Translations under genes and position numbers: made by a program
In this document: in pieces, positions 1 through 56,778 of the stretch
How positions within the stretch are numbered: position 1 is the first letter of the stretch
Layout: the number at the start of each line of letters is the position of its first letter
The notes under the pieces: model-generated
Told to the model about the DNA's origin: nothing
What the model saw: only the letters and a program-made list of their open reading frames with translations
Databases searched by the model: none
Source of the DNA: a virus
DNA length: 56,778 nucleotides
Direction: 5' to 3' (one strand)
Virus record (IMG/VR): IMGVR_UViG_3300020027_000010
Span: 1-56,778 of that record

Positions 1-2
1 CA

Positions 3-392
3 ATGGATTTTGGGCCTTTCTTTAACGGGATCGGCGGGTCGAATATGTGTATGTGCTATGTGAGTCCTGTAACACCTAGCCCAGCTGCTATCTTAAACGC
101 TGGCTCCGGCTCTGGACTAAACACAAACATGATCACTGATGCTTTTATCATCATTCGTGCGCTGTTCAATGGAGCCTCTTCTAAACTTATTATCAACAAT
201 ACAGCGCCTTTAACCGCCAATCCAGGAACGGCAAACCCCGGAGGCATCACGCTGGCATCAAGTGTAGGGGTAGGCTACGGAGGTAGTCACTCGACTATAG
301 AAATCAAAGAAGTTATTATACGAAAGGTGTCCGACAGCGCACCGAACGAAACAACGATTTACAACTACCTGGCAACAAAGTATTCCATTTAA
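3..392 (+). CDS. C-terminal half of jelly-roll (LamG-like) tail protein, 5' truncated by window start
   Basis: The reading frame is open from the window edge, so the first Met at base 3 is probably internal. The 129 residues have the glycine-rich beta-strand pattern and the closing segment (IEIKEVIIRK, then TIYNYLATKYSI) I associate with concanavalin-like jelly-roll domains of Bacteroidota phage tail proteins. No signal peptide or membrane segment is seen. It directly precedes a beta-helix gene, overlapping it by one base. The N-terminal half of the same kind of protein is cut by the other end of the window (56480 onward), so the two are probably one gene in a circular genome. A role in host-surface binding is inference. 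Confidence 0.6.
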   Translation: MDFGPFFNGIGGSNMCMCYVSPVTPSPAAILNAGSGSGLNTNMITDAFIIIRALFNGASSKLIINNTAPLTANPGTANPGGITLASSVGVGYGGSHSTIEIKEVIIRKVSDSAPNETTIYNYLATKYSI

Positions 393-2362
393 TGTTTAAA
401 CTGCTCCTCATATTATTTCCTTTCACCTTGAACGCTACCACCTATTATGTAAAAGCATCGGGCGGCACCGGTTCGGGGTTAAACGACGCGAATGCGTGGA
501 GCCTGGCGAAGCTGAATGCGACAGGCTTAAATTACGGCGATAGTGTTTTATTTAAAAGAGGAGATGCATTCACCGGAACGCTGACACCAATAAGCAACGG
601 GATCAATTACGCGGCTTATGGATCGGGATCGAATCCGCTTTTATCCGGATTTACTACTCTATCATCATGGACATTAAGCAGCGGGAATGTATATTATGCC
701 TCCCTCGATGTTCCCCGGCTTAATGTTGTCACTCTTGATGGAGTTATCAAACCAATGGGCCGCTATCCGAACGCAGGGTATCTGACTTATACTTCTCATT
801 CAAATAACGCCTCAATAACCGGAACGACAGTCGGAGCAATTCCTTTTAATCCGGCAGGAGGTGAAGTAGTGATCCGCAAACGTCGGTGGATTCTGGACAG
901 ACACCCAATCACGTCGAGGTCCAGCAATACCCTGAATATAACGACCAGTACGGATTACGGACAAAACAACTTATATACACCCGTAGACGGGAATGGTTAC
1001 TTCATACAAAACTCATTAAGTACGCTGGATCAGGAAGGCGAATGGTTTTACGATACCACGGCCAATCGGTTGTACATGCACTTCGGCGCTGGGACACCTT
1101 CAGGCGGAACGGTAAAGGCCGGATCGGTGGATAGAAACGTCTATTTGAACTATTGGACTGACATATCCTTTACTAGTCTGGATTTTGAAGGCGCAAACAT
1201 TTGGGGGGTCTACACCATCGGAACCAGTAACATCACTTACACAAACTGCAATTTCACTCAGCAGGGCGGCGATGGATTTTGGGGCAGCTACTTAAACAAT
1301 GTCGATCTGATAGGCTGCACGTTTAACGACTGTCTTAATAACGGAATATATGTAGAGCAGGAAGGTGACGATATGATCTTTGACAGTATTTATGTGCGCA
1401 GTTCCGGTCAGATTGCCGGGGCTTCCCGGTCAGGGGACGGCTACATGGAAGGCATCTTTGTGAAAGGAGATACCGTTTCTATTACAAGATGCAGGGTTAT
1501 CAACAGCGGATATATCGGTATCAACTTCGAGGGAAATGAAGTGCTTGTTAAGAATAATTTCGTTGATTCCTTCTCCAATATAAAAGACGATGGAGCCGGG
1601 ATATACAGTTATACGGGGCCAAGCGGAGGAGCAAACACAAACCGCGTGATCTCCCAGAATATTATTTTGCACGGGATCGGATCATTTGTGGGGGCCGAAG
1701 CCTATTACTGGGAACCCTACGGCAAAGCAGCGGGAATCTATCTGGATGATTACGCAGGGTTTACTACGGTAGACAGCAATATTATCGCTCATGGATCATG
1801 GCATGGCATCGTACTGCACAACGCCTCAAATAATTCGATAACCCATAATATCGTTTTTGATTTCGATTCTCAGTTAGGACTCCTGCAAGACTTCACTAAC
1901 GGAGTTAGGAACAATACTATTTCCAACAACACTTTCATAGCAAGATCAGCAGATCAGGACGCTATGTACCTGGAAACTTTTGTGAGCGATAACGTCAACA
2001 ATTTCGGGGCGTTCAATAATAATGTATATGCCCGGCCAATAGACGATAACCTGACTATCCAGGTGAACAATTCTTACGGCGGCGGTAGCGGGGCGACCGA
2101 TTACACTTTGGCGACATGGAAATCCACTTTTTCTGAGGATGCCGCTTCGGTGAAATCCAGCGTAACGGCCGTGGATGCCGACAAGTTTAGGATCGATTAC
2201 AACGCAACTCCCTCACAGATTACGATTGATTATAAGACAACCTTTTACAAGGACGTAAAGGGCACGGCCTTCGACAAAACGAAGGTATTGCCACCGTTTA
2301 GTGCGGCAATTGGCATCAAAAAAGGTATCAGAATTTTCGGCAAAACAGTAATAATGCTTTGA
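392..2362 (+). CDS. Right-handed parallel beta-helix protein with N-terminal signal-like segment
   Basis: 656 residues. Residues 1-15 (MFKLLLILFPFTLNA) look like a Sec signal peptide, followed by TTYYVKASGGTGSG, a start typical of secreted Bacteroidota beta-helix proteins. Residues about 260-560 show repeated short strands with regularly spaced Asn, Gly, Ile and Val (SNITYTNCNF, NGIYVEQEG, GIYLDDYAG, HGIVLHNASNNSI), the pattern of pectate-lyase-like right-handed helices. It lies in a run of fibre genes after the jelly-roll protein and before small tail genes. Likely a tailspike or polysaccharide-degrading adhesin. A cleavable signal is odd for a virion protein and may mean capture from a host gene. 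I cannot identify catalytic residues. Confidence 0.75.
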   Translation: MFKLLLILFPFTLNATTYYVKASGGTGSGLNDANAWSLAKLNATGLNYGDSVLFKRGDAFTGTLTPISNGINYAAYGSGSNPLLSGFTTLSSWTLSSGNVYYASLDVPRLNVVTLDGVIKPMGRYPNAGYLTYTSHSNNASITGTTVGAIPFNPAGGEVVIRKRRWILDRHPITSRSSNTLNITTSTDYGQNNLYTPVDGNGYFIQNSLSTLDQEGEWFYDTTANRLYMHFGAGTPSGGTVKAGSVDRNVYLNYWTDISFTSLDFEGANIWGVYTIGTSNITYTNCNFTQQGGDGFWGSYLNNVDLIGCTFNDCLNNGIYVEQEGDDMIFDSIYVRSSGQIAGASRSGDGYMEGIFVKGDTVSITRCRVINSGYIGINFEGNEVLVKNNFVDSFSNIKDDGAGIYSYTGPSGGANTNRVISQNIILHGIGSFVGAEAYYWEPYGKAAGIYLDDYAGFTTVDSNIIAHGSWHGIVLHNASNNSITHNIVFDFDSQLGLLQDFTNGVRNNTISNNTFIARSADQDAMYLETFVSDNVNNFGAFNNNVYARPIDDNLTIQVNNSYGGGSGATDYTLATWKSTFSEDAASVKSSVTAVDADKFRIDYNATPSQITIDYKTTFYKDVKGTAFDKTKVLPPFSAAIGIKKGIRIFGKTVIML

Positions 2363-2380
2363 TTAACTAAATCGATCCCA

Positions 2381-2581
2381 ATGGACGCAACAAAAGTTCT
2401 TCAAGATAAAATCACTCAGCAGCAGGAGGACGCACTCCAGCTGGCCGATATCGATCCGGCTCTAAAGGAAAGGATCCGACTGAAGTACCTGGAATATGCC
2501 AAACTCTTCCCACATATGAAGCGCCATCGCCTTATGAGGAAGGCAGGCGAATTTTTTCACGTCCAATTCAATTTTGAATGA
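2381..2581 (+). CDS. Small hypothetical protein, tail module
   Basis: 66 residues, mostly helical, rich in Gln, Lys and Leu in the first half and basic (KRHRLMRKAGE) in the second. ATG start with an 18-base gap after the beta-helix gene; the stop overlaps the next start by 4 bases (ATGA), suggesting translational coupling. No family recognised. Its place among small genes before a gp10-like protein fits a minor tail or tail-assembly protein, but that is context only. Confidence 0.6.
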   Translation: MDATKVLQDKITQQQEDALQLADIDPALKERIRLKYLEYAKLFPHMKRHRLMRKAGEFFHVQFNFE

Positions 2582-2847
2582 CCGACATGCAAAGGCTGGC
2601 CGCTTCGATCCCGCACGATTACCGCAAGAAAATTCTTTTGGAGTGGCTGCCTAACGTCCGGATCAGCTGGGACTGCAAGGAATTCAAACTGCTGTGGGAA
2701 GCTTACTTCGTGTACATCGAACCTGATGGCCTGAAGATCACCAATTGCCCGAAATGCATGAGTAACGTGATCAAAAACTGGAGAAACCTTTCACCACTCC
2801 TGGCTGCTGAAGAGCAGGAATATAATCTGTTAGAACATCTGTCATGA
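2578..2847 (+). CDS. Small hypothetical protein, tail module
   Basis: 89 residues with a Trp-rich central part (LEWLPNVRISWDCKEF, LLWEAYF) and a CPKC pair near residue 60 (ITNCPKCMSNVIKNW) that could be half of a metal site, although no second Cys pair is present. Overlaps both neighbours by 4 bases. Coupled with the preceding 66-residue gene and the following gp10-like gene. Function unknown. Confidence 0.6.
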   Translation: MTDMQRLAASIPHDYRKKILLEWLPNVRISWDCKEFKLLWEAYFVYIEPDGLKITNCPKCMSNVIKNWRNLSPLLAAEEQEYNLLEHLS

Positions 2848-3347
2848 TTGGAACAGCCACGATACGATCGGTTGAAACTGAATTCACAAAGAACCTGAAA
2901 AAGGAACTGAGGGACCAGGGCCATTATCTCACGGGCGCGCTGGAATCGTCCATCAGAACCAAAACAACGGACAACACCGGTGCAGTGGTTGGCGAAGTCA
3001 CTGCCCTGGACTACATCGATGACCTGGAGACTGGCATCGCAGCATCTCACATCGATCCCAATGATGTATCCTACATCAGAGAGATGGCAGAATATGCCAA
3101 GAAGAGATTTGGGCTCACCAGCGAGAGGCAGGCATTAAAGGCAGGGGTGGCCATCGCTCGAAAGCATGCCCGTGAAGGCATGCCTACCCGAAATTCCTAC
3201 AACTTCAGTTCCACCGGTGAGCGCACTGAAGCCATTCAAACCAGTTATGATGAGCATGCGGACCAATATGATGACCTTATTGAAAATGGCCTTAACCGAG
3301 AGCTGGATACGTACATCGAAAAACAATTCAAAGAAACCCTATTTTAA
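2844..3347 (+). CDS. HK97 gp10-like / neck or tail-completion protein (tentative)
   Basis: 167 residues. The segment GHYLTGALESSIRTKTT around residues 27-43 resembles the 'TGxLxxSI' signature of HK97-gp10-type proteins, which help finish the tail end or connect tail to head. The rest is helical and charged, with no membrane segments. Its stop overlaps the next start by one base. In usual siphoviruses this family lies between head connectors and tail tube; here it sits beside hub-like tail genes, in line with the rearranged order of this genome. The assignment rests on a short motif and context. Confidence 0.45.
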   Translation: MIGTATIRSVETEFTKNLKKELRDQGHYLTGALESSIRTKTTDNTGAVVGEVTALDYIDDLETGIAASHIDPNDVSYIREMAEYAKKRFGLTSERQALKAGVAIARKHAREGMPTRNSYNFSSTGERTEAIQTSYDEHADQYDDLIENGLNRELDTYIEKQFKETLF

Positions 3348-5269
3348 TGCCAGTATCCTCGATTTCCTACCAACCCAATACCGCTCAGCTGCTTGCAGCT
3401 TACCGCCCGATCCGCTTTAAGGTCCTGGCCACTGCCACTGGCGAAGATCCCATTCCACCATTCGTTTCTTGTGACGTGTACATCGAAGATGTGTATTATA
3501 AGTCCCTGATCAGGACTGCCCCCGAAAGCTTTACCGTCGATGACAGTGTCTTCACTTTTGACATTGCCGACGTACTTCAGGAATATATGCAGCCCGATAT
3601 CGCAGCGATCGACAACCGCGATGTTCTGCCCGCACCTCACATGAGCGCAAAGGTGTATTGTAAGTTTCGGGCATCGGGACTGAACGTTGATGGCTTCACC
3701 GTGGAGGAACCAACCAAACCCATCCAGGCAACAAAGTTCACCCCTGCTGTCGCTGGTACCGGAACTACGTCCAACACTTTCTTTGCAATAAATTCAGTTC
3801 TTCAGCAGGAGGATAATCAAAATCTGGCATCTCACCTCAATGCATACAAGCAGGGAGGCTGGGACAGTAATGCTTACCCGCTCTCACATCGCAACCGATA
3901 TTTCATCTGTCCTGGCGACAGCGATCACTACCCGGTCATCTATCGCGGCGACTGCCTGTCTGCAGACCTGGTGCTCAATTACAAATTGAAGGGCTCCAAT
4001 GTCTTCCAAACTGCCACTGCCGAGGACTATAATGCTTGTGAACCGATCGGCTTTAGTACACCGGCGGTGAACGGCAAGGAAGTGACGATCACCCTTGACG
4101 ATCCCGTTCCTGCCGGCCATAAGATCCTGGTGCGTTATAAAAAACAGGTCGACATCAATGCCTACTGGATCGAAGCTGCATATACGACGCAAACAATTGT
4201 CTTCAGGATTCCCCTGGGTGTTCGTTTCATATTCTTCGGTGACTACACCCTTGAAGTCATTCACTTTTGCAGCGATTGCAATCATGCCGATGCGGTGACA
4301 GACGAATTCACGATCGGCAACACGCCGGCAGACCGGGAATGGAGAGGTGTCAATCCATACTGTCTTCAGCAAACTTTCGAAGACCCCATATACATCACGC
4401 TGGAACTTCGAAACCAGGAGAGTGACACAACATACTTTCCCAACCAGTCGACTCCTTATGTGAAAAATGTGTTCACCACAGCTGACCTGTATGCGAAGTT
4501 CTTCAGCGATGCTTCACATCTTAGCCCACTGGATTTCACTCAAGCTGACCTGACCATCTATCTCAAAAAGCACGAACAAAGGATCGACAACAATTCAGGA
4601 GGCACGTACGGCAGGGAAATCGAAAACATTCAGGGGTTCACGGTGGATGCAGATGGTGTCGAGGTGTTACTTGGCCAGGTGACAACCAGGTCAGAGAATT
4701 ACCAATACAACAGCTATCCCACTGTCGCGTCCTCTTCTGATGGCACTTTCACCTTCACGCCTTACCCAACTCATATACTCACTGGTGGAAACACCGGGCA
4801 ACGGGGATTCACGGACCTCCAGGAATTTAACGTCGAGACAAATGGTCCGATTCCAGGAACCACCAAACCCAATGATCCGGAGGATGATGATTACATCGCA
4901 CCGGCTGGGAGCGCTCAGTGTCCTGCAGGACCAAATCAGACGACAACGACCTATGGATATGGTTTGCAGATAGCAAAAGTTGAATATGGATACAGTGGAC
5001 AATTTGTGTATCCGGAGACTGTAAGTAATACTGGTGGCGGTGGATACACCTATGTCTTGCCTCTTCCGAAATCAACAAACATCACCCTGGCCGTGAAGGC
5101 AAAGACCCTTGATGCCGGCAATACGTCTGGTTTTGTGAAGGTGCGCGTGACTTATGTAAACAGCGCTGGCCTTAGCCAAACCCAGGTCTACAACATTCCA
5201 AATAATATCGAAACCGGGATACCTGGAACCTTTCAGAACATAAGCAATGTCAACATAAGCAATTACTAA
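3347..5269 (+). CDS. Large tail structural protein
   Basis: 640 residues, beta-rich, with no signal peptide or membrane segment. The N-terminus (LLAAYRPIRFKVLAT, CDVYIEDVYYKSL, FDIADVLQEYMQ) matches a pattern I associate with virion proteins of Bacteroidota phages placed next to tail hub genes. Several Cys residues (CSDC near 320) could bind metal or form disulphides. The C-terminal part has Ig-like strand patterns. The gene is in a tight run with 5271 and 5843 and upstream of the tape measure, so a baseplate or distal-tail role is likely; the exact function is not established. Confidence 0.65.
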   Translation: MPVSSISYQPNTAQLLAAYRPIRFKVLATATGEDPIPPFVSCDVYIEDVYYKSLIRTAPESFTVDDSVFTFDIADVLQEYMQPDIAAIDNRDVLPAPHMSAKVYCKFRASGLNVDGFTVEEPTKPIQATKFTPAVAGTGTTSNTFFAINSVLQQEDNQNLASHLNAYKQGGWDSNAYPLSHRNRYFICPGDSDHYPVIYRGDCLSADLVLNYKLKGSNVFQTATAEDYNACEPIGFSTPAVNGKEVTITLDDPVPAGHKILVRYKKQVDINAYWIEAAYTTQTIVFRIPLGVRFIFFGDYTLEVIHFCSDCNHADAVTDEFTIGNTPADREWRGVNPYCLQQTFEDPIYITLELRNQESDTTYFPNQSTPYVKNVFTTADLYAKFFSDASHLSPLDFTQADLTIYLKKHEQRIDNNSGGTYGREIENIQGFTVDADGVEVLLGQVTTRSENYQYNSYPTVASSSDGTFTFTPYPTHILTGGNTGQRGFTDLQEFNVETNGPIPGTTKPNDPEDDDYIAPAGSAQCPAGPNQTTTTYGYGLQIAKVEYGYSGQFVYPETVSNTGGGGYTYVLPLPKSTNITLAVKAKTLDAGNTSGFVKVRVTYVNSAGLSQTQVYNIPNNIETGIPGTFQNISNVNISNY

Positions 5270-5270
5270 C

Positions 5271-5843
5271 ATGATCACGTTCCACATACCAGCAGGCCCG
5301 ATGAATCTGGCAACACTCTTTCCAGGGATTGATTTCACCAGAGTGGAAGAATATTATCTGGAGCTAAAGGACCAAGAAGATGACAGCGTGATCCTTACGA
5401 CGCCTTCTTTCAAAAAAGGTTGCTGCTGTAATGAAGACCAGATCCGGATATTCTTTGTCAACTACCTGGGAGGTATTGATGCTGTCAATTTTAAGATCAT
5501 CGCTGAGGAAACAGGTGTCGTAAGTGACAACTGGAAACGGCCACTGAAAGCACCCATGGAAAAGTGGGACGGTGGCATTCAGCGATTCAATGTGACCAGC
5601 AATGAAACCATCACGGCAGAAAATACCTGCTATCAGGAAGAGGATAATCCCTGGCTTAAAGAACTCCTGGGTTCTCCCAATGCCTGGGTTCAGTGGCTGG
5701 GCACTCAGGGCCAGGATGATGACTATATACCGATCGTCATTCGGGATGGCAACTTCCTGACCCGAAAGAATGAGGAACGATACAACAATGTTCTGCAGAT
5801 ACAATTTGTCTATGCGAACGAAAACCTCATCCTGCGTAACTAA
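5271..5843 (+). CDS. Tail/baseplate-associated protein
   Basis: 190 residues, starting one base after the previous stop, and its stop shares a base with the next ATG (TAATG), so the three tail genes are coupled. It contains an unusual Cys triplet (KKGCCCNED near residue 48) and Trp-rich acidic stretches (EDNPWLKELLG, AWVQWLGTQGQDDD). No domain recognised. Its place between the 640- and 776-residue proteins before the tape measure suggests a distal tail or adaptor role. Confidence 0.6.
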   Translation: MITFHIPAGPMNLATLFPGIDFTRVEEYYLELKDQEDDSVILTTPSFKKGCCCNEDQIRIFFVNYLGGIDAVNFKIIAEETGVVSDNWKRPLKAPMEKWDGGIQRFNVTSNETITAENTCYQEEDNPWLKELLGSPNAWVQWLGTQGQDDDYIPIVIRDGNFLTRKNEERYNNVLQIQFVYANENLILRN

Positions 5844-8173
5844 TGCCAAGACCCAACTACATATCGCTGATCATCGACGGACAGAAGGCAGATCTGGATC
5901 CTGCCGGCCAGGTCCCCACTGTGAGTTATGCTACCGAGGACGAGGAAGACTTTGAAGTGAAGAAATCCGCTGACAGCTTCAATATTGAGCTTCCTGGAAC
6001 GCTGATCAATGATCAGATCCACAACACCAGGCACAATGCTTCGGTAGTTGACAATTCTATCAGCAGCGCTTTCGATGGTTTCCGGCCTTGTACATACATC
6101 GCCAACGGGATGGAAATTCTGATCGGGAAGTATCTCACGCAATCCGTAGTCAAACAGAATGGCCGGCCGGTGAAATACCGCGGGAAGATCTATGGCCTGA
6201 ATGGCGACTGGGTAATTGACCTGAAAGAAAAAACGCTTTTCGATTTCGTGAATCCACGTAAGCACCCATTCACGGTGCAAACCATCATCGGATCCTGGAG
6301 CTATGATGGCCGTAGTGAAGCAAAGGATTACGTTTATGCACCGGTCAGGTACCTGAACCCATTTGGGGATGTCCCAGAACCGACCGAAGAAGATCCTGAG
6401 CCCAGAGCTGATGATCGCAATGTCACACTCAATGACTTGAAGCCTGCAATCAGTCCGTACTGGATCCTTTACCGTGGATTTAAAAGCGCTGGATACAGGA
6501 TAGTTTCCAACTTCATGGATACTGATTTTTACCGGCGCGGGGTGATGCCATGGACCTGGGGAGGATTCGATTACGTCGATGACACCCGATGGGAACCGTT
6601 GAAATTCCTGGCATCTGGGAAAGAGGTCCGATTGGAAGGTGATCATAATGACACTTTCATCGACAATGAAATGGTAGCTGATGGATCGATCGAGGGCACC
6701 TATGACAACAATGGGTTATTCTCTTATACCGATGCGGGATCTGTCCTGCCCTATATGTCCATCTTCAGGTATCCAACAACACCGGCGGAACTCAACCTGG
6801 GTAAGATTCACATTAGTTTATCCATCACCGTGAATTATGATTACAAGATTGTTCAGGACAACAGTGATGCGAACCTGGGAGTGTTCTGGTACAAGAACGG
6901 CGCGCTGATTTATACAGACATGATCTTCGGCATGAATGGCAGTGGCGCCATCAATCCAGCAGTAGGCTCAGGATCTCATGAAAGTTTCTACGAGGATGAT
7001 ATCAACCCTGGTGACTATATCGGCGTAAGGGTCAGGATCCGCACCTTCCAGTCCACTTTCGGTTTTGCGCGAGTCACTGCCGGCGTCGAGTCCTTTACGC
7101 TCAATTATGTGAAGCTGACCGACGGCGCTGATGTGGCCATGATCAATTATCCGAAATTCAAAAAATACAACTGGCTGGATCTGCTGCGTGGAGAAATCGA
7201 TCTATTCGACCTGCAGATCAACACAGATCCCATTCGAAAGGAAGTCTACATCGAGCCAACCCATGCCTATCAAATCAATGGCCAACCTGGTACCGGCTTC
7301 TACAACCGGCAGCAGTTGGACTGGACCATGAAGCAGGATCTCAGCAAGGAAACTGAACTGGAGCTCTACAGTGATCACGAGCGGGAGTTCACTTTCAAAT
7401 TCAAGGATGATACGAATGACGGCGGTCTCAAAAAAGTGCAGGACCGTAACCAAATCACTATAGGTCAGGCAAAGTTTGTTCTTCCCGACAGATTCAAAAC
7501 TGACAAAAAACAAAAGGAGAACCGGTTTTATTCTCCGCTCATGCATTACACCCATGAGGAATTTAAAAGCATCACCGGACTATCTCCGCAGTTGATCGCT
7601 CTGATCCCTGAAAATATTTCCAACACATCCGGATCTGAATCTGAGAACACGTACGAGCCAAAGCGAGCCTGGTATAAAGGAAATATTTCCGGCGTTGGTG
7701 GATGGAAATTTGACGGCATTGAAAGAACGACGCTACCCTTCATGTTCGCTGTTAATTACAAGCCGGGTGGGGAGAATGATCCGGTGCTGTCATACTCTGA
7801 CCAGCTGGTCGGTGGTATCGTCGCAAAGGGACTGCTAAAGAAGTTCTTTCTCCAGCGGATGGCGATCCTAAGACACGGGCGCCGGTACAACCCAGCATAT
7901 TTCATGCTCAACAACAATGACGTGGCCAACTTTCTTCACCGGGAATCCATTGTCGTTGATGACATCGAGTACATCCTGACCTCGATCAAAGATTTCAATC
8001 CTGTGGAGCCGGAAAGCACCGCATGTGTGATGTGGATGTTCTCTCCAGTCACGGTGAAGGACGGCGAAAACACCTACCCATCTCTACAGAGCATTCAGAC
8101 CGGAATATCCACCAGCTCGCTGGACATCAAGTATTGGGCACAACTTCTATTAACCACCGACATACCCAAATAA
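5843..8173 (+). CDS. Tail hub / baseplate protein
   Basis: 776 residues. The N-terminal half (YISLIIDGQKADL, FNIELPGTL, YRGKIYGLNGDW) looks like a beta-barrel hub domain; the middle (DYVYAPVRYLNPF, PYWILYRGFKSAGY) is of a type found in large tail proteins of Bacteroidota phages; a jelly-roll-like insert covers about residues 270-430. No catalytic motif or signal peptide was found. Its TAA overlaps the tape-measure ATG. In other siphoviruses the hub follows the tape measure; here it precedes it. The hub assignment is inferred from size and context. Confidence 0.6.
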   Translation: MPRPNYISLIIDGQKADLDPAGQVPTVSYATEDEEDFEVKKSADSFNIELPGTLINDQIHNTRHNASVVDNSISSAFDGFRPCTYIANGMEILIGKYLTQSVVKQNGRPVKYRGKIYGLNGDWVIDLKEKTLFDFVNPRKHPFTVQTIIGSWSYDGRSEAKDYVYAPVRYLNPFGDVPEPTEEDPEPRADDRNVTLNDLKPAISPYWILYRGFKSAGYRIVSNFMDTDFYRRGVMPWTWGGFDYVDDTRWEPLKFLASGKEVRLEGDHNDTFIDNEMVADGSIEGTYDNNGLFSYTDAGSVLPYMSIFRYPTTPAELNLGKIHISLSITVNYDYKIVQDNSDANLGVFWYKNGALIYTDMIFGMNGSGAINPAVGSGSHESFYEDDINPGDYIGVRVRIRTFQSTFGFARVTAGVESFTLNYVKLTDGADVAMINYPKFKKYNWLDLLRGEIDLFDLQINTDPIRKEVYIEPTHAYQINGQPGTGFYNRQQLDWTMKQDLSKETELELYSDHEREFTFKFKDDTNDGGLKKVQDRNQITIGQAKFVLPDRFKTDKKQKENRFYSPLMHYTHEEFKSITGLSPQLIALIPENISNTSGSESENTYEPKRAWYKGNISGVGGWKFDGIERTTLPFMFAVNYKPGGENDPVLSYSDQLVGGIVAKGLLKKFFLQRMAILRHGRRYNPAYFMLNNNDVANFLHRESIVVDDIEYILTSIKDFNPVEPESTACVMWMFSPVTVKDGENTYPSLQSIQTGISTSSLDIKYWAQLLLTTDIPK

Positions 8174-11100
8174 TGGCAGTTTCAAAAGTTTTCCGCATAG
8201 AGCTCAATGGATCCTCGGCCGTGAACAAGGATTTCCAAACCATCAAAAAGTCGGTAACGGAGATGGGTAAGGTGATCAAGAGTGCCAAAGAAGAGCTCGC
8301 CCTTCTGCTTAATACAAAAGGTGACACCAGCCAGATCGCTGATCTCAGCCGGAAGCTGGAGCAGCTGAATAAATCCTATGAGGCCTTAAAGAAACAGAGG
8401 GAAACTGCAAAGACAAATGCCAGGGACCAGGCAGCCGCGGAGAAATTATTGGCTGAGATGATTGTCAAGGAAGCACAGGCGAACAAACTAAAGGCGCAGG
8501 CAGATGAGGCAAGAACACGGTCGACCATTGCGCAAAATAAAGAACTCGATCGTCAGATCTCCCTGGAACAAAAGCAGACCGCAGCTTTGCAAAAACAACT
8601 GACAGTTGCAAGTGCTCTTCCAGGTTCATACAATGCTATTCGCGCCTCCCTCGCCCAGCTTCGTCCATTCATTCAATCTGGCGGCATCGGCGGTACTGTT
8701 GCATTCAATGGACAAAATATCAACTTCGATCAAGCCATTGCAGAATTCAAACAGCTGTCTGCAGCTGAGCAGGATTTCAGAAGACAGTTTGCAAGGGACG
8801 GGCTGCTTGTTGGCGAATACACAACCGGAATCGTCCAGGCCTTCAAGTCCATGAACATTGATGATATCATCAAAAACCAGGTGGCCGGCGCAAAGAACCA
8901 GTTAGGTCAACTGGAAGCAAAAACCAATGAGCTGGTTGTTGCCTACCGCCAGGCACAGGCCTCCGGATCTGTTGATCTCAATAAGCTTGAAAAGGAAATT
9001 CATGATAATGTCACTGAAACATTGCGCCTTAAACAGGCGACCCAAGCTGCAGAAGTCCAGCTGAAAGGGATTGGCGGAGTAGGATCGCAAATCACGGCGA
9101 GCATTAGCAAAGGATTCAAGGATTTGAGAGGAAGCATTGCACAGTTTGCACTGAGCTATATCGGCTTTCAGGGTATACTGACTTTAACCCAAAAGACATT
9201 TGCCGATACCATTTCCCTGGATTCCCAGGATGCTGCCCTCAAACTTGTTTCCAGAACGACAAGTGAACTGGCAATTAACCAGCAATTCCTTTCATCCACT
9301 ACCGAAAACCTCGGACTGGAAACGCTATCGGCGACCAAAGCGTTCAAAGGATTCTATGCCGCCTCCACTCAAGCTGGTATCAGTGCCGATGAAACAAGAG
9401 AAATCTTTTTTGCAGCAGCGAGCGCGGGCGCCAACCTGAAGTTGAGTGCGGAGGACATGAACGGCGTCCTTCTTGCCTTCTCACAGGTGGCATCTAAAGG
9501 AAAGGTGCAGGCGGAAGAGCTCCGCGGACAGATTGGTGAGCGTATTCCTGGTGCATTTTCCATCGCGGCACGAGCGATCGGTGTGACAGAACAGCAACTG
9601 AACAAAATGCTGGAAAGTGGAGAGGTAATTTCCAAGGATTTCTTACCCAAGTTTGCAAAAGAACTGCAGAACACCTTCGGATCGGATACGACGACGCACA
9701 TTGATGGTTTGCAGGCCAGCGTTAATCGTCTCAAGAACCAATTCACTCAATTGCTTAAGGACAATCAGGAAGGACTGACTTCTTTTTTCACCTTTTTGGT
9801 GCAGGCTGCAGGCCTTTTGGTAAAATATTTCCCTGCACTCATCAGTCTTCTCGGATTATATGCTGCAGGATGGGCCCTGGCGAACAAAGCCATGATCATA
9901 GCGCGTGCCGAACTCGTTTTTCAAAGACTTGTGATGCCGATACTCACTGTTTTACTCGGTGGCCAGGCCAATGCCATGAGGGTTTATGCTATTGCTACGG
10001 AACTCGCTGGTAAATCGCTGGCATTTTTCTCCAGACTCCTTGGAAATCCGATTTTTAAAGTATTTGCAGCTACCCTCGGCATTTCACTCATTGCCATGAA
10101 GGCCTTCAGTAAGGATGTGGGTGCAGCGAGTGAAAAATTGGGTCAAGCGGCGCAAAAGCAACGGTTTCTGGCAGAAGCACTGGCTGAAGCGAATAAGGGT
10201 TTGAGCGAAGCCCGCGCCAAAGAAATGGCTTTGCTGGCGGTGATTCGTGACAGGACGCTTGCAGATCAGACTCGACAGAAAGCCCTCAATGAATTAAAAA
10301 CATTGATGGGCCAGTATGGAGAAGCCCTCACGTTAGAGAACGTCCTGACCGGTCAGGGAACTGAAGCAATCAAAAAGTACAACGCTGAACTGGAAAAACG
10401 TGGCCGCATAACCGCATCTCAGGCAATTGCATCGCGTGAAAACTCGAAGCTGTCTGTCCTCTTTCAGAATCAGAGCGACGTGGAAAATGCAATTAAGGGT
10501 GGCACATCGATAAATACCAGTCAACTTTCTGAAGATGTAATGGAGGCCTACTACAAGGCCACAGGAAGAAAGGCCAGTGAAATCGGTAAATTCTTGGCTG
10601 ACAAAGTTGGGATCGACTTCACCTATTCCGGCAAGGATCTGAAGCAATTCTCCGATGTGATCAAAGCTCGGATCAAGAGTCAATTAACGAAGACGGCCGC
10701 GGCTGAACAGGCTAAACTTGAAAACGATGGTCCAAAAACTGAGACTGCAGCTCCTGGTACCGGTGAGGGCACAACAACCCTCGAGCAGCTGAAGAATGAA
10801 TACCAAAAAACAGTCGAAGAGATTAAGCAGCTTGATCTTATCAAAAAGAAAACGGATCAACAAGTCACACTTCTCAAAGCACTGCGCAAAAAAAGGAATG
10901 AACTCAAAACTCAGATCACAGAGCTGGGTGGATCTGTTACCAATGCCAATAACAGAGGATCTCGCCTCACCGGTGAGCAGAAGGACGACTTCAAAGATAT
11001 CGATGCTATCCGGGACAAGTTGTTGGCTGAACAGAAAGGCAACTTCCTTGATTTGGAGATCGATGAAAAACAATATCTGCAGAAAGTTTTAAAGATCAAC

Positions 11101-12765
11101 ACTGACGCCATTAACCAGAAGTTAAAGCTGATCAAGGGAAAGAATGCCGAGGAAAGAAAGATAATAGCAGAACTCAATCTCCAGAAGATCACCGATCAGC
11201 AGGAAACAAACAGGAAATTGTTCGAGCTGGAAAGTCAGCGTATCGAAAACGGTTTGAAGAATGCCGTGGCCCCACAGCGTAACCTGGTCACCTCAATAGA
11301 TAATGATCCCTCACTTTCAGAGACTGAAAAATTCAAAGCAAAGCAGGCTGTGTACGATAACCTGCTACTGATGCAGATCGATTTTAACAGGCGCCAGGCT
11401 GGACTGGAAAAGCAATACGGCATCAAGTCTGTAGAAAATGAGCAAAAGCGTCAGGATGCATTGGAGGAAATCGTGAAGCAAGGAACCCAGAACGATCTTA
11501 CTGGTCCGGCTGCCCGCCTAAAGGACATCGAGACCGAAGGTGAAATTGCCGTCGCTAAGATCAAACAGGACGTTGCAGCAAAAGTAACTGCCATTCTCTC
11601 CTCGTCGGAATCGTCGGCTAAAAAGGCCCGGGCCCTGGAAGTACTCCAGCGCGAGGAAACCAAGCGGCTGATGGCCGCTGAGCTCAACACCCTGCGTGAA
11701 AATGTAAGTGAGTCCAAAAAACTGCTGGATCAGAAGCTAATCAGCGAGAAAGATTACCAGATCAAGCTTGCGGACCTGAAGACCAAAGAGGCAGCATACA
11801 ATGAGCTGACCGCAAATTCTCAGGTATCATCTACAAGGAAATTCATCAATGCACTGCGAGACCTCAAAGATCAGCTGATCGAGAACGCGCTCGGGATCAA
11901 ACAATACACCCATGACACAGCCGGCCAGCAGCAGAAGACCGCTGATGCCATCCGGGAGACGTCGGAGAATATCGCCGACGCGATCCAGCAGGCCTACCAG
12001 GGATTCTTTGATCTGGAAAATCAGCGCATCGATCGGGAGAAGCAAAATCACCTTGACGCCCTGGACCGGACGAAAGAGCGCGTCCTGGCATTAGCCACCA
12101 GTGAAGCGGAAAAAGACACGATTGAACGCAAGTACGATAAGAAGCGCCGGGAGATCGAGAAGAAAGCTGCGGAGGATCGGAAGAAGAATGCCCTCAAACA
12201 GATCACCATCGATTTCATCGTGGCAGCCATCAAGACCTATGCAACCTATGGATGGCCATTGGGCCTCATAGCAGTCGCCGGCCTTGCCGCGGTATATGCG
12301 GTGCAGCGATCGATCATTAACAAACAACAGTTTGCCAAAGGAGGTATCGTTCGGCCGAATGGAAAAGTGAATAATCCGCCGAATAGATCGACACTGCCCA
12401 ATGGCGACAATATCGATGCGACGCTAAGACGTGGTGAAGTCGTGCTCAATGAAGAACAGCAAAGAAAAATCGGCGGACCAGCGGTATTTAAAAAGATTGG
12501 TGTACCAGGTTTTGCAGAAGGAGGAGCGGTGACAGCGCCACAGTTGGGTACGAGTCTGCGGGCTCCGGTCTTCGCGCCATCATCTCAATCATTTAACGGA
12601 TCGGCGTCGCAATCTCAGCAGGATATGACCGAACTGAAAGCACTGGTGGCCCAGGTAGCGGGCGTCGTTCTCGCCTCAGATCAGAAGGAAGTTATTCTCA
12701 ATCCCAATAAAGTAACCAAAGCTCAGGCCCGTACCAGAAAAGATGTGGGGCTCGCTTCAATATGA
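8173..12765 (+). CDS. Tail tape measure protein
   Basis: 1530 residues from the ATG that overlaps the previous stop; an upstream in-frame start exists but lies inside the hub gene. Long coiled coil at residues 20-160, then a tape-measure N-terminal-type domain (about 390-530, with the pattern KAFKGFYAASTQAG...RGQIGERIPGAF), a hydrophobic stretch at about 540-640, long charged helices to about 1350, and a C-terminal Gly-rich part (FAKGGIVRPNGKVNN) common in tape measures. Such proteins set tail length and help DNA pass the cell envelope. The length predicts a long, non-contractile tail of roughly 200 nm or more. The last bases overlap the next gene by 4. Confidence 0.93.
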   Translation: MAVSKVFRIELNGSSAVNKDFQTIKKSVTEMGKVIKSAKEELALLLNTKGDTSQIADLSRKLEQLNKSYEALKKQRETAKTNARDQAAAEKLLAEMIVKEAQANKLKAQADEARTRSTIAQNKELDRQISLEQKQTAALQKQLTVASALPGSYNAIRASLAQLRPFIQSGGIGGTVAFNGQNINFDQAIAEFKQLSAAEQDFRRQFARDGLLVGEYTTGIVQAFKSMNIDDIIKNQVAGAKNQLGQLEAKTNELVVAYRQAQASGSVDLNKLEKEIHDNVTETLRLKQATQAAEVQLKGIGGVGSQITASISKGFKDLRGSIAQFALSYIGFQGILTLTQKTFADTISLDSQDAALKLVSRTTSELAINQQFLSSTTENLGLETLSATKAFKGFYAASTQAGISADETREIFFAAASAGANLKLSAEDMNGVLLAFSQVASKGKVQAEELRGQIGERIPGAFSIAARAIGVTEQQLNKMLESGEVISKDFLPKFAKELQNTFGSDTTTHIDGLQASVNRLKNQFTQLLKDNQEGLTSFFTFLVQAAGLLVKYFPALISLLGLYAAGWALANKAMIIARAELVFQRLVMPILTVLLGGQANAMRVYAIATELAGKSLAFFSRLLGNPIFKVFAATLGISLIAMKAFSKDVGAASEKLGQAAQKQRFLAEALAEANKGLSEARAKEMALLAVIRDRTLADQTRQKALNELKTLMGQYGEALTLENVLTGQGTEAIKKYNAELEKRGRITASQAIASRENSKLSVLFQNQSDVENAIKGGTSINTSQLSEDVMEAYYKATGRKASEIGKFLADKVGIDFTYSGKDLKQFSDVIKARIKSQLTKTAAAEQAKLENDGPKTETAAPGTGEGTTTLEQLKNEYQKTVEEIKQLDLIKKKTDQQVTLLKALRKKRNELKTQITELGGSVTNANNRGSRLTGEQKDDFKDIDAIRDKLLAEQKGNFLDLEIDEKQYLQKVLKINTDAINQKLKLIKGKNAEERKIIAELNLQKITDQQETNRKLFELESQRIENGLKNAVAPQRNLVTSIDNDPSLSETEKFKAKQAVYDNLLLMQIDFNRRQAGLEKQYGIKSVENEQKRQDALEEIVKQGTQNDLTGPAARLKDIETEGEIAVAKIKQDVAAKVTAILSSSESSAKKARALEVLQREETKRLMAAELNTLRENVSESKKLLDQKLISEKDYQIKLADLKTKEAAYNELTANSQVSSTRKFINALRDLKDQLIENALGIKQYTHDTAGQQQKTADAIRETSENIADAIQQAYQGFFDLENQRIDREKQNHLDALDRTKERVLALATSEAEKDTIERKYDKKRREIEKKAAEDRKKNALKQITIDFIVAAIKTYATYGWPLGLIAVAGLAAVYAVQRSIINKQQFAKGGIVRPNGKVNNPPNRSTLPNGDNIDATLRRGEVVLNEEQQRKIGGPAVFKKIGVPGFAEGGAVTAPQLGTSLRAPVFAPSSQSFNGSASQSQQDMTELKALVAQVAGVVLASDQKEVILNPNKVTKAQARTRKDVGLASI

Positions 12766-13055
12766 CAATTTCCAAAGAAGATATCATGAAGATGGCAGCC
12801 GAAGAGCTGCAAGAATTATTCAAAATCATTGGTGATCTTGGCTACGAAGGATATAAAATTTCTATGTGCAAGCTCAAGGGAAACAGCTACGGAAAGTGTG
12901 CACAAAAACTCGGTCTTGATCGTTCCGCTGCTCAGCGGCATTTCAGAAAGTGCATCGATAAGCGATACGACATCGCTTTGAAAAGGATCTTTTCCATTCC
13001 AGAACTTCCACATTTGTCCCACAATGCCAAAAGTGAGGGGACATATAGGGATTAA
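12762..13055 (+). CDS. Small HTH-like protein between tape measure and prohead protease
   Basis: 97 residues. Residues about 38-68 (KGNSYGKCAQKLGLDRSAAQRHFRKC) look like a helix-turn-helix of the 'recurrent sampling' type used in sigma-factor region 4 or small-terminase proteins. Overlaps the tape measure by 4 bases and the protease by 32 bases. It may be a transcriptional regulator or a relic of a small terminase; a different HTH protein (49054) sits next to the large terminase. Function unknown. Confidence 0.55.
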   Translation: MTISKEDIMKMAAEELQELFKIIGDLGYEGYKISMCKLKGNSYGKCAQKLGLDRSAAQRHFRKCIDKRYDIALKRIFSIPELPHLSHNAKSEGTYRD

Positions 13056-14118
13056 GAACGAGTCAGACACTTCGACACTCGAACTTCACTTCACCGATTA
13101 CATCTACGACGGCTTTGATTGGGAAACCTGGGAAACCACCAACATGGTCCAGGATACGATCAACAAAATCAAAGCAGCCAATCCCACCAAAATCAAGATG
13201 GTCATTAACAGTCTCGGCGGGGACGTCATGATTGGACTGGCATTGTACAATTATATCAAAGCTCACAAGGCGGAAAAGGAAGTGGAGATCATAGGCTTCG
13301 CGGCTTCGATCGCTTCCATCATGGCCATGTGTGCAAGTCCTGGTAAGCTTTTCATGGCAAAGAGCGGTTTCATGATTATTCACGCAGCCTGGTCTTATGC
13401 AATGGGTAATGCATCAGAGATTCGGGAACAAGCTGAAAACCTCGACAAGATCACCAATGAACTGGCTGGCATTTACGCACAACGTTCAGGTAAATCGGCA
13501 AAACACTTCACCAACCTGTGGGCTGACGGTGATCATTGGATGACCGGTACGGACGCCAAGAAAGAAGGACTGGTTGATGAATTGATCAACGCTGAACCGG
13601 TAACCGCAGGTCTGGATTTCAAAGCACACAATTTCAAACATATTCCTTCAGGCATTGCAGCGTCAATAGAAAAGCCTGAAGAATCACAAAACGCTTTTTC
13701 AAATTTCAAAGCTGAAGTCATGAATTTTCTAAAGACACTTAAGGACTCTGTCACCGGAGCAAAAACTGATAAAAAATTTGAAAACGTCGTTGGGCGTGAA
13801 GAGATCCTCAACATGGTTGAGGAAGTGCTGAAGCCGTTCGCTGAAGTGCTTGACCAGAAATCAAAAGAACCGGTTGAGGAAAAGAAACCTGCAGAAGAAA
13901 AACCGGTTGCTGAGCAAAAACCAGCTGAAACCAAGCCGGAGGAAAAGAAAGCCGAAGTGGTGGAAAAAACTGCGGCTGAAATCGAGCTGGAGAATATCAA
14001 GGCTGAGAACAAGAAGCTGAAGGATCAGATCGCAGCCGGCCTGACAAAGCCTGCCAGCGAAAAGCCTGATGCCAATGCCGCTGCGCTGTCGAAGGCGAAA
14101 GTGAGCTACGAAGACTAA
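13024..14118 (+). CDS. ClpP-like prohead protease with C-terminal scaffold-like extension
   Basis: 364 residues. Residues 1-200 are a ClpP/S14-type fold: INSLGGDV at 61-68, nucleophile Ser95 in GFAAS, His120 in IIHAAWS and Asp177 in TDAKKEGLVDEL form a plausible triad. Residues 215-364 are a charged, low-complexity coiled coil with repeated Lys-Pro-Ala-Glu units, as in scaffold regions. In phages with this design the protease processes capsid and scaffold during prohead maturation. It starts inside the end of the previous gene and is followed by the putative decoration and capsid genes. Confidence 0.88.
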   Translation: MPKVRGHIGIKNESDTSTLELHFTDYIYDGFDWETWETTNMVQDTINKIKAANPTKIKMVINSLGGDVMIGLALYNYIKAHKAEKEVEIIGFAASIASIMAMCASPGKLFMAKSGFMIIHAAWSYAMGNASEIREQAENLDKITNELAGIYAQRSGKSAKHFTNLWADGDHWMTGTDAKKEGLVDELINAEPVTAGLDFKAHNFKHIPSGIAASIEKPEESQNAFSNFKAEVMNFLKTLKDSVTGAKTDKKFENVVGREEILNMVEEVLKPFAEVLDQKSKEPVEEKKPAEEKPVAEQKPAETKPEEKKAEVVEKTAAEIELENIKAENKKLKDQIAAGLTKPASEKPDANAAALSKAKVSYED

Positions 14119-14147
14119 ACACATTTTCAACTTTTTAATAAAGTATC

Positions 14148-14573
14148 ATGAAACCGTTCTCAAACGAAAATATCATTGACAAGCTCTGCGGAGGTTGTGA
14201 GTGCACTGGATTTGCACCTTCCATAACGTTTGTCTACAACGCTGGCGCCAAGACAATAGCATTCACGGACGCTTCGGTGTATGGTGATGGAGCAGATCGC
14301 AAGATCGTTCATCTCTCCATTTACGATAAGGACGGCAAAAAGGTCCTGGGCAGCATAGCAGCCGCCGACGGCGATGATGCAGTCACACTGTCGACCGCCA
14401 CCCTGGATCCTTCTGAAGGATACACGCTCCTGGCCACTGTCATATCAGATACGGGCTGCCTGAGCGATGGCCATGCGAAGCTGGTTGGCATATCTATCAC
14501 GTCTGGAGCGCTCGGATCATGGGACAAGGATAATGATTCAATAACTGTAGGCGCAACAGGATCCGGATCTTAA
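14148..14573 (+). CDS. Putative capsid decoration / head protein
   Basis: 141 residues, placed between the prohead protease and the major capsid gene, the usual place of head decoration proteins. The N-terminus has a Cys cluster (CGGCECTG at about 14-21); the rest has an Ig-like strand pattern (ITFVYNAGAKTIAFTDAS, KIVHLSIYDKDGKKV). The leader before the ATG is AT-rich with no Shine-Dalgarno, like those of the capsid gene and 15660. The decoration role is inferred from position and fold pattern. Confidence 0.55.
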   Translation: MKPFSNENIIDKLCGGCECTGFAPSITFVYNAGAKTIAFTDASVYGDGADRKIVHLSIYDKDGKKVLGSIAAADGDDAVTLSTATLDPSEGYTLLATVISDTGCLSDGHAKLVGISITSGALGSWDKDNDSITVGATGSGS

Positions 14574-14581
14574 ACCCTATT

Positions 14582-14605
14582 CAATAAACTTTTTAATTAA
14601 TAGCC
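14582..14605 (+). promoter_or_regulatory. AT-rich translation leader of capsid gene
   Basis: CAATAAACTT at 14582-14591 is followed by an AT-rich run up to the capsid ATG. The same ten bases occur at 15643-15652 before the next structural gene. There is no GGAGG-like site. Bacteroidota commonly initiate translation without Shine-Dalgarno, so this may be the functional initiation signal. Confidence 0.4.
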
Positions 14606-15622
14606 ATGCCTGCTTTCAAAAAGATTTCGATAAACGGTCCCCAGTTCTTCCTGGAGATACTGAAGCCGTCGTTCGGCGACCTGATTACCGACGCCGATGT
14701 GACCAATGGTTTCTTTGGTGAGTTCACGATCTACGATGACGTGGCTGACAGCCGGAAGATCATCGACATCACCCGCTTCCGTAATATCATCAAGCGCCGG
14801 GACGCTTCGTGTAACATCGTATTTGACCCGCTGGGTAGAGCAGACGTGCGCCGGATCTCGGTCACTGAACTGTATGCAGCCACAAAATATTGTGCTCAGG
14901 AGTTCTACCAGGGCTGTTTGAAAGACTGGCGCAATGGCGATCCATCATTCATTCCGAAAATCCTTGCTTTCTTCCGCAGTGCGATCCGGGAAGATTATGC
15001 GTCACTGCTTTATTTCGGCGACACATCGCGCGCAGACGCTAATGATGCCGAATGGAATACCAACAAGTATGATGGCATTCTCACCCAGTACAGAAAGTAC
15101 ATCACCGATGGTACCATTCCTGGTGCACAGACCTTCAACATTCCCGATGCGCTGATTTCCCCTGCCAACGCGGTAGCCTATTTCCAGAGCATGATTGACA
15201 AACAGGACCAGTACCTGGAAATGGTGGCAGACAACCAAAAAGCGTTCTACATCGACAAGCAGTGGGCAGATGCTTACGAAGACTACCTCATTGCCACTGG
15301 CGCCACAAACGGTGAAGCAGTGAACTACGTGCAGGATGGCATCAAGGTTCGCGCCTACAAAGGGATTCCCATTTTCGTCAACAAGATCTTCAAACCGGTT
15401 CTTACACAGATATACGGAGTAAACTCTCACCTGGGTATTCTCACGCTGCGTGGAAACTTCATTTACGCAACCGACAAGGATTACGGCGAAGGTCCAAACC
15501 TCGATGTGGCACTGAAGATCTGGTACGATTGGGATGAGCTGAGCTGGAAGTACTTGAATGTGTTCAAGTCAGGTACACAGATCGCCCTTCCTGAGCATTC
15601 AGTGTTGGCACTGCCGGCTTAA
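14606..15622 (+). CDS. Major capsid protein
   Basis: 338 residues with no signal peptide or membrane segments, mixed alpha/beta, encoded just after the protease and decoration genes and led by a distinctive AT-rich leader. Segments such as TDADVTNGFFGEFTIYDD and KAFYIDKQWADAYEDYL, and a C-terminus around a strand-rich domain (RGNFIYATDKDYGEGPNL), fit an HK97-like capsid subunit of the kind seen in Bacteroidota phages. No obvious removable N-terminal delta domain; the scaffold may be the tail of the protease. Assignment rests on size, position and general pattern rather than on a unique motif. Confidence 0.7.
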   Translation: MPAFKKISINGPQFFLEILKPSFGDLITDADVTNGFFGEFTIYDDVADSRKIIDITRFRNIIKRRDASCNIVFDPLGRADVRRISVTELYAATKYCAQEFYQGCLKDWRNGDPSFIPKILAFFRSAIREDYASLLYFGDTSRADANDAEWNTNKYDGILTQYRKYITDGTIPGAQTFNIPDALISPANAVAYFQSMIDKQDQYLEMVADNQKAFYIDKQWADAYEDYLIATGATNGEAVNYVQDGIKVRAYKGIPIFVNKIFKPVLTQIYGVNSHLGILTLRGNFIYATDKDYGEGPNLDVALKIWYDWDELSWKYLNVFKSGTQIALPEHSVLALPA

Positions 15623-15642
15623 TCAACCCGATTTCACCACTA

Positions 15643-15659
15643 CAATAAACTTCTTTACA
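15643..15659 (+). promoter_or_regulatory. AT-rich translation leader, repeat of the capsid leader
   Basis: CAATAAACTT at 15643-15652, then CTTTACA directly before the ATG at 15660. It matches the first ten bases of the capsid leader at 14582. Confidence 0.35.
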
Positions 15660-16256
15660 ATGCTCTCGATATCATTAAAAGCTTTTGACAGGGAATGCGC
15701 TCCAACTTCAGGAGGCATTTCCCGCGCCTGGATCTTCGACCGGGACGACTTCAATTTCACGCAGGCAGCCGCTGACGCTGATGGCAACAAAGCGCCATAT
15801 TCCGCAATCGCGTTGAGAGCAGGTGCGGATCCTGGTGACGGGGCATTGCTTTATCCTGTGATCTTCGAAGAGAAGACGGCAGAGTATCGATACACCCAGT
15901 CACTGACCGGCTCTTCGATAAAATACGAGCACATCCTGGAATTCTTGCTGCCTGATATCGGCCACTTCATCACGCAGTGGAACGAAAAGGTAGATGCAGC
16001 TGCTGCCTGTCATGGTATCGGCATCATCATCGAGCTGAACAGTGAAAAGATCATCGTCCTGGGTGAGAAGTATGTCAACTCAGCTCGCATCACCGACTGG
16101 AAAATGAAGCAGAATGGTTCCACTGGTACCACCGGCAAGCTGTTAGAAGACGCCAATGGCCAGACCACGCTGCTCACCGGTGATTACCGCAGAGGCGCCT
16201 ACGAATACTCTGGCAGTGCAGCTTCTCTGGAAGCTTTCGAAACAGTTGGCTCGTAA
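15660..16256 (+). CDS. Structural protein following the capsid gene (possible tail tube)
   Basis: 198 residues from the ATG at 15660; a longer open frame upstream runs into the capsid gene and is not needed. The sequence is beta-rich with Gly/Thr turns (YRYTQSLTGSSIKYEHILEF, QNGSTGTTGKLLED, LTGDYRRGAYEYSG). The strong leader suggests high expression, as for tube or decoration proteins. The C-terminal pattern is compatible with a tail tube subunit, but another head-associated protein is equally possible. Confidence 0.5.
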   Translation: MLSISLKAFDRECAPTSGGISRAWIFDRDDFNFTQAAADADGNKAPYSAIALRAGADPGDGALLYPVIFEEKTAEYRYTQSLTGSSIKYEHILEFLLPDIGHFITQWNEKVDAAAACHGIGIIIELNSEKIIVLGEKYVNSARITDWKMKQNGSTGTTGKLLEDANGQTTLLTGDYRRGAYEYSGSAASLEAFETVGS

Positions 16257-16267
16257 TCTTCCTTCCG

Positions 16268-16483
16268 ATGATTCGCATAAAGCCGAAATATAGCAATACC
16301 GTTATCGCTTTCAAGGGTAGCGGTATTGCTCTTGGAAAGCGGACCCAGGAAGACCTTCTCGATCTTGGATTACTCGCTCACGGTTCCCAGGATCCCAGTA
16401 TCCTCGCACTCTTTGAAAATCTCCCTACCGAGGCCCTTCTAAAAAAACAGAAGATGACTCAGGTAGAAAAGGCGATCAAGTAA
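16268..16483 (+). CDS. Small head-module protein
   Basis: 71 residues, 11 bases downstream of the previous gene and 30 upstream of the portal. It begins with beta strands (MIRIKPKYSNTVIAF, GSGIALGKRT) and ends basic. No domain recognised. Placement next to the portal suggests a small connector or assembly protein. Confidence 0.55.
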   Translation: MIRIKPKYSNTVIAFKGSGIALGKRTQEDLLDLGLLAHGSQDPSILALFENLPTEALLKKQKMTQVEKAIK

Positions 16484-16513
16484 ATCGCTCACAAATGAAA
16501 CAAGGATACATAA

Positions 16514-17899
16514 ATGGCTACGCGAACCAACAAACCTCCTCAATCAAAAGCACCTGCTTCTAAAAGCAGCATCAAGGTTCACGATACGCTCAAACTCGAT
16601 AAGAAAAACCCGATACCAGTAACCTTTGGAGGATCCGCTTTCACCTCCATTGGATCTTATGAATACCTGCCTTTTTTTGCTCCCACCGACAATTTATTCC
16701 GTACCCTACTGGAAGCACGCTTGCTTTCACCGACTCACAACAACTGCATCCTCGACAAGAAATACTATTCTGTTGGTGCAGGCCTGCAGGTAAAAGATCA
16801 GGAGTTTCCAGCGGCCTTTGACAAACGGCTAAACAAGAAGAGACAGACGATCGATGATATCCTTCAGGCAGTTTTTGAATCCCACTATGCTGATGGGAAC
16901 AAATTCGTAGAGATCGTCCGCACCGAGGTAATGGGTGAAAGATATGTGCATGTCTACCCGCACAATAACATGGACTGCCGCTTTGAGTTGCGTAAGGACG
17001 GCGCCGATCCAACCCACGTACTGCGCAGTAAAGAATTCAGGAGAGACAATATCTACTCCTGGAAAAAAGATGAGAAACCCATTCGCATTCCACTGTGGGA
17101 GGAAGATAATCCAGATACCTGGCTGAAGGATGGCGCCGTGGAGCGCACTGTCATCCACATCAAAAACGAAATTCAGGGCGTCGATGACTACGGCCTCCCT
17201 TCATCTTTTCCAGGCTTGACAAATACCGTCCTGGAGTGGAAATCCACCTCATTTAACCTGGACAATTTCGACAACAATATGTTTTTGGCGGCACTGCTGC
17301 TGATTGAAGGTGGAATGAGCCCTGATGAGGAAAAAAAGTTCCTGCGCAACCTGCAGAAAATGTATACCGGCGAAGGAAGGGCACAACGTATCCTTCCCGT
17401 GAATGTTGAAAACGGTACCGCAAATTCCAAGCTGATCCCTTTTACTGAACGAAATGAAGGGCACTTCATGGAGTTCGACAGTCACAATACTGATAAAATT
17501 ATCTCTTCTCATGGATGGAGTCGGGTGCTGATGGATCTAAAGGAAGGCGCCAGCCTGGGTAAGGGTGGCGAATTCATTAAGCAGCTGTTCCTCATCAAGT
17601 TTCAAACGCAAATACTTCCACCACAGCAGCTGGTCCTCAACAATTTCATATTTCCATTGATGATGATCATCGATGAGTGGAAGGGAACCAAGTTTTACGA
17701 TTTGCCCTGGTACATAAAACCAGTGATCCCTGTTTCCATGGAAGGCCTGCTCGATATTAATTCTCTGTTGACAGTGGATGAAGGACGGGAAGAGATCGGT
17801 CGCGCACCAATTGGCGGAGAAATAGGAAAGAAACAGATCAGCGAGGTGGCCGCCAAACAAAAAGACGAGGATCCAAAAAAGAAGGAGGGTAAGAAATGA
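16514..17899 (+). CDS. Portal protein
   Basis: 461 residues. The pattern of a phage portal is visible: an N-terminal arm, FFAPTDNLFRTLLEARLLSPTHN-type helix near residues 50-75, a clip/wing region with many basic strands, and a long helical region at about 230-330 (FDNNMFLAALLLIEGG, DEEKKFLRNLQKMYTG) followed by FKGQTQILPPQQL-like stem residues and a charged C-terminal tail (KDEDPKKKEGKK). Portals form the dodecameric DNA gate of the capsid. Its position downstream of the capsid gene is the reverse of the usual order. The next gene overlaps by 4 bases. Confidence 0.8.
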   Translation: MATRTNKPPQSKAPASKSSIKVHDTLKLDKKNPIPVTFGGSAFTSIGSYEYLPFFAPTDNLFRTLLEARLLSPTHNNCILDKKYYSVGAGLQVKDQEFPAAFDKRLNKKRQTIDDILQAVFESHYADGNKFVEIVRTEVMGERYVHVYPHNNMDCRFELRKDGADPTHVLRSKEFRRDNIYSWKKDEKPIRIPLWEEDNPDTWLKDGAVERTVIHIKNEIQGVDDYGLPSSFPGLTNTVLEWKSTSFNLDNFDNNMFLAALLLIEGGMSPDEEKKFLRNLQKMYTGEGRAQRILPVNVENGTANSKLIPFTERNEGHFMEFDSHNTDKIISSHGWSRVLMDLKEGASLGKGGEFIKQLFLIKFQTQILPPQQLVLNNFIFPLMMIIDEWKGTKFYDLPWYIKPVIPVSMEGLLDINSLLTVDEGREEIGRAPIGGEIGKKQISEVAAKQKDEDPKKKEGKK

Positions 17900-18564
17900 T
17901 CGGTTTAAATCCATTACGAACGAAAGTGTTGATCACTACAGATGAAGTGATCTTTCATGCCTCCATGGATCACCAGGTGGATCCCAGGATAATTCTGCAG
18001 TCCATCATCATAGCAGAAAGGCGTCTGGTCAAACCGGTCATCGGAGCTACTCTATACGATCAGCTCATCGAAGCCAAGAACAAGGTTGTGACCTCGGCCA
18101 ACAAAGCCGGCCTGGAAACAGACCTCAATGCCGGCCGTGGTTCCAACCGGGACGCCATCGTCTTGCAAGAAGGCGACTTGGTGAATTCCGACTCCTACCT
18201 GTCAGCCGCTCAGCAATTTCTCTGGACTGAGCACCTGCACAAGATCACCGCGGAGTGCGTGTATTATGTCGCCCTTCCAGTTAATCGGGCAAGGTTCACT
18301 GCAAAGGGTGTTGAGAAGAATAATCCAGACAACATCGGCAGTAGTAGTGGATCCACCTCGATCGGGATGGGTGAGCTCAAATACCTGATGGATAAAACCA
18401 TGTTTACCAGAATGAATCCACTGGTCGAGGACATGATTAATTACCTGGTGAGTGTGCGGTTTTCAGGATTCGATTTACAAACCACTCAACCAATCCGAGG
18501 CCGCACTGGCATTTCACTGAATATGTATGACGATGATGACGAAAAAGGATGCTCATGGAACTGA
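17896..18564 (+). CDS. Head completion / connector protein (DUF6712-like)
   Basis: 222 residues, helical, overlapping the portal by 4 bases. The segments ILQSIIIAERRLVKPVIGATLYDQL and FLWTEHLHKITAECVYYVALPVN match a pattern I associate with DUF6712-type connector proteins of Bacteroidota phages; they would form the ring below the portal. A Gly/Ser-rich loop lies near residues 140-155. Connector function is inferred from position and helical pattern. Confidence 0.55.
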   Translation: MIGLNPLRTKVLITTDEVIFHASMDHQVDPRIILQSIIIAERRLVKPVIGATLYDQLIEAKNKVVTSANKAGLETDLNAGRGSNRDAIVLQEGDLVNSDSYLSAAQQFLWTEHLHKITAECVYYVALPVNRARFTAKGVEKNNPDNIGSSSGSTSIGMGELKYLMDKTMFTRMNPLVEDMINYLVSVRFSGFDLQTTQPIRGRTGISLNMYDDDDEKGCSWN

Positions 18565-18818
18565 GAAACATTGCCGAAGGATGGGCAAAGAGCCTTCGCC
18601 TGGTTAAGATCAGTCAGGCAAACCGGGAGCTCGCGGTGAAAAGAGTGGGGATCTGTGTTGAATGTCCGCATGCAAAGGAACATTGGCTCAAAAAATTCAT
18701 CGATGGGATGCTCAAGCGAGATGAGATCGGATCAGGGATTGGCTGCGAGTTGTGCGGCTGCCCGATAAATGAAAAAGCTTTAGTAACAGAAGAAAAATGC
18801 CCTGACGGGCGCTGGTGA
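18549..18818 (+). CDS. Small Cys-rich, probably zinc-binding protein
   Basis: 89 residues. Cysteines occur as VGICVEC near residues 34-38 and IGCELCGCPI near 66-73, with a further Cys at about 84 and a His in between, a probable zinc-ribbon-like site. Overlaps the connector gene by 16 bases; a second start at 18555 is equally possible. Role unknown; it may be a small head-tail junction or regulatory factor. Confidence 0.6.
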   Translation: MLMELRNIAEGWAKSLRLVKISQANRELAVKRVGICVECPHAKEHWLKKFIDGMLKRDEIGSGIGCELCGCPINEKALVTEEKCPDGRW

Positions 18819-18819
18819 T

Positions 18820-19128
18820 ATGCCTCCATTCATGATAGGTCAGTGTTGCACGGATCAGATCCTGGCTCCAGAAGTGGATCCCCAGGAAGACATCTCGGGC
18901 AAAAACGAGATTGTCACGTTTGACAATGTGGCCCTGCTCGTGCTTGCCTGGACAGCAGATCGCAAAGCAAGGTTCGGAAACGCCGGTGCATTCTTCGTGG
19001 AGATCCAGGGACCTGATGGCAAGTATCGGGATTCCAAAGTGGAGATCTCGCCTAACGACATCCTGGACACAACACAATACACATTTGATTTTGGCGGTCT
19101 GGCCACTGGCCGGGTCACCATCACATAA
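18820..19128 (+). CDS. Hypothetical structural-module protein
   Basis: 102 residues, beta-rich, starting one base after the previous stop. Strands such as EIVTFDNVALLVLAWTADRKARF and FFVEIQGPDGKYRD suggest a small beta-sandwich. No membrane segment. It stands between connector-type genes and the first tailspike, so it may be an adaptor for the fibre cluster. Not identified. Confidence 0.6.
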   Translation: MPPFMIGQCCTDQILAPEVDPQEDISGKNEIVTFDNVALLVLAWTADRKARFGNAGAFFVEIQGPDGKYRDSKVEISPNDILDTTQYTFDFGGLATGRVTIT

Positions 19129-19137
19129 AAATATTTT

Positions 19138-19338
19138 ATGCCAGATCCAACCGTTGGTGAACTCAGGTACGATAAAGTGATTATCAGAAAGCAAGGGGGA
19201 AATGCCGAGCTGCAGATATTGAACAGCACCCGTGATGTCGCCGGATTTCTGTACAACCTCGGCGATGGCCTGACAGAATTCAGGGAAGCAGACGGAATGG
19301 GAGGCGACGACCAGGTATTCATTGATCCATATTTTTAA
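19138..19338 (+). CDS. Small hypothetical protein before tailspike genes
   Basis: 66 residues in a compact beta pattern (GELRYDKVIIRKQGGNAELQ, VAGFLYNLGDGLTEF). It has no Cys and no hydrophobic helix. The gene lies 9 bases after its neighbour and 3 before the 847-residue spike, so it is probably co-transcribed with it. Function unknown. Confidence 0.55.
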   Translation: MPDPTVGELRYDKVIIRKQGGNAELQILNSTRDVAGFLYNLGDGLTEFREADGMGGDDQVFIDPYF

Positions 19339-19341
19339 ACT

Positions 19342-21885
19342 ATGGCAACCAGCAAGACTAAATATGGAACCAAAAGCCGCGGCACATATGCTGAGGTAGA
19401 TCCTTCTACAGCTGTGGCTGGACCTTACGTCCGGGCTGATGGTGATCTAAGGCAACAACTGATCATTACCGGCGAACTCAACGCTGAGCAATGTGGCGTC
19501 TACCCATCGAATACCGGAGCTGCAAATGTTGCTGCTTTGAATAGTGCACTTGCCAGAACAGATATACATGTCATCGTTTTCAATAATCCGAAAGGGGCAA
19601 GCTATCCAATTGCCGGAGCCACCGCGGTGACTGTTCCTTATGGGAAACAGTTAAAATTCAGGCCCGGGAACCTACTCTCCGGAACAGGTTCCATCGTGTT
19701 TGAAGAAAATCTCCCCGCTGCGGAACCATTTCCAATTTTCGCCAGCACCCTCTCTACCCGGATCAACACGGGTAGGATGACGCAAATAGTGATCTATCCG
19801 GAATGGTGGGGCGCTCGCTCATTGTGGCAACCTGAAAGATCAATGACGGTGGCAAGTCTGGCTGCCCTCAATAATATTGATAGTACTGTCGCCATTCAGA
19901 AGATGATTGATTCACTGTACACGTATTCATTCTTCGATACCCCTGGCCAGGTTGCAGCCAAGATCATTCTGTCCGGGATTTACGGAATTTCCGACCAAAT
20001 CAATCTCTACTTCTTTTACGGAACATTTAAGGGCGTTTCACAAATCGGAAGAAGCGGTTCAGGCTTCCGCTGGCTGGTAAATGCTACCTCCAATGATACC
20101 AAGGTGATGTTTAAGTGCCATGGTTGTGAGGGGCTCGAATGGAATACACTTTCCTTCTGGGGATACCGCGATGTTGAACCGGAAAAACAATTGAAGGCCA
20201 TTATACTACCAGTTCTTGATTCGGAAATTGATCCCGCGATGTCGCAACGCCGGCACCGTTTTATCAACGTAAACTTCGGTGATCCCACAGGGCATTTTAG
20301 CAACAGCAGCACCGAGGAGCAGGCTATCACTGCGCCCTATTTCGCAAAAGCGGCTATCAAAACTGAAGGTAATGCCGGTGAGAATGGTTACGTTAATGGC
20401 AACAACGATTTTTTCCAATTTCAAAATGTTCAATTCTACAATGTTCAACGAGGAATTTGGAACCGTCAAAGCCAGGCCGTTAACTGGAACCTCGAAAACT
20501 GCCAGGCCGGCGTCATAGAGTGGGTATTACAATTTGATTTCGGTGGAAACATCTACGTAAACAAATTCTTCATGGAAGGCTATGCTGTGGAGCAAGGTTT
20601 CCTAAATCTTCTGGGAAGCAGTAATGAATATTTCTTTGGTCAATTCGAGAAGGTTTCGATGGAAGATATCAAGGGAACTCATTTTGTAAACGCAGAGGCC
20701 TCCTTTGATCTTCGGTTCCGGGACTGCAGTATCTCCTTTGCGCGCAGCGTTGGTGATGTCAGGCCAATTTATCTGTGCCAGTACAGCGGCGGGGGATCCA
20801 TCAGCAACTTATGTTTTGATGGCGGATCCATTCATGACGTGCGCGGTTTTTTTGGAGCTGACGTGCAACCAGGTTCGGTGATGCAGATTTCTTTCGAAGA
20901 TGACACTGTAGGGGTTTTGAATACTTCCTTTGAGAACAAAACTGAAGGAACGGGGTTCAAGCACCTGGTTATCAACAGGCCGATTGGCAATTCCTTAATC
21001 AACATATCCCTGGATGCGTTTGAGAGGTATAATCTAAATTCCTTCGATGATTATGGAACCAATTATGGATTCAAAAAAATTAAGCGAATCGTTCATCATT
21101 ATGATACCATTTGGGACGATTACCCTTCCGATCAACTTCCCCTTCGTGATCTGATCAGGGATATCGGAGGCAAAGACGAGTACCAGCAAAATAATAAGGC
21201 CTTTGTTCTCGGAGAAGTCGGAAAAAGCCCTTCGGTGAAAACAAAAGTGGACTCTTTCGCTCACCTTACCGCTGAGAGTGCGCACGTCATTGAAATTTCA
21301 GACTTTTTTCCACCTTACCAAACTATCCTGGGTGTGGGACTGAGTCACCAGGAGCAGTTGTTTACACTTGCTGAGGACAGAGATAACAATTCCGCGCATA
21401 TCGGTATCGGTGACCAATATGACCGGTTTAGATGGGGGTTTAAACCCGTAGGTGCAAACCACTTTTACGACTTCACGCAGCGGGCTAAGGCACCGTCAAT
21501 GACTAGTGTCATCTATGATAAACCTGAGTCATTATTTCTGTCGGCTTTCTGCATGAGCCCGGATGATGCTACCCTTATTGATAATATTTTGATTCTTGTT
21601 AACCCCTGGTTTGTAGAAAGCGATGAAGGAAAGGTCTTCGAGTTTTTGGAGGGCGAACTGACTGGTCTGGAAATGACGGTCATCAATTTCATCGACTCTA
21701 CCCATGTTGAAGTGACGGCTTCTATGTTTTCAACTAGTTACCCAGCCGCAATTATTCAACAAATTGATTGGATCGACGATAAAGCCATCGTCCTGACACT
21801 GTATTCTCAGCAAGGCAACTATAACGAAGTGATTCCCGGGGGTAGATATGCCAATTGGTTTAATGAATTACCCATCATCACATGA
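19342..21885 (+). CDS. Beta-helix tailspike protein (847 aa)
   Basis: 847 residues. Residues about 45-75 (LNAEQCGVYPSNTGAANVAALNSALA) have the 'pectate-lyase-like' start common to tailspikes. Residues about 200-560 carry repeated short strands with aromatic stacks (FQNVQFYNVQRGIW, NLENCQAG, LRFRDCSISFARS, ISNLCFDGGSI), typical of right-handed beta-helices. The C-terminal 250 residues look like a separate receptor-binding or trimerisation domain. Such spikes bind or cleave surface polysaccharide. No catalytic residues can be assigned. Its stop overlaps the next ATG by 4 bases. Confidence 0.75.
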   Translation: MATSKTKYGTKSRGTYAEVDPSTAVAGPYVRADGDLRQQLIITGELNAEQCGVYPSNTGAANVAALNSALARTDIHVIVFNNPKGASYPIAGATAVTVPYGKQLKFRPGNLLSGTGSIVFEENLPAAEPFPIFASTLSTRINTGRMTQIVIYPEWWGARSLWQPERSMTVASLAALNNIDSTVAIQKMIDSLYTYSFFDTPGQVAAKIILSGIYGISDQINLYFFYGTFKGVSQIGRSGSGFRWLVNATSNDTKVMFKCHGCEGLEWNTLSFWGYRDVEPEKQLKAIILPVLDSEIDPAMSQRRHRFINVNFGDPTGHFSNSSTEEQAITAPYFAKAAIKTEGNAGENGYVNGNNDFFQFQNVQFYNVQRGIWNRQSQAVNWNLENCQAGVIEWVLQFDFGGNIYVNKFFMEGYAVEQGFLNLLGSSNEYFFGQFEKVSMEDIKGTHFVNAEASFDLRFRDCSISFARSVGDVRPIYLCQYSGGGSISNLCFDGGSIHDVRGFFGADVQPGSVMQISFEDDTVGVLNTSFENKTEGTGFKHLVINRPIGNSLINISLDAFERYNLNSFDDYGTNYGFKKIKRIVHHYDTIWDDYPSDQLPLRDLIRDIGGKDEYQQNNKAFVLGEVGKSPSVKTKVDSFAHLTAESAHVIEISDFFPPYQTILGVGLSHQEQLFTLAEDRDNNSAHIGIGDQYDRFRWGFKPVGANHFYDFTQRAKAPSMTSVIYDKPESLFLSAFCMSPDDATLIDNILILVNPWFVESDEGKVFEFLEGELTGLEMTVINFIDSTHVEVTASMFSTSYPAAIIQQIDWIDDKAIVLTLYSQQGNYNEVIPGGRYANWFNELPIIT

Positions 21886-24689
21886 GGCGCATCCTACCAA
21901 AAGATAATTTTGAAGTCTACCAGAGTCCTTTTGAACTCCGCAAGATCATTAATTATGAAAAACGGAAGACTTATGTTATCGGTAAGGGCAAATTCAAAGG
22001 AGCCTGGTACCATGATCCAACTGATACCACCAGTGACGACAACCTGGGATTGGTATTGGTCAATGCCGCTGACGAAAGGCTTAGGAGAATTGTTACTGAT
22101 TCAGTAAACAACCAGTGGTTTGGCGGAGCGGAAGTTTTCTTTTCAAGCGCGGCGGCGGCCAACGCAGCCATTCCGGAAGATTTCAGATTCCAAGGACTCT
22201 CGCTATTAGCGGATGATGGTTCAAGTGTAACTGAGTATTGGTATCGGGATGGAATTGAGGACGAAGATCTTGTAGTTAAGTCTTCCGGCGAAGGCGGATC
22301 TTCCACATTCGAAGGATTGACTGACCGACCACCGTCTGAAGCGAATCAATATTTCAGAAGAAATGGCACTAATGACGGAACCGTCTTCACGTATCTGGAG
22401 TATGGCCGTCAGGTTGTCTCCACCGCTGCCGATACGGTATTGGCGGGTGTTGAAGTGGTGATCTGCAATTACAACACCGCCCCTGTAGCGTTGACCATGC
22501 GACCTGTTGCCGAATGGGAAAACAGGAAACTTACCATCATCAATATTGCAGCAGATGAATCCATCGGGTTAATCGAAGCTGACGAGATATTTCCGGGTCA
22601 TTCAGGTACTGTGCCGCCAATGACGGCATATACTTTTTTCAGTGATGGCACATATGCATACCTGGAATCCACCAGTGCTGTGGGGGATGGGGAAGGACCG
22701 GCAGCTGATGGTTCTGAGACCAAAATAGACGTTGTTGAGGACTCAGGACTTCTCATTGACGGCAGTGGTACAATCGGCGATCCTTACATCCTGGATCTCG
22801 ATTTTGATCCTTCGGATGTAACTCAAACCCACTATGCTGCAGGAGTCAACGTCAATTTCAGTGACGCAGATGGTACCGCCCTGGATCCGATCGTTGTTTC
22901 AGCAGTCCTTGGAGGATCCGGTAACATACTCAAAGGCTTAAATATTGAGGCCTATGGCGGTGTTGCCAATTATTCAAGTGTCGGCACGGTCATGGGTGGC
23001 ACAAACAATAGTCCAGCACTCACTGCAATGATCGCTGCGGCTGCAGATGGACAGTTGATCGTGATCCCGCATGGACGGTGGTATTTTGCATCTACTGTAA
23101 TCATTCCGGCATCAAAAAGGGTCAATTTGTTAGTGCTTGGCGATGTCTTTTGCTTAAACGGCTTTTTACAATGGGCACCACTGAGCATCATAGGGCACGA
23201 GGTTAGAATTAAAGGAGCGGGATACGGCAAGCTCGGCCTCACGGGCTTCACTAAGGCTGATTTTGACAATGGCACGGGTATGAATGCCACGAGCGGCACC
23301 GGTGTTAAATGGTCTAGCCTTACCAGCAATTTCATCGAGTTCAACGACACTCATCATTCGCTGGTCCAGATGGGTTATGTCGCAGGCTTCAATGCTGCAT
23401 TTTGCCACAACGCAGGCGGCACAGCAAACCATGGAGGTCAGGAAAATACAATTCAGTTCAACTACCTGCGCGAAAACACTTATGGCATCTTGCTGAAGTC
23501 ACTAGATGGCGGAAGCTATTGCGATAAACACACTTTCTCTGGAATAGATGGCGGCATCGGTCGTGTCGGTGGCCATTACGCTATCTATATTGATGGCTAT
23601 ACGACCGAAACCGGCGCATTCACAGCCAACACCTGGGATAATGTATTAATCGAGTTGGCTGATTATGGCATTAAGGCCAGGGGAAGGTTTCAATACAACG
23701 ACTTCACCAACTTCAAGTTTGAGGGTGGGCCGAATACTGGCGTCTTCAGTAATGAATTTGTGGACTTTGGCACAGGCTTGTCAACGGTTCCCGGCGGTGC
23801 ACCCCCTTTAGGCAACAAGTTTACAAATGTTGAATATTTTTACCTGAAGTGGATGACAAAAATGGGCTTGGGCACGATGTTCACCAATACGCCTATTTTC
23901 CACAGATTTGGACCCAGCAGCGTTGCATACATGGGCTGTGGCGCCTTGCAAGGTCGCACACCCGGACGTATCACCGTAATCAGCGGTCTGGATATACCCT
24001 CCCACTACTATGTCGAGTGGCCAGCAAATGTTGATTTTATCAACTATACGAAAAATGGCATTCTCACTCGTTGGGATGGTGTGAATCTACTGACACCCTG
24101 GGGAGGCACGGTAGGATCTTCGCAGTGGAGCAATGTAGTTGGTGGTATCGAGTATCTGAACAAGGTGAAAGTCGGCGGTAATGCCGGTGTTCCTTCTGCT
24201 TACTTGCATCTGTTTCACAAAAACACAGCAGGGACTGCAAACTCTGGCCAGCTCAAGCTACAGGAAGGACCGATACTTAGCAACCCTGAAAACGGGTTGA
24301 TAGAAAATGATGGCTGGGAATTCTTTGCTACGACACAAAACACGAGAAAGAAACTTGTACTGGTTCCGGTAACAGGCAGTGCTGGTCAGGCAATTGTTCG
24401 AAACCCAATAAATAACGGATATGAGCACGCGACGATTCCAACCCTAGCAGCCAAAAACTATACTGCCAGCGCCCAAATTGATCCGGGTTATAATTATCAC
24501 GTTGCAACTCAAACCGCTGATGACCAAATAAATTTTTCGCTGCCAACCGCTGCCAGTGTAGGGCCAAGGATTTTTTTCGTCGTATCGGCTAATGCCTTTT
24601 TCTTTCGAGTTCAGGGTTCTTTTGTACCCGGCACTCAGCTTGTTATGCTCGTGTCAAATGGAACTACATGGTCAATTAAAAACGTGTAA
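21882..24689 (+). CDS. Beta-helix tail fibre/tailspike protein (935 aa)
   Basis: 935 residues, coupled to the 847-residue spike by a 4-base overlap. The first 300 residues are beta-sandwich-like adaptor regions (FQGLSLLADDGSSVTEYWYRDG is a virion-binding-type segment). Residues about 350-650 are a beta-helix (LNIEAYGGVANYSSVGTVMGG, then VNLLVLGDVFCLNGF, YLRENTYGILLKSLDGG). The last 150 residues contain a beta-rich domain ending in VSNGTTWSIKNV, a usual fibre end. It does not show the Asp/Glu sites I would need to call it an active lyase. Probable receptor-binding protein. Confidence 0.75.
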   Translation: MRRILPKDNFEVYQSPFELRKIINYEKRKTYVIGKGKFKGAWYHDPTDTTSDDNLGLVLVNAADERLRRIVTDSVNNQWFGGAEVFFSSAAAANAAIPEDFRFQGLSLLADDGSSVTEYWYRDGIEDEDLVVKSSGEGGSSTFEGLTDRPPSEANQYFRRNGTNDGTVFTYLEYGRQVVSTAADTVLAGVEVVICNYNTAPVALTMRPVAEWENRKLTIINIAADESIGLIEADEIFPGHSGTVPPMTAYTFFSDGTYAYLESTSAVGDGEGPAADGSETKIDVVEDSGLLIDGSGTIGDPYILDLDFDPSDVTQTHYAAGVNVNFSDADGTALDPIVVSAVLGGSGNILKGLNIEAYGGVANYSSVGTVMGGTNNSPALTAMIAAAADGQLIVIPHGRWYFASTVIIPASKRVNLLVLGDVFCLNGFLQWAPLSIIGHEVRIKGAGYGKLGLTGFTKADFDNGTGMNATSGTGVKWSSLTSNFIEFNDTHHSLVQMGYVAGFNAAFCHNAGGTANHGGQENTIQFNYLRENTYGILLKSLDGGSYCDKHTFSGIDGGIGRVGGHYAIYIDGYTTETGAFTANTWDNVLIELADYGIKARGRFQYNDFTNFKFEGGPNTGVFSNEFVDFGTGLSTVPGGAPPLGNKFTNVEYFYLKWMTKMGLGTMFTNTPIFHRFGPSSVAYMGCGALQGRTPGRITVISGLDIPSHYYVEWPANVDFINYTKNGILTRWDGVNLLTPWGGTVGSSQWSNVVGGIEYLNKVKVGGNAGVPSAYLHLFHKNTAGTANSGQLKLQEGPILSNPENGLIENDGWEFFATTQNTRKKLVLVPVTGSAGQAIVRNPINNGYEHATIPTLAAKNYTASAQIDPGYNYHVATQTADDQINFSLPTAASVGPRIFFVVSANAFFFRVQGSFVPGTQLVMLVSNGTTWSIKNV

Positions 24690-25526
24690 ATGAGCTATAC
24701 CAAATTTGTCGTCAATTCTGGCACCGGCTATAGCACAGCCAATAACATACCTATAGCCATAGGGCTGCATATCCCAACTCCGAATCCAAGCGGCACAAAA
24801 CCTGCGCTATGGATATGGCTACACGGAATTGGCGAGCGTGGAGCCAGGGGGAATCTGGGCGCGGGAGGAATAGACATTGTCCCGAATTACGGTACTCCAA
24901 AATTGATCAGAGCCGCTGGAGCGGAGATTCCGGCATATTTCCCGCCGCAAGGGATCGCAACTATAAAACACGCAGTCATGTTTGCGCAGTGCTCCTCAGA
25001 GTATGGCACCTGGCCGATGGCCTACCCGGACACTTGCATCAACTATGCGTATGCAAATCTGGCAAACCAGGTTGATCTTAACAGGATTTACCTTATCGGA
25101 CATTCTCTGGGTGGCGGCGGTGTTCTTCAGGCATACGGCTTTCAGTCAATACATACTCGTGTGGCAGCCTTTTTTGCGATTGCTCCCGGCTACATCGCTG
25201 CAACAAATTATTTGCAAATGGCTCAGTGGGGAGCACCTCTCTATGTGTATCATCACATTGCTGATGCGCTCGCGCCTATCTCTGTCGCTGACACCTTCAT
25301 TCGCAATCTGAATGCGCAGCGGCCGGCGACGCCATCGCAGTATTACAGATTCAACGCAAACACAGGTTCCCTTGATGCTCACTCCTGGGTTCGGGAGGCA
25401 GTATCAATCGATCTTACCGAAAACAGAAACATTTCTCAGACCAACGGAGATCAATGGTTCACCTACCCCAACATTTACAAAGCAGGGCTTATATACTCAC
25501 TTCCACGATTGCAAAGAGTAGCGTAA
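24690..25526 (+). CDS. Alpha/beta hydrolase, esterase/deacetylase type
   Basis: 278 residues. The oxyanion loop WLHGIGERG (43-51), the nucleophile elbow GHSLGG with Ser139, a likely acid Asp192 (HHIADALAP) and a late His231 (DAHSW) make a complete alpha/beta-hydrolase triad. No signal peptide, so it is probably a virion enzyme or acts in the cytoplasm. It starts immediately after the second tailspike stop. Phage esterases of this place usually deacetylate capsule or O-antigen before or during adsorption; the substrate here is unknown. A second, different esterase is encoded at 27761. Confidence 0.8.
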   Translation: MSYTKFVVNSGTGYSTANNIPIAIGLHIPTPNPSGTKPALWIWLHGIGERGARGNLGAGGIDIVPNYGTPKLIRAAGAEIPAYFPPQGIATIKHAVMFAQCSSEYGTWPMAYPDTCINYAYANLANQVDLNRIYLIGHSLGGGGVLQAYGFQSIHTRVAAFFAIAPGYIAATNYLQMAQWGAPLYVYHHIADALAPISVADTFIRNLNAQRPATPSQYYRFNANTGSLDAHSWVREAVSIDLTENRNISQTNGDQWFTYPNIYKAGLIYSLPRLQRVA

Positions 25527-25529
25527 GAC

Positions 25530-26042
25530 ATGGAACAACAAATGAAAAAAAAACGCAGAATCCTGATTCTTGAAGATGATGGGGAAGATCGTGAACTGAT
25601 GAAAATAGCCTTGGAAAAAGCTGAGTATAAAGACATGGAAGACTTCTGTTTTTATGCCGAAAGCAAGGCCCTACTCGAAGCCATTGACGAGAATTCCGAA
25701 ACATTAGTTTTAGATAACATGCTTTCTGAAGGTGGTAAAACGGGCCTCGATGTGCTTAAAGAAATAAAAAGTACCCATCCGTTCAGGTTGTTCTATCCGA
25801 TTATTATAAGCGGTCATATCACAGCAACAGAGAGCATCCAGTACCAAAAGAATGGAGCGAAAGATATTATTGAAAAAGACCGCGAAGGCACGTACCTGGA
25901 ATTAATAGAGTCGATTAAAGAAGGAGAAACTTATATCCGAAGTGAAAAAGAGAAAGCTCAGATAATCCAAAACCTTGAAGATTGGGCCAACGACCTACCG
26001 GATAGGATTAAAATACTCAAGAATGACAAACGAGCAGATTGA
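25530..26042 (+). CDS. Stand-alone response-regulator receiver (CheY-like) protein
   Basis: 170 residues. Receiver features: acidic pair Asp16-Asp17 in ILILEDDGED, phospho-acceptor Asp62 in LVLDNML, switch Ser94 in IIISGH and Lys116 in GAKDIIEKD, in the right order and spacing. After residue 125 only a helical tail follows, with no DNA-binding domain. Starts 4 bases after the esterase and overlaps the next gene by 20 bases, so it is part of the late lysis operon. No histidine kinase gene is visible in the window. It could hijack a host phosphorelay; this is inference. Confidence 0.85.
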   Translation: MEQQMKKKRRILILEDDGEDRELMKIALEKAEYKDMEDFCFYAESKALLEAIDENSETLVLDNMLSEGGKTGLDVLKEIKSTHPFRLFYPIIISGHITATESIQYQKNGAKDIIEKDREGTYLELIESIKEGETYIRSEKEKAQIIQNLEDWANDLPDRIKILKNDKRAD

Positions 26043-26370
26043 AGGGCTGTGGCGGCTTGGTCTTATGGTTCTTCCTCCCGTGGCGGCCTCTACGATCTGG
26101 TTAGTTACTCGCACCGTTTCGAGCCGGGACAAAGAGATTGCTAAAACTGTCGCCCAAAAAGATATTGAGGTGGCAAAGATTCAGGAGACGTCCACAGGAG
26201 CGAAGGTTGTCAAGGAACTAGTCACCCAGTATCAGGAGTTGACTAAAAGTGGTGATGACCTGGATAAAAAGATCGAGGAGGTGCAGAAAGAGTTCAGAAA
26301 TCAAATATCAGGATTGGCTCAGGAGATCAGGAATTACACATTAAATATTATTCAGGTACTTAAAAAGTGA
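26023..26370 (+). CDS. Membrane protein with coiled coil, lysis-cassette candidate
   Basis: 115 residues from the ATG at 26023 (a longer in-frame start at 25975 would overlap the receiver gene by more). One membrane segment at about residues 10-28 (LGLMVLPPVAASTIWLVT) followed by a long coiled coil (EIAKTVAQKDIEVAKIQ...EVQKEFRNQ). Single membrane helix plus coiled coil is compatible with an i-spanin-like or holin-accessory protein. It sits at the head of the lysis cluster. Not assigned to a family. Confidence 0.6.
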   Translation: MTNEQIEGLWRLGLMVLPPVAASTIWLVTRTVSSRDKEIAKTVAQKDIEVAKIQETSTGAKVVKELVTQYQELTKSGDDLDKKIEEVQKEFRNQISGLAQEIRNYTLNIIQVLKK

Positions 26371-26376
26371 CACATC

Positions 26377-26631
26377 ATGAATTTCTTTGACACCATTTTC
26401 AAGTACACCCGTGGGATCCTGGCTTTCATCATCGTGATTTTGACTTTTGCTTTTCTCTTTGCGCTGTTGGCCGTTAATATCCCCGAAAACAATAAGGATA
26501 TCCTCAACATCAGCGTGGGCTTCGTGCTCGGGGTGATCGGCACTGTAGCATCCTACTACTTCGGGACCTCCAAGGATAAGAGCGATAGTGATCAAAGCAA
26601 GATTTTCCCCAAAGAGCCACCTAACCCATGA
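26377..26631 (+). CDS. Holin candidate
   Basis: 84 residues with two membrane helices, about 13-33 (ILAFIIVILTFAFLFALLA) and 44-63 (ISVGFVLGVIGTVASYYF), then a charged hydrophilic tail. The motif YYFGTSKDKS after the second helix is often seen in small phage holins. Holins form membrane holes that release the endolysin. It precedes spanin-like and amidase genes, overlapping the next by 4 bases. Confidence 0.7.
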   Translation: MNFFDTIFKYTRGILAFIIVILTFAFLFALLAVNIPENNKDILNISVGFVLGVIGTVASYYFGTSKDKSDSDQSKIFPKEPPNP

Positions 26632-26981
26632 TCAATATCAACAATATCAATTGGAAGGGCTGGCTGCCATGGATGCTGCTGGCTGTAGCGGTCACTGCGA
26701 TTCTGCTCTTTGTTTTTCGCAAAGTCCCGCTACCTGGTGAAGATCCCGCTTATGAATACCTGCAGCATCAAAATGACAGCCTGTTAAACAAAAACTCGGA
26801 AATCCAGCATGCCTTTGAAGCGAGGAAAAAAACCGTGGACAGCCTGGAATATGTCGTAGACACCATTGACCGAAGAATAAAAATTGTCAAAGAAACTTAT
26901 GAAAAGAAGATACCTGTTTTTGATTCTTATACTCCTGAGCAGCTGGAGCGCTACCTCACAGAGCGATATGCTAAACCCTGA
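26628..26981 (+). CDS. Inner-membrane spanin-like protein (Rz-type candidate)
   Basis: 117 residues: one N-terminal membrane helix (WLPWMLLAVAVTAILLFVF) and a periplasmic coiled coil (LQHQNDSLLNKNSEIQHAF...VKETYEKK). This is the shape of an i-spanin. The gene directly precedes and overlaps (83 bases) a signal-peptide protein, as Rz/Rz1 pairs do. It lies two genes before the amidase. The role is inferred from topology and arrangement, not sequence homology. Confidence 0.55.
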   Translation: MININNINWKGWLPWMLLAVAVTAILLFVFRKVPLPGEDPAYEYLQHQNDSLLNKNSEIQHAFEARKKTVDSLEYVVDTIDRRIKIVKETYEKKIPVFDSYTPEQLERYLTERYAKP

Positions 26982-27309
26982 GGTCAGGATTTCTCGCAGT
27001 GTGGCCATTGCCACGGTGAAGGATCTGGAACGCTATGACGGCCTCAAAATCGAGTATGACCTGCTGAGCAGGAAAGTAAATGAGATGGTCAAGATCATCC
27101 AGCAAAAGGATGATCAGATTCGTGAGGATCAGGACGTGATCGGCCGGCTGAACCTGGTCGTTAATAATCACGGCGCCATGCAGAAGATGCAGGAAACAAA
27201 GTTTCAGAATCTGCAGAAACAATACACCCGATCGGTGAGAGCAGGCAGGTTCAAAATAGTGCTCCTGGCTGGAGTTGCTGCCTTTGGAATCTATCAAACT
27301 TTTAAATAA
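26899..27309 (+). CDS. Overlapping envelope protein with N-terminal signal and C-terminal membrane helix
   Basis: 136 residues from the ATG at 26899; a TTG 15 bases upstream is a less likely start. The N-terminus (RRYLFLILILLSSWSATS) is a signal peptide without any Cys, so it is not an Rz1-type lipoprotein. The middle is coiled coil (DLLSRKVNEMVKIIQQKDDQI) and the end is a hydrophobic helix (KIVLLAGVAAFGIY). Topology resembles a spanin or a unimolecular spanin lacking the lipid anchor. It overlaps the preceding spanin-like gene and its stop shares a base with the amidase start. Confidence 0.55.
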   Translation: MKRRYLFLILILLSSWSATSQSDMLNPEVRISRSVAIATVKDLERYDGLKIEYDLLSRKVNEMVKIIQQKDDQIREDQDVIGRLNLVVNNHGAMQKMQETKFQNLQKQYTRSVRAGRFKIVLLAGVAAFGIYQTFK

Positions 27310-27758
27310 TGAGAACGATAAACCACATCATCCTTCACTGCACGGCCACACCACAGAGCACCACGATTCCCTCTATCCAGCGATACTGGAGAGAGGAACT
27401 CCACTGGAAGAATCCAGGTTATCACTTCATCATCAAGATCACCGGAGAGGCAGTGAACCTGCTGCCGATCGAGCAGGTATCAAACGGCGTTGCTGGCCAT
27501 AACCACGACAGTATCAACATCAGCTACATCGGAGGAATTGCACCTACAGGGAACCCATTGGACAATAGGACAACCCAGCAGGTCAACACCCAGATCGAGT
27601 TGGTCACGAAGTTCAAGAAAATGTTTCCCAACGCTGATGTGGTTGGCCACAGGGATTTCCTGACACCTGGTAAGCCAGGATGGAAATATTGCCCATCATT
27701 CGATGTGCGCAGCTGGTGGGAAAAAGTAAAATCATTTAATCAAAACAAAATAGGTTAA
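27309..27758 (+). CDS. N-acetylmuramoyl-L-alanine amidase (endolysin)
   Basis: 149 residues of the Amidase_2/T7-lysozyme-like family. Zinc-site residues are visible: His10 in ILHCTAT, His114 in VVGHRDF and Cys128 in YCPSFD, with GYHFII near residue 40. It cleaves the bond between muramic acid and L-alanine in peptidoglycan. It has no signal peptide and no separate cell-wall binding domain, so it likely depends on the holin. Coupled to the upstream gene by a one-base overlap, followed 2 bases later by a second hydrolase. Confidence 0.92.
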   Translation: MRTINHIILHCTATPQSTTIPSIQRYWREELHWKNPGYHFIIKITGEAVNLLPIEQVSNGVAGHNHDSINISYIGGIAPTGNPLDNRTTQQVNTQIELVTKFKKMFPNADVVGHRDFLTPGKPGWKYCPSFDVRSWWEKVKSFNQNKIG

Positions 27759-27760
27759 TC

Positions 27761-28816
27761 ATGAAAATAACGCTCAACGCCGAATCGATAACCATGCCTG
27801 CCTACCTGCGCGTGGTTCCCAACACATTTGACGAAAAGAAAAAATATCCCGTCTTGATTTTTCTGCATGGGATTGGTGAAAGCGGTGACGAAACCCTTGG
27901 ATTTGACGGACTCGGTAAGCTGGCAAAAAGGATGACCGAAAGCTGGATGTTTAAAGGGCTTACCGACAAGGTGGATCAAAAAAACTTTATCGCCTATTTC
28001 CCGCAGGCCGACAATTCTCCTCAGAGTATCTGGCAGAACAACGAATACGGGAGACTGCGGGACTTCGTAGAAAAAGAGCCATTTGTTGACACGGATCAGA
28101 TAGCGGTTGGAGGATTGTCGATGGGCGCCATTGGCACGCTGTCTATTCTGTATTCAGGTAATGATAACGCGATCCTGCGCAACTCCTGCTACCTTATTAT
28201 CTGTGGCGGGTACCGAACCGACGATGCAAGCAACATCAAGCTTGCAGAGGTAATCAACAGGCTTAACCTTCCAGTGTGGGCATGGTCTGGCGGCAAGGAT
28301 ACAGCAAGCCCAGGAAACCCTGTGGATGATTTCGTTTTGAACGGCAAGACTTACAAAGGCGTTGTTCGCAAAATATGGAGCCGAATCACTGCCCCCAACG
28401 CCAAGCTGTCCTTGTGGATGGACAAAGGCCACGACATCTGGGATGATGTGTTTGTCGGCGCGAAGCCGACAGAGGGCTTTACAGAGAGCGTAGAGGATTG
28501 GTCCGACTGGATGCTCAGACAAAGGAAAGGTAAGCCACAAGGTTTTAAAACAGTTGTTGATGCTCCTCCAGTCATCGAGCAGAAGCCGCCGGTAAAACCA
28601 CCCATCACCATCGTCTGGCCCGAGAGGATCCAGGTCGCCATGGCAAACCAGGGGCCGATAATTTACGGGCTTATGTGGAGCGATGGCTCAGCGGTTGAAC
28701 AAGTTGTAAAGGACAAGGTGAACACCTTCATCGACCTGGTGAATGAGAATGGCAAGGTGCGCGGATCCATATCCCATAAGGGTGGTGGAACGCAGGTGCT
28801 GGGACCGTATAAATAA
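27761..28816 (+). CDS. Second alpha/beta hydrolase with extra C-terminal domain
   Basis: 351 residues. FLHGIGESGD (34-43), nucleophile Ser120 in GLSMG, Asp180 (WSGGKDTASP) and His224 (KGHDIW) form a triad of the PHB-depolymerase/esterase type. Residues 255-351 are a Pro-rich linker and a small separate domain ending in GGGTQVLGPYK. It starts 2 bases after the endolysin, suggesting a part in lysis, or in removing ester groups from the cell surface. It is not similar enough in layout to the esterase at 24690 to call a recent duplicate. No signal peptide is seen. Confidence 0.75.
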   Translation: MKITLNAESITMPAYLRVVPNTFDEKKKYPVLIFLHGIGESGDETLGFDGLGKLAKRMTESWMFKGLTDKVDQKNFIAYFPQADNSPQSIWQNNEYGRLRDFVEKEPFVDTDQIAVGGLSMGAIGTLSILYSGNDNAILRNSCYLIICGGYRTDDASNIKLAEVINRLNLPVWAWSGGKDTASPGNPVDDFVLNGKTYKGVVRKIWSRITAPNAKLSLWMDKGHDIWDDVFVGAKPTEGFTESVEDWSDWMLRQRKGKPQGFKTVVDAPPVIEQKPPVKPPITIVWPERIQVAMANQGPIIYGLMWSDGSAVEQVVKDKVNTFIDLVNENGKVRGSISHKGGGTQVLGPYK

Positions 28817-28881
28817 GCCCGGGCATTTATCCATCCCGGGCCACTGTTGCCAGCTGTAACGTTACTGAATTGAAGTTCAGT
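28817..28881. terminator. Hairpins between convergent late operon and SRAP gene
   Basis: A perfect 7-bp inverted repeat, GCCCGGG (28817-28823) and CCCGGGC (28835-28841), with an 11-base loop, lies immediately after the stop of the second hydrolase. A second hairpin, ACTGAA/TTCAGT, is at 28864-28881. Neither has a strong T run, so bidirectional termination is likely but not certain. Confidence 0.45.
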
Positions 28882-28933
28882 TGTGCGGTAATACAGGCCA
28901 TGAGGAAATAACCACCCATTCACCGTTTTATCC

Positions 28934-29722
28934 TCACATCGGATTCAATTCACCCAGCGCCGGCAGCTTCGCCCACTCGTATGGTGCATCTTTATCCAGG
29001 CCATCTTCACGGAGTTTTGCCGTGGCAATGGTAGCCACCGGGAAGTACTGCAGATCTTCAGAAGGCATCTCATAAGCGAGGATCTCGGCATATCTTTCTT
29101 TGCTTAAGTCCTTTGACAAGAATTCCTTACTCATCTCCAGCGGTAGAAATAGCGGCATGCGCCACCGGTTTTCGCCATCGTTGTGAATGTTCCTCATCAC
29201 CTCGTTTGCAGCCCTGGTGATCATGGAGAAGGTGTACGTGGGAATGACCTCTCCGGTTTGTACGTCTGCTAATTCCGCTCTGGAATAAAGACCAGGGAGA
29301 AAGAATACAGTTTGGTCGCAGGGTTTTATAAAATATGGGACCTTCTTTTTCCAACCCTGAATGCCGCGGTGCTCATACGTCCCTGTAACCGGAATCAGAC
29401 ATCTTTTGTCCTGAATTTTATTCCAGTACACTTTTGGGTCGTTCAGGATCCGTTCCGACCGCGCATTGAGCATGAAGTTTCGATTCTTCATGTCCGGTTT
29501 CACTTTCCGGAAGTGTTCAATGATTCCCCACTCCATCAACTGCAGATGAATTTCGGTTTCATCGCGTGGGATGTAAAGAATCGGATGAGAAGCAAACACG
29601 CCAACCCCCTGCACATGGTCCATTGGTCCAATATCGTACTGAAGGTTGTCGTGTTCAAGCAGATAGGGGAAATATTCCCGAATCATTCTGGCTGACATTT
29701 TTCTGGCGACTCTATTGCACAT
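28934..29722 (-). CDS. SRAP-domain protein (HMCES/YedK-type)
   Basis: 262 residues. It starts Met-Cys, and Cys2 is the catalytic residue of SRAP proteins, which form a crosslink with abasic sites in single-stranded DNA and so protect them. Other family residues are visible: NARSE at 86-90, Glu117 in TGTYEHRG and a His in NIHNDGENRWRMP. The length is near the family norm. It is on the minus strand next to the integrase, divergent from 29758, with a 17-bp dyad between. SRAP genes in phages are uncommon; in bacteria they are often part of the SOS neighbourhood. Confidence 0.85.
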   Translation of the reverse strand: MCNRVARKMSARMIREYFPYLLEHDNLQYDIGPMDHVQGVGVFASHPILYIPRDETEIHLQLMEWGIIEHFRKVKPDMKNRNFMLNARSERILNDPKVYWNKIQDKRCLIPVTGTYEHRGIQGWKKKVPYFIKPCDQTVFFLPGLYSRAELADVQTGEVIPTYTFSMITRAANEVMRNIHNDGENRWRMPLFLPLEMSKEFLSKDLSKERYAEILAYEMPSEDLQYFPVATIATAKLREDGLDKDAPYEWAKLPALGELNPM

Positions 29723-29735
29723 GGGTCGAATTTAA

Positions 29736-29752
29736 GAACTTTTCATAAGTTC
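29736..29752. promoter_or_regulatory. Perfect 17-bp dyad between divergent genes
   Basis: GAACTT-N5-AAGTTC in the 35-base space between the SRAP gene (minus) and the 80-residue gene (plus). It is well placed to be an operator for both. It contains GAAC and GTTC half-sites, as LexA boxes do, but with a different spacing. Confidence 0.4.
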
Positions 29753-29757
29753 GCCTT

Positions 29758-30000
29758 ATGCACCCTGCACCCATTCCAATCAGCTACAAGGACTTCGCCG
29801 GTACTTTAACCACTGGCCATCAGGCTCCTACCGCTTACGTTGTGATGCGTGGGAATAGAGTACAAGGACAGTTCAACCTGATGCTGGATGGATGGCATTA
29901 TTATCCCAATGACAAGGGCTATCGAGATGATGGATTTGAACCGTACCTCATAGAATTAGTAACTGAGGGGATCGCTAAAAATCCGGGGACAGAGCAATGA
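29758..30000 (+). CDS. Small hypothetical protein beside SRAP and integrase
   Basis: 80 residues, beta-rich (AYVVMRGNRVQGQFNLMLDGWHYYP), acidic at the end, with no membrane helix. Its last bases overlap the end of the integrase gene on the other strand by 26 bases. Divergent from the SRAP gene. No family recognised. Confidence 0.5.
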   Translation: MHPAPIPISYKDFAGTLTTGHQAPTAYVVMRGNRVQGQFNLMLDGWHYYPNDKGYRDDGFEPYLIELVTEGIAKNPGTEQ

Positions 30001-31261
30001 TCTGTTTGTGATGGATCTCCTTGAGCTTGGTGATGTACTTCATCGTCATGAATTTACTGGTGTGGCCGTACATTTCCTTCAGGGCTTCCAGGTCGATGCC
30101 GGCCATGATCTTGTCATCACCACCGGTGTGCTTGGCTGCATAAAGGTGTTTTTTGATCTGCAGTGTGTCGATCACTACTTTTTTCCACAGCTTGGTGACC
30201 GTATCCCGTTTGATCCTGGTCATGGAGGGCCGGAAATATTTCTCATGAAAGGCGCCATGTCCTTTTGTCGATGACCCCGCATTCCCGCGGCCGGGAGAGA
30301 AAGGGCTGCCAAAGATGTAGCACCCCGGTTGGTGGTCATGCTCCAGCCATTCCCTGAGCAGGAGAAAAAGTGAGTCGACCAGCGGAATCAACCTGATGCC
30401 TTTGGTCTTCGAGTTATCTCTATCCGCATCAGGATTCAGTGTAATCACTTTGGTGGCCATGTTGATATCACTCACACGCAGCGCCAACACCTCATTTGGA
30501 CGCATGCCCGTGTGATAGATCATCATGAGGTACACGAAGAATCCATAATTATGGATGAAGAGGTGTTCCCGGATCCTTTTCTTTTCCTCATCAGTGTAAG
30601 GCAAAAACTTCCTGGTCTCTGTCACGGGCAGCTCCTTGATCCTGGAGGCAGGGTTTCCAGTGATCACCTCATATTGTTCCAGCCTGGCCAGGACGGCCCT
30701 GAAGTATCCCATGTGTTTATTGAATGCTTTGTTGGACCATTTGTAAGTCTGGCGGCAGTGATCAAGCAGATACTTGATATGTTTACGCTTGATGACATCG
30801 ATCTGCAGGGAAGCGAAATCAAATTGCGAGGGCGAGCCAGTGATCAGAACAGCAAGGGATGCCTTCATGATCCTGTTCGCTGAATTTCTATAATTGTGCA
30901 GGGTCCGGGGAGCTGCTTCACACTTTGATAGTGCAAAGGTCACCGCATCCCGAAAAGTCATCTTGGAGAGCTCATTGATATCACCCAGAGGGTCATGCGA
31001 TACTTCAGGGAACTTCCCGGTGATCGGATTCCATCCCTGTCTTAGTGAGGTCCGTATCGCTTCACACATCGCCCTGGCTTCCTTCAGCCTTTCCCCGAAA
31101 GATCTAATCTCATTCAGATTCCGGCGAATCAGAAATTGCTTTTGCTTTCCGCTATCCGTGTTGAAGAAGCGAAAGTTGATGGACCACTTCCGGCTCATGT
31201 CGGCCGGCTTGGGATCCTTGGGGCAAATCTGAGGATCGGAAAATGGTCGGAATCTTTGCAT
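29975..31261 (-). CDS. int: Tyrosine recombinase (integrase)
   Basis: 428 residues. N-terminal arm-binding and SAM-like core-binding regions lead to a catalytic domain with Arg254 (HTGMRPNEV), His400 (YGHTS) and the nucleophile Tyr409 (MTMKYI). In box II the usual His-x-x-Arg is Tyr374-Ala-Ala-Lys377 followed by His378-Thr; Tyr at the first place is familiar in Bacteroidota recombinases, but Lys for Arg is less usual. It inserts and excises the prophage. Direct GTTAAAC repeats just upstream (31271-31485) are likely its binding sites. Confidence 0.93.
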   Translation of the reverse strand: MQRFRPFSDPQICPKDPKPADMSRKWSINFRFFNTDSGKQKQFLIRRNLNEIRSFGERLKEARAMCEAIRTSLRQGWNPITGKFPEVSHDPLGDINELSKMTFRDAVTFALSKCEAAPRTLHNYRNSANRIMKASLAVLITGSPSQFDFASLQIDVIKRKHIKYLLDHCRQTYKWSNKAFNKHMGYFRAVLARLEQYEVITGNPASRIKELPVTETRKFLPYTDEEKKRIREHLFIHNYGFFVYLMMIYHTGMRPNEVLALRVSDINMATKVITLNPDADRDNSKTKGIRLIPLVDSLFLLLREWLEHDHQPGCYIFGSPFSPGRGNAGSSTKGHGAFHEKYFRPSMTRIKRDTVTKLWKKVVIDTLQIKKHLYAAKHTGGDDKIMAGIDLEALKEMYGHTSKFMTMKYITKLKEIHHKQIIALSPDF

Positions 31262-31270
31262 GGCTGTTTT

Positions 31271-31485
31271 TTGTTAAACAAGTTGTTAAACGTAAGAACA
31301 GCGAGGCCTCGGAAGCGCAAGAGATTCAATGAACTAAGAAAAAGAGAGCGGAGAGAGAGGGAATTAATCATTCTCTTTCTCCCATACCCTCGCCCGTTGA
31401 ATCTCAATCACTTCCAAAATCCACTCACTGTATAACAGATATTCTACGCCTGTTTAAAAAAGTCAGCTGTTAAACGTTGTTAAAC
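31271..31485. other. attP: attP candidate with four GTTAAAC direct repeats
   Basis: Two pairs of direct repeats, GTTAAAC at 31273 and 31285 and again at 31469 and 31479, flank about 178 bases between integrase and repressor genes. TTGTTAAAC is exact at three of them. Paired same-direction repeats on both sides of a core are as expected for arm-type integrase sites. The core itself cannot be fixed without the bacterial attB. Most of 31262-31497 has no gene. Confidence 0.5.
31321..31405. repeat. Imperfect dyad inside the attP candidate
   Basis: GAGATTCAA (31321-31329) and TTGAATCTC (31397-31405) are an exact 9-bp inverted repeat. The purine-rich and pyrimidine-rich interior (AGAGAGAGG ... TTCTCTTTCTC) extends pairing towards a centre near 31366. 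It could be the recombination core, a transcribed hairpin or a terminator. Confidence 0.4.
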
Positions 31486-31497
31486 GCTGCAGACTGA

Positions 31498-31839
31498 CTA
31501 TTTTCCCAGGGCTTTTATCTTTCTCTGTAGCGAGCTGACGGTCGTTTCCAGCTGCTGCACTCTTTGATCAATCGGTTTAATATCCGTCTTTGACAACTTC
31601 CTCTCTCCCCTATTTAAGATCAGCCAATTTGCACTGTATCCATATTTGATGCACGCTTCTGCCAGCTTATCGACGGACGGAACCCTGCCCCCACTTTGCA
31701 TGAGACTGATGTTTTGGGAGTGTTCACCAATGCTTTTAGCAAATTCTGTCATGCTCGAAGCATGGCCTTCGTGAATGACCTCCTCGCAGAGCTGCAGGAA
31801 ACGCTGGGTGATGCCTGGTGTATGTGTTTTAGTACTCAA
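31498..31839 (-). CDS. CI-type repressor-like HTH protein (small)
   Basis: 113 residues. Residues about 27-78 form an XRE-type HTH (MTEFAKSIGEHSQNISLMQSG, then PSVDKLAEACIKYGYSANWLI), with the 'NWLILNRGE' end common in Bacteroidota phage repressors. A short C-terminal coiled coil (IDQRVQQLETTVSSLQRKI) would allow dimers. No peptidase domain, so no RecA-driven self-cleavage. It is next to attP on the minus strand with the integrase. Confidence 0.75.
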   Translation of the reverse strand: MSTKTHTPGITQRFLQLCEEVIHEGHASSMTEFAKSIGEHSQNISLMQSGGRVPSVDKLAEACIKYGYSANWLILNRGERKLSKTDIKPIDQRVQQLETTVSSLQRKIKALGK

Positions 31840-32094
31840 TCAATCTTGTTTTGTGCATTTCATCGGGACAGTCTCCTTCTCAGTTTCCCCGCCGTTGCTG
31901 CTCGTTGAGAAAGTATAACCATCGTCCTCAAATTTTTTGATCTCATGTTCTGTCTTGTCACACTTATCAAATTCTTTTACAAAATCTGGATTAGAGGATA
32001 GGGTGACACATTTCCAACAATAAGTGCCCTGGATCTTCCGGCATGAGATCGCGCTACATGACAGAATTAAAAAAAGCAAAGCAATCCTTTTCAT
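31840..32094 (-). CDS. Small lipoprotein between the two repressor genes
   Basis: 84 residues. The N-terminus (MKRIALLFLILSCSAISCRK) is a lipoprotein signal with a Cys at 13 or 18 as the acylation site. The mature part is Cys-rich (four more Cys, including YCWKC) and charged. It lies between two repressor-like genes on the same strand, so it may be expressed in the lysogen. Small exported lipoproteins in that place often block superinfection, but nothing in the sequence proves it. Confidence 0.65.
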   Translation of the reverse strand: MKRIALLFLILSCSAISCRKIQGTYCWKCVTLSSNPDFVKEFDKCDKTEHEIKKFEDDGYTFSTSSNGGETEKETVPMKCTKQD

Positions 32095-32270
32095 TTCTAT
32101 GGTTTAAAGTTTGACTTCGATCAAAAGCGTTCTTGGTAGGATATTTTCTCGTAATTGTACTATGAAGGTGTGGATGTTGGTGAGTATTTTGAGCCTCCTG
32201 TTTCCATGGAGAACCATGTTATCATGTTTCTTAACCTTAATCCTTCCCAACCCCATGGAATTTAAATGCC
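32095..32270. other. Gap upstream of lipoprotein gene, no clear gene
   Basis: 176 bases without a convincing gene; the plus-strand frame through here is the shadow of the repressor gene. It holds TTCCATGGA (32202-32210) and CCATGGAA (32253-32260), which resemble the half-sites in the operator region at 32858-32930, with no spacer. Confidence 0.35.
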
Positions 32271-32831
32271 TTACCTGTCCACAATCGATGCATTGTCCTT
32301 TACACCGAATGTCTGAAGATATTCGCCGGCTGTCCTGCTTATTTGAGCCAGAATCTCAGCCTCCTTCTTCTTGTTACCCCCAGCATCCTTTAGAGCCCCG
32401 TACTTCAACCCGGCTTTTACTTCAGCCAGCACCACCTGTTGAGTGGTGGCCAGTGAGCTTAAACTAGACTCCAGCATTCTTTCCAGAAAGTCATTTTGTT
32501 TCTTCAGGACCTGAATAAGCTCCTCATCCCTGGCATCTCGCTGGGGATTTTTCATGTCTACACCAGGGCCAGGATCCTTGGATGGCTCTTTTTCACTGGA
32601 ATTGGTTCCAGGAGGAAGTGTTCCATGTGGAACATATTTCCAGGTCCTGTCTTTCAACCAGTTTTCAATTCTTAGTTTGTCTTCGTACCCAGGCGTTGAT
32701 TTGCCCTGTTCCCATTTGTATATCCGCTCCATCGGAATATCAAGCTGGGTACTGATTTTAGGCACGGAAACTTTTCGGGCTTTACGCGCCAACTTCAACT
32801 TTTCCCCTATGGGGTCTTTAACCTTTTCCAA
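32271..32831 (-). CDS. XRE-type HTH repressor with coiled-coil C-terminus
   Basis: 186 residues. Residues about 8-65 are an XRE HTH (GEKLKLARKARKVSVPKIS, IPMERIYKWEQGKSTPG). The rest is a Pro-rich linker (65-95) and a helical oligomerisation region (about 100-180, ELIQVLKKQNDFLERMLES). No S24 peptidase domain. Divergent from the Cro-like gene with operators between, the typical place of the main lysogeny repressor. How it is inactivated on induction is not evident. Confidence 0.8.
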   Translation of the reverse strand: MEKVKDPIGEKLKLARKARKVSVPKISTQLDIPMERIYKWEQGKSTPGYEDKLRIENWLKDRTWKYVPHGTLPPGTNSSEKEPSKDPGPGVDMKNPQRDARDEELIQVLKKQNDFLERMLESSLSSLATTQQVVLAEVKAGLKYGALKDAGGNKKKEAEILAQISRTAGEYLQTFGVKDNASIVDR

Positions 32832-32857
32832 TGTAGACTAAATATTTTTAGAAAATA

Positions 32858-32930
32858 ATTCCATTTTAATTTGGAATCTGGAATATATTTCCATTATCTT
32901 TGAATATCAATTTAACTAAAAAATTTGGAA
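32858..32930 (+). promoter_or_regulatory. Early promoter and operator array
   Basis: A Bacteroidota-type promoter: TTTG at 32870-32873 and TATCTTTG (TAnnTTTG) at 32895-32902, 21 bases apart. Dyads ATTCCA-N8-TGGAAT (32858-32877) and TGGAA-TATAT-TTCCA (32879-32893) overlap the upstream box and fill the spacer. A lone TGGAA (32926-32930) touches the Cro-like start, and TTCCA (32825-32829) lies in the repressor start. Repressor bound here would block the early promoter. Confidence 0.65.
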
Positions 32931-33155
32931 ATGGTTATCTCAGATCAAGCCATTGCGGCCATTAAAAAAAACAACAGGATCATCGGCAGACTCATGATGG
33001 CCTTTGATATGGGCCAGAATACCATTGAAAACTGGATGAAAAACAAGGACGTCAGACTTACGACTCCTACTGCTGTAGAAATCATTCGTGAAGAAACTGG
33101 ACTAAAGGAGGAGGAAATATTGGTTGCCGTATCGGCAAATGCAGCAAGTGCTTAA
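32931..33155 (+). CDS. Cro-like small HTH protein
   Basis: 74 residues from the ATG at 32931 (a TTG two codons upstream is a weaker alternative). An HTH is visible at about 18-45 (RIIGRLMMAFDMGQNTIENWMKN). First gene of the rightward early operon, behind the operator array and opposite the repressor; that is where Cro lies. Confidence 0.65.
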   Translation: MVISDQAIAAIKKNNRIIGRLMMAFDMGQNTIENWMKNKDVRLTTPTAVEIIREETGLKEEEILVAVSANAASA

Positions 33156-33204
33156 CAAAGCTATATAAAGTAATCAAATTCTGCAACAGTTTATCAAATA
33201 AATT

Positions 33205-33390
33205 ATGCCGAAGGCCGAACACATTAAACTTCTCAGCGACCTCGGAAGCGCTCTCCTGGTGGCCCAACAGGCTTATCAGGAACTGCAAAAGCGACTGGAA
33301 CCTGGTGTTCCAGCTCGCCAGCGCAGGAATCAGAAGACGCACCGGGTGGCCAAGTATACTGAAATGATTCGCAAAACAGGAAGGATATGA
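33205..33390 (+). CDS. Small early hypothetical protein
   Basis: 61 residues, helical and basic (LLVAQQAYQELQKRLEPG, ARQRRNQKTHRVAKYTEMI). The stop overlaps the next start by 4 bases. Highly positive C-terminus could bind nucleic acid. No family recognised. Confidence 0.55.
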   Translation: MPKAEHIKLLSDLGSALLVAQQAYQELQKRLEPGVPARQRRNQKTHRVAKYTEMIRKTGRI

Positions 33391-33629
33391 CACACACTAT
33401 CGAAGTAAAACAAGAACACCTTAACAAAGGGAAAAAACATAAATGTAATGAGTGCCCCGTTGCATTAGCATTAAAGGATGCGGGTTTCAGTGGTGTAAAC
33501 GTCACCTACTTTTCAGCAACCCTGAACGGGACATATGTCCCATTGTCGAAGACAGTGGAGTCTTATATCAAGGCGTTTGATGCGGACAAACCTGTATCTC
33601 CCTTCACTTTTCAAGTCGAATTCCCATGA
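33387..33629 (+). CDS. Small early hypothetical protein
   Basis: 80 residues. A CNECPVALAL segment near residues 20-29 resembles the start of small phage proteins from Bacteroidota with a single Cys pair; the rest is beta-rich. It overlaps both neighbours by 4 bases. Function unknown. Confidence 0.55.
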   Translation: MTHTIEVKQEHLNKGKKHKCNECPVALALKDAGFSGVNVTYFSATLNGTYVPLSKTVESYIKAFDADKPVSPFTFQVEFP

Positions 33630-33886
33630 CCCTCACATCAACCACTCAGCAGAATGACCGCAAAGGCTTCCTGGAATCCGGGCTCATTGTGACAGTCGAT
33701 TATGATGCAGACAAAGACCTGGTCGATCACATCCTAATGGTGAAAGTGCGCAATTACAAGACCGGCGCTATGACCGACATCACCGCCATCCTGTTCGACA
33801 TGTTCCCTGATGGCCTGCAAGCTATCCTGACTGAGATCAAATGGAAAACATTAATTCCTGAACTACCCTTAATCCCCACCCAATGA
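33626..33886 (+). CDS. Small early hypothetical protein
   Basis: 86 residues, acidic, with a beta pattern (LIVTVDYDADKDLVDHILMVKV) and a C-terminal PLIPTQ. No membrane segment. It is in the tight early run with 4-base overlaps. Not recognised. Confidence 0.5.
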   Translation: MTLTSTTQQNDRKGFLESGLIVTVDYDADKDLVDHILMVKVRNYKTGAMTDITAILFDMFPDGLQAILTEIKWKTLIPELPLIPTQ

Positions 33887-34098
33887 AAATGATAATTCTT
33901 TTTTGTTTCCCGATCATTTTACTGCTGATCGTCGTGCTGATATCCCTGATAAGACTTGCAATCGCTCAACAAAATTTCATTAATCATTTCAGCAATGACA
34001 CTCCTGCAGTTAACAGCATTTTTCCTGGTGATGATAGTGGGGATAATACTCTCAAGAGCAGGAGAGGGCGATGGAGCAAACGTGGAAGGGGACTGTGA
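33883..34098 (+). CDS. Small membrane protein, early region
   Basis: 71 residues with one N-terminal membrane helix (MIILFCFPIILLLIVVLISLI) and a basic C-terminus. It overlaps the start of the next gene by 104 bases in another frame. Both frames encode a hydrophobic helix, so either or both may be real. Confidence 0.45.
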   Translation: MKMIILFCFPIILLLIVVLISLIRLAIAQQNFINHFSNDTPAVNSIFPGDDSGDNTLKSRRGRWSKRGRGL

Positions 34099-34291
34099 GC
34101 GTGAGTTCCTGGTGATTGACAATCAAATTAGAAAGTGTACAAATGAAAAAGTGTTGCGTCGGTTGGAGTTCGATGTCAAGCAATTCCGGCTCAATAGAAG
34201 ATACCGAAAGGTCCAGGCATTCAAAGTCTACAGCGGTCGATTAAATGCCGGACTCCAGAATAAAAGAAGGGCGATTAGTGCCTGGGTTTAG
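33995..34291 (+). CDS. Small membrane protein overlapping the previous gene
   Basis: 98 residues from the ATG at 33995. One membrane helix (LLQLTAFFLVMIVGIILS) followed by a long basic helical domain (EREFLVIDNQIRKCTNEKVLRRLEFD and following). Its end is followed by a strong terminator. Start is uncertain because an earlier in-frame start at 33956 exists. Confidence 0.5.
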   Translation: MTLLQLTAFFLVMIVGIILSRAGEGDGANVEGDCEREFLVIDNQIRKCTNEKVLRRLEFDVKQFRLNRRYRKVQAFKVYSGRLNAGLQNKRRAISAWV

Positions 34292-34303
34292 GGTTTATGG
34301 GTC

Positions 34304-34333
34304 GCCAGCCCTGTAATGGGGCTGGCTTTTTTT
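34304..34333 (+). terminator. Strong rho-independent terminator
   Basis: Stem GCCAGCCC (34304-34311) with GGGCTGGC (34319-34326), a 7-base loop, followed by seven T residues (34327-34333). It ends the first early gene group 13 bases after the stop at 34291. Confidence 0.85.
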
Positions 34334-34347
34334 AAAATTATTAGTCA

Positions 34348-34650
34348 ATGACTTTCGAAGCAACAATATCAACAATTCTTAAGTGGATCGATTCCTGTGA
34401 AACCACTGAGCAGCTCAATCTCTGTAATGACGCGATCGATGTGTTTATGATCTCCCGTTTCAGGCATCACATCGAGCCATTCCGGATGAGCCTCGCCGAA
34501 AGCAAATTGCTCGGTGCCTTTATGGACAAACGAACTTTTTTAAGGGCTCAAAAATCAACGGCGCCGGAATCAGTGAAGAAGCCTGATGAGGAATATGATT
34601 TCGGTGAACATGGGCCTTCATTCGAGGATGAAGCGGGAATAGCTCTATAA
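34348..34650 (+). CDS. Hypothetical protein before recombination module
   Basis: 100 residues, helical (ISTILKWIDSCETTEQLNLCNDAID) with an acidic tail (DEEYDFGEHGPSFEDEAG). Lies just after the terminator and before the SbcC-like gene. No domain recognised. Confidence 0.55.
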   Translation: MTFEATISTILKWIDSCETTEQLNLCNDAIDVFMISRFRHHIEPFRMSLAESKLLGAFMDKRTFLRAQKSTAPESVKKPDEEYDFGEHGPSFEDEAGIAL

Positions 34651-34669
34651 CCATTCAATCATTAAGAAT

Positions 34670-36634
34670 ATGAAAAGTATCACCCTCAAAAAGCTGGATA
34701 TCACAAACTTTAAAGGCGTTCATCGCCTGACCATTGACTTCAATCCCGTTACCTATATATCAGGCGATAATGCCACTTTCAAGACAACAATATTTGATGC
34801 ATTCACCTGGATGTTGTTTGGAAAGGACAGCGCCGATCGCGAAGGCTTCCAGATAAAGCGCCTGGACCTCGATGGCAACCCAATTCAGAAGACGGAGTGT
34901 GAGGTCCTCGGTGAATTGGATGTTAACGGAAAGGAAGTCACTATCAAGCGAATCTTCAAAGAGATCTGGACCAAGAAGCGCGGGTCTGAGGAGGCTGTGT
35001 TTTCCGGCAATGAGCAATTGTTCTATTACAATGACGTGCCGCTGAAAGCTGGTGAGTACCAGGCTAAGATCAATGGGCTCATCGATGGGGAGATCTTCAA
35101 GCTGATCACCAATGTTCTCTATTTCAATACCAACAACAGCAAATGGGGATGGCAGCAACGCAGGAAGATCCTGGTGGATATGGCTGGCGCGATCGATGAC
35201 GAATCCCTACTGGCAACTGACAGCCGATTTGCTTCGCTGGTGGCTCAGCTCCAAAACGTTTCCCTGGCTGAACTCAAGAAGACGATCGCTGCGAAGAAAA
35301 AGAAATTGAAGGATGAGCTCGACATGATCCCGGTCCGGGTCGATGAGTTATCCAGGAGCCTTCCCAAACCACTGGACTGGATAACCATCAAAAGCGATAT
35401 CCATTACCATCAGGCCGAAGTGAAGGCCATCGATGAGATCCTGGCTGACAAGTCCAAGAAGTCCGATGCTGATTTTAAGATCCTCCAGGACCATCAGCGC
35501 AAGGTATACGAGCTGCAGAGTAAGAAGGATCGCCAGTACTACGCAGTGAAGGAGGTTTATGATCGCCAGCTGCAGGATGCCGGCAAGGATCTCCGTAACA
35601 AAAAGTCCGAACTGCTGGATATCGACCGCCAGCTGACTTCCAAAACACAGTATCTCACATCAATTTCAACACGAATAAAGGATCTCCAGACTTCCATCGA
35701 CAAAAAGCGTCAGGAATGGGCGGCGATCAATTCCGAGACCATCAAAATTGATGAGCACGTTTTTATCTGCCCCTCATGCAAACGGGCACTCGATCCGATC
35801 GATATCGATGACAAGCGCAACCTGCTGGAGGCAAACTTTAATGATGATAAAGCAAAGAAGTTGTCAGGCATCCAGATCATCGGTAAAAAGCTTTCCACCG
35901 AATTGTCCGGGCTGGAAAGTGAGGTCGAAATTTACAAAGCCGAAGTCGCTTCCCTGACAAGTCAGAAGGCCAGTGTCGAAGCGGCGATCACAACCCTCGT
36001 CCATCAGGAGCAGCAGACACCACAGCCTTTGGAAACCTTTCTCGATGCGGACAACACCTATCAAACCATTCTTAAGGAGCTTTCCGAACTCACCGCAAAA
36101 ACTCCTCAGACAGCAACGCCTGATAATACTTCAGAGTTGAATTCAAAACAGCAACATGTCGGTAAACTGGATGAGTTAAAGAGACAGCTCGGTCTCAAAG
36201 ATCAGATCGACAACGGCAATACCCGGATCGCGGAATTACAGAAGCAGGAAAAGAGCTATGCTCAGCAGTTGGCTGATCTGGAGTCCACTGAATTCCTCAT
36301 CAACGAATTCAGCAAGGCCAAGATCGAGATGGTGGAATCCAGGATCAATGGCAAATTCAAAGTCGTTCGGTTCAAGATGTTCAAGACACTGATAAACGGT
36401 GGCGAGGAAGAGGCCTGCGAGGCCATGGTTGACGGCGTTCCGTTCTCCGATCTCAATACCGCTTCCAAGATTAATGCTGGGCTGGACATCATCAATGCGC
36501 TCTGTGAACACTACCAGGTACACGCTCCGATCTTCATCGATAACCGGGAAAGCGTCAGCGAACTTCTGCAGAGCGATAGCCAGATAGTAAACCTCATTGT
36601 CACACGCGGTCAGGCTGAATTGAAAGTAGCCTGA
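34670..36634 (+). CDS. SbcC/Rad50-like ATPase with altered Walker A motif
   Basis: 654 residues. N-terminal ATPase lobe (LKKLDITNFKGVH), a long coiled coil with a zinc-hook CPSCKR near residue 366, and a C-terminal lobe with a signature-like DLNTASKINAGLD and a Walker B-like PIFIDNRES. Walker A at 32-40 is GDNATFKTT: the usual Gly before Lys is Phe37, although Lys38 and Thr39 remain. Phage SbcC-like proteins act with a nuclease in recombination or end processing; no SbcD gene is seen, but RecT, an MBL nuclease and a DnaQ exonuclease follow. Confidence 0.8.
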   Translation: MKSITLKKLDITNFKGVHRLTIDFNPVTYISGDNATFKTTIFDAFTWMLFGKDSADREGFQIKRLDLDGNPIQKTECEVLGELDVNGKEVTIKRIFKEIWTKKRGSEEAVFSGNEQLFYYNDVPLKAGEYQAKINGLIDGEIFKLITNVLYFNTNNSKWGWQQRRKILVDMAGAIDDESLLATDSRFASLVAQLQNVSLAELKKTIAAKKKKLKDELDMIPVRVDELSRSLPKPLDWITIKSDIHYHQAEVKAIDEILADKSKKSDADFKILQDHQRKVYELQSKKDRQYYAVKEVYDRQLQDAGKDLRNKKSELLDIDRQLTSKTQYLTSISTRIKDLQTSIDKKRQEWAAINSETIKIDEHVFICPSCKRALDPIDIDDKRNLLEANFNDDKAKKLSGIQIIGKKLSTELSGLESEVEIYKAEVASLTSQKASVEAAITTLVHQEQQTPQPLETFLDADNTYQTILKELSELTAKTPQTATPDNTSELNSKQQHVGKLDELKRQLGLKDQIDNGNTRIAELQKQEKSYAQQLADLESTEFLINEFSKAKIEMVESRINGKFKVVRFKMFKTLINGGEEEACEAMVDGVPFSDLNTASKINAGLDIINALCEHYQVHAPIFIDNRESVSELLQSDSQIVNLIVTRGQAELKVA

Positions 36635-36650
36635 TCACAAACCCATAATC

Positions 36651-37604
36651 ATGAATCAACTCGTGAAAGAACCCACACAAAAACCCATTGAGAAAACATC
36701 TGAAAATGGCAATGTGCCCGCCGTGATCCAGGAGTCGATCGTGGATCAGATTTTAAACAAAGTGTCGAGATTTCAAACTGAGGGCGGTCTAATGCTTCCC
36801 GGTGACTATAGTGCCGAGAACGCTATTCGCTCCGCCTGGCTCATACTGCAGGATACGCTCGACAAAAACAGCAAACCGGTACTTCAGTCTTGTACAAGGC
36901 AAAGTATAGCCAATTCCCTGTTTGACATGGTGACCAAAGCTCTGTCAGTTGCAAAGAAACAGGGATATTTTATCGCTTATGGCAACGAGCTGGCCTTTGA
37001 TGAATCCTACCTGGGTGCTATCGCGATCGCGAAAAGAACTGCGGATGTGAAAGACGTGTATCCCATGCCAGTCTATAAGGATGATGAATTCACTTACGAA
37101 ATCAAGAAGGGCAAATTCCGAGTACTATCCCATGTACAGAATTTAGCAAACATTGCAAAAGACAAGCTGGTCGGCGCTTACGCTATCATAGAATACAATG
37201 ATGGCAGAGAGGATTGTGAAATCATGTCGATGGAGCAGATTCGTGATGCCTGGAATCAAGGGCCAATTAAAGGGCAATCACCAGCCCATAAAAACTTCCC
37301 GGATCAGATGGCCATGAAAACGGTGATCAAACGTGGTTTGAAGATCGATATCGGATCCTCCGATGACAGCAACCTTTTTGTTAACCGGCGGGATCCGGTA
37401 TCTGCGCATATTCAGCAAGAGATAAACGCCGGCGCTAACCGCAAGACTATGTCGATGCCTGAACAGACTCAGGACGTCGAGGCAATTGCCGAGGACGCTT
37501 CTGTCGATAAAACAACTGGTGAAGTTTTCACCCCTGATGAAAAGGTTTCAGAGAAACAAGTGAATGGAAAAGCTTCCACTCAAACCCTGGGCCCTGGCTT
37601 CTGA
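36651..37604 (+). CDS. recT: RecT-family single-strand annealing protein
   Basis: 317 residues. Residues about 60-250 match RecT-type annealases (CTRQSIANSLFDMVTKALSV, ELAFDESYLGAIAIAKR, AYAIIEYNDGREDCEIMS, DQMAMKTVIKRGLK). C-terminal 60 residues are acidic and low-complexity. It anneals single strands during phage recombination and replication. One-base overlap with the following MBL nuclease, which may supply the exonuclease partner. Confidence 0.88.
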   Translation: MNQLVKEPTQKPIEKTSENGNVPAVIQESIVDQILNKVSRFQTEGGLMLPGDYSAENAIRSAWLILQDTLDKNSKPVLQSCTRQSIANSLFDMVTKALSVAKKQGYFIAYGNELAFDESYLGAIAIAKRTADVKDVYPMPVYKDDEFTYEIKKGKFRVLSHVQNLANIAKDKLVGAYAIIEYNDGREDCEIMSMEQIRDAWNQGPIKGQSPAHKNFPDQMAMKTVIKRGLKIDIGSSDDSNLFVNRRDPVSAHIQQEINAGANRKTMSMPEQTQDVEAIAEDASVDKTTGEVFTPDEKVSEKQVNGKASTQTLGPGF

Positions 37605-38344
37605 TGAAACTGACTGTAATAAATAGCAATAGTGCAGGGAATGCGTACACCCTGGAAACCGAAACAGAGATCTTGCTCATTGAATGCGGTGTAGACTTCA
37701 AGCTTATTCAGAAGACGGTCGGGTTTAATCTGAACAAGATCGTGGGATGCCTGGTGAGCCATGAACACCAGGACCACTGCAAAGCAGCGGAGGCAATCGC
37801 TAAGAGAGGAATAGCCGTCTATGCTTCTGCTGGAACGATCAGCGAGCTTGGATTCAAACATCATTGCCTAAAACCAATCAAAGCGCATGAGGCTTTCAAC
37901 CTTGGATCCTTCAGGATCTTACCCTTTGATGTGAAGCATGATTGTAAAGAGCCGCTCTGCTTTTTGATCGAACATCCTGAGTCAGGATTGATTCTCTTTC
38001 TCACGGACAGTTACTACGTGGAATACACTTTCGAAGGATTGAATAATGTGATTGTGGAAGCGAACTACTGTCAGACGATCGTGGATCGCAAAGTGTTCGA
38101 AGGTGTTTCTCCGCGGTTTCTTCGGAACAGAGTACTGCAATCCCATATGTCCATTAAGACGTGTAAGGAGTTCCTGCAGGCTAACGATCTCTCTCAGGTG
38201 AACAATATCGTCCTTATCCATCTCAGCGACAGCAACAGCGATGCAAAGCGCTTCCAGCGGGAAGTGATGGAACTGACCGGAAAGAATGTGCATGTGGCCG
38301 AACCCGGATTAACCATTAACCATTTCAATAAACAACCATTTTAA
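37604..38344 (+). CDS. Metallo-beta-lactamase-fold nuclease (YycJ/WalJ-like)
   Basis: 246 residues. The metal motif HEHQDH at 53-58, with ECGVDFK near 27-33, Asp in FLTDSY near 130, and late His residues, fits the MBL fold of the YycJ type. YycJ relatives are 5'-3' exonucleases and occur in phages next to RecT. It shares a base with the end of recT, so the pair is probably co-translated. Confidence 0.8.
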   Translation: MKLTVINSNSAGNAYTLETETEILLIECGVDFKLIQKTVGFNLNKIVGCLVSHEHQDHCKAAEAIAKRGIAVYASAGTISELGFKHHCLKPIKAHEAFNLGSFRILPFDVKHDCKEPLCFLIEHPESGLILFLTDSYYVEYTFEGLNNVIVEANYCQTIVDRKVFEGVSPRFLRNRVLQSHMSIKTCKEFLQANDLSQVNNIVLIHLSDSNSDAKRFQREVMELTGKNVHVAEPGLTINHFNKQPF

Positions 38345-38361
38345 CCCATAAAAATTCTGTC

Positions 38362-38943
38362 ATGAACTTCATAATATTCGACGTCGAGACAACAGGGAGG
38401 CCGACCCGGGAACATCCAGTCACCCGTATGATTTCACTGGCCTGGACCGTCGCAGATATCTCTGGGAACATGATCAGCAACCATTATTATTTGATCAGGC
38501 CAGATGGCTGGAGCATCCCTAAAGATTCTTTTTGGGCGGATCACGGCTACACCCAAGCCGATAGTCTGGCCAAAGGTAAAAGCGCCGTCGAAGTACTAAA
38601 ACTGTTCCTGGGAGATCTTCAGTCATCGAGTTATCAAATTGCACACAACATCGCCTACGACATCAGGATAATTAATGCCGAGATCGATTACGCGAAAATC
38701 CAGTTCGAAAAGGCCTTGAATAGGATATGTACCATGTATTCCAGCAGCAGGTATTGCAATTTGAAAAATGCAAAAGGCGGCCTGAAGCCTCCGACGTTAT
38801 CAGAATTGTATTCGTTTTTGTTCAAAAAGGAACTGGAGAATGCACATCATGCAGGCCACGATGTAAATAATTGCAAAGACATATTCTTCGAGCTGATGAG
38901 GCTCGGAATCATCAGAATCAATAGTGAAGAAATACTTGTGTGA
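38362..38943 (+). CDS. DnaQ-like 3'-5' exonuclease (DEDD family)
   Basis: 193 residues. ExoI FDVETTG (Asp7, Glu9), ExoII HNIAYDIRI near residue 96, and ExoIII HHAGHDVNNCKD near 163 are in order. DEDD exonucleases proofread or trim ends. In the replication module, followed by a GTG-start gene overlapping by 4 bases. Confidence 0.88.
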   Translation: MNFIIFDVETTGRPTREHPVTRMISLAWTVADISGNMISNHYYLIRPDGWSIPKDSFWADHGYTQADSLAKGKSAVEVLKLFLGDLQSSSYQIAHNIAYDIRIINAEIDYAKIQFEKALNRICTMYSSSRYCNLKNAKGGLKPPTLSELYSFLFKKELENAHHAGHDVNNCKDIFFELMRLGIIRINSEEILV

Positions 38944-39236
38944 AAGAGCAGGATCAATACTTCCTGGGCCGTGACATCTATTCCATCGTGAGAAAGGGAA
39001 GGCTATATGGAAGCAAAGGAGATCGGGTAACTGTTCAATGGAGGAGCGGTCACGTTTGTTGCGTGGTCAGCGAAAATGGGTACCGCTTCCCTGTTGTCCA
39101 GGAAGACCTTGTCCTGAAAGTTGAAATCCAACCACCGAAAGAAGAACCACCATCCATCCTACCAAAAGTACCACTCAAAAAGATCCGGAAAACGAATGCT
39201 CATCGACCATTAGATGATTCATTATCCCTTTTTTAA
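38940..39236 (+). CDS. Hypothetical protein with SH3-like barrel pattern, GTG start
   Basis: 98 residues. GTG start overlaps the exonuclease stop; no other in-frame ATG exists near the beginning. Residues about 20-60 (GSKGDRVTVQWRSGHVCCVVSENG) have the look of an SH3-like barrel. The end is Pro/Lys-rich. Function unknown, perhaps a nucleic-acid binding accessory factor. Confidence 0.55.
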   Translation: MKEQDQYFLGRDIYSIVRKGRLYGSKGDRVTVQWRSGHVCCVVSENGYRFPVVQEDLVLKVEIQPPKEEPPSILPKVPLKKIRKTNAHRPLDDSLSLF

Positions 39237-39255
39237 GTCATCAATCTTAAAAAAG
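39228..39255. repeat. Perfect 10-bp dyad after the GTG-start gene
   Basis: CTTTTTTAAG (39228-39237) and CTTAAAAAAG (39246-39255) with an 8-base loop. The left arm contains the stop codon. AT-only stem except for the ends, so it may be a weak terminator or a protein-binding site in the short gap before 39260. Confidence 0.45.
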
Positions 39256-39259
39256 TTAT

Positions 39260-39850
39260 ATGGGCCAAGTTTCTATTCAAAAAGTCAAGCTGATCAAAGG
39301 AGAACGGCTTGCAGTCAGCTATGAAGTAACTCACGCTGATAAATCTCACTCATCGCTCTCTGAAGAAAGAGACACGCTCGCTCACTCCGATCTAAAAGCA
39401 GCCATTCAAAGCCTCGCCCTCCACCTGGCTGTAATCACCGACCAGGTGACCGTCAGGACCAGCAAAGCTGAAGGCGCCCTTGATCCTTTCATCGTCACTG
39501 GCTATTCACGCGCAGGCGCTGATGAGGGTGAAGGTGTAACTATTACCGGTTACAAACTTTTACCCAACGGACAGGCATTCAACTTCAACGCTCCATTCAC
39601 ACGCCTGGATCCCGGAGACTCTGGCGGTTATTATTTTCTCACCAAGTTAGTTGCAGACCTCGAGCTGGCCGACACAGAAGTGCTGGCTTACCTCGATGGT
39701 TCCAAGAAGGCTCCAGATCCTCAGCTGCAGTTATTTCCAGAGGAAGGTTCAACAAATCAAAGCCAGTCGGATGCGGATGACACCGATGAGATAGAAGACG
39801 AACCGAAGAGGCCAGCCAAAAAAAGAGGACGTCCCAAAAAAGATTCCTGA
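39260..39850 (+). CDS. Hypothetical protein with C-terminal AT-hook-like tail
   Basis: 196 residues. Residues 1-150 are a compact alpha/beta domain with many acidic strands; residues about 155-180 are acidic and Ser-rich; the end KRPAKKRGRPKKDS holds KRGRPKK, an AT-hook-like DNA-binding core. It lies in the replication module. It may be a DNA-binding replication or packaging accessory, but I do not recognise the domain. Confidence 0.6.
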   Translation: MGQVSIQKVKLIKGERLAVSYEVTHADKSHSSLSEERDTLAHSDLKAAIQSLALHLAVITDQVTVRTSKAEGALDPFIVTGYSRAGADEGEGVTITGYKLLPNGQAFNFNAPFTRLDPGDSGGYYFLTKLVADLELADTEVLAYLDGSKKAPDPQLQLFPEEGSTNQSQSDADDTDEIEDEPKRPAKKRGRPKKDS

Positions 39851-39852
39851 TC

Positions 39853-40125
39853 ATGACTCCGACACAAAAAGAACTGATTGACTATCTCTTGGAAGGAATG
39901 TACCTGATGCAGAAAGTTCGTGCAAACGGATCCTCAGCATACAAAGTATATAAGGGCAACCAGATACCGGTCAGGTATTTCTCAACGGACACAGTGGCCT
40001 TTCTTAGAAATGGTTTGCTCAAAACAGACAAGCGACGCCGAATGACCCTTAACCTCAGCCGAGTGCGGATGCTCCACGGCGGATCATGGATCAAGAAACG
40101 CTACTACTCATTAAAATCAAAATAA
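39853..40125 (+). CDS. Small basic hypothetical protein
   Basis: 90 residues, strongly basic in the second half (LLKTDKRRRMTLNLSRVRML, WIKKRYYSLKSK). The pattern is like a short winged helix. It starts 2 bases after the AT-hook protein and is followed 4 bases later by the next gene. Probably nucleic-acid binding, not assigned. Confidence 0.55.
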   Translation: MTPTQKELIDYLLEGMYLMQKVRANGSSAYKVYKGNQIPVRYFSTDTVAFLRNGLLKTDKRRRMTLNLSRVRMLHGGSWIKKRYYSLKSK

Positions 40126-40129
40126 CATC

Positions 40130-40534
40130 ATGGGCCTCAAAATCTTCAACGCCGAAACCTCTCCAAGAAGCCGAATGTCCAGTACCGAACCTGGTATCGG
40201 CATCGATTACAAATCCGGTTCATTCCGGTTCAATAAATCCGGTGCCGATCTGCTGGGATTAAAAAAAGACTCCCAGGTTCAATTTGCCCAGGATGACGAG
40301 GATCCAAAGAAATGGTTCATCACTGTTCCCAAAGAGAGCGGCTTCATGATAAGGATCAAAAGTAATGGCTCGTTCATATTCTCCAATGCGGGAGTAGCTC
40401 GTGAAATACTGGCTAGTGGTGGAGCTCCGGCCGAAAAGAGCGGCCGAATAATTCTGTTGGCTAAGTCCATTAAAATGGGAGGCCTTGTATGGTGGCCCCT
40501 GGATCTCTCTCAGCTCAAGAAACGCAAGCAATGA
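40130..40534 (+). CDS. Hypothetical protein with AbrB-like strand pattern
   Basis: 134 residues. A repeated strand-turn pattern (GIGIDYKSGSFRFNKSGADLL, then GFMIRIKSNGSFIFSNAG) hints at a small swapped-hairpin-type fold. No membrane segment. The ATG of the next gene is in the stop of this one. Function unknown. Confidence 0.55.
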   Translation: MGLKIFNAETSPRSRMSSTEPGIGIDYKSGSFRFNKSGADLLGLKKDSQVQFAQDDEDPKKWFITVPKESGFMIRIKSNGSFIFSNAGVAREILASGGAPAEKSGRIILLAKSIKMGGLVWWPLDLSQLKKRKQ

Positions 40535-41034
40535 GAATTCACAATGCCCTCACCGAAAAACCGCAGACCGTCTGGACCGGAGTAATGCTGATCATCCTAA
40601 AGGAGAACTATGAATCCATGACGGACCTCGAGCTGGGCAATACGATCGGCGTCAGTAAAGGATCTGTACGTCAGAAGATGTTCGAGCTCGGAATTCGCCG
40701 GCCATTTGTCCCGAAGCCTAAGGCGCCGCGTAAGCTGCCACAGAAGACGATCGAACAGCAGGCAGCCCACCAGAAGAAAAAAGAGGCTGAAAAGGTGAAC
40801 CGGACGAACGAGCAGATCAAGTCTCAAAGCAGGATGAGGGAGAATGCGCTGAAGGTGACCTCCAGGCAAGTCGACTACACGCAAAAGAGAATGATCAAGG
40901 TCGATGGTAAGACCTGGATCTATGTCGATGGTAAGACCTGGATCTATGTCGAGCCTGGCCAGGATGAGGATGCCTTAAAGAAAAAATATACAAGAACTTA
41001 TTCGAAAGGACAACTGGACAAAATCGCATACTGA
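40531..41034 (+). CDS. HTH protein with an 8-residue tandem repeat
   Basis: 167 residues from the ATG at 40531, overlapping the previous stop. An HTH-like part (MTDLELGNTIGVSKGSVRQKMFELG) is followed by a highly charged linker (residues 60-105, QKKKEAEKVNRTNEQIKS) and a repeat VDGKTWIYVDGKTWIYV from an exact 24-bp duplication. Stop and next ATG share one base. A transcription or packaging regulator is possible. Confidence 0.6.
   Translation: MRIHNALTEKPQTVWTGVMLIILKENYESMTDLELGNTIGVSKGSVRQKMFELGIRRPFVPKPKAPRKLPQKTIEQQAAHQKKKEAEKVNRTNEQIKSQSRMRENALKVTSRQVDYTQKRMIKVDGKTWIYVDGKTWIYVEPGQDEDALKKKYTRTYSKGQLDKIAY
40900..40947 (+). repeat. 24-bp tandem duplication
   Basis: Two exact copies of a 24-base unit, starting GTCGATGG and ending GATCTAT, at 40900-40923 and 40924-40947, adding VDGKTWIY in frame. 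Two exact copies point to a recent slippage event. Confidence 0.9.
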
Positions 41035-42731
41035 TGACCATCACCGAAACTTCCAAAGGGTTTGAAATATCCTTTCCGTACGACCACACCAAGGTTGCCG
41101 CCATTAAAAATATTCCAGGTGCCTGGTTTAACAGTACCATGAGAACATGGAATGTTCCACGTCACCGCAGCCGGGAAATTGACAATCTGAAGCGTCGCTT
41201 TGGTGTCAGCACCCTCAGGAGTGCTGAGGTGATGCTGGAAGAACAGTATGACCAGATTCCTGAATTGCCTGCACTAACTATGGATCTTAAGTCTGTAGGC
41301 CTTATTCGTCCGCTATTCTCTTTCCAGGAGCCTGGCGTCGCATATTGTCTGGAGAAGAAGAAAACAATCATTGGCGACCAAATGGGCCTGGGCAAAACCA
41401 GTCAGGCAATTGCAGCGGTATTGGCATCTCAAAATTTCCCATGCCTGGTTATTTGCCCTTCCACCCTTAAACTCAACTGGCAGAAAGAATGGAATGACGT
41501 TGCCGGTCGACGGGCTTTGCTACTCAATGACAAAGTGAAAAACACCTGGCAAAAATATCAGGAGGCCGGATTCATTGATGTATTTATCGTCAATTTCGAA
41601 AGCCTGAAAAAATACTTTGTCGCTGCAATCCGAAAAGAGAAAGACGAATCCCTGAAACTAAGGCACATCATCTTCAAGGAGGCGTCAAAGATGTTTAAAT
41701 CGGTCCTAATCGATGAGAGTCACCGGTGCAAGGATGGGACGACACAGCAGGCAAAATTTGTTATGGGTCTCACCAAAAACCGTGAAATGGTTTTGGAACT
41801 CACAGGTACCCCGCTCGTTAATAAACCAAAGGATCTAATCCCTCAGCTCATCATCCTGGACAAACTGCAGGAGATGGTATCACACCTGCCTGATATCACC
41901 GGTAAGGACAAGAGTGGCTATCGCAGATTTCTCGATAGATACTGTGAAGGTGGCAGTGGAGCTGCGCACCTGAAAGAATTGAATTACCGACTGAACAAGA
42001 TCTGTTTTTACCGCAGAGAAAAGTCTGAAGTCCTGAAAGATCTCCCGCCCAAATCCCGAAATGTGATCTTATGTGATATCACCAACCGGGAGGAATATGA
42101 CAAAGCCGAAAATGAATTTGTAAAGTACTTGAGGGAAATAAAAGGTTGTGACGAAGCCACCATCCGAAGAAAACTTCGCGGAGAAGTGATGGTGCAAATG
42201 GGCATTTTAAAACAGATCTCCGCCCGCGGCAAAATGGAAGCCGTCCGCGAGCATGTGGAGGAGGTGCTGGAAAATGGAGAGAAGCTCATCCTGTTCTGTC
42301 ACCTCAGAGAGATCGTTGCAAATCTCAAATCCTACTACCCTGATGCGGTGACCATCACCGGCAGTGATACCATGGAGTCAAGGCAGTTATCTGTAGACCG
42401 CTTCCAAAAGGATCCAAAGGTGAGCCTAATTATCTGCAGCCTGACAGCAGCAGGGGTCGGTATCACGCTGACAGCAGCTTCCCGTGTTTCATTTGTGGAG
42501 TTTCCCTGGACGTTTGCCCTATGCGAACAGGCCGAGGATCGTGCCCACAGGATCGGCCAGCACGATAACGTCACCTGCAACTACTTCTTGGGTGAGAATA
42601 CGATCGATCGTTTCTGTTATTATGACATTATTCAAAAAAAGAAAAGCATTGCGCAGGCAGTAACCGGCGCCAGTGATGATGTACATGAAGAGATTATAGA
42701 CCAATTGCTTAATCTGTTCAATCAGAAGTGA
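41034..42731 (+). CDS. SNF2-family helicase with HARP-like N-terminus
   Basis: 565 residues. Residues about 1-58 resemble a HARP domain (AIKNIPGAWFNSTMRTWNVP), known from annealing helicases. Walker A GLGKT at 118-122, DESH near 226, TGTPL near 263, and motif VI HRIGQ near 507 (RAHRIGQHDN) define an SNF2/Rad54-like ATPase. It may remodel protein-DNA complexes or restart replication. Coupled to the HTH gene (one-base overlap) and to the HNH gene that follows. Confidence 0.88.
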   Translation: MTITETSKGFEISFPYDHTKVAAIKNIPGAWFNSTMRTWNVPRHRSREIDNLKRRFGVSTLRSAEVMLEEQYDQIPELPALTMDLKSVGLIRPLFSFQEPGVAYCLEKKKTIIGDQMGLGKTSQAIAAVLASQNFPCLVICPSTLKLNWQKEWNDVAGRRALLLNDKVKNTWQKYQEAGFIDVFIVNFESLKKYFVAAIRKEKDESLKLRHIIFKEASKMFKSVLIDESHRCKDGTTQQAKFVMGLTKNREMVLELTGTPLVNKPKDLIPQLIILDKLQEMVSHLPDITGKDKSGYRRFLDRYCEGGSGAAHLKELNYRLNKICFYRREKSEVLKDLPPKSRNVILCDITNREEYDKAENEFVKYLREIKGCDEATIRRKLRGEVMVQMGILKQISARGKMEAVREHVEEVLENGEKLILFCHLREIVANLKSYYPDAVTITGSDTMESRQLSVDRFQKDPKVSLIICSLTAAGVGITLTAASRVSFVEFPWTFALCEQAEDRAHRIGQHDNVTCNYFLGENTIDRFCYYDIIQKKKSIAQAVTGASDDVHEEIIDQLLNLFNQK

Positions 42732-43075
42732 TGGAAGAAACAATTTTAGAATGTCGGATCAGCGTGGGATCAATACGCCTCCTCAAGCTGTATCGAAGCA
42801 GGATGATCTTCGGAAAGGAGTTCAAAAAGCTCTTTCGAAACATTTCATGCGGCTATGCAGCCCGTCCCGATGTCCGCGAGTTTGTTCTCTGCAGAGACAA
42901 TCACCAATGCCGGAACTGCTGTTCCTCCACCGATCTGCAAATAGATCATATCATTCCGGTGGCTTCAGCGACTCAATGGAAATATCAACATATCAACACC
43001 TTGGAAAATCTCCAGGTGCTCTGTAAATCCTGTAACATATCCAAAATCGATCACAGAGATGGCCAGGCCCGTTAA
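42731..43075 (+). CDS. HNH endonuclease
   Basis: 114 residues from the ATG at 42731, which shares a base with the helicase stop (a GTG one codon before is an alternative). CRNC, LQIDHIIP and CKSC form an HNH site with two zinc-type Cys pairs (about 57, 87 and 101 onward). HNH proteins in phages can act in packaging or recombination. It ends inside the start of the next gene. Confidence 0.85.
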   Translation: MEETILECRISVGSIRLLKLYRSRMIFGKEFKKLFRNISCGYAARPDVREFVLCRDNHQCRNCCSSTDLQIDHIIPVASATQWKYQHINTLENLQVLCKSCNISKIDHRDGQAR

Positions 43076-44273
43076 AAAAGGATTGAAATATTTCAACATC
43101 GACTGCGTCCAGGAAGATAACCTGAACTACGTCGAGGCCAAGCATGGCATCCAGGGATACGGGATCCTGGTAAAGCTCTGGCGGAAAATATATATGGTTG
43201 AAGGGTACTACACTGAATGGAACGAAAAGAATCTGTTTCTCTTCTCACGTGAAATCGGGGTCGGTACTGACCTGATCACTGAGGTTGTGAACAGCTGTTT
43301 CCAGGAAGGCATTTTCGACAAACCGATGTTCCAGGAACATCAGATTCTGACCTCACGCGGCATCCAGAGAAGGTTCATTAAAATCGTAACGGAAGCCAAG
43401 AGGAAGGACCATGAAATTGTCGAAAAATACCTGATTTCAGAGTTAACTCCCGAAAATCATGAGTTTCCTCCGGAAGAAACCCCGAAAATTCCGGAATTAA
43501 GTACACAAAAGAAAAGAAAGGAAAGAAAAGTAAAGGAAAAAAAGAATTCTAGCGGAGCTGTGCCGGCAAAGCCGACACGGGCAAAAAAAGTTGTTAAAGA
43601 AAAAATTCCTGAACCGTATTGGCAGGAGCTCGTGGATGTCTACTTCGAATTCGTCAAAGAAAAATTTGTTGATCCCCCGCTGTTCGCCGACCAGGATCCA
43701 AAACATTTCAAAGCTGTACTGCAAAAACTGAAAAAACGGGCTGCCGATCAAAAAAAACATTGGACTGCGGAGACGGCGCCAGCAAGACTGCGCGTCTTTC
43801 TAAACCACGCTTTTAGCGATCCGTGGCTGGCTAAGCATTTTTTGCTAAAAAACCTTAACGAAAAGTTTGAAGCGATTGGCCGGGATGTCGAGAAAATATC
43901 AGCCCTGGTCAAACAGCAAACGTCTATGGATCCCGAGACAGAAATCCAGCAGCTCTATGAGCGCTTCCAAAACGGAAAACCCAATGAGCTCTGCATTGCA
44001 GAAGCACACTACGACTTCCTGAAATTGAAAGGCATGGTCAGAACCAACAAAGGTCACCTGCAGCAAGGTTACGATCGTCGCATGAAAAGCTTAACGGGCA
44101 GCAACCAGGCAAAGGATCTTCGGCTACTGCAGGACTACCAGATAGACTCAAAAGCAGCATCAGCAACTGATCCCGAATTCCCGAAAACCGTGAAGCGAAT
44201 TGTGGTACTCGAGTACTTCTACCTGCTGGAAAAAGACAATATCAAAACCGTATTCCATGAACAAGCAGTATAA
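43059..44273 (+). CDS. Replication initiator-like protein (DUF4373/DnaD-type)
   Basis: 404 residues. The N-terminal 110 residues (YFNIDCVQEDNLNYVEAKHGIQGYGILVKLW) match the Lin1244/Lin1753-like winged-helix domain common at the start of phage replication proteins. A Lys-rich linker (residues 145-190) leads to two helical regions. It probably recruits the helicase loader or organises origin DNA; no loader gene was recognised. Overlaps HNH and the resolvase by 17 bases each. Confidence 0.75.
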   Translation: MARPVKKGLKYFNIDCVQEDNLNYVEAKHGIQGYGILVKLWRKIYMVEGYYTEWNEKNLFLFSREIGVGTDLITEVVNSCFQEGIFDKPMFQEHQILTSRGIQRRFIKIVTEAKRKDHEIVEKYLISELTPENHEFPPEETPKIPELSTQKKRKERKVKEKKNSSGAVPAKPTRAKKVVKEKIPEPYWQELVDVYFEFVKEKFVDPPLFADQDPKHFKAVLQKLKKRAADQKKHWTAETAPARLRVFLNHAFSDPWLAKHFLLKNLNEKFEAIGRDVEKISALVKQQTSMDPETEIQQLYERFQNGKPNELCIAEAHYDFLKLKGMVRTNKGHLQQGYDRRMKSLTGSNQAKDLRLLQDYQIDSKAASATDPEFPKTVKRIVVLEYFYLLEKDNIKTVFHEQAV

Positions 44274-44685
44274 AATCCTGATCGGTATCGATCCCGGCGT
44301 CAATACGGGCCTGGCGGTATATAGCCGGCCACTCAGAAAACTCGTCAACATTCGAACCGTGTCGATACTCAAAGCGATGGCCATGATCAAGAGTGACCAG
44401 ATGATCCCGCTGCTCCGTCAGAATCTGGTCTTCGTGAGGATAGAGGATCCGCGCCAGGTTAAATACAAAACAGATCCTGAAAAAGCGCAAGGAGCAGGTT
44501 CTGTGAAGCGTGACGCCGCAATCTGGGAAGAATTCTGCACTAACGAAGGAATTCCCTTTGAAATGGTCCGCCCGAACAAACGACTCACCAAATTCACAGC
44601 AGAACGGTTTGAACAATATACCGGCTGGAAAGAAAAAACAAGTACCCATGGACGTGATGCCAGCCTTCTTGTCTTTGGCTTTTAA
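44257..44685 (+). CDS. RuvC-like Holliday junction resolvase
   Basis: 142 residues from the ATG at 44257. RNase H-like fold with Asp12 (IGIDPGVNTG), Glu63 (RIEDPRQ) and Asp134 after His131 (HGRDAS) as metal ligands. Phages encode such resolvases to trim branched DNA before packaging. Overlaps the initiator gene by 17 bases. Confidence 0.82.
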   Translation: MNKQYKILIGIDPGVNTGLAVYSRPLRKLVNIRTVSILKAMAMIKSDQMIPLLRQNLVFVRIEDPRQVKYKTDPEKAQGAGSVKRDAAIWEEFCTNEGIPFEMVRPNKRLTKFTAERFEQYTGWKEKTSTHGRDASLLVFGF

Positions 44686-44695
44686 CTCCAATCCA

Positions 44696-44989
44696 ATGAG
44701 AATAGATCTGATGATCAATGGGAAAACCGCACAGTCCTGGGATATCCCGGAGGATAACATCGACATGACGCAAGGCTGGGATATGCAGACCCGACATGAT
44801 CACCGCAAAGGTGTGATCAACCGCTGGGTCAAATCGATGAAAATCGCTTATGTCGATTTGTTGGTTCAGATGAAAGGTAAAGCCTGGTTCGAAGTAGTCC
44901 TGGGCAGCAAAGCAAACACCCTGGAGATATCCGAACAGGAGATGGAAGAATTTGAATTGTTAACTGAGCACATCATCAAACAACCATGA
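44696..44989 (+). CDS. Hypothetical early protein
   Basis: 97 residues from the ATG at 44696; a longer frame in the same register starts inside the resolvase and is rejected. Trp and acid rich (WDIPEDNIDMTQGWDMQ), with a helical C-terminus. Overlaps the next gene by 4 bases. No domain recognised. Confidence 0.55.
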   Translation: MRIDLMINGKTAQSWDIPEDNIDMTQGWDMQTRHDHRKGVINRWVKSMKIAYVDLLVQMKGKAWFEVVLGSKANTLEISEQEMEEFELLTEHIIKQP

Positions 44990-45207
44990 GCACCCCCACC
45001 AAGGAAGAAATACTCCGCAAGCACCTCAGCGTTGACCACGCCCTGGATAGTGGGATGCACTTCACCCATGACCTTATTTACAAGGTTATGGACGAATGGG
45101 CCGAGATCGTATCCAAAGAACGAGAGAAGGCAGCGTATGATAAAGCCATTGATGATTTGACAAAGATTGCACTTCATCTTATAAAACTTAAATATGAATC
45201 CGAATAG
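44986..45207 (+). CDS. Small hypothetical protein
   Basis: 73 residues, helical, acidic/basic mixed (EILRKHLSVDHALD, EREKAAYDKAIDDL). Overlaps neighbours on both sides, by 4 and 14 bases. Function unknown. Confidence 0.5.
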   Translation: MSTPTKEEILRKHLSVDHALDSGMHFTHDLIYKVMDEWAEIVSKEREKAAYDKAIDDLTKIALHLIKLKYESE

Positions 45208-45502
45208 CACAGAACAGAACCAAGCATGGGTAAATATTTCTCACCAGGACAATTGCCTTATAGTTGAGTTTACGAAAGGACAGGAACGATGGCTGGAGTT
45301 GATCGCGGAACATCTGCCGATTTTGGTAGCATCCGGAGAAACTGAAAACTTCGATCATGTTACAGAAGAGGGATCGGTATTTAAAAACTGTACCCGGTGT
45401 AGAATTAAATGCTTTCGCGATCAAGTTGATTTCTTTTTTGACGCAGCCCAAAAACTATTAAGGCAAAGCATACAAAAATCTATTAATCACACCGACAATT
45501 AA
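45194..45502 (+). CDS. Hypothetical protein
   Basis: 102 residues. A Cys pair (NCTRCRIKCF near residue 72) may bind metal. Otherwise acidic, with one hydrophobic strand (WLELIAEHLPILVAS). Between two small unknown early genes. Confidence 0.5.
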   Translation: MNPNSTEQNQAWVNISHQDNCLIVEFTKGQERWLELIAEHLPILVASGETENFDHVTEEGSVFKNCTRCRIKCFRDQVDFFFDAAQKLLRQSIQKSINHTDN

Positions 45503-45509
45503 TACCAAA

Positions 45510-45971
45510 ATGAGCAATTCAAAACAGAACCAGCCGGGAGTTCCTCAGGAATTGATTGACAAGTGGTGGCAACAAGGGATTGATAATTTCCTTGACCCCG
45601 AAAGCTATGTTGAAGGCCGAAAGGCTACATTTCTTGAAATCGGAAATCCCACAACAAACACAGCAGGGGGGAAGCCGGATCTTTACAAGACAATTGGTGA
45701 TGCCTTTGATGCGGGTATGATTCGGGCGCAACATCTAGCAGACTGGATTCCGGATAAAGAAACTTACCTGAGTTCACTGCTATCCCACCCAGCGCAGCCT
45801 GAACCACAGGAAGGGGGAAAGGATGTAGCTATCCGGGACGCCTATGATGCAGGGATGAAAAGTAAGGCACAAACGTATCTGGAAATTAACACCCCGGAAA
45901 AACAGCAGGATGCAAATTTCAGGGAATCACAAAGACGTTTAAAATATTTTGAAGATTATGCGACAGACTAA
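45510..45971 (+). CDS. Hypothetical protein with internal repeat
   Basis: 153 residues. GDAFDAGMIRAQ near residue 69 and RDAYDAGMKSKAQ near 109 are a repeated motif, each near a short strand (ATFLEIGNP, QTYLEINTP). No membrane segment. This repeat looks like a duplicated small domain. Not assigned to a family. Confidence 0.55.
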   Translation: MSNSKQNQPGVPQELIDKWWQQGIDNFLDPESYVEGRKATFLEIGNPTTNTAGGKPDLYKTIGDAFDAGMIRAQHLADWIPDKETYLSSLLSHPAQPEPQEGGKDVAIRDAYDAGMKSKAQTYLEINTPEKQQDANFRESQRRLKYFEDYATD

Positions 45972-46281
45972 CCCTTCCCTTCAATGTTCGGTTTGCGGCC
46001 AATGGAAAAGATTGGTTGACAAAGAAACTGGAATGCAACGATTTTATTCCTGCTGTTTTTATGAAGGAATTGAAATAGTTCATACCAAACAAATATGCAC
46101 TGACTGTTGTGAGGCCGGATGCCCGGACAAGGCAGCGTATTTATCTGAGCCCCAACCAGGGAAGCCGGAACCTGAAGCTAATCATGTCGGAACTTTCCAT
46201 TTCGACGATACCGATACAGGTTCCGGGACTTTTGCGCATCAAGCAAAAGTAATTTCCGGGCAACCAGAAGGGCAAGGCTAA
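45958..46281 (+). CDS. Small Cys-rich zinc-binding protein
   Basis: 107 residues from the ATG at 45958. CSVCGQW near residue 10 and ICTDCCEAGC near 46 give two Cys clusters likely to bind zinc. The C-terminal third is acidic and disordered-looking (DDTDTGSGTF). It overlaps the previous gene by 14 bases and ends tail-to-tail with the minus-strand DUF3606 gene. Confidence 0.55.
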   Translation: MRQTNPSLQCSVCGQWKRLVDKETGMQRFYSCCFYEGIEIVHTKQICTDCCEAGCPDKAAYLSEPQPGKPEPEANHVGTFHFDDTDTGSGTFAHQAKVISGQPEGQG

Positions 46282-46457
46282 TGCGTCTTTAGCCACACCT
46301 TCACATCCTTGACCATTGGGCCAACTGCTTTGACTGCTTCTTTGAGTTTGGCTTCAGTGCAGCCAAGTTTTTGGGACCAGTCGCGAAGTTCCCAGGGTTG
46401 ATTCACATTAATGCGGATATCATCTTGCTTGCCGGTGTTTGAAAGGTCGTCTGCCAT
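46278..46457 (-). CDS. DUF3606 family protein
   Basis: 59 residues read from the minus strand. The pattern WELRDWSQKLGCTEAKLKEA followed by VKAVGPMVKDVKVWLK is the DUF3606 family signature (a short helical domain ending in a Val-Gly-x-Val-x-x-Leu-Lys-like segment). The start overlaps the end of the methyltransferase by 38 bases, so it is the last gene of that operon. Function of the family is unknown. Confidence 0.75.
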   Translation of the reverse strand: MADDLSNTGKQDDIRINVNQPWELRDWSQKLGCTEAKLKEAVKAVGPMVKDVKVWLKTH

Positions 46458-47076
46458 AATCGTGAGGTTTCTCCGAATTTACCAAATCCTGTGAAAAAAG
46501 TGTGGATATTTCAGAAGGTGCAATCAGCCTGAGCCACCTCTTCCAATTACACTGAAAGGAATCCCAGTTGATAACCGGACTGTCCGATAGCGCTCCAACA
46601 AATCCAGGATCTCTCCACACCACAGTGCACCCATTATCAAAATCCACGGTGCGAAAATCAATGCCTGCGTATTCTCTCAGTGTGGAAGCGAATTTATATA
46701 CGTCCCCCAGCCATCGCCCTGCCTTATCCCTTGGCACATGGGTCAGCAGTTCACTTTCCGGATTGGTATCATGGATGAGGATCCGCCCACCCGGCTGCAA
46801 CGCTGCCAAACTATTTTCAAAATCCCGCTTCACCTGGTCAGCATGATGAAGGCCATCTATGAAAATTAAATCATACTTCAACACATTGATCTTAAAGAAC
46901 TCATCCGAGGTACCTTGATAATTCGCTTGAGCTGCCGGGTTAGGGTCTACTCCGATCTTAAAGCGGACATTGATCTTGTCAAAATTGGTTTGCCGGTTGC
47001 TCACGCCTATCTCCAGGTAGGACATGGCACCAATCTCGGCAGCCAGATGATTCAGTAAATCAGTATGGTTGTTCAT
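46420..47076 (-). CDS. SAM-dependent methyltransferase (class I, Methyltransf_24-like)
   Basis: 218 residues. Motif I YLEIGVSNRQ at about 20-29, an acidic loop VDPNP near residue 43 and DLIFIDGLHHADQV near 69 define a Rossmann methyltransferase. Small size and DGLHHADQV are typical of sugar- or metabolite-methylating enzymes. Overlaps 47073 by 4 bases, in one operon with three glycosyltransferase-like genes, so it probably methylates a glycan. No DNA-methylase motif (NPPY/DPPY) is present. Confidence 0.75.
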   Translation of the reverse strand: MNNHTDLLNHLAAEIGAMSYLEIGVSNRQTNFDKINVRFKIGVDPNPAAQANYQGTSDEFFKINVLKYDLIFIDGLHHADQVKRDFENSLAALQPGGRILIHDTNPESELLTHVPRDKAGRWLGDVYKFASTLREYAGIDFRTVDFDNGCTVVWRDPGFVGALSDSPVINWDSFQCNWKRWLRLIAPSEISTLFSQDLVNSEKPHDYGRRPFKHRQAR

Positions 47077-47753
47077 AACAGTTTGAGTTTTTTATAGTGT
47101 TCCAGTCTTGCCTTACGTTTATCAGTGGCCGCCAGGTGAGGTACATGAAGGAACTCATGCCGGCAGGTGTAATCCCAATTAGTGAGGTGGGTGATGGGAT
47201 ATTTCCAGTTAGCATATGCATAGCTGATCTGGTCACGGTAGCAACCAATGAGCAATTCCTGGTACCACAATTCCGCAAACTGGATGGTTTCCTCAGTCTT
47301 CTCCCTCATCATGATCCCGGATGCCGCCATTCCATTGTGTGGAGGCAACCCCAGTGCGCGGTATAATTCCACCTGCTTTCGGATCACGCTCTCCTTATCC
47401 CTTTTATTGCGGATACAGGCCTCAGCTTCCTTGTACACGCAATCACGTTTGGGATGTTGCAGCAACGTCATCGGAGAGCGAAATCGCTTCATCCATTCGT
47501 CAAGGTCGCAGTTGATAATAAAACTTGCATCAACCCATATACTGCAATGATCTTCAATGAAAAGATGGAACATGATCTTGTAAAGCTTCGAGGTACGTCG
47601 CGGGCTGCCGACATGCGGAGACTTGACTATTTCCCATACTCTACTCATCAGGTCCTGATCGGTGAAGCAGACATACCTCCACCCTGGGGTGACCACCAAT
47701 GGTTCCTTCAAATCATCGTACGCTCCAAAAATTGCGGTGTAAATAGTGGGCAT
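47073..47753 (-). CDS. Glycosyltransferase-like protein (DUF616/TOD1-type)
   Basis: 226 residues. IYTAIFGAYDDL at 4-15, YVCFTDQDL near 27 and SIWVDASF near 71 are the pattern of DUF616-like glycosyltransferases. The WVDAS acid is the likely metal/sugar-nucleotide site. Overlaps both neighbours (4 bases and 1 base) in the minus-strand cassette. Confidence 0.7.
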   Translation of the reverse strand: MPTIYTAIFGAYDDLKEPLVVTPGWRYVCFTDQDLMSRVWEIVKSPHVGSPRRTSKLYKIMFHLFIEDHCSIWVDASFIINCDLDEWMKRFRSPMTLLQHPKRDCVYKEAEACIRNKRDKESVIRKQVELYRALGLPPHNGMAASGIMMREKTEETIQFAELWYQELLIGCYRDQISYAYANWKYPITHLTNWDYTCRHEFLHVPHLAATDKRKARLEHYKKLKLL

Positions 47754-48289
47754 TAGATCAAATGGCTTTTATCGTGATGGCCCTGCAAAAGCCGATAACC
47801 ATGCCACACCATCAAACCATCCATTCTGAGAATTTGATAGTTCGCAGCTTTCAGTCTTCGCCAGTAATCAGTATCAATGCCCAAACACTTACCGGTCTGG
47901 GCAAATGGAACATGGCGCCACACTTTCTTACTGATCAGCATCAGAAAGCCGCTCACATTGGAATGCACTTCCGTGGTCCGGTAAAGGAATTCCTTCATGC
48001 GTTCGGCTGTCAGCATATGGGAACGCATGTCTGAGTCCTCGCTGATTACCTTACCCACCAGCTGGGGACTGGACGGATGGATCCTGTTGGTGTAACAGGT
48101 TAGCATGCCGGCATGGGGAAAACGAATGGCATAGTCATGCAGGATCTTACCGGCATCAGGAGTCAGCAGCTGAACATCGTAATCCATCAGGCATGCCCAA
48201 TCGCCATCATCCACCATTCTCATGGTTTCATTGTACGCTCTACCCAGGTTCTTGTCCAGCGCATAAGGGATCATGATGTTAACCTTCAT
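47753..48289 (-). CDS. GT-A fold glycosyltransferase (short)
   Basis: 178 residues. NLGRAYNETMRMV near residue 14 and CLMDYDVQLL near 33 form the sugar-nucleotide site, with Asp-x-Asp as DYD, and GIDTDYWRRL near 148 is a typical acceptor/catalytic loop. Shorter than most GT2 enzymes and without membrane helices. Start overlaps the end of the first gene of the operon by 11 bases. Confidence 0.7.
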   Translation of the reverse strand: MKVNIMIPYALDKNLGRAYNETMRMVDDGDWACLMDYDVQLLTPDAGKILHDYAIRFPHAGMLTCYTNRIHPSSPQLVGKVISEDSDMRSHMLTAERMKEFLYRTTEVHSNVSGFLMLISKKVWRHVPFAQTGKCLGIDTDYWRRLKAANYQILRMDGLMVWHGYRLLQGHHDKSHLI

Positions 48290-48980
48290 ACATGGATTTA
48301 TCGGGGTAAAGCATTTGCAGAAGTATCCGGAAGTCTGGAGTAAAACCCTGATCGGCCACAGAGAAGTAAGGGCGATCCTTTAACATCGAAAACAGCTCAT
48401 CCACACTGTGCTGCTTATTGATTTTAAGATCTGGATAATACTCTCCCTCAATTCCATTCATGTTGCAGTACAGCGATTTGATACAGAAACCATTCTTCTG
48501 GTACCAGGGAGCAGTGCTCACAGACCGAAGGAACCAATCCTTTTTGTAGACGATCGGGCAATGTGTGTCGAAGTTGTTGCCTGTCCTGGTGATGCCCAGC
48601 GTATTGGCCAGCGTCTTGACATAGTTATCATTCACCTTCCTGTTCGAAAGGGATTCCTGCAGAGAGCATTTGTAGTGATAAGTATCTGGGGCGAACGGAT
48701 CCAGAAGGAAGTGATCATCATTAAAAAACAGGAACTCGTCACTTACCCGTTTGTCCCGGCAAGCCATATCGATCTTGCGGAAGATGTTGGCCTCCTTTTG
48801 TTCGCGGGAGTCATTGTCTGAAGCCGCAAGGTGAATGACATTCTTTAGAAAAGCAGGTTTTTGGCCTACGATAAACACATTTTCAACGTCATTCACGTAC
48901 TGCTCGATACTTCTTAAACAGTACCTGAGTTCCAAATCTTGGTGTAAACTGCCTTTTCCGAGTGGAATGACGACATCCAT
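48279..48980 (-). CDS. Stealth/capsular sugar-phosphotransferase-like glycosyltransferase
   Basis: 233 residues. FLFFNDDHFLLDPF near 82-95 and NFDTHCPIVYKKDWF near 136-150 resemble the conserved regions CR2 and CR3 of Stealth-type transferases, and MDVVIPLGKG opens the fold. First gene of the minus-strand cassette; its start lies 73 bases from the divergent terminase operon. Confidence 0.7.
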   Translation of the reverse strand: MDVVIPLGKGSLHQDLELRYCLRSIEQYVNDVENVFIVGQKPAFLKNVIHLAASDNDSREQKEANIFRKIDMACRDKRVSDEFLFFNDDHFLLDPFAPDTYHYKCSLQESLSNRKVNDNYVKTLANTLGITRTGNNFDTHCPIVYKKDWFLRSVSTAPWYQKNGFCIKSLYCNMNGIEGEYYPDLKINKQHSVDELFSMLKDRPYFSVADQGFTPDFRILLQMLYPDKSMYEG

Positions 48981-48997
48981 GAATCAAAAATGCACTA

Positions 48998-49032
48998 TTT
49001 GATACAAATTATCTCAAATAAATTACATTTGA
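48998..49032 (+). promoter_or_regulatory. Possible late promoter before terminase
   Basis: TTTG (48998-49001), a 22-base gap and TACATTTG (49024-49031) match the Bacteroidota TTTG-N19-21-TAnnTTTG form apart from one extra base. A dyad TCAAAT/ATTTGA (49014-49019, 49027-49032) overlaps the downstream box and could bind a regulator. Confidence 0.45.
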
Positions 49033-49053
49033 TTGCGCACTTTACGCTTTACA

Positions 49054-49551
49054 ATGGCACGACTTAAAAGGAAAGACCCCCGCAATCGCAAGAAACAGCA
49101 GACAGAATTTCTGGAAAAGCTGGAGAAACTGGCAAATGTCACTCAGGCATGCAGATTTGCTAAAGTGTCGCGCCGGACTATCTACAATTGGCTCGACACA
49201 GACCCTGACTTCAAAGTGAAATATGATGAATCAGTAAAGATTGCTGTGGACCTGCTGGAGGACGAAGCTGTTCGCCGGGCATATGCGGGAACGAAGGAAC
49301 CTGTTTTCCAGGGTGGAAAGAAAGTTGGGACCATCACCAAATATTCCGACACGCTGCTGATCTTTTTACTCAAGAAAAGGAAGCCAGACATTTACAAAGA
49401 TGTGATCCACACAGAAGTGAGCGCTCCCGGTGGTGGTCCGGTTCAAACAGAATCAGTGAACACCGTGGTTCTCTCCAATGTGGATTACGGCAAACTTCCG
49501 ACGGCCATCCTGGATGAAATACTCAAAGCCCGCATCGAGGTGCAAGATTAA
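49054..49551 (+). CDS. terS: Small terminase subunit
   Basis: 165 residues from the ATG at 49054. N-terminal HTH at about 24-50 (KLANVTQACRFAKVSRRTIYNWL), then helices and a C-terminal tail. It directly precedes the large terminase (next base). TerS recognises the phage packaging site. A TTG at 49033 is a possible but unlikely start. Confidence 0.85.
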   Translation: MARLKRKDPRNRKKQQTEFLEKLEKLANVTQACRFAKVSRRTIYNWLDTDPDFKVKYDESVKIAVDLLEDEAVRRAYAGTKEPVFQGGKKVGTITKYSDTLLIFLLKKRKPDIYKDVIHTEVSAPGGGPVQTESVNTVVLSNVDYGKLPTAILDEILKARIEVQD

Positions 49552-51033
49552 ATGACTCAGCCACTCTACCTGGATGCCGAGAAGGCAGCTGCAGAGAGAT
49601 GCAAGCGGGAAGGTGGACTCGCATTTTTCGTAAAAGAGTTTTGGGATATCATAGTTCCTAACCCATTGGTGTGGAACTGGCACATGCAGGTTCTCTGCGA
49701 TGAGATCCAGGAGTGCGATGAGCGGGTCTTCAAGAGATTACCCAAATTCCACGACCTGGTGGTGAATGTGCCTCCTGGTACCTCGAAGACAAAAATCCTT
49801 TCCATCTTATCAACGGCATGGGAATTCGCCCGCATGCCTGGCATCAAGGTATTCGTAGGATCTTATTCCGACAGTGCTGTGTCAGGGATAGCTGACGAGA
49901 TCCGGATGGTAATGAAATCGCCTAAGTATCAACTGTGGTTTCCTCACACCCGGATCCGGAAGGACAAAGATTCGCTGCACAACTTCAGGACCACGGCCAA
50001 TGGAGAATTCTATGCATTCACCGTGGGAGGTACACTTACCTCCAAGCATGCTGATATCCTGAAGATCGATGATCCGCTCAACCCTAAGGAAGCAGCATCA
50101 GAAGCATTACTGGAGTCTACAAATCACTTCTTCAGTAAGACACTGCCCACACGTAAGGTCGATAAGAAGGTCACACCCATCTACCTGATCATGCAACGCC
50201 TGGCTGTCAATGATCCCAGTGGAGTGATGCTGGAAAAGAAAGGCAAGGGTGTCAGGCACATCTGTTTACCAGGTGAGCTTTCCAAACATGTGAGCCCTGC
50301 TGAATATGCTTTGAACTACACCAATGGTCTGCTGGATCATCTCAGGCTCGATACCAAGGACCTCGCAGAATTAAAAATAGATCTGGGCCCTGATGGCTAC
50401 GCCGGCCAGATCATGCAGACACCGGTTCCTGAAGGCGGTCTCATCTGGAAGGACACTTACTTCACCATCGTTCCAGATTATGACTTTCCGGATCCCAAGT
50501 GGGCAGGCGTCGAGGCCTATGGAACAGACTGGGATACTGCTTACACAAAGGACGAGGTGAATGCAGCCTCAGCATTCATCACCTCATTCAGGTACCGGCG
50601 TAAGATCTACCTGGACCAGTTTGATTTCCGTTGGCTGGAATTCCCTGAGATGATCAACTGGATGAAACTACAGGTTGCCCCGCATTACATTGAGAAAAAA
50701 GCATCAGGGAAATCAGCGAAGCAGACACTTACCCGCTATGGCGTGATAGCCATTGAGGTACCAGTGCCAGGTGGCGCTGATAAGATCGCCCGCGCAAAGA
50801 TGGCCACACCTGTCGGAGCTGCCGGCATGCTGTGCATCAGAAGATCTATCGCTGAACGGTTCATGAATGATTCCCGGCAAGGCGTTTTATTCTTTCCCAA
50901 AGGAATGTATGCCGACGTGGCCGACGTCTTGGCTCAGGTTGTTGCCAGGCATAAAGGCGGAGGTACCAGGGTTATGGGTTCCGAGTCTGAGCAGGAGGAT
51001 GCTTTTGATCCGCTGGAGGAGTTGGACTTTTGA
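49552..51033 (+). CDS. terL: Large terminase subunit
   Basis: 493 residues. ATPase: PPGTSKT at 74-80 with a Ser where Walker A often has Gly, Walker B ILKIDD near 169-174. Nuclease: GTDWDTAY near 323 supplies the first acid, with later acids. It powers DNA packaging and cuts the concatemer. The minus-strand moron ends only 3 bases after its stop. Confidence 0.93.
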   Translation: MTQPLYLDAEKAAAERCKREGGLAFFVKEFWDIIVPNPLVWNWHMQVLCDEIQECDERVFKRLPKFHDLVVNVPPGTSKTKILSILSTAWEFARMPGIKVFVGSYSDSAVSGIADEIRMVMKSPKYQLWFPHTRIRKDKDSLHNFRTTANGEFYAFTVGGTLTSKHADILKIDDPLNPKEAASEALLESTNHFFSKTLPTRKVDKKVTPIYLIMQRLAVNDPSGVMLEKKGKGVRHICLPGELSKHVSPAEYALNYTNGLLDHLRLDTKDLAELKIDLGPDGYAGQIMQTPVPEGGLIWKDTYFTIVPDYDFPDPKWAGVEAYGTDWDTAYTKDEVNAASAFITSFRYRRKIYLDQFDFRWLEFPEMINWMKLQVAPHYIEKKASGKSAKQTLTRYGVIAIEVPVPGGADKIARAKMATPVGAAGMLCIRRSIAERFMNDSRQGVLFFPKGMYADVADVLAQVVARHKGGGTRVMGSESEQEDAFDPLEELDF

Positions 51034-51036
51034 AAT

Positions 51037-51738
51037 TTAATCGGGCAGCGGCCAAATTTCTATAGTAACTGAGCTGTCTGTTGTTTTTTCCTCCGCGACT
51101 TTGATGCCTTTTGGCTGCGCCCCCGGTCCCGAAAAAATTGTCATTGGATAAATCGCAATCCCACGAGCTGTCAAGAAATCGTTTATTTGCGTTACCACCG
51201 TAGAGTTAGCATTAGGCGAGCTTTTAACTCCGGCTTTATTGATTACGTATCCGTTAGTTTTTTCAAGTTGATCTAATAATTTCCCGAATTGAAAAATCTG
51301 ATCGGCGCTAAGTCGCCTATCATTGTACACAGGCCCAATCTGGTTATTGTTGCCGACGATAGGTGCATTATTCTGCACCCCCACTGGTGCCTTGTTGTAA
51401 ACCTTTGGCTTGCTAATTATCGTCGGTATTTTGGACACCGTAGTTTTCTCGGAACGAGTATTTGGATGAGTCTTTAAAAATTCTTTAATGATCGCTTCGC
51501 GCTCAGCCTCCGTCGGTGGAAGCTTAACAGGTTTTGGAATACTGTCATGGATAAATACAGTGTCACAACTGTAGAGCTCATATTCACCATACCTTACTCC
51601 ATCACCATTGCAACCTCTAATAACATTTATCAAGAAAAAGATTGCAATAAGGGTTAGAATGGTAAACCACAGATATGGGTATGTTTTTTTTATTTTCGGG
51701 TCACTCCCGACTTGATTCTCAAAAGAATGCTCTGCCAT
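51037..51738 (-). CDS. Membrane-anchored protein, reverse-strand moron
   Basis: 233 residues. One membrane helix at about 24-40 (LWFTILTLIAIFFLINV), then a Pro/Thr linker and an Asn/Gln-rich segment APIVGNNNQIGPVY near 129-142. The C-terminal 80 residues are a small alpha/beta domain ending in EIWPLPD. It is the only minus-strand gene inside the terminase-tail part and is preceded by a hairpin. Possible lysogenic conversion or exclusion protein; no homology known to me. Confidence 0.6.
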   Translation of the reverse strand: MAEHSFENQVGSDPKIKKTYPYLWFTILTLIAIFFLINVIRGCNGDGVRYGEYELYSCDTVFIHDSIPKPVKLPPTEAEREAIIKEFLKTHPNTRSEKTTVSKIPTIISKPKVYNKAPVGVQNNAPIVGNNNQIGPVYNDRRLSADQIFQFGKLLDQLEKTNGYVINKAGVKSSPNANSTVVTQINDFLTARGIAIYPMTIFSGPGAQPKGIKVAEEKTTDSSVTIEIWPLPD

Positions 51739-51770
51739 AAGAAAGGGTTTTGGGGTAGCCCAATATAACG

Positions 51771-51796
51771 AAAAACCCGCCCTGAAAAGAGCGGGT
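51771..51796 (-). terminator. Hairpin with T run, minus orientation, upstream of moron
   Basis: ACCCGC (51775-51780) and GCGGGT (51791-51796) with a 10-base loop. The run of A at 51771-51775 gives a T run on the minus strand. It lies 33 bases before the moron start, where a terminator of the moron's own direction is odd, so attenuation is possible. The rest of 51739-51890 shows nothing recognisable. Confidence 0.6.
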
Positions 51797-51890
51797 GCAT
51801 TAAATCTGCTGTTTACCTGAGAGATTAAAAGGTATCAAATAAATACAGTAATTATCAAAAAGATTATATTGCGCGTAAATCCTCTCATTT

Positions 51891-52673
51891 ATGCGCTACA
51901 AACAGGTCACTGAAATCCTCCTTCAGGCGAAAGACGCTATATATAAACTTCTCGATCACCCCGACGATACGCATCACCGACTCAAAATCATCACCAACCT
52001 GCAAAGAGATGCCACCTACCTGTCTCTGATCACCGGCATCGGCGATGTCGAGCAGTCACCCCGGGAAGCACCTGGCCCGGCCACGACCATTGGAGGCGAA
52101 CCGATCACCAGGACCACCAAGGTCACTCCGGATGACCTGGAACCATCCAGAGAACGTGTGGAGGTGCTGCGCAGAAAGGTGGAAGAGGCCTACCGTGACT
52201 TCCCATACCTCGAGGATAAGCGCATCATGAAAGAATATGAGGACACCGTGATCCGCGGAGTGGCAAAGAAAGCGAAGATGAAGGTGACCAGGGAACAGCC
52301 AGAGATCATTACCATTTCATTCATTGGTGAAATCAAGAAAAACATCGAGCTGATGGAAAAGGATAATATCGAAAGACAACAGCAGCGGGTCAGGGATCTA
52401 CAGCATCCTGACGTACCAAATTTGAAAATCTCTCCAGGTGCTCTCATGGCACCGCCAGAACCGGGGGCAACCGAAATCGGTCCCGATGGCAGGACATACC
52501 GAGTTGGCGATGATGGGACCAGGACGCCGATCACCGAAGAAATTACCGGTGACGACTCAGGTGAAGCGTTACCCGCAGAAACGGAAATAAAGTCCAACCC
52601 GGACGCTCCTGCCAAAGCCGACAAGTCTCTCGAAATTAAAACACCGGGCTCCAGGAAAAGAGACCCCAAGTGA
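51891..52673 (+). CDS. Hypothetical tail-region protein
   Basis: 260 residues. Helical N-terminal half (YKQVTEILLQAKDAIYKLL, RRKVEEAYRDFPYLEDKRIM) and a Pro/acid-rich C-terminal half. Overlaps the next gene by 4 bases. It starts the post-terminase run and may be a tail-assembly or connector protein, but no domain was recognised. Confidence 0.55.
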   Translation: MRYKQVTEILLQAKDAIYKLLDHPDDTHHRLKIITNLQRDATYLSLITGIGDVEQSPREAPGPATTIGGEPITRTTKVTPDDLEPSRERVEVLRRKVEEAYRDFPYLEDKRIMKEYEDTVIRGVAKKAKMKVTREQPEIITISFIGEIKKNIELMEKDNIERQQQRVRDLQHPDVPNLKISPGALMAPPEPGATEIGPDGRTYRVGDDGTRTPITEEITGDDSGEALPAETEIKSNPDAPAKADKSLEIKTPGSRKRDPK

Positions 52674-53365
52674 TCTCTATCACCATTGAAGGGAAGGCCT
52701 ACCAGCTTCCCGCATCCATAATGGATATCACACTGCAGGACCGGATCGATTTCGATCAGAAGTATGGAATGAAACTCAGAGGCCAGCTTAAAAAGATCAT
52801 TGAAATGCGCGATGGTGTTGACCGTGAAATGGAATTCACCTCATACCACTTCGAACTGGCCACCAAAACACTTTCCTTTTTTGGAAAGGTTCCCCTGGAT
52901 GTGGTGGAGAATACCAACATCACCGATGTCCTGAGCATGTACCACACTTCTGTGCGCATGATCACTGATGAGATTGATTTCAGTGACAAGGAATTCAAGC
53001 TCCAGCTGGAATTCAAATGGGAGGGCGACACCTGGTGGATTGCGCCTCCTGTATTAAAACAGGACAGCGCTATGAGCTTCGGAGAATTCATCCAGGCAAA
53101 GCAGGTTGTGAAGAACATGTACAAACTGGGAGATCAGAAATACGCTTCCCTGCTGCCTCTGGCCTGCGTGTATTTCAGGAAGAAAGGGGAAGAGTTCAGT
53201 GATGAATTGCTTGTAGAAGATGGACCACGGCAGCAGCTGCTGAAAAGTCTGCCGCTCCAATATGCTTTGCATGTTGGTTTTTTTTTGAACAGTTGTCTTC
53301 ATTCCTGGCTATTAACATACCGCTCTTCCATCCCGGAGGTGACGGAAAAAGCGAGCCAGAATTAA
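52670..53365 (+). CDS. Tail assembly chaperone (G-like), frameshift donor
   Basis: 231 residues, no signal peptide. It contains a DITLQDRIDFDQKYG start and helical C-terminal part. Size and the slippery run TTTTTTTTT at 53278-53286, 80 bases before its stop, fit the G protein of a G/GT pair. GT pairs guide the tape measure during tail assembly. Frame of the extension is -1. A 9-T run is also a sequencing-error risk. Confidence 0.7.
   Translation: MISITIEGKAYQLPASIMDITLQDRIDFDQKYGMKLRGQLKKIIEMRDGVDREMEFTSYHFELATKTLSFFGKVPLDVVENTNITDVLSMYHTSVRMITDEIDFSDKEFKLQLEFKWEGDTWWIAPPVLKQDSAMSFGEFIQAKQVVKNMYKLGDQKYASLLPLACVYFRKKGEEFSDELLVEDGPRQQLLKSLPLQYALHVGFFLNSCLHSWLLTYRSSIPEVTEKASQN
53278..53287 (+). 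promoter_or_regulatory. Programmed -1 frameshift site (T TTT TTT)
   Basis: Zero frame reads GGT TTT TTT TTG; nine T residues at 53278-53286 form a canonical X-XXY-YYZ heptamer. After a -1 slip the ribosome reads TTT GAA CAG TTG and goes on for about 90 codons to 53565. Confidence 0.75.
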
Positions 53366-53565
53366 AGAGGCATTTCGATCAGTGGGAGTGGGTAAATGCC
53401 TTATACTTCATTGCTGAGAGCAAGGTATTCGACAGATCCAATGGAAAGACAAGTATCGATAATGCGAAGTGCGCAAAGTTGTTTGAGGTCCTGATATATG
53501 CGAGCGAAAAGAAATCCTTTGAAAGAGCGGAAGCATCCGTTTACAAACGAAAAACAAAAGCATGA
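53284..53565 (+). CDS. Tail assembly chaperone T-like extension (-1 frame)
   Basis: About 93 residues reached by the -1 slip, from TTT at 53284. The first 80 residues have no Met (start-like TTG at 53293 only), so independent translation is unlikely. The result is a fused protein of about 298 residues, similar in ratio to lambda gpG/gpGT. Overlaps the next ATG by 4 bases. Confidence 0.75.
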   Translation, partial: FEQLSSFLAINIPLFHPGGDGKSEPELKRHFDQWEWVNALYFIAESKVFDRSNGKTSIDNAKCAKLFEVLIYASEKKSFERAEASVYKRKTKA

Positions 53566-54136
53566 CAGAATTATCGATATACGGCAAGAACGGCTTCTTT
53601 CACAACATCGTGAAGGCCTCCGCCATCATAAAGGGGAATTATGCCGTCCTCGAGAAGGGTGCTCATGATCTCAACATGAATAACCTGCTGAGCAACCTCG
53701 AACTTCCCAAGGAAAAATACCCAGGCGTGTTCTGTTTGCCACCGGTCAGCGAGGTGCCCGGATCCACCGCTCAATGGGAAACCTTCAACTTCAGAATACT
53801 GTTCCTATGCACCACATATTCTACAGGCGACAATAAAACAAAGCTTCCCGATCGCAACACCAACAGCTCCTTAGCCAAGATAGTTGGTGACTGGAATGCC
53901 ATGAAGAATGTCGGACTGGCATTCATGCATGCGGTGGAAAAAAGGAAGCTGGAGGGTTTCAGACTTGTGCAAGGCACGCCGTGGAGAATTCCCAGAATCA
54001 GCATTGCTCAGAATGATAACGTCTCAGGAGTCATGCTGATGTTCAGTGCCCAGTTGTTTTCTCCTTGCGATTATTCCGATATCGATCTACCTGCGATCGC
54101 TAATCCTTTCGTTAACGAACAACCGACTTATCACTG

Positions 54137-54137
<1 letters not shown>
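53562..54137 (+). CDS. Tail-associated hypothetical protein
   Basis: 191 residues. Mixed strands and helices ([50 protein letters not shown]). It follows the frameshifted chaperone, where a tail terminator or tube-associated protein might be placed. The shared base with the collagen-like gene at 54137 shows coupling. Not identified. Confidence 0.5.
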
Positions 54138-55348
<1,211 letters not shown>

Positions 55349-55373
55349 AAACAACCTTAAAAACGCTTAACAA

Positions 55374-56480
55374 ATGGCACTCACTCAGTTTTTTAAACTC
55401 GACAACGGCAACGTGAAAATTGTCTCTCCTGGAGGTGGAACAAGATATGTTCCCGGGCAGGCATTCATCAGTCACAATGGTGCCGGTAGTGGCGTTAATG
55501 TAAAGTTCAGCCGGCCTGAATTTGATTTCAGTATCCCTGCCGGTGATTCTATTTCCGTTGACGGAGGCGAAAGCGTCTCAGAAACTGAAGAGATAGCGGA
55601 GGTACTCTCAACCGATCTTTTTTTTTTAGCTGAAGGGGGTGGCCCCGCAAGCGATCCAATCTACTTTTCCGAATCCTTTACAGGCGAAGGAACAGAGGGT
55701 GATCCGATTGACTTTGATTCAGCTACCCTTCAGGCAGCAGTTTCGGCAAACACAGATGTTGCTACATTAAAAACTATTGTCGGATCTGGAATCAGTGATG
55801 GCGATTCGGTGGTAGACACGCTGTCAGAGATGTTGTCGGTTTTTTCGACGTATTCTGAAGGAGTTGACATCGCCACTCAATTAGCAGGTAAAGCCGCTGC
55901 TTCTCATACTCATGCCACCTCAGACATTACCGGCTTCAATGCCGCTGCTTTGGCTGCTGCTCCTGCTGAGACAACGACTACAATTGGATCGGTAACCAAT
56001 GGAGCAGCGGCGAAGACTACTCCGGTTGACGCTGATTCAATGGGACTGATAGATTCTGCGGCTAGCAATATTTGGAAGAAAGTAACCTGGGCGAATGTTA
56101 AGGCGACGCTTAAAACGTATTTCGATTCGCTTACAACCACATTCACAAATAAGAGGATCACCCAAAGGATAGGGACTACGGCCTCTAGTGCTACTCCGAC
56201 TCCGGACGGTGATGCAAACGATCAGTATAATGTAACGGCACTCGCGGCAACGGCAACGTTCGGAGCGCCAACAGGAACGCCAACAGACGGGCAATCGCTG
56301 ATAATTCGAATCAAGGACAACGGAACGGCCAGGGCAATATCCTTCAACGCGATCTATCGGGCTTCAACGGATTTCGCTTTGCCGACAACAACAGTATTGA
56401 GTAAAACCATGTATCTGCAATTCGTTTACAACGCTGCTGATACAAAGTGGGATTGTGTGGGCTATACAAACGGATTCTGA
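55374..56480 (+). CDS. Tail fibre protein
   Basis: 368 residues. N-terminal domain with strands (FKLDNGNVKIVSPGG), an acidic Ser/Asp-rich middle, then HTHATSDITGF near 177-187, a motif repeated in many tail fibres, and Ala/Thr-rich strands to the end. The 10-T tract at 55618-55627 is in frame (ctt ttt ttt tta). Overlaps the next gene by one base. Confidence 0.7.
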   Translation: MALTQFFKLDNGNVKIVSPGGGTRYVPGQAFISHNGAGSGVNVKFSRPEFDFSIPAGDSISVDGGESVSETEEIAEVLSTDLFFLAEGGGPASDPIYFSESFTGEGTEGDPIDFDSATLQAAVSANTDVATLKTIVGSGISDGDSVVDTLSEMLSVFSTYSEGVDIATQLAGKAAASHTHATSDITGFNAAALAAAPAETTTTIGSVTNGAAAKTTPVDADSMGLIDSAASNIWKKVTWANVKATLKTYFDSLTTTFTNKRITQRIGTTASSATPTPDGDANDQYNVTALAATATFGAPTGTPTDGQSLIIRIKDNGTARAISFNAIYRASTDFALPTTTVLSKTMYLQFVYNAADTKWDCVGYTNGF

Positions 56481-56778
56481 TGGGAATAAGAATGTTAATG
56501 AACGGTTTTAAAAGGGCTGGGGTATCCCCGGTTCTTGCTGACGGTAACACTGTCGGGTGGTACAAAGCTGATGATCTGGCTACAATAACCAAAGACGGAT
56601 CTAACAAGGTATCTCAGTGGAATGACTTCTTAGGATCAGGTAGAAATCTAACCGCAGGCAATCCGGATTTCACTCCTACGTGGAGCGCAACAGGGATATC
56701 GTTTGACGGAGCGTACAATTATATGGCGGCGACATTCACCCTTGTTCAGCCAGAGTTTGTGTATATGGTGGCGAGCAT
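56480..56778 (+). CDS. N-terminal half of jelly-roll (LamG-like) tail protein, truncated by window end
   Basis: 99 complete codons from the ATG that shares a base with the preceding fibre stop. GWYKADDLATITKDGSNKV and WNDFLGSGRNL, then ATGISFDGAYNYMA, are the typical start of Bacteroidota-phage jelly-roll domains. The C-terminal half appears at 3-392. If the genome is circular the join needs a base number of 2 modulo 3 to restore frame. Confidence 0.7.
   Translation, partial: MGIRMLMNGFKRAGVSPVLADGNTVGWYKADDLATITKDGSNKVSQWNDFLGSGRNLTAGNPDFTPTWSATGISFDGAYNYMAATFTLVQPEFVYMVAS

Follow-up and report, generated by a model that had tools for sequence, protein, structure and literature searches.

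To our knowledge, the glycosylation of virions has been demonstrated in few phages, mainly mycobacterial ones. According to two articles that refer to this work, the virions of Che8 and Corndog are glycosylated on the capsid and the tail tube (Freeman 2023, via PMC12363180, PMC11600133). One of these two articles describes, for cluster O phages, three tandem glycosyltransferase genes located downstream of an O-methyltransferase gene. The Che8 record shows that gp108-110 correspond to a GT2 fused to a Methyltransf_24/TylF domain, a GT2-like protein and a GT25 protein. The locus considered here, like those of Che8 and Corndog, combines tandem phage sugar transferases with an O-methyltransferase. 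It was found in a window that corresponds to a complete IMG/VR virus record of 56,778 bases. We consider, with a probability of about 0.5, that its first four genes (P0001-P0004) constitute a soluble cassette that would assemble a short methylated glycan on virion proteins.

Five overlapping ORFs, all carried by the reverse strand and each starting with ATG, occupy positions 46278-48980, exactly where the original prediction had placed them. P0001 (48279..48980, 233 aa) is the first gene of the cassette and is followed by P0002 (47753..48289, 178 aa), P0003 (47073..47753, 226 aa), P0004 (46420..47076, 218 aa) and P0005 (46278..46457, 59 aa), the successive overlaps being 11, 1, 4 and 38 bases. 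The first four ORFs are genes rather than chance frames, since they have homologues in other phages (identity up to 45-53%) and since the longest stop-free run reaches 233 codons, compared with a maximum of 203 in 300 shuffles of the region. The enzyme classes initially proposed (three glycosyltransferase or Stealth-like proteins, one SAM methyltransferase and a DUF3606 protein) agree with the Pfam and PHROG matches. The orientation of the cassette, opposite to that of the flanking modules, was also correctly predicted. On one side, its immediate neighbours are terS and terL (49054..51033, + strand; starts at 49054 and 49552), from which it is separated by a divergent intergenic region of 73 bases (48981..49053). 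The other flank, up to 46281, carries replication and small genes on the + strand (helicase, replication initiator, Holliday junction resolvase).

The divergent region includes a perfect TTG-N22-TACATTTG match to the Bacteroidota promoter pattern TTG-N22-TAnnTTTG (48999-49031, + strand), oriented toward terS; the whole record holds six matches to this pattern on both strands. No equally good motif oriented toward the cassette was found in 48981..49053, and scans for sigma-70 promoters and terminators gave results at about shuffle level. Joined to the similarity of TerL, whose nearest relatives belong to the Cellulophaga phage phi18:1 group (48% identity), the pattern match preceding terS makes a Bacteroidota host likely. 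Scans of viral contigs and genomes with TerL retrieved only relatives at 31% identity, and hence neither a host genome nor a sister phage.

Other features of the record deserve mention. According to Pfam, a SRAP peptidase and a tyrosine integrase are encoded on the - strand at 28934-31261, which points to a temperate phage. A response-regulator receiver domain and two alpha/beta-hydrolase-like proteins are found close to an amidase (24690-28816), an odd company for lysis genes, and a right-handed beta-helix protein (392-2362) is a possible tail spike or depolymerase. The reading frame left open at the right end (56500-56778) apparently resumes at the left end (1-392), although not in the same frame, which would suit a nearly complete circular map from which a base or so is missing; no terminal repeat of at least 10 bases was detected in it.

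P0001 matches the Pfam family Stealth_CR2 (1e-10; 42.2 bits, above the curated cut-off of 39.4). Its AlphaFold2 (AF2) model is very confident (pLDDT 96.5), and Foldseek comparison of this model with solved structures gives CpsY as the best match (8j2n, 5e-11) and GNPTAB, the GlcNAc-1-phosphotransferase, from 6e-10. In the same way, the family profile matches GNPTAB (5.5e-14) and CpsY (5.7e-7), and aligns with the GNPTAB motifs ELRYSLRS, NDD and H-x-P. Seven residues (E17, R23, D88, D89, H140, P142 and Y171) are invariant among 40 aligned sequences. These predicted fold matches, profile matches and invariant motif residues identify P0001 as a minimal Stealth enzyme. It shares with the GNPTAB catalytic domain, CpsY and capsule polymerases a common fold, CR2/CR3-like motifs and a conserved C-terminal E, but differs from them by its size (just 233 aa), its stand-alone organisation, its phage location and an aligned identity of only about 15%. 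Stealth motifs are carried by hexose-1-phosphate transferase polymerases (PMC5974469), and membership of this family implies that P0001 would transfer a sugar-1-phosphate. Considering the predicted sugar-1-phosphate-transferase fold, one linkage in the glycan may be a phosphodiester.

The two partner transferases belong to other families. P0002, a compact GT2-like glycosyltransferase, matches phrog_14179 (glycosyltransferase, 4e-23) and, under the Pfam cut-off, Glyco_tranf_2_3 (0.0014); its DXD motif (D36, D38), D139 and H163 are invariant in all seven aligned sequences. P0003 is a TOD1_MUCI70 (DUF616) glycosyltransferase according to Pfam (2e-20). In Cellulophaga phage phi12:1, gp40 is a fusion of a P0003-like and a P0002-like domain, and phrog_26101 matches both, which supports a joint action of P0002 and P0003. 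Weak PDB matches of P0002 to a phosphotriesterase and of P0003 to MIF4G were taken as chance.

It should be emphasized that relatives of P0004 are labelled as DNA methyltransferases in PHROGs (phrog_27561), in GenBank and in a published article (PMC11946311). We consider this label to be wrong for the family. P0004 matches Methyltransf_24 (7e-10) and is read as a class I SAM O-methyltransferase, and its AF2 model (pLDDT 90.9) has the predicted fold of a cation-dependent O-methyltransferase. The 50 best Foldseek matches among solved structures are O-methyltransferases and their relatives, including MeT1 of Mycobacterium hassiacum (6g80), with no DNA methyltransferase among them. Furthermore, the conserved motif of the family is F-I-D-G-L-H, which is neither DPPY-like nor PC. 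Among the matches listed, the neighbours of this family are glycosyltransferases, GDP-mannose dehydratases and DegT-type enzymes, which argues for its belonging to glycan pathways. If so, the habit of naming these proteins DNA methylases would have to be corrected. The protein annotated as a DNA methylase in phi12:1, gp39 (L002:7534-8001), is a shortened relative of P0004 (155 aa); a portion of the SAM-binding N-terminal region is missing from it, and it may be degenerate.

The fifth gene was predicted to be part of the cassette, and this is the point on which the prediction has to be revised: four genes are accompanied by a probable passenger. P0005 matches DUF3606 (9e-20) and resembles a protein of the P2-like phage R18C. 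DUF3606 is absent from each of 16 related records, and no copy occurs in the cassette loci among the matches listed, so that it was discarded as a conserved member. Its 38-base overlap with P0004 is due to a C-terminal tail of the latter that is absent from aligned homologues and poorly modelled. P0005 is therefore best read as a passenger.

Looking for the cassette in other phages, as had been proposed, required alignments: when P0003 and P0001 were used as single-sequence queries against viral contigs, nothing was retrieved. Alignment-based scans of the viral contigs gave 62 Stealth loci, 18 TOD1-type loci and 354 methyltransferase loci, of which the best 80 were kept. At least three of the four families occur together in at least 28 pooled loci which, merged by hand on contig name into 18 records, represent at least 18 distinct viral contigs. 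P0003 is followed by P0004 in at least 15 non-redundant loci, 10 of these 15 having the identical 4-base overlap; the pairs P0004 then P0001 and P0001/P0002 are also recurrent among the matches listed. The gene families, the predicted folds of P0001 and P0004 and the conservation of the genes as a set are established here. As judged from sequence, the four genes are a real, recurrent phage glycan cassette, and the enzyme families together with their recurrence support the initial proposal that they build and methylate a short glycan.

Islands related to the cassette also encode sugar-donor genes (GDP-mannose dehydratase, DegT-type enzymes). In five of them (L022, L028, L112, L161 and L164), a gene resembling GDP-mannose 4,6-dehydratase is accompanied by one for a protein similar to DegT-type aminotransferases but unusually small (196-241 aa); these phages may encode a pathway for an aminosugar donor. 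No gene for sugar-donor synthesis was seen among the ORFs scanned in the present record, which suggests that the cassette would use host nucleotide sugars.

The location of the relatives is suggestive only of a virion target. In phi12:1, the methyltransferase and the fused glycosyltransferase lie between the portal/minor capsid and the prohead protease/major capsid genes. A relative directly follows the MCP gene in L031 and, according to identities read from sequence, others are found between portal-like and minor-head-like proteins (L043) or within the head-tail region (L025). Four relatives directly adjoin terL (L164, L121, L088, L115). TerL is over-represented among the immediate neighbours of Stealth homologues (8 of 81): among 80 distal genes its count is about 1 at most, since it does not figure in the 25 families shown (Fisher p ~0.03 on this cautious basis). 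In this comparison, a handful of neighbours were included manually and the rows are not completely independent of each other. In the 18 records, the cassette is no closer to portal, MCP or TerL than under uniform placement (Fisher p = 0.50), so that location is not strong evidence; in some relatives with larger genomes (L112, L161, L163, L172), it lies at least 17 kb from the portal. In the present phage, the late genes are read from the other strand, so that late co-expression of the cassette is not implied.

The reactions catalysed and the order in which they occur are inferred from these data, as are the donor sugars and the choice of the virion as target, for which the odds are about even. 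Using a nucleotide sugar of the host as donor, P0001 would place a sugar-1-phosphate on an acceptor. Further sugars would then be added by P0003 and P0002, and P0004 would use SAM to methylate, and so cap, a hydroxyl group of a sugar. The short methylated glycan would be placed on head or tail proteins in the cytoplasm, during particle assembly, and could alter the way in which the particle adsorbs or is recognized, or how stable it is. In a bolder and rather doubtful version, several tailed-phage lineages would carry a dedicated protein phosphoglycosylation system in which the minimal Stealth enzyme primes Ser/Thr of virion proteins and its partners extend and cap the chain. The attachment of sugar-1-phosphate to protein Ser/Thr is a modification known chiefly from eukaryotes.

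The main rival is lysogenic conversion, in which a moron expressed from the prophage would modify a surface glycan of the host (capsule, LPS/LOS or glycoprotein) and block superinfection or adsorption. This is a real possibility, albeit a less probable one: the phage is probably temperate, as it encodes a tyrosine integrase (29975-31261), the cassette lies on a strand of its own between modules, and its relatives in L112 and L161 adjoin integrase-like genes. Furthermore, Stealth relatives build capsule polymers of bacterial hosts (PMC5974469), and the authors of the phi18:1 paper named LPS modification as an option. However, serotype conversion by gtrABC involves a membrane flippase and a membrane-bound bactoprenol transferase, whereas nothing of this kind accompanies the cassette, whose five proteins look soluble, with no membrane segment detected by hydropathy. 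This fits a cytoplasmic acceptor and speaks against a gtr-type surface conversion. The homologous pair located inside the head module of phi12:1/phi18:1, phages not known to be temperate, also argues against a prophage function. The same solubility would suit enzymes that act, in the infected cell, on proteins of the host cytoplasm or on a soluble metabolite, and sequence fixes no target; this is nevertheless unlikely, as no precedent was found and the gene composition fits a type of cassette tied to virion modification.

Virus-encoded transferases can also glycosylate DNA, as reported (Pyle 2024, via PMC12619734), and the DNA methyltransferase labels given to P0004 relatives by PHROGs and GenBank would agree with a hypermodification of phage bases in which P0004 methylates DNA. 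This reading is very improbable given the O-methyltransferase fold matches of P0004 and the sugar-pathway genes that surround its family. The record contains no C5-methylase or thymidylate-synthase family (the Tet_JBP search had no working control), and the Pfam scans made of other ORFs revealed no DNA-hypermodification gene. Homologues acting as nucleotide-modifying enzymes, which would have contradicted the original prediction, were looked for and, as far as tested, none was found.

If glycosylation of virion proteins by P0001-P0004 is confirmed, virion glycosylation would extend to further phages, and the related genes of culturable Cellulophaga phages would provide a test system. P0001 would also serve as a model of very small size for the Stealth fold, which is found in the human enzyme of lysosomal targeting as well.

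The glycan island of Synechococcus phage S-SCSM1 includes a P0003 homologue amid transferases and methyltransferases, but comprises about a dozen genes, mainly from other families. The Cellulophaga phages phi12:1/phi18:1 (Helsingorvirus), the closest TerL relatives of this phage, possess the homologous methyltransferase and the P0003/P0002-like fusion; they differ by the 155-aa size of the methyltransferase, by the position of these genes, which belong to the head module and are carried by the strand of the late genes, and by the lack of any Stealth gene seen next to them. With mycobacteriophage Che8 and cluster O (Corndog), the cassette shares a set of small tandem proteins made of three sugar transferases and one O-methyltransferase, and the methyltransferase domain of Che8 belongs to the same Pfam family as P0004 (PF13578). 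By contrast, the host phylum differs and the Che8 transferases come from other families (GT2, GT25) with no Stealth member. The hhalign comparison of the cassette profiles with single Che8 sequences, a weak test, detected no homology (probability below 1% for two transferase pairs). The cassette would thus work like the Che8 system without demonstrated common descent, and its Stealth-type sugar-phosphate transferase would be new relative to Che8, the best-studied example, which lacks this type of enzyme.

What the first reader, a model, noticed from the sequence alone, without database searches (positions are those of the whole stretch)
53278..53565. Programmed -1 frameshift joining a G/GT-like tail chaperone pair
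Seen: T TTT TTT in the correct frame phase 80 bases before the stop of 52670-53365; the -1 frame is open for 93 codons and has no Met in its first 80 residues, so it can be made only by slippage or an unusual start. Known: tail assembly chaperones of most siphoviruses (lambda G/GT) use such slips. Inference: this is the equivalent pair, although it is unusually far (over 10 kb by the circle) from its tape measure.
Basis: partly seen in the sequence, partly recalled or inferred. Interest (0 to 1): 0.72.

Follow-up and report, generated by a model that had tools for sequence, protein, structure and literature searches.

The report
Conserved nine-T frame switch, tail chaperone
A gene in a virus of Bacteroidota bacteria makes a short and a long form of one protein, probably a helper for building the virus tail, by slipping on a run of exactly nine T's; related viruses keep that run without exception unless they have fused the two halves, so it is a built-in switch and not a sequencing error.

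Summary
In detail: T9 at 53278-53286 puts T TTT TTT in phase in ORF 52670-53365, and the -1 frame is open for 93 codons with no ATG. It is not an assembly error. IMG/VR scans gave 29 relatives (window included) below 85% nucleotide identity plus five more, all with exactly G(G/C)-T9 and a homologous -1 extension. In two relatives (L069, L088) the run is gone and the halves are one in-frame ORF. Cultured Nonlabens phages P12024S/L carry a diverged version, also with T9. The family matches nothing in Pfam, PHROGs, NCBIfam or PDB. A tail-assembly-chaperone (G/GT-like) role is the best reading, from architecture, synteny and weak fold matches, but without sequence homology. The gene lies 6-9 kb upstream of the tape measure throughout the family, not next to it. 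What slips is open. Invariant T1 and T9, no shared stimulatory RNA structure and avoidance of A/T runs of nine or more elsewhere in these genomes favour RNA-polymerase slippage slightly over lambda-type ribosomal -1 frameshifting; neither is shown. This is a new family and probably a new variant of a known kind.

The parts
52670..53365 (+). Zero-frame ORF (GTG start, 231 aa): short product. N domain of about 205 aa (N-terminal beta hairpin, then mostly helical), then a poorly conserved tail after the slip site
   Evidence: homologues at 30-50% identity; AlphaFold2 mean pLDDT 86.9
53278..53286 (+). Slip site: run of exactly nine T's; in-phase heptamers T TTT TTT (53278) and T TTT TTG (53281)
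   Evidence: T9 in all 29 representatives below 85% nt identity and five further homologues
53284..53565 (+). -1 frame extension (93 codons, no ATG) giving the long product of about 298 aa
   Evidence: homologous extension in all T9 relatives; no conserved start codon
51891..52673 (+). Conserved helical protein of unknown function directly upstream
   Evidence: Synteny; no PHROGs or Pfam match
53562..54137 (+). Conserved downstream structural protein; start overlaps the extension's stop
   Evidence: Synteny
49552..51033 (+). Terminase large subunit (48% to Cellulophaga phage phi18:1)
2578..2847 (+). Conserved small protein between slip gene and tape measure
2844..3347 (+). Conserved, possibly tail-completion-like protein between slip gene and tape measure
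   Evidence: (weak, E 0.02)
3347..5269 (+). Conserved structural protein between slip gene and tape measure
5271..5843 (+). Conserved protein between slip gene and tape measure
5843..8173 (+). Strongly conserved large protein directly upstream of the tape measure
8023..12765 (+). Tape measure protein (true start probably near 8170)
   Evidence: PHROGs E about 1e-45; synteny

Best explanation
The gene makes two proteins in a fixed ratio: a short form (zero frame) and, after a slip by one base on a run of nine T's, a long form with a 93-residue C-terminal domain. Shown by comparison: the frame change is programmed and conserved (about 0.97). Inferred: the pair is a tail assembly chaperone working like lambda gpG/gpGT, the N domain coating the tape measure and the rarer C domain recruiting tail tube protein (about 0.7). 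Inferred with less certainty: the slip is mainly RNA polymerase adding one U while transcribing T9 (about 0.5), rather than the ribosome slipping -1 on U UUU UUU or U UUU UUG (about 0.4) or both (about 0.1).
For: Frame change: exactly T9 in all 29 representatives below 85% nt identity and five more; homologous extension in all of them, no conserved internal start; two relatives without the run encode one in-frame ORF with the same domain order; a diverged version with T9 in cultured phages P12024S/L. T9 as a unit: T1 is a free third position of Gly/Ala (log10 P = -13.7 from codon usage if unselected), T4 is the third base of a Phe codon (-7.2), and T9 is the silent base of the -1 frame Phe codon (same figure), all assuming independence; one heptamer does not explain T1 and T9 together. 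No shared RNA structure up- or downstream (mean z near 0). A/T runs of 9 or more in other genes of these phages: 12 against 36.7 expected with protein and codon usage kept, while runs of exactly 6, 7 and 8 are at 1.00, 0.93 and 0.82 of expected. Baranov 2005 (PMC1088944) finds nine the threshold in many bacteria and reads a length-conserved 9T run in homologues as purposeful transcriptional slippage. Chaperone role: short/long architecture, conserved place in the tail module, BFVD fold matches including proteins named tail assembly chaperone (E 0.005 and 0.13).
Against: T9 always contains an in-phase -1 ribosomal heptamer, and tandem heptamers also explain all nine T's. The lambda precedent is ribosomal. 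Avoidance of long runs is seen mainly for A (T runs of 9 or more: 3 against about 4.9), and replication slippage could cause it. The P values ignore relatedness. Chaperone role: no sequence match to any named chaperone family, no PDB match, not adjacent to the tape measure, most fold matches are unnamed proteins, and the extension model is poor (pLDDT 66).
Confidence: 0.5

Rival explanations
1. Ribosomal -1 frameshifting on T TTT TTT and/or T TTT TTG, as in lambda G/GT; T9 is kept because two overlapping slippery heptamers work together or because both frames constrain it.
For: Both heptamers are in phase; -1 ribosomal slips are the described mechanism for lambda-type pairs (PMC5009743); lambda-type sites need no strong RNA structure (own knowledge).
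Against: One heptamer does not explain T1 and T9 together; no downstream structure; run length never varies; A/T runs of nine or more are avoided elsewhere.
Confidence: 0.4
2. The programmed frame change is real, but the protein is not a tail chaperone; it is another tail, neck or head morphogenesis protein with a minor extended form.
For: 6-9 kb from the tape measure in all relatives, straight after terminase and one unknown gene; no chaperone family match; fold matches mostly unnamed.
Against: Size, helical N domain, short/long architecture and tail-module location fit a chaperone; some fold matches carry that name.
Confidence: 0.28
3. Sequencing or assembly error in a homopolymer: the true gene is one ORF with T10 or T7.
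For: Nine-base runs are error-prone; the two in-frame homologues show that a fused protein is viable.
Against: Exactly T9 in many independently assembled contigs, including records whose IMG taxon ids look like isolate genomes and finished phages P12024S/L.
Confidence: 0.01
4. The extension is a separate gene started internally or by translational coupling.
For: A TTG at 53293 could start a 90-aa ORF.
Against: Only 10 of 34 extensions have an ATG in the first 40 codons and no start is conserved; T9 would then have no reason to be invariant; two relatives fuse the domains.
Confidence: 0.02

Closest known systems
Phage lambda gpG/gpGT tail assembly chaperone pair
   Same: Short protein plus rarer C-terminally extended form made by a -1 frame change near the 3' end of a small tail-module gene
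   Different: No sequence homology found; slip site T9 instead of a short heptamer; tape measure 6-9 kb downstream with several genes between, not next to it; mechanism unproven and possibly transcriptional
Transcriptional slippage genes on A/T runs of about nine (Shigella mxiE and spa13, Thermus dnaX, IS elements, Citrobacter tssM1)
   Same: Length-conserved nine-base homopolymer giving two protein lengths
   Different: A phage tail-module gene; I found no report of this mechanism for tail chaperones in the library searched
Nonlabens (Persicivirga) phages P12024S/L gp38-gp39
   Same: Directly after terminase; T9; -1 frame domain related to this extension; gp38 is also a fold match to the N domain (rank 13)
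   Different: Very diverged, 175-aa short form, T9 shifted by one base relative to the codons; gp39 annotated from an internal ATG
Cellulophaga phi18:1 gp56-gp57 and Croceibacter P2559S genes before the tape measure
   Same: Bacteroidota phages with short overlapping ORFs at a run of A9 (phi18:1) or A8 (P2559S)
   Different: No sequence match; in the classical place before the tape measure; the downstream ORF is in the +1/-2 frame, not -1

Membership tests
Lambda G/GT-type tail assembly chaperones | Two overlapping ORFs joined by a conserved frame change near the end of the first | tested here: met
   T9 and homologous -1 extension in all but two fused relatives
Lambda G/GT-type tail assembly chaperones | Gene lies directly upstream of the tape measure gene | tested here: not met
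   6-9 kb and several conserved genes away in all relatives examined
Lambda G/GT-type tail assembly chaperones | Sequence match to a described chaperone family | tested here: not met
   29 N-domain members against Pfam, PHROGs and NCBIfam, 26 extensions against PHROGs; none
Lambda G/GT-type tail assembly chaperones | Chaperone fold | tested here: inconclusive
   BFVD hits named tail assembly chaperone at ranks 28 (E 0.005, probability 1.00) and 36 (E 0.13); better hits unnamed; no PDB hit
Lambda G/GT-type tail assembly chaperones | Both forms bind tape measure, C domain binds tail tube, neither in the virion | not testable with these tools
   Needs biochemistry and virion proteomics
Lambda G/GT-type tail assembly chaperones | Frame change made by the ribosome (-1) | tested here: inconclusive
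   In-phase heptamers present but whole T9 invariant, no RNA structure
Transcriptional-slippage genes on 9A/9T | Run of nine with length conserved in homologues and conserved extension in the new frame | tested here: met
   criterion from PMC1088944
Transcriptional-slippage genes on 9A/9T | A/T runs of nine or more avoided elsewhere in these genomes | tested here: met
   12 seen, 36.7 expected; significant for A runs, too few T runs to tell
Transcriptional-slippage genes on 9A/9T | mRNA with extra U's | not testable with these tools
   Needs RNA sequencing

The most novel reading that the evidence does not exclude
A widespread family of Bacteroidota phages sets the short/long ratio of its tail assembly chaperone by RNA polymerase slippage on an invariant T9 rather than by ribosomal frameshifting, so the ratio is written into the transcripts; other Bacteroidota phages (phi18:1 with A9, P2559S with A8) may have arrived at the same solution.
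Probability: 0.45. Interest if true: 0.75.

Novelty: new variant of a known kind. Interest (0 to 1): 0.56.

Why it matters
It identifies an unannotated protein family, probably a tail chaperone, in a group of Bacteroidota phages whose tail modules are almost unannotated, and gives a one-line signature (G[GC]-T9 in the gene pair after terminase) for finding it. Gene callers split or drop the second half, as in P12024S gp39. If the slip is transcriptional, it would be a second way of setting the chaperone ratio that tail assembly depends on, testable by sequencing mRNA from a lysogen or infected culture. The two natural in-frame fusions question whether the short form is always needed.

Tried and rejected
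Single-protein scans of the extension, zero-frame ORF, fused protein and capsid protein in IMG/VR or genome contigs found no relative; tblastn of the fused protein in cultured phages found none. The terminase scans led only to phages with unrelated structural modules. A degenerate DNA pattern around LP..AL.VGFFF, partly guided by motifs recalled from memory, opened the family; it forced T8 and T9, so conservation was re-tested with scans that did not touch the site. Randomised protein rows as probes were generated and not used. Sequencing error and internal initiation were rejected. Stimulatory RNA structure was sought and not found. The structure of the extension could not be predicted well.

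Full report
WHAT IS THERE. The window is an IMG/VR virus record of 56,778 bases with an integrase, a terminase 48% identical to Cellulophaga phage phi18:1 and a tape measure closest to Polaribacter and Leeuwenhoekiella phages; it is most likely a temperate phage of Bacteroidota. ORF 52670-53365 reads ...CAT GTT GGT TTT TTT TTG AAC... The T run is 53278-53286, nine long. The -1 frame opened by a slip runs to 53565, 93 codons, without ATG.

FINDING THE FAMILY. The proteins have no match in cultured phages, PHROGs or Pfam, and single-protein scans found nothing. A degenerate DNA pattern around the end of the N domain gave 22 homologues. Because that pattern forced T8 and T9, I rescanned with an alignment that ends before the site and with the extension alone. 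In the first, 31 of 32 loci have exactly nine T's preceded by GG or GC, with a homologous -1 extension. In the second, five new homologues (L095, L097, L101, L113, L116) also have T9. Counting only sequences below 85% nucleotide identity there are 29 representatives, all T9. L069 and L088 have no run: L069 reads GCG AGC TTC TTC GAG and encodes one ORF through both domains. So the two domains belong together, and Phe codons are free to be TTC once no slip is needed.

A DIVERGED CULTURED RELATIVE. The fold search matched Nonlabens phage P12024S gp38. That gene follows the terminase, contains T9 near its end, and its -1 frame encodes a domain with the same W.W motif. tblastn with the extension of L078 hits this place in P12024L, which supports it independently although weakly (E 0.3). 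Profile comparisons are also weak but in register (probability 20% and 39%, E 0.001 and 0.0003). Here T9 is shifted one base relative to the codons (CTT TTT TTT TAT).

SURROUNDINGS. The order terminase, 51891-homologue, slip gene, 53562-, 2578-, 2844-, 3347-, 5271-, 5843-homologue, tape measure is kept in the relatives. The slip gene is 6-9 kb upstream of the tape measure everywhere (one relative, L125, about 10.7 kb). In the window the distance is about 11 kb if the record's ends join, because fibre genes (54137 to 2362 across the ends) are inserted; the two closest relatives (L123, L124) lack the insertion, and their gene order supports joining the ends.

PROTEIN. The N domain model is good (pLDDT 87). 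It has no PDB relative but matches many unnamed phage proteins, and two named tail assembly chaperone at ranks 28 and 36. The extension is helical in a poor model. No member matches a family in Pfam, PHROGs or NCBIfam convincingly. The chaperone role is therefore inferred from architecture and context.

WHAT SLIPS. A T9 run always contains an in-phase heptamer, so phase does not discriminate. Four facts favour a requirement for nine T's as such. First, T1 (silent third position of Gly/Ala) and T9 (silent in the -1 frame Phe codon) are invariant, besides T4 and T7; codon usage alone makes this very unlikely (sequences are related, so the numbers overstate significance). Second, there is no shared RNA structure on either side. 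Third, runs of exactly 6, 7 or 8 A/T in other genes of these phages are at 1.00, 0.93 and 0.82 of expectation with protein and codon usage kept, but runs of nine or more are reduced to 12 against 36.7; this rests on A runs, as T runs are too few. Fourth, nine is the length at which selection against slippage appears in many bacteria, and Baranov et al. 2005 (PMC1088944) state that a length-conserved 9A/9T run in homologues most likely serves transcriptional slippage. Measured slippage efficiencies of 15-55% (PMC4256274) would give more long form than lambda's roughly 30:1 (PMC5009743). Tandem ribosomal heptamers remain a full alternative. I put polymerase slippage at 0.5, the ribosome at 0.4 and both at 0.1.

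VERDICT. As a phenomenon, frame-shifted chaperone pairs are well known. What is new is this family, its strict T9, its position away from the tape measure, the natural fusions, and the open possibility of polymerase slippage.

Noticed in passing
L015 30231-30942 (Cellulophaga phage phi18:1); L018 14349-15114 (Croceibacter phage P2559S): Short overlapping ORFs just before the tape measure meet at A9 (phi18:1) or A8 (P2559S), with the downstream ORF in the +1/-2 frame: candidate tail chaperones using homopolymer slips, both annotated as separate proteins.
   Followed up: partly
L071 12456-13223 (same contig as L034): A second, diverged copy of the N domain without a slip site lies downstream of the normal T9 gene pair.
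   Followed up: partly
L069 9977-10855; L088 2338-3273: In-frame fusions of the two domains with no T run; how, or whether, they make a short form is unknown.
   Followed up: partly
window 55618-55627 and 25545-25553: Two other long homopolymers inside predicted genes: T10 in ORF 55374-56480 and A9 just after the start of ORF 25530-26042. Such runs are otherwise rare in these phages.
   Followed up: no
window 54137-56778 and 1-2362: Collagen-like and beta-helix fibre genes inserted between two genes that are neighbours in the closest relatives; the gene order implies that the record's ends are adjacent.
   Followed up: partly
window 8023-8173: The tape measure ORF as listed overlaps the previous gene by about 150 bases; relatives show little or no overlap, so its real start is probably near 8170.
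   Followed up: partly
L085 564-731 (P12024S gp39): gp39 is annotated from an internal ATG of what looks like the -1 frame extension of gp38.
   Followed up: yes
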